DNA of 33,718 nt from Pseudomonadota bacterium (lineage in GTDB: Bacteria; Bdellovibrionota_B; Oligoflexia; Oligoflexales; CAIYRB01). The notes beneath the pieces are model-generated. The model worked only from the letters and a program-made list of their open reading frames with translations, made no database searches and had not been told where the DNA came from. The stretch's first letter is position 1. Each line of letters opens with the position of its first letter. Positions 1 through 33,718 of this stretch are shown here, one piece after another. The position numbers and the translations under genes are program-made. Where the stretch lies: positions 1 through 33,718 of the forward strand of contig JAPLFY010000014.1 of assembly GCA_026390435.1 (NCBI GenBank), in the 5' to 3' direction.

Positions 1-97
1 CATTGACCCAGTGCAGATCGGAGCGCATACCGATCATCCTTTTGCGCTTCGAAAGAATCCGATCTATCAGCGCTTTACGCTCGTCCAACGTGATCAT
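1..97 (-). CDS. Unidentified protein, N-terminal fragment
   Basis: This is the first 32 codons of a minus-strand gene that runs off the left edge. The start is the ATG at 95-97, preceded at good distance by a strong ribosome binding site (GGGGAGGT on the minus strand). The visible N-terminus is basic and helix-like (MITLDERKALIDRILSKRKR) and has no signal peptide or membrane segment. I do not recognise a family from so short a piece. It lies downstream of the hybrid kinase in the same direction with about 200 bases between, and its translation-initiation region almost duplicates that of the kinase gene. Confidence 0.55.
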   Translation of the reverse strand, partial: MITLDERKALIDRILSKRKRMIGMRSDLHWVN

Positions 98-297
98 AGC
101 GACCTCCCCTCAGGGTAGACCGCTTACCAATTCAGCCACTAAGGCACCGGCTTAAATCTCGGATCAGGGCATTTCTGCACTTAACCCATGGCGCTTAAAA
201 TTTTGTCGCAAGTCAACGTATCCATTGGCATTGACGGATGACGCCATTTACCACGGGTTAACTATTATCAGGTTTACCTGCTCACTTAGGAACAATC
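98..297. other. Intergenic region, no gene seen
   Basis: These 200 bases separate the kinase stop codon from the partial gene at the left edge. I see no convincing promoter. Around 121-150 (minus strand) a stretch resembles the D-arm of a tRNA but no complete tRNA can be folded from it. The right end contains one arm of an inverted repeat that straddles the kinase stop codon. Confidence 0.5.
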
Positions 298-321
298 CTA
301 TGCTGCGATCAGGTTCCTAAG
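285..321. repeat. Inverted repeat across the kinase stop codon
   Basis: CTTAGGAAC at 285-293 is perfectly complementary to GTTCCTAAG at 313-321, giving a 9-bp stem with a 19-base loop. The kinase stop codon (298-300) is inside the loop and the right arm is coding. No U-tract follows on the minus strand, so it is not a standard terminator. It may be an mRNA 3'-end stabiliser, or chance. Confidence 0.45.
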
Positions 322-3258
322 ATCGAGCGGCAACTTCCCTATTACGCGGTCGACCGCGCCAGCACATTCCGCTTCGGTGACCACGGCGTCCGAGCTCAGG
401 TAAATCGGCAACCCTGGCCGCTTTGCTTTCACTACACGGCCAATTTCCAAACCGTCTCCACTTGAACCATCCAAATATAAGTCAGTTATGATGCACGTTA
501 GTCGATTTAAGAATCCTGGATCCTCCGAAACTTTTCGATTCAGCTCATCTAAACTGCTCATCAGATGAACCTGTGCATCGACTTTTAAAACTTCCTCCCA
601 GGCAAACCGAATAAAAGGATTGTCCTCAATCAACAGCACTTCAGGCCTAAGCCCTTTGGTTATGAGTGACAGAGATTCGGTGGACAATTCCAACGTATCG
701 CGACGCTCGTTCTCAACGAATGCCTCACCTGCCTGCAATATCAATCGTAAACACTGTGCACGAGCCATAGGCTTAGGCAGATAAACATCGGCACCGAATA
801 ATAAAGCAGTTTTCTGATCTGATGGAATTATTCGGTTAGAGTGCACGCAAATTCGAGCGGAAACTCCTCGATTTCGGAATACCCTAACCAAATCAAAGCC
901 ACTTTGAGAATCGCCGCCCATATCAATATCTGTGATTATCAGATCAAAGTTCAGTTTATCTATCGAAGCTAGTGCCTCTGTCGGGCTCTTCGCCATGATC
1001 AAAGAGACCGCGGAAGCAAGATTATCATTCGTATTGATATAAGACGATATCGCCGTCAAATATGTGGTCTCGTCATCGACGATGAGCATCAATAGAGGCC
1101 TGCCTAATCGACCAGTCAGGTTGAGTATTTGACCTTCAAGCCACCTTTCATCAGCATCCACTTCTGCTTGGGCAAGTCGATCGAACGAAAGGCTTGAACT
1201 ATTCTTTACAAATCCCGAGCTGTGAGTAGGGAGCTGCTTGCTCCCAGATGCTGGTCTCTCTTTTGATGCAGGAAGAGTGAAGTAAAATTCCACTCGTCCT
1301 TGAGAGTACCCAGACCGCTTGTCAGATCGACACCATATCCGCCCGCCATGAGATGCGATCACCTTCTGAGCGATAGCAAGGCCCAATCCAACGCCATTTT
1401 TCTTACCACTCGTGAAAAATGCATCAAAAATTTTCGCTAAGTCCTCTTCCGGGATCTCCGATCCAGAATTCCCTAAACAAAACTCAACGAATGGTTTGCC
1501 GCTCACAACAACGTCGCGAGTTTCAAACCAAGTAACTCCAGTTCCACCAATCGCCTGTATCGCGTTGACGTAGATATTGGAAAATACCCGACCAATTTTA
1601 GCCGGCTGCACTGACACCGTATCTCGATGAGCTAAATTATACCTGATGTCAACATTCGCCTTAGGATAGAGGCTGAATATTTGACCCAATGCTTCCGCAA
1701 TTAATTGCTGTGGATCGATCGTCTCGACCGCAGCCTCACTGGCAATGGAGCTGATTTCCATAAGGTCATTGACCAGTCCATCCACGCTTTTAATTGCAGC
1801 GTCCACCTCGGGCACAAGATTATCTAGGACACCTCTCATACTGTCCGGGTCTCTAGCACGACCAAGAACAGATAAACCCATTCGCAAGATAGAAAATGGC
1901 TTTCTTACGTCGTGAGCTAACATTTGAGTTGTCCTCAATACTGCATCATTCTCCCGCTCCAGCATTTTCTCGTGTTCAAGAAGCCGAAGATTGGTCAGCT
2001 TTATCCCTTGATTTTCTATCTCCACTTTCTGATGAAGCTTGGTGATGTAGTTAATTCGATCTGCCATTGCAACCGACATTAAAATCATTTCGCAGGCAGC
2101 AGCAAACTGGTGAGGTAAGTTAGTCAAGAAGAATTGGTCTACCACACCGTTCTGGGCAAGAGCTCGAAGTATAGTCGCGACTGCAAACGGTAGGTACGAA
2201 AAAATAAGCAACTTCGCTGGCCGAAATCCTGATTGAGCTGCACGGAACGCTAAAAACAACTGCATGCTCATGCAAATAACCGCTATCCAAGCCATCAGAT
2301 TCGCTGCAGATAGCTTGCTAAACCAACCTAGACTTATAGACATGACTGAATATGCAATTGCAACAACAGTCAGAGCCAATGACAGAGCTGTGATTACCCG
2401 ATTGAATCTGGTGTTTGAGGCCGGGAGAAACGCATGTAGATACTTAATTACGACGAAGATGTAGCTGCAGGAAAAGACAAATATAAGCATCGCATTTAGC
2501 GATCCAGTGTTAGGCCAGAGATAAGTCCTGCCGACACCATTTAAGGTCGAAAAGAGACCGAGCAGACACGTAGCAAGGAGTACGTAAAATATATAGGCAA
2601 GATCTTTTAGAGCAATAAAAATGACAAGATTGTAAAGAATCAACCCCAGCATGATTCCGTAAAAAGCGCCGTTGATTAGAAGGTCGAGAAACTCATGAGA
2701 CACAAACGGCATCAGCGTATATAGCTGAGTTGTCACATCTACAGGTCCGGCAAGCTCAGAATAGAAAAGCAACCGTACCCGCTCGCCCGCCTTCAAATTC
2801 ACGCTGAATGCACTTTTTGTGTTGGGGAACTTGAGTGCATTCGAAGGTACTTGCACACCTTGTGCGGAATGCTCAGTCACCTTCCCATCTCTGATCACAA
2901 AAAGATCTGCGCGCCAAAAGTACTGCCTCGGCATCACAATAAAGACTTCTTGAGTCTCCGGGGATCGGCTTTCCACTTCAAATGTAAGCAAGAGGGGAAC
3001 TTCAGTTGCGCCCAAGTAAAGATCGCTTGGGACGGCTTTGAAGTCATGAAGCCTTGTCAGTATATCCGCAGCTAATTGAGAATCCCCGCCTTGGAAGTGA
3101 TACCTGTGTTCGAGAAGGTATTCCATATTCGAACTAACGATCTCACCGTCAAACCCACGATCAGTTAGGATAACAGGCGAAGCCGCGAAACCTGTCGCGG
3201 CCTTGGAGGACAAAATTGATGCAAGTATAACCAGGTAAAACGTATGCACGATCCGCAT
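298..3258 (-). CDS. 7TMR-DISM hybrid sensor histidine kinase with two receiver domains
   Basis: This is a membrane sensor kinase of about 986 residues, predicted to autophosphorylate on His and pass phosphate to Asp. In order: signal peptide (1-28), extracytoplasmic 7TMR-DISM sensing domain (about 35-185), seven-helix membrane region (about 195-405), coiled coil (405-445), HisKA with H-box AHDVRKPF (His near 449), HATPase with N-box SNIYVNAIQ and G-box GVGLGLAIAQ, then two receivers. Receiver 1 has DD near 728, phospho-Asp in ITDIDM and Lys in LPKP; receiver 2 has ED near 879, Asp in ITDLYL and Lys in IGKLP. Both keep the phosphorylation residues. The ATG at 3258 is preferred over a GTG nine bases upstream because AAGGGGT lies eight bases before it. 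No output domain is present and no partner regulator is adjacent in view. The ligand is unknown; domain family is confident. Confidence 0.9.
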   Translation of the reverse strand: MRIVHTFYLVILASILSSKAATGFAASPVILTDRGFDGEIVSSNMEYLLEHRYHFQGGDSQLAADILTRLHDFKAVPSDLYLGATEVPLLLTFEVESRSPETQEVFIVMPRQYFWRADLFVIRDGKVTEHSAQGVQVPSNALKFPNTKSAFSVNLKAGERVRLLFYSELAGPVDVTTQLYTLMPFVSHEFLDLLINGAFYGIMLGLILYNLVIFIALKDLAYIFYVLLATCLLGLFSTLNGVGRTYLWPNTGSLNAMLIFVFSCSYIFVVIKYLHAFLPASNTRFNRVITALSLALTVVAIAYSVMSISLGWFSKLSAANLMAWIAVICMSMQLFLAFRAAQSGFRPAKLLIFSYLPFAVATILRALAQNGVVDQFFLTNLPHQFAAACEMILMSVAMADRINYITKLHQKVEIENQGIKLTNLRLLEHEKMLERENDAVLRTTQMLAHDVRKPFSILRMGLSVLGRARDPDSMRGVLDNLVPEVDAAIKSVDGLVNDLMEISSIASEAAVETIDPQQLIAEALGQIFSLYPKANVDIRYNLAHRDTVSVQPAKIGRVFSNIYVNAIQAIGGTGVTWFETRDVVVSGKPFVEFCLGNSGSEIPEEDLAKIFDAFFTSGKKNGVGLGLAIAQKVIASHGGRIWCRSDKRSGYSQGRVEFYFTLPASKERPASGSKQLPTHSSGFVKNSSSLSFDRLAQAEVDADERWLEGQILNLTGRLGRPLLMLIVDDETTYLTAISSYINTNDNLASAVSLIMAKSPTEALASIDKLNFDLIITDIDMGGDSQSGFDLVRVFRNRGVSARICVHSNRIIPSDQKTALLFGADVYLPKPMARAQCLRLILQAGEAFVENERRDTLELSTESLSLITKGLRPEVLLIEDNPFIRFAWEEVLKVDAQVHLMSSLDELNRKVSEDPGFLNRLTCIITDLYLDGSSGDGLEIGRVVKAKRPGLPIYLSSDAVVTEAECAGAVDRVIGKLPLDLRNLIAA

Positions 3259-3353
3259 AGCGACCACCCCTTAGCCCAGCCTGAATAACTTGAAGGGGGT
3301 ATCGGAAGACTCAGAATAAAGCTTAGCATTTAAGGTAATTTAATTATTTAAAT

Positions 3354-3378
3354 AAAAAAAAACGGACACTTAGCGCCC
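3354..3378 (-). terminator. Probable terminator of the tRNA-Val transcript
   Basis: On the minus strand a short weak stem (GGGC/GTCC, 7-base loop) is followed at once by a run of nine T residues (A-run at 3354-3362 on the plus strand). It lies about 60 bases past the tRNA-Val 3' end and about 100 bases before the kinase start. The stem is poor, so the call rests mainly on the U-tract. Confidence 0.4.
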
Positions 3379-3438
3379 AGATTATTACCATTAAATGCTT
3401 ATCGGTGTCTGACTTGGAGATATTGAGAAGGGATAGAA

Positions 3439-3515
3439 TGGTACGGGTACGCCGACTTGAACGGCGGACCTCTACGATGTCAACGTAGCGCTCTAACCAA
3501 CTGAGCTATACCCGC
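3439..3515 (-). tRNA. tRNA-Val (anticodon GAC)
   Basis: A complete cloverleaf of 77 bases with encoded CCA. The anticodon stem CTACG/CGTAG holds loop TTGACAT, so the anticodon is GAC (reads GUC/GUU). The D-arm is GCTC/GAGC and the T-arm is CGCCG-TTCAAGT-CGGCG. The acceptor pairs GCGGGTA with TACCCGT, so the first pair is G1-U72 rather than G-C. It lies 66 bases after fusA in the same direction. Confidence 0.95.
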
Positions 3516-3520
3516 ATTCT

Positions 3521-3547
3521 ACATAAAACAAAGCACCGTTAAGTGCT
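3521..3547 (-). terminator. Weak hairpin after fusA
   Basis: On the minus strand AGCAC-TTAACG-GTGCT is followed by TTGTTTTAT. The 5-bp stem with a T-rich tail sits between the fusA stop and tRNA-Val. It may end the fusA transcript or separate it from the tRNA. Confidence 0.4.
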
Positions 3548-3581
3548 GAGACGAGTTTTGTACTCATGCCAGGCGAATCTG

Positions 3582-5681
3582 TCAAGGAGAGTAACCACCA
3601 GTGATTCGCTCTAAAGTCTGCTTTGATACAGGATCGTAGTGCGAGAACCGCATGGTATAAGTGGCCCTCCCCTGCGAAATGGACCTAAGCTGCGTAGAAT
3701 AACCAAACATCTCAGCCAAAGGAGCCGCTGCCTCGACTACTTGCAAATGACCACGCACAGTCACATTATTGACTCTAGCGTGTCGGCTATTCAGATCGGT
3801 GATGATGTTGGATAGATAATTTTCCGGGACCAAGACTTCGATAGCCATTACGGGCTCTAGCAGTCTCGGCTGTGCTTTTCGTAACGCTGCGCGCATCGCC
3901 TGTGCAGCAGCAATTTTGAAGGCAATTTCATCCGACACGTTTTCCTGGAAGGCGCCGCCGCGAAGCACGGCCTTGACACCGATGACCGGGAAACCCGCAA
4001 TTGGACCTGCTTGCATACTTTCTTCAAGCCCAGTCCGCACGCCCTTTAGGAAGGCAGCAGGGACCTCCTGAATTGGGGCTTTACTCTCAAAAATAAGGCC
4101 ACCCTGAGCTTCCTCTCCCTCAAGAGAGGATACCTCTATACGAACAGCCGCATACTGATGCAAGCCACCGGTCTCACGCTCAAATAGTTCTTCGGCAGAC
4201 GCGTGACCAGCGATGCTCTCTCGGTAGGAGACTTGCGGCGCACCTACATTCGCATCGACCTTAAACTCGCGCTTGAGTCGGTCGATAATAATCTCAAGGT
4301 GTAGCTCGCCCATACCGCTAATCAGGGTTTGACCTGTCTCCGCATCTTGCGACACCAAAAACGTCGGATCTTCTATCCCTAAACGCTCTAACGATTTACT
4401 CAACTTGTCGCTGTCCGCAGCACTCTTAGGTTCAATTGCCACTGCAATTACAGGCGCCGGAAATTGGACCGACTCATAACGAATCGGAGCTTTCTGATCA
4501 CAGATCGTATCACCGGTCGCTACTAACTTTAGACCTGCAACAGCGACGATTTCCCCGGCACTAGCCTGCGGAACTTCTTCACGCTGATTTGCATGCATAG
4601 TCAAAATCTTCGCCACGCGCTCTCGCTTATGCGTTCTCGCGTTATAAACTGTCGTGCCGACCTCAATAGAACCGGAATATAGCCGAACATATGCCAACTG
4701 ACCCACAAAGGGATCGCTTACAATTTTGAACACGAGCCCGGACATCGGCTCTTCAACCAGACGCTTGCGTTTGGTCACGATTTCTTTATCGTCAGCTGAA
4801 AGGCCCTCAACGTCGGGCAGATCTAGCGGTGAGGGTAAAAGTGCCACAACAGCGTCCAAAAGAGGCTGAATGCCCTTATTCTTGAAGGCAGACCCACAGA
4901 ACACTGGCACAAATTTGAAGTCAATGGTGGCCTGACGCGCGGCCGCCCATAACTCATCCTCTGAGATAGGTTGTCCCTCAAGGTATTTTAAAGTCAGTGC
5001 CTCGTCCGCCCCAGCAACGGTCTCTATCAAATGTTCCCGGGCAAGTTCTACATCGTCCACCATGTCGGCCGGAATCGCACTTATTTCAAACTTCTGCCCC
5101 TTACTTTCATCGTCATCATGCCAAACCATAGCCTTGCGGCTAATCAGGTCCACCATGCCGATAAAATTCTCTTCGCGCCCAATCGGAAGTTGGAACGCAA
5201 GAGGATTAGCAGAAAGCCTCTCACGAATAGAATCAACACTTGCCAGAAAGTCCGCACCCACCCGGTCCAACTTATTTACGAATGCGAGACGGGCCACCCG
5301 ATACTTATTAGCCTGACGCCAAACGGTCTCTGACTGAGGCTCCACTCCGTGCACGGCGTCAAACACCGCTATAGCCCCGTCCAGCACCCTAAGGGACCGC
5401 TCCACCTCGACCGTAAAGTCTACGTGCCCTGGAGTATCGATGAGATTTATACGGTGATTTTTCCAAAAACAGGTAATCGCGGCAGAAGTAATCGTGATCC
5501 CACGTTCCTGCTCTTGAATCATCCAATCCATAGTGGCGCTGCCCTCGTGGACCTCGCCAATCTTATGGATCTTACCTGTGTAATATAGAATTCGTTCGGT
5601 AGTGGTCGTTTTACCGGCGTCAATATGCGCCATAATTCCAATGTTACGAAATGCCGAAAGCTCTGTTTTCTTGAGCGCCAT
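3582..5681 (-). CDS. fusA: Elongation factor G
   Basis: EF-G, 699 residues, is the translocase GTPase that moves tRNA-mRNA through the ribosome and helps recycle it with RRF. The full family layout is present: P-loop [15 protein letters not shown] near residue 20, switch motif [22 protein letters not shown], domain II, and the C-terminal domains ending near FSHYDPV. It begins 93 bases after rpsG and is separated from it by a strong hairpin-plus-U-tract, so it may be expressed partly apart from rpsL-rpsG. No tuf gene follows, unlike many str operons; a tRNA-Val does. Start ATG with a weak upstream GGA. Confidence 0.98.
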
Positions 5682-5727
5682 AACTTCGATCCATCATGTC
5701 GTGATTGACAGAAAACGACCACATAAC

Positions 5728-5756
5728 AAAAAGGGGCGGCTTGAATGGCCGCCCCT
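5728..5756 (-). terminator. Strong intrinsic terminator/attenuator between rpsG and fusA
   Basis: On the minus strand a perfect 9-bp GC-rich stem (GGGGCGGC with GCCGCCCC, extended by one A-T pair; 7-base loop) is followed by TTTTTG. It lies just past the rpsG stop and before fusA. This has all the features of a rho-independent terminator, inside what is usually one str operon. Confidence 0.8.
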
Positions 5757-5774
5757 GCACTTACTTGCCTAAAC

Positions 5775-6263
5775 TTACCAACGGTAGTGAGCAAATGCCT
5801 TATTTGCATCAGCCATCTTATGGACGTCTTCACGACGCTTGATGGTACCACCGCGCTTATTAGCAGCGTCCAGCAACTCGCTTGCCAAACGCTCACCCAT
5901 ACTGCGACCAGGACGTCCGCGGGAGAACTCAATCAACCAGCGAATAGCCAAAGCTTGCCGACGCTCGGGGCGAACTTCAACTGGGACCTGGTAGTTGGAA
6001 CCACCTACCCGGCGCGACTTAACTTCAACCAGAGGGCGCGCGTTTTCGACCGCAGCCCTAAATACATCGACACCGTTTTTATACGGTGAGATAGCTTGAG
6101 GACCTTTGCCATCGATAATATCGATAGCTCCGTAAAAGGCCTTCTCAGCTGCTGATTTCTTACCATGTGTCATCATACAATTGACGAACTTGGCAACCAG
6201 TACATCTTTATACTTTGGATCCGGTAGGATCTCGCGTTTCGGTATCTCGCGGCGACGTGCCAT
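5775..6263 (-). CDS. rpsG: 30S ribosomal protein S7
   Basis: S7, 162 residues, binds the 3' major domain of 16S rRNA, nucleates assembly of the 30S head and contacts E-site tRNA. The N-terminus [18 protein letters not shown] and the segment [17 protein letters not shown] are the family signature; the length is slightly above the common 156. It lies 17 bases after rpsL, with AAAAGGGAGA before the ATG, and clearly shares a transcript with rpsL. In E. coli S7 represses its own operon from the rpsL-rpsG junction, but a 17-base gap leaves little room for that structure here. Confidence 0.97.
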
Positions 6264-6280
6264 TTTCTAGAATCTCCCTT

Positions 6281-6655
6281 TTAGGTCTTCGGCCGTTTAG
6301 CGCCGTATTTGCTGCGGCTCTGCTTGCGGTTGGCTACGCCGCTGGTGTCCAAGGTGCCCCTGATGATGTGGTAACGCACACCTGGTAAGTCTTTTACCCG
6401 GCCGCCGCGCACCATGACCACACTATGCTCCTGCAAATTGTGGCCTTCGCCGCCAATATAGGAGGTAACTTCGATACCATTGGTGAGACGCACCCGAGCC
6501 ACTTTACGTAGAGCAGAGTTAGGCTTCTTCGGGGTTGTAGTATAAACCCGAACACAAACACCGCGCCGCATAGGACTGCCGGCCAGTGCAGGAGACTTAC
6601 TCTTAGTCTTAACCTGGCTGCGCCCTTTTTTAATAATTTGGCCAATCGTAGGCAT
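6281..6655 (-). CDS. rpsL: 30S ribosomal protein S12
   Basis: S12, 124 residues, lies at the decoding centre and governs accuracy. [12 protein letters not shown] is the standard N-terminus, so the ATG at 6655 is used and an in-frame ATG eight codons upstream is rejected. Both classic streptomycin-resistance positions carry the sensitive-type lysine (in [11 protein letters not shown] and GGRVKDLPG). The aspartate in VKDLPG that RimO methylthiolates in other bacteria is present. An AAGG-type binding site precedes the start. A hairpin with a short U-tract separates it from rpoC. Confidence 0.97.
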
Positions 6656-6738
6656 GTATTCCAACCTTTTTCTAATCAAATCAGCATACTACCGCTGTCT
6701 TGGATTTACCATGAAGCTCTGCGGCAAGTATAGCTACC

Positions 6739-6763
6739 AAAAGGGGCTCCTGCTGGCAACCCC
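6739..6763 (-). terminator. Terminator between rpoC and rpsL
   Basis: On the minus strand GGGGTTGCC-AGCA-GGAGCCCC folds into an 8-pair stem with one bulged G and one G-U pair, followed by TTTTGG. It sits 40 bases past the rpoC stop and would separate the rpoBC and str transcripts. The remaining 83 bases before rpsL must then hold the str promoter; the best guess is TTCATG, 18 bases, TAGTAT, which is weak. Confidence 0.6.
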
Positions 6764-6802
6764 AAACCACGACCCTTCAAACAATAACACCCGCAAATCA
6801 GC

Positions 6803-9800
6803 TTACTGAGCTGCCGTTTGATCAGCAGGAGCTGCAACCGCTGGCTGACGCCGAACCGTAGCAACTTCCGCCTTCAAGTCTCGATAGACCTTCGCACCCG
6901 TACCCGCAGGAATCAAACGTCCCATGATCACGTTCTCTTTGAGACCGCGAAGGAAGTCGACCTTGCTGTTAATCGACGCTTCGGTCAGCACCTTTGTTGT
7001 TTCCTGGAAGGAAGCAGCAGAAATGAAACTTTCGGTCGACAGCGACGCCTTCGTGATACCGAGCAGCAGCGACTCTGAAGTAGCTTCAGCTTTACCCTGC
7101 TCACGCATCACAGCATTAACATCAAATAGCTCGTGACGATCGACTTGCTCAGCCGGCAAGAATTTGGTGTCGCCCGGATCCACAATCTTCACCCGGCGAA
7201 CCATCTGACGCACGATCACTTCGATATGTTTATCGTTAATTTCCACACCTTGCAGACGGTAAACATCTTGAATGTTGTCTACCAAGAACTTAGCAAGAGC
7301 AACTCGACCGAGAACCTCAAGGATCTCATGCGGATTCACCTGACCATCGACCAGCAGCTCACCCTTACGGATATAGTCACCGTCGGTGACGACAACGTGC
7401 TTGCCTTTAGGAATTAGGTACTCTTTCGACTCGCCAGCATCATCAGTTAGAATCAGCTTGCGTTTGCCTTTGGTATCCGCCCCGAAGCTAACCGTACCAT
7501 CACGATCACCCATGATCGCAAGGTCTTTAGGCTTACGAGCTTCAAACAACTCAGCAACACGCGGCAGACCACCGGTAATATCTTTAGTCTTGGTAGTTTC
7601 GCGAGGAATCTTGGCAATGATGTCACCGGGGTGAATCATAGCCATGTCGTCTTGAACAACGATTGCCCCGACTGGCAAACTGTAGACGGCATCCTTCTTC
7701 GTCGTCGCTTTTACTACCACACCGTTGGCATCAAGAATTTCCAACCGTGGTTTCAACTCTCCGGTCCGACCCTCTGTTACCACCCGCTGAGTCTGAAAAG
7801 TCACTTCATCCACGCGCTCTTCGAGAGTGGAACCCTCGCGAAGGTCGGTGTAGCGGACATTACCAGCCACTTCAGCGATAATTGGCACGGTAAACGGATC
7901 CCAAACCGCGAGCTTGTCGCCCGCTGCTACCCGGTCGCCTTCCCTAACGGAAAGAGTCGAACCATAGATAATTGGGTATTTTTCTTTCACCGAGCCGTCA
8001 TCACCAACGACCTGGATCTCACCAGTACGAGTCAAGACAACTAGATTACCCTCGCGATTGTTCACGCAACGAAGGTCATGAAACTTAACAGCACCGGAGA
8101 ACCGGCTAGCCTGAGCACTAGTTTCAACCGTATGACTAACGGCACCACCAAAGTGGAAGGTACGCATGGTCAGCTGAGTACCTGGTTCACCGATAGACTG
8201 AGCGGCGATAACACCGACAGCCTCACCAACGTTAACCAAGTGGCCTGTTGCCAAGTCACGACCGTAGCATTTCGCACAAGCGCCGACGCGACTCTCACAA
8301 GTCAGCGTAGAACGAACGCGAGCCGACTCAACCTGATTCTTATCGATCGACTCCGCTAACGCTTCGTTAATCAACTCGCCGCGTTTCACTAGCAATTGGC
8401 CATCAGAAGGCCGCAGGATCTCTTCTAGGGTCGTACGTCCTAACGAACGTTTACCCAGTGATTCTTTGATGTCGTTGCCTTCACGCAAAGGTACCAACAT
8501 CAGACCTTCTTCGGTCTTACAATCATATTCCGAGATAATCGCATCCTGAGCCACATCAACAAGGCGACGCGTCAGGTAACCCGAAGATGCCGTCTTCAAG
8601 GCGGTATCGGCTAGACCCTTACGTGCACCGTGAGTAGAGGTAAAGTACTCAAGAACCGACAACCCTTCGCGGAAGTTAGAAGTAATCGGTGTTTCGATAA
8701 TCTCACCCGATGGCTTGGCCATCAAACCGCGCATACCAGCCAACTGGCGAATCTGTTGCGCCGAACCCCGGGCTCCGGAGTCTGCCATCATGTAAATCGA
8801 GTTGTTACTCGGAACGGTTTGTTCCTGGCCGTTATGGTCAGTACGAGACATCGTAGAGATGTTCTTAAACATCTCCCCAGCAATTCCTTCAGTCACTTTG
8901 GCCCAAATATCGATGACTTTGTTGTAACGTTCCCCTTCGGTCAAAAGACCTTCGGAGTACTGCTCCTTAATCTTCTTAACTTCTTCGTACGCTTCGTCCA
9001 ACAATTTCTGCTTGATCTGCGGCACTACCATGTCACCGATCGAAATCGACAGGCCGGCCTTCGTCGAATAACGATAGCCGATTGCCCTCAAGGCATCGGC
9101 AACGAGCACGGTGCGTTTCGGACCACAGCGACGGAAGGTCTCGTTGACCAACCGACCCATCTCTTTTTTGCCGAGAGCCTTGTTGATCATATCGAACGGA
9201 ATTTCGTCCGGTAGGATCTCTGAGAGCAACGCACGGCCAACTGTAGTCTTGGTGCGGGCGCCGCGCAAACGCACGGTGATAGGAGCCTGAAGGCCAACGC
9301 AGTCATGATCGTACGCAGCTCTAACTTCCTCAACCGATCCAAAAATCTTACCGGCGCCTGGGGCTCCGACATCTTCGCGAGTCAGATAGTAAATGCCTAG
9401 GACAATATCCTGGGTCGGAACGATCACCGGGTTACCAGAGGCTGGCGACAAAATATTGTTTGTCGACATCATCAACACCCGCGCTTCGAGCTGTGCCTCA
9501 ACAGACAGCGGAATATGTACCGCCATCTGGTCACCGTCAAAGTCAGCATTGAAGGCAAAGCAGACCAACGGGTGCAGCTGGATAGCCTTACCTTCGATCA
9601 GCACTGGTTCAAAGGCTTGGATACCGAGCCTGTGAAGAGTAGGAGCACGGTTCAGTAGAACTGGATGCTCTTTAGTCACTTCCTCAAGGGAATCCCAGAC
9701 TTCGGGACGCTCTTTTTCCACCAATTTCTTCGCACTTTTGATGGTCGAAACGATCCCATGCTCTTCTAGCTTATTATAGAGGAAAGGCTTGAACAGCTCG

Positions 9801-10951
9801 ATCGCCATTTTCTTCGGCAGACCACACTGATGCAAACGAAGGTCGGGACCTACAACGATAACCGAACGACCAGAATAGTCGACGCGCTTACCGAGCAAAT
9901 TCTGACGGAAGCGGCCTTGCTTACCCTTGAGCATATCGGAAAGGGAACGCAGGGGACGTTTGTTAGGACCGGTAAATACTTTCCCCCGACGACCATTATC
10001 GAAGAGCGCGTCCACTGCTTCCTGCAGCATACGCTTCTCATTGCGAATGATAATCTCCGGAGCATTTAGCTCGATAAGACGAAGCAAACGGTTGTTCCGG
10101 TTGATGACCCGACGGTAGAGGTCGTTCAAGTCTGAGGTCGCGAACCGCCCGCCATCCAGCGGCACCAACGGACGCAGGTCCGGAGGCAAAACAGGAATAA
10201 CCGATAGCATCATCCACTGAGGCTTAGCCATGAAATTACCAGCATTATCCTGCTGATTAAAGGCCTCAACAACCTTCAGCCGCTTCTGTAACTTCTTCCG
10301 GGTAGCCTCGGCTTTCACATCACGAAGGTCCCGCCGCAGATCCTCAGCGAGGTCTTCGATCCGTACCTGGGACAGCAATTCCATAATCGCTTCAGCGCCT
10401 ACACCAACCCGAAACGCACCATTTCCGTGCTCGACCAGGGCGGTGTCATAGTCCTCTTCGGACAACACTTGCGCCATCTTTAGCTTGGTAACATCCTGGG
10501 TACCTGGATCTAAGACAACATAGGACTCACTGTAAAGGATACGCTCGACATCCTTCAAAGTGATATCCAGCATCGCACCAATACGCGATGGCAAGGACTT
10601 CAGGAACCAAATGTGCGCTACAGGAGTCGCCAAGTTGATGTGACCCAAACGTTCACGACGAACCTTCGAGTGGATAACTTCCACGCCGCACTTATCGCAA
10701 ACGATACCACGGTGTTTCATCCGCTTGTACTTACCACAAATACACTCGAAATCCCGGACTGGCCCAAAGATCTTAGCGCAAAAAAGACCATCGCGTTCCG
10801 GTTTGAACGTACGGTAATTGATTGTCTCCGGCTTTTTCACTTCGCCGTAAGACCAGCTCCGAATTTTCTCCGGCGATGCGAGTGAGATCTTAATAGCATT
10901 GAAGCTAAGGGGATCAGTCGGTTTATCAAAAAAATTCAGTAAGTCTTTCAA
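6803..10951 (-). CDS. rpoC: RNA polymerase beta' subunit
   Basis: Beta', 1382 residues, forms the catalytic clamp of RNA polymerase. The N-terminus MKDLLNFF leads into the first zinc site (Cys at 70, 72, 85, 88 in FECICGKYK and VCDKCG). The Mg-binding loop [12 protein letters not shown] is intact. A second zinc cluster is formed by EYDC and [13 protein letters not shown]. The trigger-loop region [16 protein letters not shown] is present. The start codon is TTG, fixed by conservation and by GAGGAG seven bases upstream. The gene follows rpoB by 47 bases with no terminator between. Length is near the usual proteobacterial value. Confidence 0.99.
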
Positions 10952-10998
10952 ATCACGACTCCTCTAAACTGAGGGACCTGGAGCAAATTAACATTTCG

Positions 10999-13900
10999 TT
11001 ACTGCTGCTGTTGCAGTCCATCCAGGCCAGTTTCCTGCCCGTCATCACGGATCAGATTGACGTCTAGGCCAAGGCTTTGGAGCTCTTTAACCAACACGTT
11101 GAAGCTCTCTGGAAGGCCCGGCGTCATTGCGTTCTGGCCTTTTACAATGGACTCATACATTCGCGTACGCCCAAGCAAGTCATCCGACTTAACAGTCAGG
11201 AACTCCTGAAGGGTGTGCGCTGCACCGTATGCTTCCATCGCCCAAACTTCCATCTCACCAAGACGCTGACCACCGAACTGAGCTTTACCACCCAATGGCT
11301 GCTGGGTGACCAAGGAATACGGTCCAATCGACCGAGCATGGATCTTCTCATCAACCAAATGATGAAGCTTGAGGACGTACATCACGCCCACCGTCACCCG
11401 GTTGTCAAACTTACTGCCGGTCCGGCCATCATAGAGATCGACCTGACCATCATCATTAAGACCAGCCAGCCGCAAATGGGCCTTAATTTCCGATTCATTA
11501 GCGCCGTCGAACACTGGGTTGGCGAAATGAACGCCTTCCCGGTACTTACGCACAAACGTCTTCAACTGTTCGTCCGTCGCCGACTTCGCAAATGCCTGCA
11601 CATCTGGGGCATCCCAGATTTGAAGAATATACTCCTCGACCGCCTTGCGGTCGAAGGTAGCTTCCAACATCTCATTCAACCGCTCGCCGATGCCTTTTGC
11701 AGCCCAGCCAAGGTGAGTTTCCAGAATCTGACCAATGTTCATCCGCGATGGAACGCCCAGCGGGTTTAGCACTACATCAACTGGCCGACCATTTTCCAAA
11801 AATGGCATGTCTTCCTCAGGGAGGATACGCGACACAACACCCTTGTTGCCGTGCCGACCGGCCATTTTGTCACCGACCTGCAGCTTCCGCTTGATGGCTA
11901 TATAGACCTTCACCATCTTGATCACGCCAGGAGGAAGCTCGTCTCCCTTTTTAATCTTCTTGATCTGTTCTTCGGTCATAAACCGAATCAGATTGATCTT
12001 GTCGCGAAGGTTGTCCAAGGCAGCGCGAAGAAGACCGTTCTTCTCTGCGTTCTTAAGACTTAACTGCTCCCACAATACGTAGTCTAAACTCTCGAGGAAC
12101 GCTGTATCGACAGTTGTTCCCTTTTTGCCAGCCACGTCGGCACTATCTTTAGCTTTGACATCAGTCGCTAGCGCATCACCATTAGCAATCCTGGCCATCT
12201 TGCGAATAGCAGAATCTTTAATGATATTGATACGATCGCCCTCGTCCTTACGCAGCTTCAGAATCTCAGTCTCTTCGATCTGAAGTGACCGTACATCTTT
12301 ATCTGCACCTGCACGGGCGAAAACTTTCGCACCGATAACTGTACCAACCACCCCGGGAGGCACCCGAAGGGAGGTATCACGAACGTCACCAGCCTTCTCA
12401 CCGAAGATAGCCCTTAGCAACTTCTCTTCAGGAGTCAGCTGCGTCTCACCCTTAGGGGTGATCTTACCCACCAGAATGTCATTTGGCTGAACCTCAGCAC
12501 CGATGCGGATGATCCCAGCCTCATCGAGATTCCTTAGGGCTTCTTCACCCACATTAGGAATATCACTGGTGATCTCTTCCTGACCGAGCTTCGTGTCGCG
12601 CGAAATACACTCAAACTCTTGAATGTGAATCGATGTGAACTGGTCTTCTTTAACAACTTTCTCTGAAATCAAGATCGAATCTTCAAAGTTGTAGCCGCTC
12701 CAAGGCATGAAGGCGACGACCACATTCTGCCCAAGCGCCAACTCCCCAGTCTCGATGCCGAATCCGTCGGCGATAATATCACCACGGCCGACAACTTCTC
12801 CCTTTTGAACAATTGGGCGCTGGTTAATACAGGTGTCCAAGTTGGACCGCTTGTACTTTTGAAGATTGTAAATGTCCACGTCTGCACCGACCTCGGTCAG
12901 GGCTTCTGGATCATCTTCGTTGGTCTTGATAACAATCCGGTCAGCATCGACTGACACCACGGTGCCGTCACGCTTAGCCACCACAGCGGCGCCCGAGTCG
13001 CGAGCAACGATGAGCTCTAGCCCGGTACCGATAAGTGGCGCCCGAGTTTTAAGCAGAGGCACAGCCTGGCGCTGCATGTTCGAGCCCATCAAAGCTCTGT
13101 TCGCATCATCGTTTTGAAGGAATGGAATTAACGACGCAGCTACAGACACCAACTGATTGGTGGACACGTCCATCAAGTCAGCTTCTTCAGCTCGCGCAAT
13201 CTCGCTCTCACCCTGGCGCCTAACCCCGACTAACTCGTCAGGCTTGTGCGTACCGGGAAGAGCCGCCTGTGCAATCACATGCTCACGGTGTTCTTCAGAT
13301 GCTGAGTAGTAACGCACCGCCTTTTTCAGATCATCCGTCCGAAGGCTCTTGTACGGTGTCTCGATGAAGCCATACTCGTTCACCCGAGCATAACTAGCCA
13401 AAGAGGAAATCAACCCAATGTTCGGGCCCTCTGGCGTCTCTACCGGACAAATACGACCGTAATGAGTAGGGTGAACATCGCGAACTTCAAAGCCCGCGCG
13501 TTCGCGTGACAGACCGCCAGGTCCAAGAGCCGATAGCCGACGCTTGTGAGTTACTTCAGACAACGGGTTCGTCTGGTCCATGAACTGGCTCAGCTGCGAG
13601 GATCCGAAGAACTCCTTCACAACTGCAGAAGCTGGCTTATTATTAATAAAATCATGCGGCAACAGTGTGTCTACGTCTTGCAACTGCAGACGCTCGCGAA
13701 TTGCCCGTTCAATCCGAAGCAGGCCTATCCGGTATTGATTCTCTAGCAACTCACCCACAGCACGAACGCGCCGGTTGCCCAAGTGGTCGATGTCATCGAT
13801 TTCGCCGTTACCGTTCTTCAAACGCAACAGATAGCCGACCGTCTTCAGGATATCATCCTTAGTCAACGTCCTCTGCTCTAAGGGCAAATCTAGACCGAGG

Positions 13901-15144
13901 CGCTCGTTTAGCTTTAAACGACCGACCGTGCTTAGATCGTAGCGATCTGCATTAAAGAAGAGATTATCAAACAAGGTCTTGGCTGGTTCGATCGTTGGTG
14001 GATCACCTGGTCGCAAGCGTTTGTAAATCTCAAGGATAGCTTCATCCTGAGTGCTTATCCGATCACTAACTAAGGTGTTGCGGAACGAAGCATCAGCATT
14101 CACCTGATCCATGAACAAAATGTCGATCTCTTCAACACCGCGGTTGACGATCTCTTTAACCAGAGCCTTGTCCAAGTCGGCGTTAAGCGGAATGATCACA
14201 TTCCCTTCACGATCCTTCACGCCTGCCGCTAAAACCTTGCCAACCATATCGTCGCCGCTTAGCACCTGGTATTCTAAACCAGCCTGCTGCATCTGACGGA
14301 TGGCGCCTTGAGAAATACGGCGATTCTTCTTAACGTACACCTTGCCCGAAGTCGGGTCTAGAATATCGGCAGATGCCCGCTGACCGCGAAGAAGTTCGAA
14401 GTTCAACTTCTTTTCAAACTTACCTTCGCGAACACGGATGCGCTCTTTTTCATAAAAGTAGTCAAGCAATTGGGCATCGGTGAATCCCAGTGCTTTCAAT
14501 AATACGGTCGCGTGAAGCTTCCGTCGACGATCAATACGCACGTACAAGATGTCTTTCGAGTCAAACTCGAAGTCCATCCAGCTTCCGCGATATGGAATGA
14601 TTCTAGCCGTATAAAGCAGTTTGCCTGTCGCGCTGTTACGACCCTTGTCATGATCAAAAAATACACCGGCAGAGCGGTGCAACTGCGAGACCACAACACG
14701 TTCTGTACCGTTGATGATGAACGTTCCGGAGTCTGTCATCAAGGGAATTTCACCGAAGTAAACTTCCTGCTCTTTGACGTCCCGGATAGTTTTTACACCG
14801 GAATCTTTATCTACGTCCCATACGACGAGTCGAATAACGACTTTGAGGGGAGCCGCAAAGCTCATCCCCCGCTGCCGGCACTCGTCAACGGTGTACTTCG
14901 GCTCTTCGAAAGCATAGCTCACGAACTCGACCGAGGCCGTTTCCTGAAAGTCTTGAATAGGAAACACCGACCGAAACACACCCTCAAGCCCAACGTTCTT
15001 GCGCTTGTCCGGGTCCGCAGCCATTTGCAGAAATTGCTCATAGCTATTGCGTTGAACTTCGATCAGGTAAGGGATTTCGACAGCAGGAGGAATTTTGGCA
15101 AAATTCTTCCTTGGCCGCGTAAAGGATGCTGCCAGGGAGGTCAT
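10999..15144 (-). CDS. rpoB: RNA polymerase beta subunit
   Basis: Beta, 1381 residues, builds the other half of the active-site cleft with beta'. Conserved blocks are in order, including the rifampicin pocket ([20 protein letters not shown] and [10 protein letters not shown]), which looks wild type at the usual resistance positions. The region [19 protein letters not shown] and the C-terminal [17 protein letters not shown] are intact. The ATG at 15144 has GGAGAG just upstream. It is preceded by a 292-base gap from rplL that holds a possible attenuator and promoter, and is followed closely by rpoC. The length slightly exceeds that of E. coli (1342). Confidence 0.99.
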
Positions 15145-15247
15145 AGGGCTCTCCTAAAGATCCAAGGGAATGCAGGACACCCTAACGTCGCCACGTCAAA
15201 GGATTTGCCCTGCTTCATGTCGCACTGAAAGTATCGAAAGCTGGCTC

Positions 15248-15276
15248 ATCATTTCCAGAGGCTTGACAAATGTCAA
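15248..15276 (-). promoter_or_regulatory. Candidate rpoB promoter
   Basis: On the minus strand TTGACA (15271-15276), a 17-base spacer and AATGAT (15248-15253) lie about 100 bases before rpoB. The -35 is consensus and the -10 matches 4 of 6. The -35 is part of a palindrome, TTGACATTTGTCAA. It would let rpoBC be raised independently of the ribosomal genes. Confidence 0.4.
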
Positions 15277-15293
15277 CAGACAATATCCATGAC

Positions 15294-15320
15294 ATAAAAC
15301 TAAGACCCCGCCTCAGCAGG
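15294..15320 (-). terminator. Possible attenuator between rplL and rpoB
   Basis: On the minus strand CCTGC-TGAG-GCGGG forms a 5-pair stem (one G-U) followed by GTCTTAGTTTTATG. It lies in the 292-base rplL-rpoB gap, where E. coli has a partial terminator that lowers polymerase relative to L7/L12 synthesis. The stem is short and the tail mixed, so a leaky terminator is the most that can be claimed. A second imperfect stem lies near 15370-15388. Confidence 0.4.
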
Positions 15321-15436
15321 ACAACACGTCAATTTAGGAAATGTCATAAGACATGCTCTACTGACGCGCACCGCTGCATGAGGCGGTCTTAACGGCCATG
15401 CCTCTGGCAAAGCCAACCGACTAGGCTAGGCCAAGC

Positions 15437-15811
15437 TTACTTGAGCTCGACTTTTGCACCAGCCTCTTCTAGGGCTTTCTTGATTTTTGCAGCTTCTTCT
15501 TTAGAAACGCCTTCCTTCACGGTTTTTGGCGCTCCTTCGACCAAGTCCTTAGCTTCTTTCAAGCCGAGGCCAGTGATCGTACGGATTTCCTTAATCACGT
15601 TGATCTTCTTGTCGCCAGAGCTGGCCAAGACCACCGTGAACTCCGTTTGTTCTTCAACCGGAGCAGCAGCAGCTGGGGCAGCGGCTGCAGCAACCGGGGC
15701 CGCAGCACTTACGCCGAACTTGGTCTCAAGTTCTTTCACCAACTCAGCTGCTTCCAGCAGCGTAAGGTTTTCCAAGAAAGTAATTACCTGTTCTTTCGTA
15801 ACGCTCGACAT
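15437..15811 (-). CDS. rplL: 50S ribosomal protein L7/L12
   Basis: L7/L12, 124 residues, is the multi-copy acidic stalk protein that recruits and stimulates translational GTPases. The N-terminal dimerisation helix region (1-33), Ala/Pro-rich hinge (about 38-54) and C-terminal domain with [16 protein letters not shown] are all present. Conservation and a strong AGGAGGGAG set the start at 15811; an in-frame start six codons upstream is rejected because it falls in the binding site. A stem-loop in the 63-base rplJ-rplL gap lies directly before that site. Confidence 0.97.
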
Positions 15812-15830
15812 ACCGTACTCCCTCCTCAAC

Positions 15831-15855
15831 CTTCGGCGCTATAAGCGACCCGAAG
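15831..15855 (-). promoter_or_regulatory. Stem-loop before the rplL ribosome binding site
   Basis: On the minus strand CTTCGG-GT-CGC-TTATA-GCG-CCGAAG forms a 9-pair stem with a 2-base bulge. It lies between rplJ and rplL and ends a few bases before AGGAGGGAG. No U-tract follows, so it is not a terminator. It could shape rplL translation, which must exceed that of rplJ about fourfold, or be a processing site. Confidence 0.5.
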
Positions 15856-15874
15856 CGGTATACAATTAAAACTA

Positions 15875-16405
15875 CTAGTTCGCCTTCTTATCCTTAATCG
15901 CACCGATGACCTGAACGAGCTGCCTTGGCACCCCGGTAAGAACCCCAAGAATCCCGCGGTGCGGAGCAACCAAGGTTCCCACCAAACGAGCCAACAGTAC
16001 ATCCATTGTTGGCAGTTCAGCGATAGTCTTGATGTCAGCGGCCGAGACGGCTTTGCCGTCCAAAACACCACCGGTAACTTTAAAGTTCTCCTTGTCCTTG
16101 CCGAACTCTAACACCGACTTGGCGGCCTTAGCTGGATCACCGTAAACGATTACCAGGCCAACAGGCCCTTTTAGAGAGTCGGAAATTGCCGCGACATTTC
16201 CCGCTTCTTCCCGGATTGCGACTTTCGTCACCCGGTTTTTAACTACGCGAAACTCGGACTGCGACTCGCGGAGCCTAACTCGCAGATCAGTCAACTCGGC
16301 CACCGTGAGACCACGGTACTCTGCCACCAAAGCGGCAGTGGCCTTCTTTAGACGCTCAGCTATTTCACCCTTCAGCACATGCTTGCGGGCTTTGGTCATT
16401 GCCAT
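15875..16405 (-). CDS. rplJ: 50S ribosomal protein L10
   Basis: L10, 176 residues, anchors the L7/L12 dimers to 23S rRNA. The N-terminal rRNA-binding domain (KGEIAERLKKATAALVAEYRG-type block, FRVVKNRVTKVA) and the C-terminal stalk helix are recognisable. GGTGAGGG precedes the ATG; an internal ATG two codons later is an alternative. It ends with two tandem TAG codons. Only 37 bases separate it from rplA, too few for the long L10-binding leader that controls rplJL in E. coli, so any autogenous control would have to use sequence inside rplA or a different site. Confidence 0.96.
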   Translation of the reverse strand: MAMTKARKHVLKGEIAERLKKATAALVAEYRGLTVAELTDLRVRLRESQSEFRVVKNRVTKVAIREEAGNVAAISDSLKGPVGLVIVYGDPAKAAKSVLEFGKDKENFKVTGGVLDGKAVSAADIKTIAELPTMDVLLARLVGTLVAPHRGILGVLTGVPRQLVQVIGAIKDKKAN

Positions 16406-16442
16406 GGCGTTACACCCTCACCTACCTAGGAAATAAAACTCA

Positions 16443-17138
16443 TTACAACCGGAACGGAGCTGGATCAACCTTGACGCCAGGGCTCATAGTCGACGACAGC
16501 CCGATTCTTTGGACGTAGGTACCTTTTGCTGTCGCTGGCTTAGCTTTCAGCAGGGCATCAAGGACAGCCTTGGCATTCTCAACCAACTTATCCTGATCAA
16601 AACTCACCTTCCCTACGGGACAGTGAACGATACCAGCTTTGTCCACCCTGTACTCAGTACGACCAGCCTTTAACTCGTTAACGGCTTTCAGTACGTCGAA
16701 GGTCACGGTGCCAAGCTTCGGGTTAGGCATAAGGCCACGTGGACCCAAGACTTTACCCAACTTACCAACTACACCCATCATGTCAGGGGTAGCAACCACT
16801 TGATCAAAGTCCATCCAGCCGCCCTGGATTTTCGCTGCCAACTCATCACCGCCCACTTCAACAACGCCCTCGACTTTAGCTTGCGTTGCTTTTTCGCCTT
16901 TAGCGAACACGATGATTCGCACACTCTTACCAAGGCCATGAGGAAGCGGAACAGCGCCGCGCACATTTTGGTCTGCTTGGCGGGGATCTACCCCCAAATT
17001 GACAACCAGGTCTAAAGTGGCGTCAAACTTGCAGAATGTGGTTTTCTTGACGAGGCCTACTGCCTCAGACAAGGAATAATGTTTTACAGGATCAACGGCA
17101 GAGACAGCCGCGCGGTACTTTTTACCACGTTTCGCCAT
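16443..17138 (-). CDS. rplA: 50S ribosomal protein L1
   Basis: L1, 231 residues, forms the mobile L1 stalk that guides deacylated tRNA from the E site, and in many bacteria represses translation of its own mRNA. The two-domain fold is indicated by MAKRGKKYR at the start, [12 protein letters not shown], the hinge block [14 protein letters not shown] and C-terminal [19 protein letters not shown] precedes the ATG. A 114-base gap separates it from rplK; on the minus strand this gap holds a hairpin CCTCA-GTTT-TGAGG and another possible stem near 17165-17185, of unknown role. Confidence 0.97.
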
Positions 17139-17252
17139 AAAGATATTCTCCGTAGTTCTAACGAGCCACCCAACTGGCAGCTCTCCTACTATGTCGGCCT
17201 CAAAACTGAGGCGTTGAATCGAAATCTAAACCAAGGACACTATCTGACAATC

Positions 17253-17678
17253 TCAGCCCTGAACTTCAAGACCCATGCTCCGAGCAGAACCGGAGATAAT
17301 CTTCACTGCAGCAGCTTCGTCGTAGCAATTAAGATCTTTCATCTTAATGGCTGCAATCTCTTTTACCTGAGCCAGACTGACCGACCCGCAGGTGGCTTTA
17401 CTTGGAGTCTGAGACCCCTTGTCAATCTTCGCAGCCTTTTTCAGGAGGTCGGAAGCTGGAGGGCTCTTGGTAATAAAAGAGAACGACTTGTCTGCATAAA
17501 CCGTAATGATTGTCGGCAGAATGGAGCCGATTTGCTTTTGCGTGCGAGCATTAAACTCTTTCGTGAACGCCATGATATTGACGCCACGCTGACCTAGCGC
17601 CGGCCCCACTGGGGGCGCGGGATTGGCTTTGCCGGCTGGGATCTGCAATTTGATATAGCCGACGATCTTCTTTGCCAC
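17253..17678 (-). CDS. rplK: 50S ribosomal protein L11
   Basis: L11, 141 residues, binds the GTPase-associated region of 23S rRNA and is needed for stringent-factor activation. The N-terminal domain has [20 protein letters not shown] and GVNIMAF; the C-terminal rRNA-binding domain follows. By homology (MAKK...) the start is the GTG at 17678, with AAGGAG six bases before; a TTG two codons upstream is also in frame. A TACCA-GTCT-TGGTA hairpin ends at the binding site and is a candidate for feedback control. A near-consensus promoter lies upstream. Confidence 0.96.
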
Positions 17679-17734
17679 CTTCAACTCCTTACCAAGACTG
17701 GTAGCCGAGAACCTAGAAAAAACAGAAGAGACGC

Positions 17735-17763
17735 TTTATACGGAAACCATTCCCCGAAGTCAA
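17735..17763 (-). promoter_or_regulatory. Strong promoter for the rplK operon
   Basis: On the minus strand TTGACT (17758-17763), a 17-base spacer and TATAAA (17735-17740) match sigma-70 consensus at 10 of 12 positions. The predicted transcript starts near 17728 and gives a leader of about 50 bases to rplK. This matches the position of the L11 promoter in E. coli and makes rplKAJL separable from secE-nusG. Confidence 0.75.
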
Positions 17764-17779
17764 GCTATCAATCTTGACT
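17758..17779. repeat. Inverted repeat over the -35 of the rplK promoter
   Basis: AGTCAAG (17758-17764) and CTTGACT (17773-17779) are perfect inverted arms around an 8-base loop. One arm contains the whole -35 hexamer and the other touches the nusG stop codon. No U-tract follows, so an operator or an RNA 3' structure for nusG fits better than a terminator. Confidence 0.5.
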
Positions 17780-18390
17780 TAGCTCAACTTCTGCACTTGT
17801 CCGTAATCTAGTTCTACAGGCGTTTCTCGTCCAAAAATACTAACTAAAATACGAAGCTTCATTTTATCGGCCTGAACAGCCTCAACGATGCCATCGAAAT
17901 TAGTGAATGCGCCGTCAATAACTTTTACGGCCTCACCTTTTTCGAAGCTCTGAGTAGCAGCTTGCTGCTTAGTCTGTTCTTTGATGGTCTCTGGCGATGT
18001 CAACCGCAGGACTTCCTGATCAGTAATCGGACGAGGCGCCCTAACGTTACCAACAAATCCGGTAATCTTCGGTGTCTCTCGAACTAGATGATTGGTCTCC
18101 TCGGTCATCTCCATCTCGACGATGATGTAACCGGGAAATGCGTTCCGCTCGACTTTTTTCTTCTTTCCGCTTTTTAACACGGTCTCTTGAGCAGTCTTGG
18201 GAACCACAATCTCACCAAACTTGTCTTCCATCTTATTGAACTTGATACGATCAAGAAGTGTAGACTTCGCCTTCTCTTCGAACATCGAATAGGTATGTAC
18301 GACATACCACTTAAATTTAGGGTTTTTTGGACCCTGCGTTGGGGATGGCGTAAGTTCCGCTTCCCCTGCTACCCGTGTTTCATCATTCAT
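17779..18390 (-). CDS. nusG: Transcription elongation/antitermination factor NusG
   Basis: NusG, 203 residues, binds the RNA polymerase clamp, suppresses pausing and links polymerase to Rho or ribosomes. The NGN domain starts at KWYVVHTYSMFEEKAK and includes NAFPGYIIVEMEM and FVGNVRAPRPI. The C-terminal KOW domain has KGEAVKVIDGAFTNFDGIV. The ATG at 18390 is chosen because upstream in-frame codons run into secE. This leaves about 28 residues (MNDETRVAGE...) before the NGN domain, longer than the 181-residue E. coli protein. It begins 47 bases after secE. The binding site is weak (GGTGAAG). Confidence 0.95.
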   Translation of the reverse strand: MNDETRVAGEAELTPSPTQGPKNPKFKWYVVHTYSMFEEKAKSTLLDRIKFNKMEDKFGEIVVPKTAQETVLKSGKKKKVERNAFPGYIIVEMEMTEETNHLVRETPKITGFVGNVRAPRPITDQEVLRLTSPETIKEQTKQQAATQSFEKGEAVKVIDGAFTNFDGIVEAVQADKMKLRILVSIFGRETPVELDYGQVQKLS

Positions 18391-18437
18391 GACTTCACCA
18401 TATTCAACTAGAACTTTCCGACTTTGAAGCCGCAGAA

Positions 18438-18815
18438 CTAGGCAATCAATAACTTCAGGATCCGAGACCAAAAAATATCAAATACGCCGACAATCACGGC
18501 GAAGATTCCAACGACTATACAGACAACAATGGTCATCCGCTTCGTGTCCGGCCAGCTAGGCCACGACACCTTGCGAAGCTCACCGAGTGCAGCAAGGAAG
18601 TATTCATTGCGCTCTTTATCGGAGCGCAGACCCCAGGCCGCACCAACACCAGCCGCTGCACTAACAACGTAGGCAGCATAGCTGAACCAATCGAGTCGCT
18701 CGATCCAACCGGTTTGTATGCCTACAGTTTCACATGCACGGTAAGCAACAAATGCCGTGAGCAGGAGAAACACGATATAAGCCGAATTTAACCAAAAGGC
18801 ATCGTCTTTCGCCAC
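18438..18815 (-). CDS. secE: Protein translocase subunit SecE
   Basis: SecE, 125 residues, clamps SecY in the inner-membrane translocon. Three membrane segments are visible (about 10-30, 42-62 and 95-120). The conserved cytoplasmic hinge ELRKVSWPSWPDTKR precedes the last helix, which is the essential core. Three segments and this length match the E. coli form (127) rather than the short one-helix form of many phyla. The GTG at 18815 is chosen because AAGGA lies nine bases before it; upstream in-frame codons would fall inside tRNA-Trp. It is almost certainly co-transcribed with that tRNA, 27 bases away. Confidence 0.94.
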   Translation of the reverse strand: MAKDDAFWLNSAYIVFLLLTAFVAYRACETVGIQTGWIERLDWFSYAAYVVSAAAGVGAAWGLRSDKERNEYFLAALGELRKVSWPSWPDTKRMTIVVCIVVGIFAVIVGVFDIFWSRILKLLIA

Positions 18816-18842
18816 TGGCTTAGTCCTTAGCTTAGGTGGAAA

Positions 18843-18918
18843 TGGCAGGCGAGGAGGGACTCGAACCCACAACAAACGGATTTGGAATCCGCCGCTCTAC
18901 CATTGGAGCTACTCGCCT
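18843..18918 (-). tRNA. tRNA-Trp (anticodon CCA)
   Basis: A complete 76-base cloverleaf with encoded CCA end. The acceptor is AGGCGAG/CTCGCCT, the anticodon loop TTCCAAA gives CCA, and the T-arm has GTTCGAG. It lies between tuf and secE, as in many proteobacteria. It begins only 11 bases past the tuf terminator. Confidence 0.96.
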
Positions 18919-18929
18919 AGAAACGACTC

Positions 18930-18960
18930 AACTAATAAAGCCGGGGCGTTAACCCCGGCT
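18930..18960 (-). terminator. Intrinsic terminator after tuf
   Basis: On the minus strand AGCCGGGG-TTAACG-CCCCGGCT is a perfect 8-bp GC-rich stem followed by TTATTAGTT. It lies just past the tuf stop. The U-tract is interrupted, so read-through into tRNA-Trp-secE is plausible, and no promoter is evident in the 11 bases left. Confidence 0.8.
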
Positions 18961-18970
18961 TACAAACTAA

Positions 18971-20164
18971 TTAATCAGTAATCTCAGCAACAACACCGGC
19001 ACCTACGGTCCGGCCACCTTCGCGGATAGCAAAGCGGAGCTCTTTATCCATTGCGATCGGCGTCAGAAGTTCGACTTCGATGTTGATGTTATCACCAGGC
19101 ATCACCATTTCAACACTCTCAGGAAGAGTAATGGTGCCAGTCACGTCCGTTGTGCGGAAATAGAACTGAGGGCGATAGTTCTTGAAGAAAGGGGTATGAC
19201 GACCACCTTCTTCCTTGGTCAAGATATACACAGAAGCTTTGAACTTTTTGTGAGGCTTAATCGTACCTGGCTTAGCCAGTACTTGTCCGCGCTCAACTTC
19301 TTCACGCTTCGTACCACGAAGAAGTACGCCGACGTTGTCTCCGGCTTGACCTTGGTCAAGAATCTTACGGAACATCTCAACACCGGTACACACAGTCTTG
19401 GTGGTGTCTCTGATACCGACGATTTCGAGTTCTTCGTTGACCCGGCAGATACCGCGCTCAATACGGCCAGTAACTACCGTCCCGCGGCCAGAGATCGAAA
19501 ACACGTCTTCGATAGGCATCAGGAATGGAAGATCTACCGGACGCTCTGGGATCGGAATCCACTCGTCACAAGCCTCGATCAATTCAACGACTTTTTTAGC
19601 CCAGTCATCATCGGCCGCGCTGGATTCCAAAGCCTTCAGTGCAGAACCCTGGATGATTGGAGTGTCGTCACCTGGGAACTTATATTGGTTAAGAAGCTCG
19701 CGCACTTCCATCTCAACCAATTCAAGCAACTCAGGGTCATCAACCATGTCAACTTTGTTCATGAAGACAACAATTTTCGGCACACCGACCTGACGCGCGA
19801 GCAAGATGTGCTCACGTGTTTGAGGCATAGGGCCGTCAGCTGCGCTCACCACTAGGATGGCGCCGTCCATCTGAGCGGCACCCGTGATCATGTTCTTCAC
19901 GTAGTCAGCGTGACCTGGGCAGTCAACATGAGCGTAGTGACGCTTAGCTGACTCGTACTCGACGTGAGCCGTCGAGATCGTGATACCGCGGGCTTTTTCT
20001 TCAGGCGCTTTGTCGATTTGATCGTACGCCATGAAGGAGCCGCCATGCTTAAGAGCCATGACTTTGGTGATTGCCGCAGTTAACGTAGTCTTACCATGGT
20101 CAACGTGACCAATCGTGCCGATGTTAACATGGGGTTTTTTCCGCTCGAACTTTTCCTTAGCCAT
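18971..20164 (-). CDS. tuf: Elongation factor Tu
   Basis: EF-Tu, 397 residues, delivers aminoacyl-tRNA to the ribosome as a GTP complex. [16 protein letters not shown] (P-loop near 20), [32 protein letters not shown] and the domain II/III blocks [12 protein letters not shown] and [16 protein letters not shown] are intact. A strong GGGAGGA precedes the ATG. The gene is the last member of the tRNA-Thr-Tyr-Gly-Thr-tuf unit and ends at a strong terminator. It is the only tuf copy in the window, and it lies apart from fusA. Confidence 0.98.
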
Positions 20165-20220
20165 CTATTCCTCCCGCTATGGCTGACGCGCCTCGAAACT
20201 GAAATCTTCTAAATTCAAAT

Positions 20221-20240
20221 GATCCGTATTTCAACGGATC
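20221..20240. repeat. Perfect hairpin between tRNA-Thr(GGT) and tuf
   Basis: GATCCGT-ATTTCA-ACGGATC is a perfect 7-bp stem with a 6-base loop, placed 13 bases after the tRNA 3' end and about 57 bases before the tuf start. No U-run follows. A processing or mRNA 5'-end structure created when the tRNA is cut out is plausible. Confidence 0.5.
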
Positions 20241-20253
20241 GCTTCTTCGTCGA

Positions 20254-20328
20254 TGGAGCCCAGGATGGGAATTGAACCCACGACCCCGTCCTTACCAAGG
20301 ACGTGCTCTACCACTGAGCCACCTGGGC
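20254..20328 (-). tRNA. tRNA-Thr (anticodon GGT)
   Basis: A 75-base cloverleaf with encoded CCA. The acceptor is GCCCAGG/CCTGGGC, the anticodon stem CGTCC/GGACG holds loop TTGGTAA, and the T-loop is TTCAATT. Fourth tRNA in the cluster ahead of tuf. Confidence 0.96.
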
Positions 20329-20362
20329 AGTATCAAACCTAGTAAAAAACAACACCCAGAAA

Positions 20363-20439
20363 TGGAGCGGGAAACGGGATTCGAACCCGCGACCCTTAGC
20401 TTGGAAGGCTAATGCTCTAGCCAGCTGAGCTATTCCCGC
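20363..20439 (-). tRNA. tRNA-Gly (anticodon TCC)
   Basis: A 77-base cloverleaf with encoded CCA. The acceptor is GCGGGAA/TTCCCGC, the anticodon stem TTAGC/GCTAA holds loop CTTCCAA, and the T-loop is TTCGAAT. The 118 bases between it and tRNA-Tyr hold a perfect CGAATA-CTAGCC-TATTCG palindrome (20450-20467) and nothing else recognisable. Confidence 0.95.
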
Positions 20440-20557
20440 CCTGTACCGCCGAATACTAGCCTATTCGCTAGAATTTGAAATGAGAATTTGTAGGCAACGA
20501 AGTTTTTCCGTTGTTTTTCAACTTCTCCACCTCCTACCTCGACGACAAGACAGAAGA

Positions 20558-20643
20558 TGGTGGAGGGTGAAGGATTCGAACCTTCGAAGACGTAAGTCAA
20601 CGGGTTTACAGCCCGCCCCCATTGGCCGCTCGGGCAACCCTCC
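20558..20643 (-). tRNA. tRNA-Tyr (anticodon GTA)
   Basis: An 86-base class II tRNA with a long variable arm and encoded CCA. The acceptor is GGAGGGT/ACCCTCC, the anticodon stem GCGGG/CCCGT holds loop CTGTAAA, and the T-loop is TTCGAAT. Confidence 0.95.
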
Positions 20644-20679
20644 ACATTCGCACACTAACGCAACACATCAACTACGGTC

Positions 20680-20755
20680 TGGAGCTGGCAATGGGACTTG
20701 AACCCGCAACCTGCTGATTACAAATCAGCTGCTCTACCAATTGAGCTATGCCAGC
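20680..20755 (-). tRNA. tRNA-Thr (anticodon TGT)
   Basis: A 76-base cloverleaf with encoded CCA. The acceptor is GCTGGCA/TGCCAGC, the anticodon stem GCTGA/TCAGC holds loop TTTGTAA, and the T-loop is TTCAAGT. First gene of the Thr-Tyr-Gly-Thr-tuf unit. Confidence 0.96.
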
Positions 20756-20880
20756 AAGCTGATAACTTTACCGCCATAACCAAACCGATGCTATCAAACC
20801 CCTCTCGTCGCCAACCAAATCCATTGCGGAAAAATTCCCTAATAGATTCAGGATGTTCCAAGGTGAGCCGATACAATTGG

Positions 20881-20907
20881 ATACTATAATAGGATCATCG
20901 ATGTCAA
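20881..20907 (-). promoter_or_regulatory. Candidate promoter of the tRNA-tuf unit
   Basis: On the minus strand a consensus -35, TTGACA (20902-20907), overlaps the rlmB stop codon. The AT-rich TATTATAGTAT follows; the best -10 is TAGTAT at 20881-20886, with a 15-base spacer, shorter than ideal. About 125 bases then lead to the first tRNA. The spacing makes the exact -10 uncertain. Confidence 0.45.
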
Positions 20908-21713
20908 GGCGTTGCCGCAGTGACTCGGGTAAATTCACATAAAAAGATCCCGGCCGCAACAGAGACATTTAAAGAGTCGAGTCCCCGTCCTTCCCCAGGG
21001 ATTGCCGCTAGGCGGTCACAGTGCTCCGACACTTGTCGCGAAAGGCCCGAATCCTCCGACCCTAACACCAACACCGTTTTGTCATAAACATTCGCGAGTT
21101 TGGAATAGGGCTCGCCGTCCATTGCTGCCCCAACGATCCAATAGCCACGGTCTTTTAATTCGGACAAGGCTCGACTGAGATTCACCACCACGACAAGGTC
21201 ACTTAATGCAAATCCACCTTGAGCTGTATTGACGCCCGCCTGCGTCAACAACACCTGACGACGCTCGGGCACTAAGACTTCGCGGACACCAAAAAATGCT
21301 GCACTGCGAACTATTGCCCCTAAATTTCTCGGATCCGTAATGTGGTCTAAGGCGATAATCACGTCTCGCTTGCGTTCTCCCACTCGAGATAGCAGCACAT
21401 CAAATGGGCATGCCTTAAGTTCCACGCTAGCAGACACCGGTGCCGCGTATTCGCCCGGTTCGGCCTCTCGCTCTCGCAAAGGGACTTTCAAATTATGAGC
21501 TTCAGCTAATCGCTCTACCGCTTGTTTGTGTTGGGGCGCGTAGTAAATTTCTTTTATTCTGTCAGGAGTGAATCGCGCATATTCGGCTACTGCGGCAATG
21601 CCATCAACCATGAAAACACGCTCAGCAAATGGGCTGACTCGCTCTGTTCTTTCGACTCGCTCATTCCGCCCACCACGGGATGGCTTAGCACCATTTTTTT
21701 TATTGGGTTTCAT
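20904..21713 (-). CDS. rlmB: 23S rRNA 2'-O-ribose methyltransferase, RlmB type (SpoU family)
   Basis: The protein, 269 residues, belongs to the SPOUT/TrmH family, group 3. RlmB members methylate the 2'-OH of G2251 in the P-loop of 23S rRNA, using SAM. A Lys/Arg-rich tail (1-30) precedes the substrate-binding domain beginning FAERVFMVDGIAAV. The catalytic domain has motif 1 DHITDPRNLGAIVRSAAFFG, motif 2 VLGSEDSGLS and motif 3 IPGEGRGLDSLNVSVAAGI, forming the trefoil-knot SAM site. Its ATG overlaps the stop of the upstream gene by four bases (ATGA), so the two are translationally coupled. Its stop overlaps the -35 of the tRNA-tuf promoter. A related substrate within the TrmH group cannot be excluded. 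Confidence 0.88.
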   Translation of the reverse strand: MKPNKKNGAKPSRGGRNERVERTERVSPFAERVFMVDGIAAVAEYARFTPDRIKEIYYAPQHKQAVERLAEAHNLKVPLREREAEPGEYAAPVSASVELKACPFDVLLSRVGERKRDVIIALDHITDPRNLGAIVRSAAFFGVREVLVPERRQVLLTQAGVNTAQGGFALSDLVVVVNLSRALSELKDRGYWIVGAAMDGEPYSKLANVYDKTVLVLGSEDSGLSRQVSEHCDRLAAIPGEGRGLDSLNVSVAAGIFLCEFTRVTAATP

Positions 21714-22948
21714 AAACTCACCGATCGGTATTGCTGGCGGATGCTCTGTGCAACTTTGTAGTCTAAGTTATCGCCAGCCATTTGAAGTATAAATTGGATC
21801 ATGCTGTCAACGCACACCACTAAGTGGCGCATCCGCTTTGCGCTATCTTGACTTTGATTGATTAGTCCAACTACACAATCACGACCAAAAGCCGCATTTT
21901 CATCCAGAAAAAATGCCGGTAGCCCATCTAAACTTAAATTTGCTGCAAAGGCTCTTGCATCTTGCATCGGAAACTCTACCCCAGCTTCAACAAACGCCCG
22001 CCTCACTGACTGCAACACATAACCGTGCGCATCCAATTTGGTTTTGAGTGGCGCCAGTTTTGAGGAGACCTTTAGTCCATGCTCAACCTCCGGAATAATT
22101 TTGCAAATGCCCGAATTAACCATATTCAGCAATGCACCGATCGTATAGGCGTCTATTAGCTTAGAACTGTTTAATAGAGCCTGTACGCTAGGCTCCTGAT
22201 TTAACATCGCAACGAGGTCCCCAAAAAATGTACCCGACTGATAAGCCCCTGCAGCCTGCTCGGGTGGAATTAGGAATTTGACTTGACTCTCGGCATTCAG
22301 TCGCCCGAGAAAAGCCCGGAATGCACAGCCATAACTATAAAATTCTTCCAATAAGTCCAGAGTAGACTCGGTAAATACAATTTCGGTTGGTGCAGAAGGA
22401 GCACCAGGCATGATTTCACAGAATACTTGTTCTGCCATAAATACAGACCTAAGAATCTGCTTAACCTGAAGTTTTAAAGCCTGCCACAGCTGGACATTGG
22501 TCAATACTTTGTTCCCGACTAAGACCTGACCAAATTTGCGAACCTTTGTTACTTCTGCCGCTGATCGCGTAAGATCGTCCAAACTGATGTGTGACTCTCG
22601 AAAAAGCACTTCACCAAGACGATCGTCAATAACATTGGATCCCGCAAAAACAACGGCCCCCTGAGACACGAAAATGCGCTTTACTCCGTAACCGGTATCT
22701 ACAGCAAGAACACCCGTAAATCCCGCAACGACAAGTCCGTGAAACAGATCTCTAAAAACATTTATCGGACAACTCGCTGCTGCACGGTGGCCTTTACCGG
22801 ACAGCGCTGGCATATCATCGGCTCGCAGCAAAACTCGACCTGCATCTAGGATCTCAGCACGCCACTTTGTATCTTCGGTTGGAGTGGGAGCCCCAATTAC
22901 GACCAGCTTATCATCCTGTTGAATTACGGTAGGGCTTGCAGAGTTCAT
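21710..22948 (-). CDS. PATAN/DUF4388-domain protein
   Basis: The protein, about 412 residues, carries a PATAN (DUF4388) domain at roughly 55-170: the pattern LFHGLVVAGFTGVLAVD, KRIFVSQGAVVFAGSN and DDRLGEVLFRESHISL is characteristic, followed by FGQVLVGNKVLTNVQLWQA. The remaining 240 residues are mostly helical and unassigned. No signal peptide or membrane segment is seen, so it is cytoplasmic. PATAN proteins are usually linked to two-component signalling, and this one follows an NtrY-like kinase by 33 bases, as if taking the place of the response regulator. The ATG at 22948 is chosen because AAGGA lies six bases upstream; earlier ATG and TTG codons are in frame. It overlaps rlmB by four bases. 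Biochemical role unknown. Confidence 0.75.
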   Translation of the reverse strand: MNSASPTVIQQDDKLVVIGAPTPTEDTKWRAEILDAGRVLLRADDMPALSGKGHRAAASCPINVFRDLFHGLVVAGFTGVLAVDTGYGVKRIFVSQGAVVFAGSNVIDDRLGEVLFRESHISLDDLTRSAAEVTKVRKFGQVLVGNKVLTNVQLWQALKLQVKQILRSVFMAEQVFCEIMPGAPSAPTEIVFTESTLDLLEEFYSYGCAFRAFLGRLNAESQVKFLIPPEQAAGAYQSGTFFGDLVAMLNQEPSVQALLNSSKLIDAYTIGALLNMVNSGICKIIPEVEHGLKVSSKLAPLKTKLDAHGYVLQSVRRAFVEAGVEFPMQDARAFAANLSLDGLPAFFLDENAAFGRDCVVGLINQSQDSAKRMRHLVVCVDSMIQFILQMAGDNLDYKVAQSIRQQYRSVSL

Positions 22949-22981
22949 ATTCCATCCTTCCATCAAATCTAGATCACAACT

Positions 22982-25237
22982 TCAGCTAATCTTGCCGCCA
23001 GTCGGTAGCTCAATCACCATCCTCGTCCCCCGCGGTTCGTTGCTCAATACTCTTAAATATCCGCCATGGTCAGTAATTATCTGAGCAACAATCGCTAAGC
23101 CCAGCCCAGTGCCGCCGTCCTTAGTCGAAAAATAGGGCTCGATGACTCGATCGCGCAGATGCTGAGGAATTCCAACCCCATTATCTATGACCTCAATCCG
23201 AACAGTGCTTAATCCAGGGAGCAGCATTGATTTAAATGCCACATACCCCTGTGCGTCACCATCAATCAGTGCTGCGATTGCATTGTCAGTTAAATTGACA
23301 AATACACGGTTCATTTGGTCACGATCCAAGGGGAATTCAGGAACGTTACCAAGATTAGACGTGTCGATTCGAACATGGGGATAACTCATACGGTATAAAC
23401 TGGCGACATCTCCAATCACTTGATTAATATTTGCCATTTGCGGCTTTACTTGAGGTAATCGTGCGAACTTTGAAAACTCATTGACTAAGTCCCGTAAAGA
23501 ATCGACTTGCTTTAGGATAGTCTGCAAGCATGACTCAAATACTTCCAGATCTTCGCCGGTAAATTTCCCGGGAAAGCGCCGCAATAATCGCTGAGCACTC
23601 AGTTTGATCGGAGTTACCGGGTTTTTAATTTCATGCGCGATGCGCCTAGCTACTTCCCGCCATGCCGCGATACGCTGGAGCTTTACCTGCTCAGTAGCAT
23701 CATCGAATACAAGTATCGTACCAAGATCCTCACCGCTCTCATCGGCAATCCGCGCACCGTCGACCAATAAAATCTGCGGTCGGTCAGAAATCATTACCTC
23801 TAACTGCGCACTGTAAAGGTCGTGATTAGCTAATCCATCAACAAGCGGCTGCCAGATTGCCGAATAAAGGTCAGGACCGAAGCCGTCGCGTGCCGGTCGA
23901 CCAATCAGCTTCGAGGCATTCAACTTGAGAATTTGTTCCGCAGCATTATTTACTGTAGTGATCTGGCCCTTTCTATCAAAGGCAATAACTCCAGTTGTAA
24001 TACTCTTAAGGATCACCTCCATGTATTTACGGCGTCGATCAAGCTCCTCGTTACTATGCAACAATTGCACGCGAGCTTGCTCCGCCTGCGAGCGATGCCG
24101 CTGCAGGTCCTGAGTCATCTGGTTGAAGGAACGCACCAGTTGACCGGTTTCATCCTCAGTCCTGGCGGTTAATGCCACCCCGTAATTTCCCAAGGCAACC
24201 TCGCGTGTACCCTCCGCAAGCGCCCGAATTGGATCAGTAATCCCACGTGCCACGTAAAAACCGAGCCATACGGCTGAAAACACCACCAACAGGGTCATGA
24301 CGATCAAAAGGATCAGGTAACTCAGCTTGATTAGTTGAGCACCGGGCCTCAGATTAGCGAAGCTCCTTTGGATCGTCTCAATACTTTTCAACATCTGAGT
24401 TTCAAAGCGAGTCTCGGTAACAACAACACCAATAAGCTGGCTTTTAGCGGCCTGAAAAAGCGGCGCTGCTCCCTTTACCACATCCTGCTGTGCTTCTCCG
24501 ACAACTGCACTTGCCGACTGCATGCTGGGTTCTCGGCTAAACCGATCTAAAACCTCACTTACAAACGGATCGACTTCAATCTTGCCACTATCGCCCACAG
24601 GACGACTGGCCCAAACCAAGCGTCCGCCGCGATCGTAAACTTTGACATTGTCTAAACCATACTGGGCCTCAAAGCCGTCCAATAGATGGCTAGGCACATG
24701 TAACCAATTCATCACAGGTAGTTTTTGGTCCAAAAGTGTCGGCTTTAGCCTTTGGACTGCGACACGCGCCAAACTTTCAAGGCGCCTTTGATCTTGGCGA
24801 TAGACGCGCTCACTCACCTGACGCGTCTCTTGCATTGTGGCCCGAACTTTATCAGAAAACCATTCATCGAAACTGTTAACAATGAATCGTGCAGAAACAT
24901 AAAAGAAGAGTATGGTCGGCGCTAACGCAAAAAATACAAGAGTAGCGACTAATTTAGTCCGTAAATTTGAGCCAAATACGCCGCGACGGCGCTCGACCAC
25001 CAGTTTAGCCACATTACGGAAAAGCAGGAAGCTAAGAACAAGAATGAGAATGACATTTAAATTAATCAGACCGAAGTAAATAACGGTCGTGACGAAGTCC
25101 TGGTTCTTTGCAAAAGTCTCACTAAGGCCAAAAAGCCGAGTTTCCAGACGTGACAACAGTATAAGCACCACCGTTGTTAGTACTATGGCTGCGAACTCAA
25201 CGATTCGCCGGCGTTCGGCGGCCGCCTTCGGCGCCAT
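22982..25237 (-). CDS. NtrY-like membrane sensor histidine kinase
   Basis: The protein, 751 residues, has the NtrY architecture: membrane segments near 11-30, 50-73 and 95-117, a periplasmic region (118-305), a fourth segment (306-328), HAMP (330-382), PAS (400-515), HisKA with H-box RRIAHEIKNPVTPIKLSAQR (His535), and HATPase with NLTDNAI (Asn652), DNGVGI and GTGLGLAIV. All catalytic residues are present. NtrY proteins sense nitrogen or redox state and normally phosphorylate NtrX; no NtrX or other response regulator is adjacent here. It starts eight bases after the upstream exported protein (GGAGTG before the ATG) and is followed by the PATAN protein. The signal sensed is unknown and the nitrogen link is family knowledge only. 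Confidence 0.85.
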   Translation of the reverse strand: MAPKAAAERRRIVEFAAIVLTTVVLILLSRLETRLFGLSETFAKNQDFVTTVIYFGLINLNVILILVLSFLLFRNVAKLVVERRRGVFGSNLRTKLVATLVFFALAPTILFFYVSARFIVNSFDEWFSDKVRATMQETRQVSERVYRQDQRRLESLARVAVQRLKPTLLDQKLPVMNWLHVPSHLLDGFEAQYGLDNVKVYDRGGRLVWASRPVGDSGKIEVDPFVSEVLDRFSREPSMQSASAVVGEAQQDVVKGAAPLFQAAKSQLIGVVVTETRFETQMLKSIETIQRSFANLRPGAQLIKLSYLILLIVMTLLVVFSAVWLGFYVARGITDPIRALAEGTREVALGNYGVALTARTEDETGQLVRSFNQMTQDLQRHRSQAEQARVQLLHSNEELDRRRKYMEVILKSITTGVIAFDRKGQITTVNNAAEQILKLNASKLIGRPARDGFGPDLYSAIWQPLVDGLANHDLYSAQLEVMISDRPQILLVDGARIADESGEDLGTILVFDDATEQVKLQRIAAWREVARRIAHEIKNPVTPIKLSAQRLLRRFPGKFTGEDLEVFESCLQTILKQVDSLRDLVNEFSKFARLPQVKPQMANINQVIGDVASLYRMSYPHVRIDTSNLGNVPEFPLDRDQMNRVFVNLTDNAIAALIDGDAQGYVAFKSMLLPGLSTVRIEVIDNGVGIPQHLRDRVIEPYFSTKDGGTGLGLAIVAQIITDHGGYLRVLSNEPRGTRMVIELPTGGKIS

Positions 25238-25245
25238 TTACTGTA

Positions 25246-25935
25246 TCACTCCATAACTTTGAGCGGAATCGCGGCGAAAGCGCGCTTATCGCGCTCGATC
25301 CGGATTTCGTAATGCCCTGGTTTAGACATCGGCACTATATGAAACTGGACATCCTTATCATCACTCAAATTAGTTACAACGCGATTAAGCTTAAACTGAT
25401 CCGATGCTTTCACTATCAATTCTTGGCCATCTCGCAGTACCTGAATCTTACCGTTAACCTTGACCTCGGCGTAACGAAAGGCAGGATCCACCAAGCGCAA
25501 GAAAGCAGCGCCGTGCAAACTATCCCTGGTCATTGCCAGAATGGACCAGACCTCACCCTTGCGCCCCTCCGAATACCATTGACTCAATTGATTAGTCCGA
25601 AATTCAAAGCCACGATCCTCACCCAGAAGCTTGCCAGGGCTCTTAAAGCCAATGACATCAACCTGGCCAACTGGAATCGCCTGAGTCACCAACTTTGCCT
25701 CTACCACTTCGAGCAAGTCACCACGCATTACAGTTAGTTCGGCACCTTCCCTTAGGAAAATTGGCTGCCGGTTGACCTTGATAACAAAATAATCGAGGCG
25801 CTGCCCGCCGGAAGGCACGGTCTTAGCTTGGGTCTGCAGCTGCGGCCGCACCCAAGCCGGCATCAATGTGAGGGTCGCACCCAAAAAGGCCTTAATCGCC
25901 AATTTAGGCAATATTCTCTTTAATAGTTTGCTCAT
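25246..25935 (-). CDS. Unidentified exported protein upstream of the NtrY-like kinase
   Basis: The protein has about 229 residues. It starts with a basic, hydrophobic N-terminus (MSKLLKRILPKLAIKAFLGA) that reads as a signal peptide or anchor; the mature part looks like mixed beta structure with two similar halves (REGAELTVMRGDLLEV and RDGQELIVKASDQFKL). I do not recognise a family. The repeat of 'G-E-L-V-x-x-D' blocks suggests two related beta-sandwich modules. The ATG at 25935 is preferred; an ATG four codons upstream is possible. With eight bases to the kinase and the same direction, a periplasmic partner feeding a signal to the kinase is the simplest inference. Confidence 0.65.
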   Translation of the reverse strand: MSKLLKRILPKLAIKAFLGATLTLMPAWVRPQLQTQAKTVPSGGQRLDYFVIKVNRQPIFLREGAELTVMRGDLLEVVEAKLVTQAIPVGQVDVIGFKSPGKLLGEDRGFEFRTNQLSQWYSEGRKGEVWSILAMTRDSLHGAAFLRLVDPAFRYAEVKVNGKIQVLRDGQELIVKASDQFKLNRVVTNLSDDKDVQFHIVPMSKPGHYEIRIERDKRAFAAIPLKVME

Positions 25936-26090
25936 ATAGATCCCCATGCCCCCAAGTCTACCATGTCCGTCATCCGACAGCACAATTGGCTTATTTGCCT
26001 CGCTGAGTTATTCAGGTTACTTTGTGCTAGCTGATCATTACGCGGCTATGCAATGTAAGCTTGAAGAGATTCTAAAGGAAAGTTAAAGGC

Positions 26091-27032
26091 ATGATACTAG
26101 ACCAGACCACGGTCGATAGATTTGCCGAAAATCTCAGATCTCGCGGTAAGCAGCCAGCGACTGTCGAATCTTACTGTCGCGACGCCCAGGGGTTCCTGGG
26201 GTATCTTCAGCGCTGCCGCCTAAGCCCAACTCAGATCGAACCAGTCACTTTAATAGCATACCAAGAATACCTTCGCGGAGATTTAACGGAACGGGATAAT
26301 TCCATTCGACGCACGGTTATTGGCATTCGGCAGTTTTTTCGATTTTTGCACGAATCGAAATTATTACATGGCTCACCCTTTGACAGTGTGCCCATCCCTC
26401 AGCGGGATGACCGAATTCCTAAGAGTCTTTTACCTGAAGCGATAGACCGCATACTGACTCAAGCACAACGCGGGGCACCCCCTTGTAAAGGTGCCCGGGA
26501 CGCAGCCCTAGTTGCTCTGCTTGCATTCGAAGGAATCAAGGCGAATGAGCTGATTGCTCTTCGTTGGCGAGATTTGCTCTCGGAGACCGATACAAGCAGC
26601 CTGCACGTTGGAGGCTCAAGGGCTAGATCCATCCGCCTTGGGACAAAATCTCATGAGCTACTGCTTAATTATCGGAAGCATTATCAGTTAATTGACCATC
26701 CAGTTATCAAAAACAGCCCCGATAAGTACATGTTTTTGGCGTTCAAGGGTAGGGATGCCAGTTTTCCATTGCCCAGTATCACACGCCACGGTCTAAAATT
26801 CGTTTTATACGAACTTGGCGAGAAGGTGGGCATCGACAGCCTCAATACTGAGCAGCTTCGCCATTTTGCAGTGACTCATTTGTTAGCAGAAGGCAAAGCT
26901 CCTGACGAAATCATGACTCACCTCGGTCTACGGCGACTTGGCAATATAGCAAAACACTTGGCGGCTGAGCCGTTGGCGTCACTGGCGAGTGATGCTGATA
27001 ATTCCGACACATCGGATCCTGGTCAAATTTGA
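26091..27032 (+). CDS. Tyrosine-recombinase-fold protein lacking most catalytic residues
   Basis: The protein, 313 residues, is colinear with XerC/XerD recombinases: an N-terminal SAM-like core-binding domain (about 5-95) and a C-terminal catalytic-type domain (105-295). Aligning by eye, the first catalytic Arg (family GLRVSEL) is Lys150 in EGIKANEL; the His of HxLRH is Glu254 in TEQLRH; the LGH histidine is Leu280 in HLGLRR; the nucleophilic Tyr, nine residues later, is His289 in IAKH. Only Arg257 and the next His258 are retained. The fold looks intact and the frame is open, so this is a diverged DNA-binding or structural protein rather than a decayed gene. It diverges from the kinase operon and its stop overlaps the tadA start. 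AAGGA lies 11 bases upstream of the ATG. Function unknown. Confidence 0.8.
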   Translation: MILDQTTVDRFAENLRSRGKQPATVESYCRDAQGFLGYLQRCRLSPTQIEPVTLIAYQEYLRGDLTERDNSIRRTVIGIRQFFRFLHESKLLHGSPFDSVPIPQRDDRIPKSLLPEAIDRILTQAQRGAPPCKGARDAALVALLAFEGIKANELIALRWRDLLSETDTSSLHVGGSRARSIRLGTKSHELLLNYRKHYQLIDHPVIKNSPDKYMFLAFKGRDASFPLPSITRHGLKFVLYELGEKVGIDSLNTEQLRHFAVTHLLAEGKAPDEIMTHLGLRRLGNIAKHLAAEPLASLASDADNSDTSDPGQI

Positions 27033-27490
27033 GTTCAACTGCACTCACCGATGAATACTGGATGCAACAAGCCCTAGGCCTTGCCCGAAAAGCTGCGGCA
27101 CTGGGGGAAGTACCCGTTGGTGCCTTGGTCATTAAAGACGATCAAGTGATTGGTACGGGTAGTAATGCACGCGAGCAACAACAGGACGCTATTCGCCATG
27201 CCGAAATCGATGCTATTTCCGCAGCCTGCAAACATCTTGGTAGTTGGCGACTAACAGGATGCAGCCTCGTAGTTACGCTCGAACCCTGCCTGATGTGTGC
27301 TGGGGCAATCTACCAGGCCCGCATGAGCAGAGTCGTTTTTGGTACCATGGACCCCAAAGCTGGAGCCATGGGTAGTCTTTACAGCGTCCATGAAGACACT
27401 CGGCTAAACCACCGATTACCTGTGGTTAGTGGAGTAATGGCGGCGGATTGCGCTACTATTCTTAGGGATTTTTTCAAAGCTAGGCGATAA
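27029..27490 (+). CDS. tadA: tRNA-specific adenosine deaminase
   Basis: TadA, 153 residues, converts A34 to inosine in tRNA-Arg(ACG), an essential step for reading CGN codons. The zinc-dependent deaminase motifs are complete: HAE (His57, proton-shuttle Glu59) and PCLMC (Cys87, Cys90). EYWMQQALGLARKAA is the family N-terminus. The probable start is a TTG overlapping the upstream stop as TTGA; the next in-frame ATG would lose the conserved EYW before it. The overlap means translational coupling to the recombinase-like gene. It converges on the lipoprotein gene with only 15 bases between stops and no visible terminator. Confidence 0.93.
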   Translation: MSSTALTDEYWMQQALGLARKAAALGEVPVGALVIKDDQVIGTGSNAREQQQDAIRHAEIDAISAACKHLGSWRLTGCSLVVTLEPCLMCAGAIYQARMSRVVFGTMDPKAGAMGSLYSVHEDTRLNHRLPVVSGVMAADCATILRDFFKARR

Positions 27491-27505
27491 CTAGATCACA
27501 AAACC

Positions 27506-28075
27506 TTAATGAGCATGGGCATGACGCTTACGCTTATGATGACGGAAAAAGCGAGCTTTCCGATCCGTTAAAGACGGTCGCGCCACATACTGACCCTCGC
27601 CAATCTTGACCCAACCCTTGTCTTGCTCCACGCCAGTCACCGGTTCCCCGTAACCTAAAGTACCAACGTCTTTTGCTTCGAACGATGGAGCCGACCGGAC
27701 GGTGACTTTTTCTTCGAAAGTCCACATCTTCTCAGGAGCCGACTCGCTAGGCACACCGACCACGGCTGTCCCAGCCGCTACTTCCGTCGCATGCCCATCC
27801 TTACTGTCAGTTGTTGATAAGACCTCTGAAGCGTTCGCTGTTTCGCTGGACACTGCCGAGGCCTGCTCACTACCAAAAGGCATAACGGCCACTGTATCTT
27901 TTCCATCGGAGGCAGCAGCAGCAGCTGCATTGCCCGCATCGGCCTTATCCGGCGGGGCTAGTGTTGCATCCGTAGGTTCGGGGATGTCATTGCTCTCGGA
28001 CTTGCTTGTACATCCAAGTAAGCTAAGTGGCATCACAAGTAGGGTTACAGCAGTCACCGTCTTCACTAGTTTCAT
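27506..28075 (-). CDS. Lipoprotein with SH3-like domain and basic His-rich tail
   Basis: The protein, 189 residues, starts with a lipoprotein signal ending in lipobox LLGC (lipidated Cys22), followed by Thr, so outer-membrane sorting is expected. A long low-complexity Ala/Ser/Thr-rich linker (24-115) leads to a bacterial SH3-like domain (about 118-168: EEKVTVRSAPS, VGTLGYGEPVTG, GWVKIGEGQYV). Such domains often bind peptidoglycan. The last residues are basic and His-rich (RFFRHHKRKRHAHAH), possibly metal or polyanion binding. The ATG at 28075 is chosen since GGAGG is six bases upstream; an ATG two codons earlier abuts that site. A perfect GGCGAT-GAA-ATCGCC hairpin (28094-28108) sits just before the binding site. 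Confidence 0.75.
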   Translation of the reverse strand: MKLVKTVTAVTLLVMPLSLLGCTSKSESNDIPEPTDATLAPPDKADAGNAAAAAASDGKDTVAVMPFGSEQASAVSSETANASEVLSTTDSKDGHATEVAAGTAVVGVPSESAPEKMWTFEEKVTVRSAPSFEAKDVGTLGYGEPVTGVEQDKGWVKIGEGQYVARPSLTDRKARFFRHHKRKRHAHAH

Positions 28076-28190
28076 AAACATCCTCCATCACGAGGCGATT
28101 TCATCGCCAGAGCTGGAGTTCGGCGGTAATCTAAAAGACTTTAGCGTAAGACCGCGCGCATAAAATAAATACCTGAAATTATTAAACTTA

Positions 28191-28210
28191 TGCGCCAGTG
28201 CGTAGGCGCA
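28191..28210 (-). terminator. Possible weak terminator after the CcmI-like gene
   Basis: On the minus strand TGCGCC-TACGCACT-GGCGCA is a 6-bp stem followed by TAAGTTTAATAATTT. It lies 16 bases past the stop of the gene at 28226. The tail is only partly T, so the call is tentative. Confidence 0.35.
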
Positions 28211-28225
28211 CCGAATGTTTGAGCG

Positions 28226-28681
28226 CTATTCCGGAATCAACCGTTCGATGCGAATCTCGATACCCTCGGCACCAACAGAAACCGGGAATACCTCGCCAAC
28301 TAAATCACCAGGTTGATCAGGCCCGGCCATACCGTCTTTATCTAGTCGCGCCTTCAACTTAAATGTTTCGGGCCAGGCCTCATCGCCCATCATCCGCTGC
28401 ATATTGTCTTTTGTCAGAACAAAATCATAAAAGGCCCCCTTGGCGTCTGAGCCAAGGGTTTTCTTGAAAGCGCCTAGAGGCATCGGACGGTCGGGACCAC
28501 TGGCAATAATAAAAAGTGTCCGAGTTCCTGCAGCGGCATCACTTAATTGGTCAGACAACACTATCTTACCACGGGCAAATGCGTGTGAAGTCTCGCCCAT
28601 CTGGCCAGCAGTGATCGCAGCTATTACGATCACTGCCCCGATTACCATAACTCCAATCAACCCCAACTTTTTCATCTGCAT
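28226..28681 (-). CDS. Membrane-anchored protein resembling the CcmI/CycH C-terminal domain
   Basis: The protein, 151 residues, has one N-terminal membrane helix (about 5-26), then an extracytoplasmic domain. The pattern TLFIIASGPDRPMPLGAFKK, DFVLTKDNMQRM, WPETFKLKARLDKDGMAG and QPGDLVGE matches the C-terminal domain found at the end of CcmI (CycH), which binds apocytochrome c during haem ligation. Here that domain stands alone with its own anchor and without the TPR region. No other ccm genes are in the window. Start either at 28681 or two codons in (MKKLGL), as the binding site AAGTGGT fits both. The resemblance is by eye, so the role is inferred only. Confidence 0.6.
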   Translation of the reverse strand: MQMKKLGLIGVMVIGAVIVIAAITAGQMGETSHAFARGKIVLSDQLSDAAAGTRTLFIIASGPDRPMPLGAFKKTLGSDAKGAFYDFVLTKDNMQRMMGDEAWPETFKLKARLDKDGMAGPDQPGDLVGEVFPVSVGAEGIEIRIERLIPE

Positions 28682-28709
28682 ACCACTTCAGCTTAAATAA
28701 GAGACCAGC

Positions 28710-31199
28710 TCAAGTTCCCACCTTTGCCACAAGCCCTGTGAGTTTGGCTTTTTCTCCGATTGAGTCTAGCAAGGTCGGCTGGAACTCTTCCAGGTTGAAT
28801 GAATCCACTTTTACAGCTTCTTCTCGCGCAGTATTTGCTGACTCGAGCATTGCTGCTTCGCTTTCGGTGATCACTTTGGCAGCCAAAGCCTCTTTTACCA
28901 GGAGATTGGCACGACGTTTAGGTAGCTGCCCGGCTTTGACAGCTTTACTAATCTTACCGAGCACATCTGCAGCGGCATGGGCCAAGGTGAAAGCATGCTC
29001 GATCAGATTATCTCCGGCCGGCAATAGGTCACTGATGATGCCCCTGGTCATATCGTCGCGGAACACGCCTGGCTGCTGAATAGCTTTCGCTAGCTCATGA
29101 CCAAGCTTGTCGGAAGGCATCGACCCAAGACTGTTAACGCGGGCCCAGAAAGCAATCGGACCACGGAAAATCCAGCCGATGCCTGGAACCGTAAAGTTAG
29201 AGAAAATCCCGTCAAAAGCCAGCTGCATTTGTGCAAACGCATACTGGATAGCCCATTCAAATGCTGGACGATGCTCGGCCTTGTATCCCTCCGCCTCGTA
29301 CCGACGAAGTACGGCAGTCGCCAAGTACATCCACGAAAGGACATCAGCGTAGCGGCCAGTTAACTTCTCCTTCAGCTTCAGGCTTCCTCCCAAACTGCCC
29401 ATGGCAATATCCGCCATGATCGCAAAGGATGCCGACGCCCAAGACAGCTTGCGATAGTATCGCGCTGCCGGTCCTGATGGAGCGGCTGCTAAGCGGCCGC
29501 GGCTTAGACTCAAAACTAGTGAGCGACAAGCATTTCTCACCACATGGCCGATATGGCTCCAAAATGCTTTATCAAATGCCGCATAATCCTTATCCATTAA
29601 AGCTTTAACTTCTTTGTACGCATAAGGATGACAGCGAATCGCACCCTGCCCGAAGATAATCATGGTCCTGGTCAGAATGTTTGCGCCTTCTACCGTGATG
29701 CTGATAGGCAGCCCGATATAGGCGTTGGCAATCTGGTTACGAGGACCGCGAGAAATACCTGCACCACCCAGAACGTCCATGGCGTCGTTCACCACTTTGC
29801 GCGATAGTTCGGTCTGGCTGTATTTAGCTATAGCAGAAACAACTGCCGGCTTCACGCCAGCGTCAATCGCACCAACAGTAAATACGCGCGAAGCTTCCAT
29901 CAGATAAGTGGTGCCCGCGATCCGCGCTAGCGGCTCTTCGATACCCTCAAACTGACCAATTGAGATACCAAATTGGCGGCGCACTACGGCATAGGCACTC
30001 GCAACGCGGGTCATAAACTTCGCCATGCCAGCTGCTTGCGACGGTAGCGACAGTGCGCGGCCGGCGGCAAGACATTCCATCAGCATCTGCCAACCACGTC
30101 CAGCACCCTCAGCTCCACCGATAATCTGATCGAGCGAGACCACCACGTCTTTACCACTGGTCGGACAGTTGTAGAACGGCACGCCCATGGGATTGTGGCG
30201 TTGGCCCAAAACCACACCCTTGGTGTTGGCCGGTACAAGAACGCAAGTGATGCCTAAATCCTTACCGCGCCCTAGCAGATTCTCTGGGTCGTAGAGACGC
30301 ACAGCTAAACCAACTAAGGTCGCCACTGCAGCCAGCGTAATGTAACGTTTGTCCCAGTTCAGCCGTAGGTACAGCTTACCGTCTTCACCTTTGAAAATAA
30401 CCGCATTTGACGTGAGAGATCCCGCATCGGACCCGGCATTAGGCTCAGTCAGTGCAAAACAGGGAATCTCTTCGCCCCTTGCTAAGCGCGGCAGATAGTA
30501 GTCCTTCTGCTTGTCGGTTCCGTAATGAGCTAATAGCTCTGCCGGCCCAAGAGAGTTGGGGACCATTACGGTGATCGCCAAGGGCGATGAGTGCGTCGCT
30601 AAATGAGCGATCACTTCGCTATGGCCAGCGGCCGAAAAACCAAGCCCGCCGTAGGCCTTCGGCACTATCATTCCGAAGAATCGCTCTTTCTTCAGATAGT
30701 CCCAGACCTTTGAGGGAAGGTCTTTATGCTTAAAAATCTCCCAATCGGTAGCAAGCGAACATAGGGTCTTCACCTGGTTGTCGATGAATTTCTGCTCCTC
30801 AGCGCCAAGCTTAGAATATGCCTCTTTACGAATTCGGTCGTAATTGGGCTTACCGGAGAACAGCTCAGCATCCACCCAGGTGGTGCCTGCCTCCAGAGCC
30901 ACGCGCTCTGTCTCGGAAATGACAGGCATCAGTTTCAGACGTTCCATCAAATGCGCAATCGGCGTGGACAGTAAGATATTCCGCACTGCTGGAATATTCA
31001 GGAGCACAAGAACAGCCGTACCGGCACCCAGTAACCAAACTGGCGCGGCCTGGAACCATAGTGCCGCAACAAAGGCAACGGTCCACAAAGCAAACGGTGC
31101 CCCGAAAAAACCCAGAGCCACAACCCCAGCCGCAATCAACAACCAGCTTCCAGATGGCAAAAAGGACAATAACCCACCGTAGCCAAAATACCCGTCCAT
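28710..31199 (-). CDS. fadE: Acyl-CoA dehydrogenase, FadE type
   Basis: The protein, 829 residues, catalyses the first step of fatty-acid beta-oxidation: FAD-dependent formation of trans-2-enoyl-CoA. Unlike ordinary 380-residue acyl-CoA dehydrogenases, FadE has hydrophobic N-terminal segments (here about 15-70), which suggest the inner membrane, and a long C-terminal extension. CFALTEPNAGSDAG, the FAD/substrate block, and GAGISRGPRNQIANAYIGLPI are recognisable. Length is close to E. coli FadE (814). GGAGGGG precedes the ATG. No other beta-oxidation gene is adjacent. The 172-base upstream gap carries three inverted repeats that may include an operator, but none is a site I recognise. Confidence 0.92.
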   Translation of the reverse strand: MDGYFGYGGLLSFLPSGSWLLIAAGVVALGFFGAPFALWTVAFVAALWFQAAPVWLLGAGTAVLVLLNIPAVRNILLSTPIAHLMERLKLMPVISETERVALEAGTTWVDAELFSGKPNYDRIRKEAYSKLGAEEQKFIDNQVKTLCSLATDWEIFKHKDLPSKVWDYLKKERFFGMIVPKAYGGLGFSAAGHSEVIAHLATHSSPLAITVMVPNSLGPAELLAHYGTDKQKDYYLPRLARGEEIPCFALTEPNAGSDAGSLTSNAVIFKGEDGKLYLRLNWDKRYITLAAVATLVGLAVRLYDPENLLGRGKDLGITCVLVPANTKGVVLGQRHNPMGVPFYNCPTSGKDVVVSLDQIIGGAEGAGRGWQMLMECLAAGRALSLPSQAAGMAKFMTRVASAYAVVRRQFGISIGQFEGIEEPLARIAGTTYLMEASRVFTVGAIDAGVKPAVVSAIAKYSQTELSRKVVNDAMDVLGGAGISRGPRNQIANAYIGLPISITVEGANILTRTMIIFGQGAIRCHPYAYKEVKALMDKDYAAFDKAFWSHIGHVVRNACRSLVLSLSRGRLAAAPSGPAARYYRKLSWASASFAIMADIAMGSLGGSLKLKEKLTGRYADVLSWMYLATAVLRRYEAEGYKAEHRPAFEWAIQYAFAQMQLAFDGIFSNFTVPGIGWIFRGPIAFWARVNSLGSMPSDKLGHELAKAIQQPGVFRDDMTRGIISDLLPAGDNLIEHAFTLAHAAADVLGKISKAVKAGQLPKRRANLLVKEALAAKVITESEAAMLESANTAREEAVKVDSFNLEEFQPTLLDSIGEKAKLTGLVAKVGT

Positions 31200-31211
31200 A
31201 GACCCCTCCTC

Positions 31212-31228
31212 GGCGGTTCAGTGCCGCC
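31212..31228 (-). promoter_or_regulatory. Hairpin next to the fadE ribosome binding site
   Basis: On the minus strand GGCGG-CACTGAA-CCGCC forms a 5-bp GC stem that ends directly at GAGGAGGGG. It could affect fadE translation. It is short and may be incidental. Confidence 0.35.
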
Positions 31229-31309
31229 AAACCGAGTGTAAAATTCGTTAGGGCCTCAACTAGACCCCTCGAGTGTTAGGGGATCATTAATTTGTTAAAG
31301 GCCGTAACA

Positions 31310-31338
31310 CCTCTGAGTTTACTCCCTTTTCTCAGAGG
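31310..31338. repeat. Inverted repeat between the isomerase gene and fadE
   Basis: CCTCTGAG (31310-31317) and CTCAGAGG (31331-31338) form a perfect 8-bp stem around a 13-base pyrimidine-rich loop. It lies 34 bases past the isomerase stop on the minus strand. No U-tract follows. A shorter repeat, CCCCT...AGGGG, lies at 31265-31282. A transcript end structure or operator for fadE is possible. Confidence 0.5.
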
Positions 31339-31371
31339 CATCCAGCTTATCGGTGGGTTCGGGACGGTACT

Positions 31372-31911
31372 TTAGATCGGGGTAGACAAAACCTTGGCAG
31401 TTTTGATCATCACGTCGCTAACCGGCCGATCTCCCGCCGCTGTTTTGACCTTACCGATGGCCTGAACGACTTCCAAACTGGCATCGTCAGCGGTTTTGCC
31501 GAAAGCTGTGTACTGGCTATCTAAAAAGGGCACCTTCTCCAAACAAAGAAAGAACTGACTACCCGCGGAGTTAGGGTCTTGGGACCGCGCCATCGACAGG
31601 ACGCCGGCCTCGTGCTTTTTCTCATTGAATTCAGCATTAACCTGATAACCTGGGCCACCAGTTCCTGTGCCGGTTGGACAACCGCCTTGAATTACAAACC
31701 CCGGTACGATCCGATGAAAGAGCAGATTGTCGTAAAAGCCGATCATGGCCAGCCCCAGCATGTTCTTGCAGTGATTGGGCGCTACATCAGGCCAAAAATC
31801 GAGCTTAATAAGCCCTGCCGTTGTGTCAAGTTCCAGCTGGTACCGATGCGTCGCGAAGTCGATCGATTGCTGAGCTTTCTCTACTTCTGTTTTGCTACTT
31901 TTACCGAACAT
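31372..31911 (-). CDS. Cyclophilin-type peptidyl-prolyl cis-trans isomerase
   Basis: The protein, about 179 residues, catalyses Xaa-Pro isomerisation to assist folding. Cyclophilin motifs are present: YDNLLFHRIVPGFVIQGG (catalytic Arg), GVLSMAR, NSAGSQFFLCL and LDSQYTAFGK. There is no signal peptide from the chosen start, so it is cytoplasmic. The ATG at 31911 is used because AGGAGACC lies just before it; an upstream in-frame ATG gives 30 unlikely residues. The N-terminal 25 residues (SSKTEVEKAQQSIDF) form a helical extension before the domain. It follows the PAS-methyltransferase gene by 76 bases. Confidence 0.88.
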   Translation of the reverse strand: MFGKSSKTEVEKAQQSIDFATHRYQLELDTTAGLIKLDFWPDVAPNHCKNMLGLAMIGFYDNLLFHRIVPGFVIQGGCPTGTGTGGPGYQVNAEFNEKKHEAGVLSMARSQDPNSAGSQFFLCLEKVPFLDSQYTAFGKTADDASLEVVQAIGKVKTAAGDRPVSDVMIKTAKVLSTPI

Positions 31912-31987
31912 GAGGTCTCCTATGGGTGCCAGTGCAAAGCCTCTGACAAAAGACCCCGATATACCACATCTCTTCGTGCAGCAACAC

Positions 31988-33394
31988 TCACTTACGTGCA
32001 ATTAGCAAAATTGTATGACCGTCGTCGAATCCCGACTGCTGACTAAAAATGGAAAATCCACAATTCCGAAGCGAGTCTAGAAGTCTTGCGTAGCGATTCT
32101 CGGAACCCACTCCTGCTGCCTCTGCTGCCTCTTCTTGGAACTCGAATACGTGATTGAACTGGTGCTTCAAGTTCTCAAAACATCCCGCGCGCTGTAGGCT
32201 TTGCCTTACAGCACCAAACAGGCTAGTTGCTGAGCCCTCATCAGAACGACAGGACATTATGAAGAGCCCATTTTTCTGCAAACTTTCGTAAGCTTTATGC
32301 AGCATTGTCTCCAAGCACGACAAATTCACCAAAGATGCATCCAGTGCAACAGCACTGTAGTGTAGAGTAGGGAGACCGGACATTTGAGAAAGATCCTGAC
32401 GCACAAATTTTACGCCACCAAAATCAGCGCAGCGCTCCTTAGCGACACGCAGCTGGTGGGTATCAGGATCGACTGCTGTCACTGAATGGCCATCGCTAAG
32501 CAACAACGCTGTTAATGCACCAGTGCTACATCCAAGGTGCAGCACTTTAGTTGGTGATTCTAAACTTTCACAAATTGCTTCGTGTAGTTTCGTACGGCCT
32601 GAGAATTTACCTAAAACTCCATCAACTGCTGCTGCATATCGGATGCGCTTGGTCTCGCTTGCGATCTCGCGATATATGTCTTCAAAAAACTCCTGCCTTT
32701 TCGTCACAGAGTTTATGTTAAGAACTACCGTCCAACCAATAATTCGACCGGAAGCACGATCGACAATAGGTGACATAATACGAGAAAAGACCATACGTCC
32801 ATAAGTAGGGGAAATGAAAGTTACGCGCTCCCTATCTGTGATCGGCAGGATACCTTCGCCATAAAGCTTATCTGTACGTTTCGGGATACGGCGGTAATTG
32901 TCGAGACGGCTGTACCATTCTTTAACATGCAGTCCGCGACTTATAAATCGCCCTTCACTGGCGTTCGAAAAAATCATGGAAAATGCAGAATTCCAATCTA
33001 GGAACCGCTGATCGTTACTAAGTATAAATGTGGGCACGTTGGCCGAAAACAGGCTTTGCTGCAGGCGAAGTTCAGATGTGGACCAGAGTTTAATGGATTG
33101 ACTATCACTCTCAGGGACAAAAACAGAGCGAAGTAAGTCTCCACTTGTCCACGATTTTTTGCCTAGAGCAGGCCACATTGCAAACAGGGCAAACTTTACA
33201 CAGATGACAGCAGAAACAAAAGTTAACGGCCTCACTCCGCCGACCAGTCCCATTTTCTCCAGCACAACCGCAGAGGCAAAAATCAAAACCGCAGAAAGGC
33301 CCAAAACCGCAGCCCATGCCGATCTTGGCATGGCCAGTTCTCGATAAAGAACGCTAGTCTTGAGCTGTTTCAAAATTATTGCTGCTGTCTTCAA
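31988..33394 (-). CDS. Membrane protein with PAS-like and SAM-methyltransferase domains
   Basis: The protein is about 468 residues from the TTG at 33394 (AGAGG five bases upstream), or 491 from a GTG at 33463 with no binding site; an ATG at 33331 is a third option. Counting from the GTG, two membrane helices (47-69, 79-100) are followed by a PAS-like domain (about 138-260: VPTFILSNDQRFLDWNSAF, GWTVVLNINSVT) and a class I methyltransferase domain (300-490). Motif I LHLGCSTG (308-315), acidic TAVDPD (329-334) and RQDLSQM for the adenine side are present. The substrate is unknown; nothing points to DNA, rRNA or CheR-type protein methylation. The fusion of membrane anchor, PAS and methyltransferase is unusual to me. 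Confidence 0.7.
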   Translation of the reverse strand: MKTAAIILKQLKTSVLYRELAMPRSAWAAVLGLSAVLIFASAVVLEKMGLVGGVRPLTFVSAVICVKFALFAMWPALGKKSWTSGDLLRSVFVPESDSQSIKLWSTSELRLQQSLFSANVPTFILSNDQRFLDWNSAFSMIFSNASEGRFISRGLHVKEWYSRLDNYRRIPKRTDKLYGEGILPITDRERVTFISPTYGRMVFSRIMSPIVDRASGRIIGWTVVLNINSVTKRQEFFEDIYREIASETKRIRYAAAVDGVLGKFSGRTKLHEAICESLESPTKVLHLGCSTGALTALLLSDGHSVTAVDPDTHQLRVAKERCADFGGVKFVRQDLSQMSGLPTLHYSAVALDASLVNLSCLETMLHKAYESLQKNGLFIMSCRSDEGSATSLFGAVRQSLQRAGCFENLKHQFNHVFEFQEEAAEAAGVGSENRYARLLDSLRNCGFSIFSQQSGFDDGHTILLIARK

Positions 33395-33660
33395 GGTAAC
33401 CTCTACAGTCTGTAACCAATGTAATGATCGAGAAGGGTGACAACGGGCCTTGCGGTAATACACTGCAAGTCGCTTGCCAGCTTCGCTGAACCAGCCCCTA
33501 CTGGATAAGCAACGAAAAAACCTAGCATTCCCTGAATTCGGGCAAATCGGGCGACACGAGTAATCACGCAGCGTCTAAACGTAGGCACTCTTCCTGCATA
33601 TGTGGCCGGCTGATGTCGGGTTAAGGCAGACTCCTCGATGTCGCAAAACATGGAGGACTT
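33395..33660. other. Divergent intergenic region
   Basis: This 266-base stretch lies between the divergent starts at 33394 (minus) and 33661 (plus). A 93-codon minus-strand reading frame spans it but has only a TTG start, no binding site and no recognisable sequence, so I do not call it. Promoters for both flanking genes must lie here; none is clear by eye. Confidence 0.4.
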
Positions 33661-33718
33661 ATGAGACTTGCCGTTAGCAATCAATCTACAGATTCACTTA
33701 GGGCCTTGATTAAAGAGC
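33661..33718 (+). CDS. Unidentified protein, N-terminal fragment at right edge
   Basis: An ATG at 33661 follows a perfect GGAGG with a four-base spacing, and an open frame of 19 codons (MRLAVSNQSTDSLRALIKE) runs off the window. No family can be assigned from so little. It is divergent from the PAS-methyltransferase gene and may share its control region. Confidence 0.55.
   Translation, partial: MRLAVSNQSTDSLRALIKE

Follow-up and report, generated by a model that had tools for sequence, protein, structure and literature searches.

An ancient, catalytically stripped Xer family of the Oligoflexia that probably acts in DNA binding without cleavage

SMC unloading by Bacillus subtilis XerD is not known to require recombination, and a streptococcal XerD-like protein (NF002685, PRK02436), which we take to be a XerD relative standing outside difSL recombination, presumably adjoins scpA-scpB. 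As cited in PMC12322038, it is site-specific DNA binding by B. subtilis XerD that unloads SMC at the terminus. A recombinase fold has also been turned into a DNA-binding repressor in MrpR (YopR), the master repressor of Bacillus phage SPbeta, which shows that the regulator route has been taken once (PMC10516654). Helix N of Xer enzymes docks on the partner protein, and XerA without helix N is blocked in recombination while retaining cleavage of suicide substrates (PMC3646895).

The xer-like gene described here lies in a window of 33,718 nucleotides, that is, the whole stretch of DNA that was analysed (contig JAPLFY010000014.1, order Oligoflexales, class Oligoflexia). An earlier note, made from the letters of this DNA, had proposed a complete reading frame for a XerC/XerD-like protein with an intact fold but a stripped active site, and both the frame and the fold hold up. 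The open reading frame runs over 313 amino acids without interruption, and its features are collected in Table 1. Against Pfam, the protein scored above the cut-off with PF00589 (Phage_integrase, 36.1 bits) and PF02899 (SAM-like N-terminal domain, 29.1 bits). The NCBIfam XerD model TIGR02225 matched with an E value of 1.4e-30 and 106.7 bits, short of its cut-off of 329.6, and TIGR02224 gave 87.2 bits against a cut-off of 335.15. The two-domain arrangement of core-binding and catalytic fold was found by Pfam, AlphaFold2 and Foldseek. The AlphaFold2 model, for which a 40-row alignment was the input, had a mean pLDDT of 93.1, and Foldseek matched it to XerA, Cre-DNA and XerH-DNA as the best folds and also to IntI4 and XerD; thus, the fold is considered intact. 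Within the core-binding domain, Thr24, Tyr28, Arg73, Arg74 and Pro103 are invariant in the family alignment. XerD (1a0p) was the top PDB sequence match of the family profile, with E = 8e-29. Another PDB record, 9i5v chain 14 (401 aa), is labelled ribosome-associated inhibitor RaiA, and its residues 8-274 align with the Xer profile, which suggests either a fusion of Xer with a hibernation factor or a merged record.

Table 1. Features of the xer-like gene, its product and its immediate neighbours in the window
Feature	Position	Strand	Basis or remark
Divergent conserved protein, 245 aa	25246..25983	-	No Pfam or NCBIfam match
xer-like pseudo-recombinase gene, 313 aa	26091..27032 (including stop codon)	+	PF00589, PF02899 and TIGR02225 matches
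Core-binding (SAM-like) domain, residues 1-105	26091..26405	+	Domain matches, alignment, model
Catalytic-fold domain, residues 106-292, active site replaced	26406..26966	+	Domain matches, model, fold search
Lys150 at XerD Arg148 (first catalytic Arg)	26538..26540	+	Lys in 40/40 family members
Gly174-Ser176 at XerD Lys172 (beta-hairpin catalytic Lys)	26610..26618	+	Alignment; column highly variable in family
Arg232-His233-Gly234-Leu235-Lys236, recognition helix	26784..26798	+	Arg232, His233 and Lys236 each in 40/40
Glu254 at XerD catalytic His244	26850..26852	+	Glu in 38/40
Arg257 at XerD Arg247, sole catalytic-site residue retained	26859..26861	+	Arg in 40/40
Leu280 at XerD His270	26928..26930	+	Alignment
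His289 at XerD nucleophile Tyr279	26955..26957	+	Alignment
Acidic low-confidence tail, residues 291-313, where recombinases have exchanged helix N	26961..27029	+	pLDDT about 62; alignment
tadA (tRNA adenosine deaminase)	27029..27490	+	Overlaps xer-like stop codon; next gene in most of the order

Catalytic positions were assigned by alignment with E. coli XerD, E. coli XerC and phage P1 Cre, using XerD numbering, and column counts were taken from 40 aligned orthologues of the order and its outgroups. Five of the six positions of the catalytic Arg-Lys-His-Arg-His/Trp-Tyr set are replaced in the protein, the second Arg being kept. This alignment bears out the four replacements named in the earlier note (Lys150, Glu254, Leu280 and His289), and the search for orthologues with like replacements that it had proposed returned Lys150 and Glu254 as fixed or nearly fixed states of the family. 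Its statement that only Arg257 and His258 remain stands for Arg257; position 258 is not among the six catalytic residues and varies (His in 26 and Asn in 10 of 40), and the hairpin Lys, which the note did not list, is lost as well. Position 280 is Leu in 30, Tyr in nine and Val in one of the 40 orthologues. The nucleophile column holds His in most order proteins (35 of 39) and Phe throughout the outgroup-family proteins (11 of 11); Asn, Val, Leu and Tyr occur there sporadically in the family alignment. The replacements are held to be beyond chance, because the XerD match is as strong as 1.4e-30 and identical replacements are fixed in orthologues.

A Tyr donated from another C-terminal position, which the earlier note had regarded as grounds for abandoning its reading, was ruled out, as the last Tyr of the protein is residue 240 and the C-terminal helices hence carry none. 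Only one orthologue, L023 of genome G025, has Tyr at the nucleophile column, and its other catalytic residues are absent. L023 terminates one residue past this Tyr and is the sole recombinase-family protein found in G025. Past the Tyr column, the tail measures between 1 and 33 aa among order proteins and is unconserved, so that a helix N for cyclic exchange is not evident in them.

In length, two-domain fold, best profile and PDB match, single copy and conserved chromosomal setting, the protein resembles XerC/XerD (TIGR02224, TIGR02225). It differs from them in its catalytic residues, in scores far under the family cut-offs, in the lack of a conserved exchange helix and in that the canonical dif pattern shows no excess in 56 genomes. 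The likeness to MrpR lies in a recombinase fold without the catalytic set. However, MrpR is prophage-borne and keeps Lys169 and Tyr304, whereas the pseudo-recombinase is chromosomal, class-wide and without both, and the fixed Lys and Glu replacements belong to its own family. MrpR (8A0A) was absent from the PDB sequence matches to E = 1 and from the 50 fold matches listed. B. subtilis XerD, in contrast, is a full recombinase, and the likeness of the pseudo-recombinase to it is by analogy. The profile of the streptococcal XerD-like protein (NF002685/PRK02436) gave a weak match to 13 of 40 family members and none to the window protein at E <= 0.001; the xer-like gene of the window also differs in having no scpA-scpB neighbour.

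Relatives were found by protein search in 52 of 56 related genomes, and a family profile search recovered orthologues in 53 of the 58 genomes of the class; a phylum-level search gave the identical 58 genomes. Four order genomes without the xer-like gene are also without the neighbouring ntrY, which suggests assembly gaps rather than true loss, and real loss in these genomes was set aside on that ground. None of the 40 aligned full-length proteins from the order and class has the full catalytic set, so orthologues that would mark the present copy as decaying were not met with. In a tree of 68 proteins (40 dead and 28 intact), the dead ones form one clade with support of 100/98, recovered in 100% of 200 bootstrap trees. 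The simplest reading of this tree, which is unrooted, is a single ancient catalytic loss before the split of the order from the outgroup. The dN/dS ratio against the nearest relative, G002, which is in two fragments, was 0.10 and 0.13; the pair L011-L012 gave 0.05, two further pairs 0.03, and L057-L058 0.008 with synonymous changes near saturation. The gene is thus under purifying selection (dN/dS 0.01-0.13), and strongly so; the earlier note had likewise supposed selection on it. An integrase of a mobile element was ruled out by housekeeping synteny; moreover, no relative was confirmed in viral contigs, and matches to phage and plasmid records were distant, at about 21-31% identity among the matches listed.

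Several invariant residues of the family alignment, including Arg73, Arg74, Arg136, Arg179, Arg232, His233 and Lys236, would suit a DNA-contact surface. In the alignment, His233 stands opposite Cre Arg259, and Gln90 of Cre is the counterpart of Arg74; both Cre residues are DNA contacts. Intact Xers from the outgroup family differ at the recognition-helix positions, position 233 being variable among them. A recognition helix that is invariant in the pseudo-recombinase and different in intact Xers suggests that the former has a conserved DNA target; it is residue conservation that points to DNA binding here. The canonical gamma-proteobacterial type of dif pattern, allowing up to one mismatch, matched in 21 of 56 genomes, a reversed control pattern did so similarly, and a divergent site would escape this search; a dif site of this type was dropped for want of any excess over the control. 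A shared upstream operator was likewise dropped, since the divergent intergenic region upstream of the xer-like gene held no common motif in the seven close sequences compared (the window and six relatives).

The setting of the gene is largely constant in the order: ntrY is followed by the 245-aa gene and then, divergently, by the xer-like gene and tadA. This divergent pairing of the 245-aa gene with the xer-like gene is seen in most genomes of the order. The outgroup family has other neighbours, with ribD in place of tadA together with a kinase and others, and the neighbourhood was set aside as a guide to function as the two settings share no theme.

Other tyrosine recombinases were surveyed in the same genomes, the majority of which are drafts. 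Outgroup family f12 has two intact Xer paralogues of one type, about 340 and 380 aa long, which coexist with the pseudo-recombinase in 12 of 12 genomes searched. Clear orthologues of this pair were not found in the order, where the best match reached 119 bits versus 320-590 in most f12 genomes. The remaining tyrosine recombinases of the order occur sporadically and are confined to particular lineages, many of them on short contigs. Closely similar intact tyrosine recombinases of 286-331 aa, mostly on short contigs, occur as L001, L078 (G000:C104) and relatives in G004 and G005; this type, found in several genomes of the genus, is likely mobile. In G009, G017, G018, G020, G025 and G027, which are drafts of 82-93% completeness, the pseudo-recombinase alone matches PF00589 and the XerD profile. 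Being the sole tyrosine-recombinase-family protein found in these six order genomes, it is not simply the partner of an active Xer. The FtsK gamma domain was detected in 45 of 56 genomes, among them nearly all order genomes outside families f4 and f11; it was not found in either of the f4 genomes (G009 and G017) or in most of f11, and the pseudo-recombinase is kept there. The gene is retained where other tyrosine recombinases were not detected, and also where FtsK gamma was not, so that within what draft assemblies can reveal the protein appears to need neither of the two.

These data bear unequally on the functions that might be proposed. Loss of the active site would be expected if a former Xer recombinase gene were decaying into a pseudogene, yet full frames, dN/dS of 0.01-0.13, presence in 53 of 58 genomes, a single clade and fixed replacements rule this out, and we give it next to no credence. 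An unusual catalysis by Lys150, Glu254, Arg257 and His289, such as hydrolytic nicking, would draw on the first three being conserved to the degree of a catalytic site; however, the nucleophile column changes from His in the order to Phe in the outgroups and sporadically holds Asn, Val, Leu or Tyr, and a conserved metal-binding cluster is absent, which makes such an activity very improbable. Of the three roles offered in the earlier note, DNA binding or architecture fits best, while regulation of a true Xer enzyme is disfavoured. The latter would make the protein an accessory subunit on one arm of a dif-like site, an extreme form of XerC-XerD asymmetry, in the service of an active partner. Two-protein Xer systems are known (PMC5357621), an intact Xer pair stands alongside in all 12 f12 genomes searched, and FtsK gamma is widespread (45 of 56 genomes). 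Nevertheless, we consider this role improbable, given that the order keeps the pseudo-recombinase without clear orthologues of the f12 pair, in six genomes without any other tyrosine recombinase detected and, in f4 and the bulk of f11, with no FtsK gamma detected, and that the exchange helix is unconserved.

A transcription regulator derived from a recombinase, binding operator repeats and repressing genes in the manner of MrpR, is a more serious contender that we still regard as unlikely. MrpR shares the fold, retains three of the seven catalytic residues, elutes as a monomer and binds DNA without recombination (PMC10516654), and the divergent arrangement of the xer-like gene and a conserved gene across the order is a layout common for a regulator and its target. 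Against this, no operator-like motif is common to the window and six relatives in the intergenic region between the two divergent genes, and the outgroup neighbours change while the recognition helix is invariant. A role as a chromosome landmark or in chromosome architecture, for example by limiting SMC or organising the terminus like B. subtilis XerD, is tentatively preferred to that of a regulator, although we would put it at somewhat under an even chance. The preference has two grounds: the recognition residues are fixed over class-level distances while the neighbours change, and B. subtilis XerD is cited in PMC12322038 as a sequence-specific SMC unloader.

Overall, the protein is probably an ancient Xer-derived pseudo-recombinase that acts as a non-cleaving, sequence-specific DNA-binding protein, a reading for which conservation of the presumed contact residues argues. 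Such a family would be old and vertically inherited, and would have kept from XerC/XerD the two-domain C-clamp together with the DNA-contacting elements while being unable to cleave and rejoin DNA. A conserved short DNA site may be bound by way of the helix with the invariant Arg73 and Arg74 and the helix with Arg232, His233 and Lys236. The fixed pocket of Lys150, Glu254 and Arg257 could clamp the backbone with no phosphotyrosine being formed, and the unconserved exchange helix N would favour a monomer or dimer over a cyclic tetramer.

Xer proteins are regarded as recombinases by definition, and the present family would be annotated so. Xer studies have left open how bacteria manage when dimer resolution cannot be detected in them (PMC2731167, PMC5357621). 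One speculative and rather doubtful answer is that the order as a whole lacks an active Xer of vertical descent and that the non-cutting descendant alone has been kept and marks a conserved chromosomal site, a purely architectural function (such as SMC release or FtsK arrest at the terminus) replacing dimer resolution. A class-wide Xer family that does not cut, and that is kept where active Xer is undetectable, would be a natural case of separation of function, and may serve to test whether some indispensable task of Xer proteins rests on DNA binding, apart from recombination.
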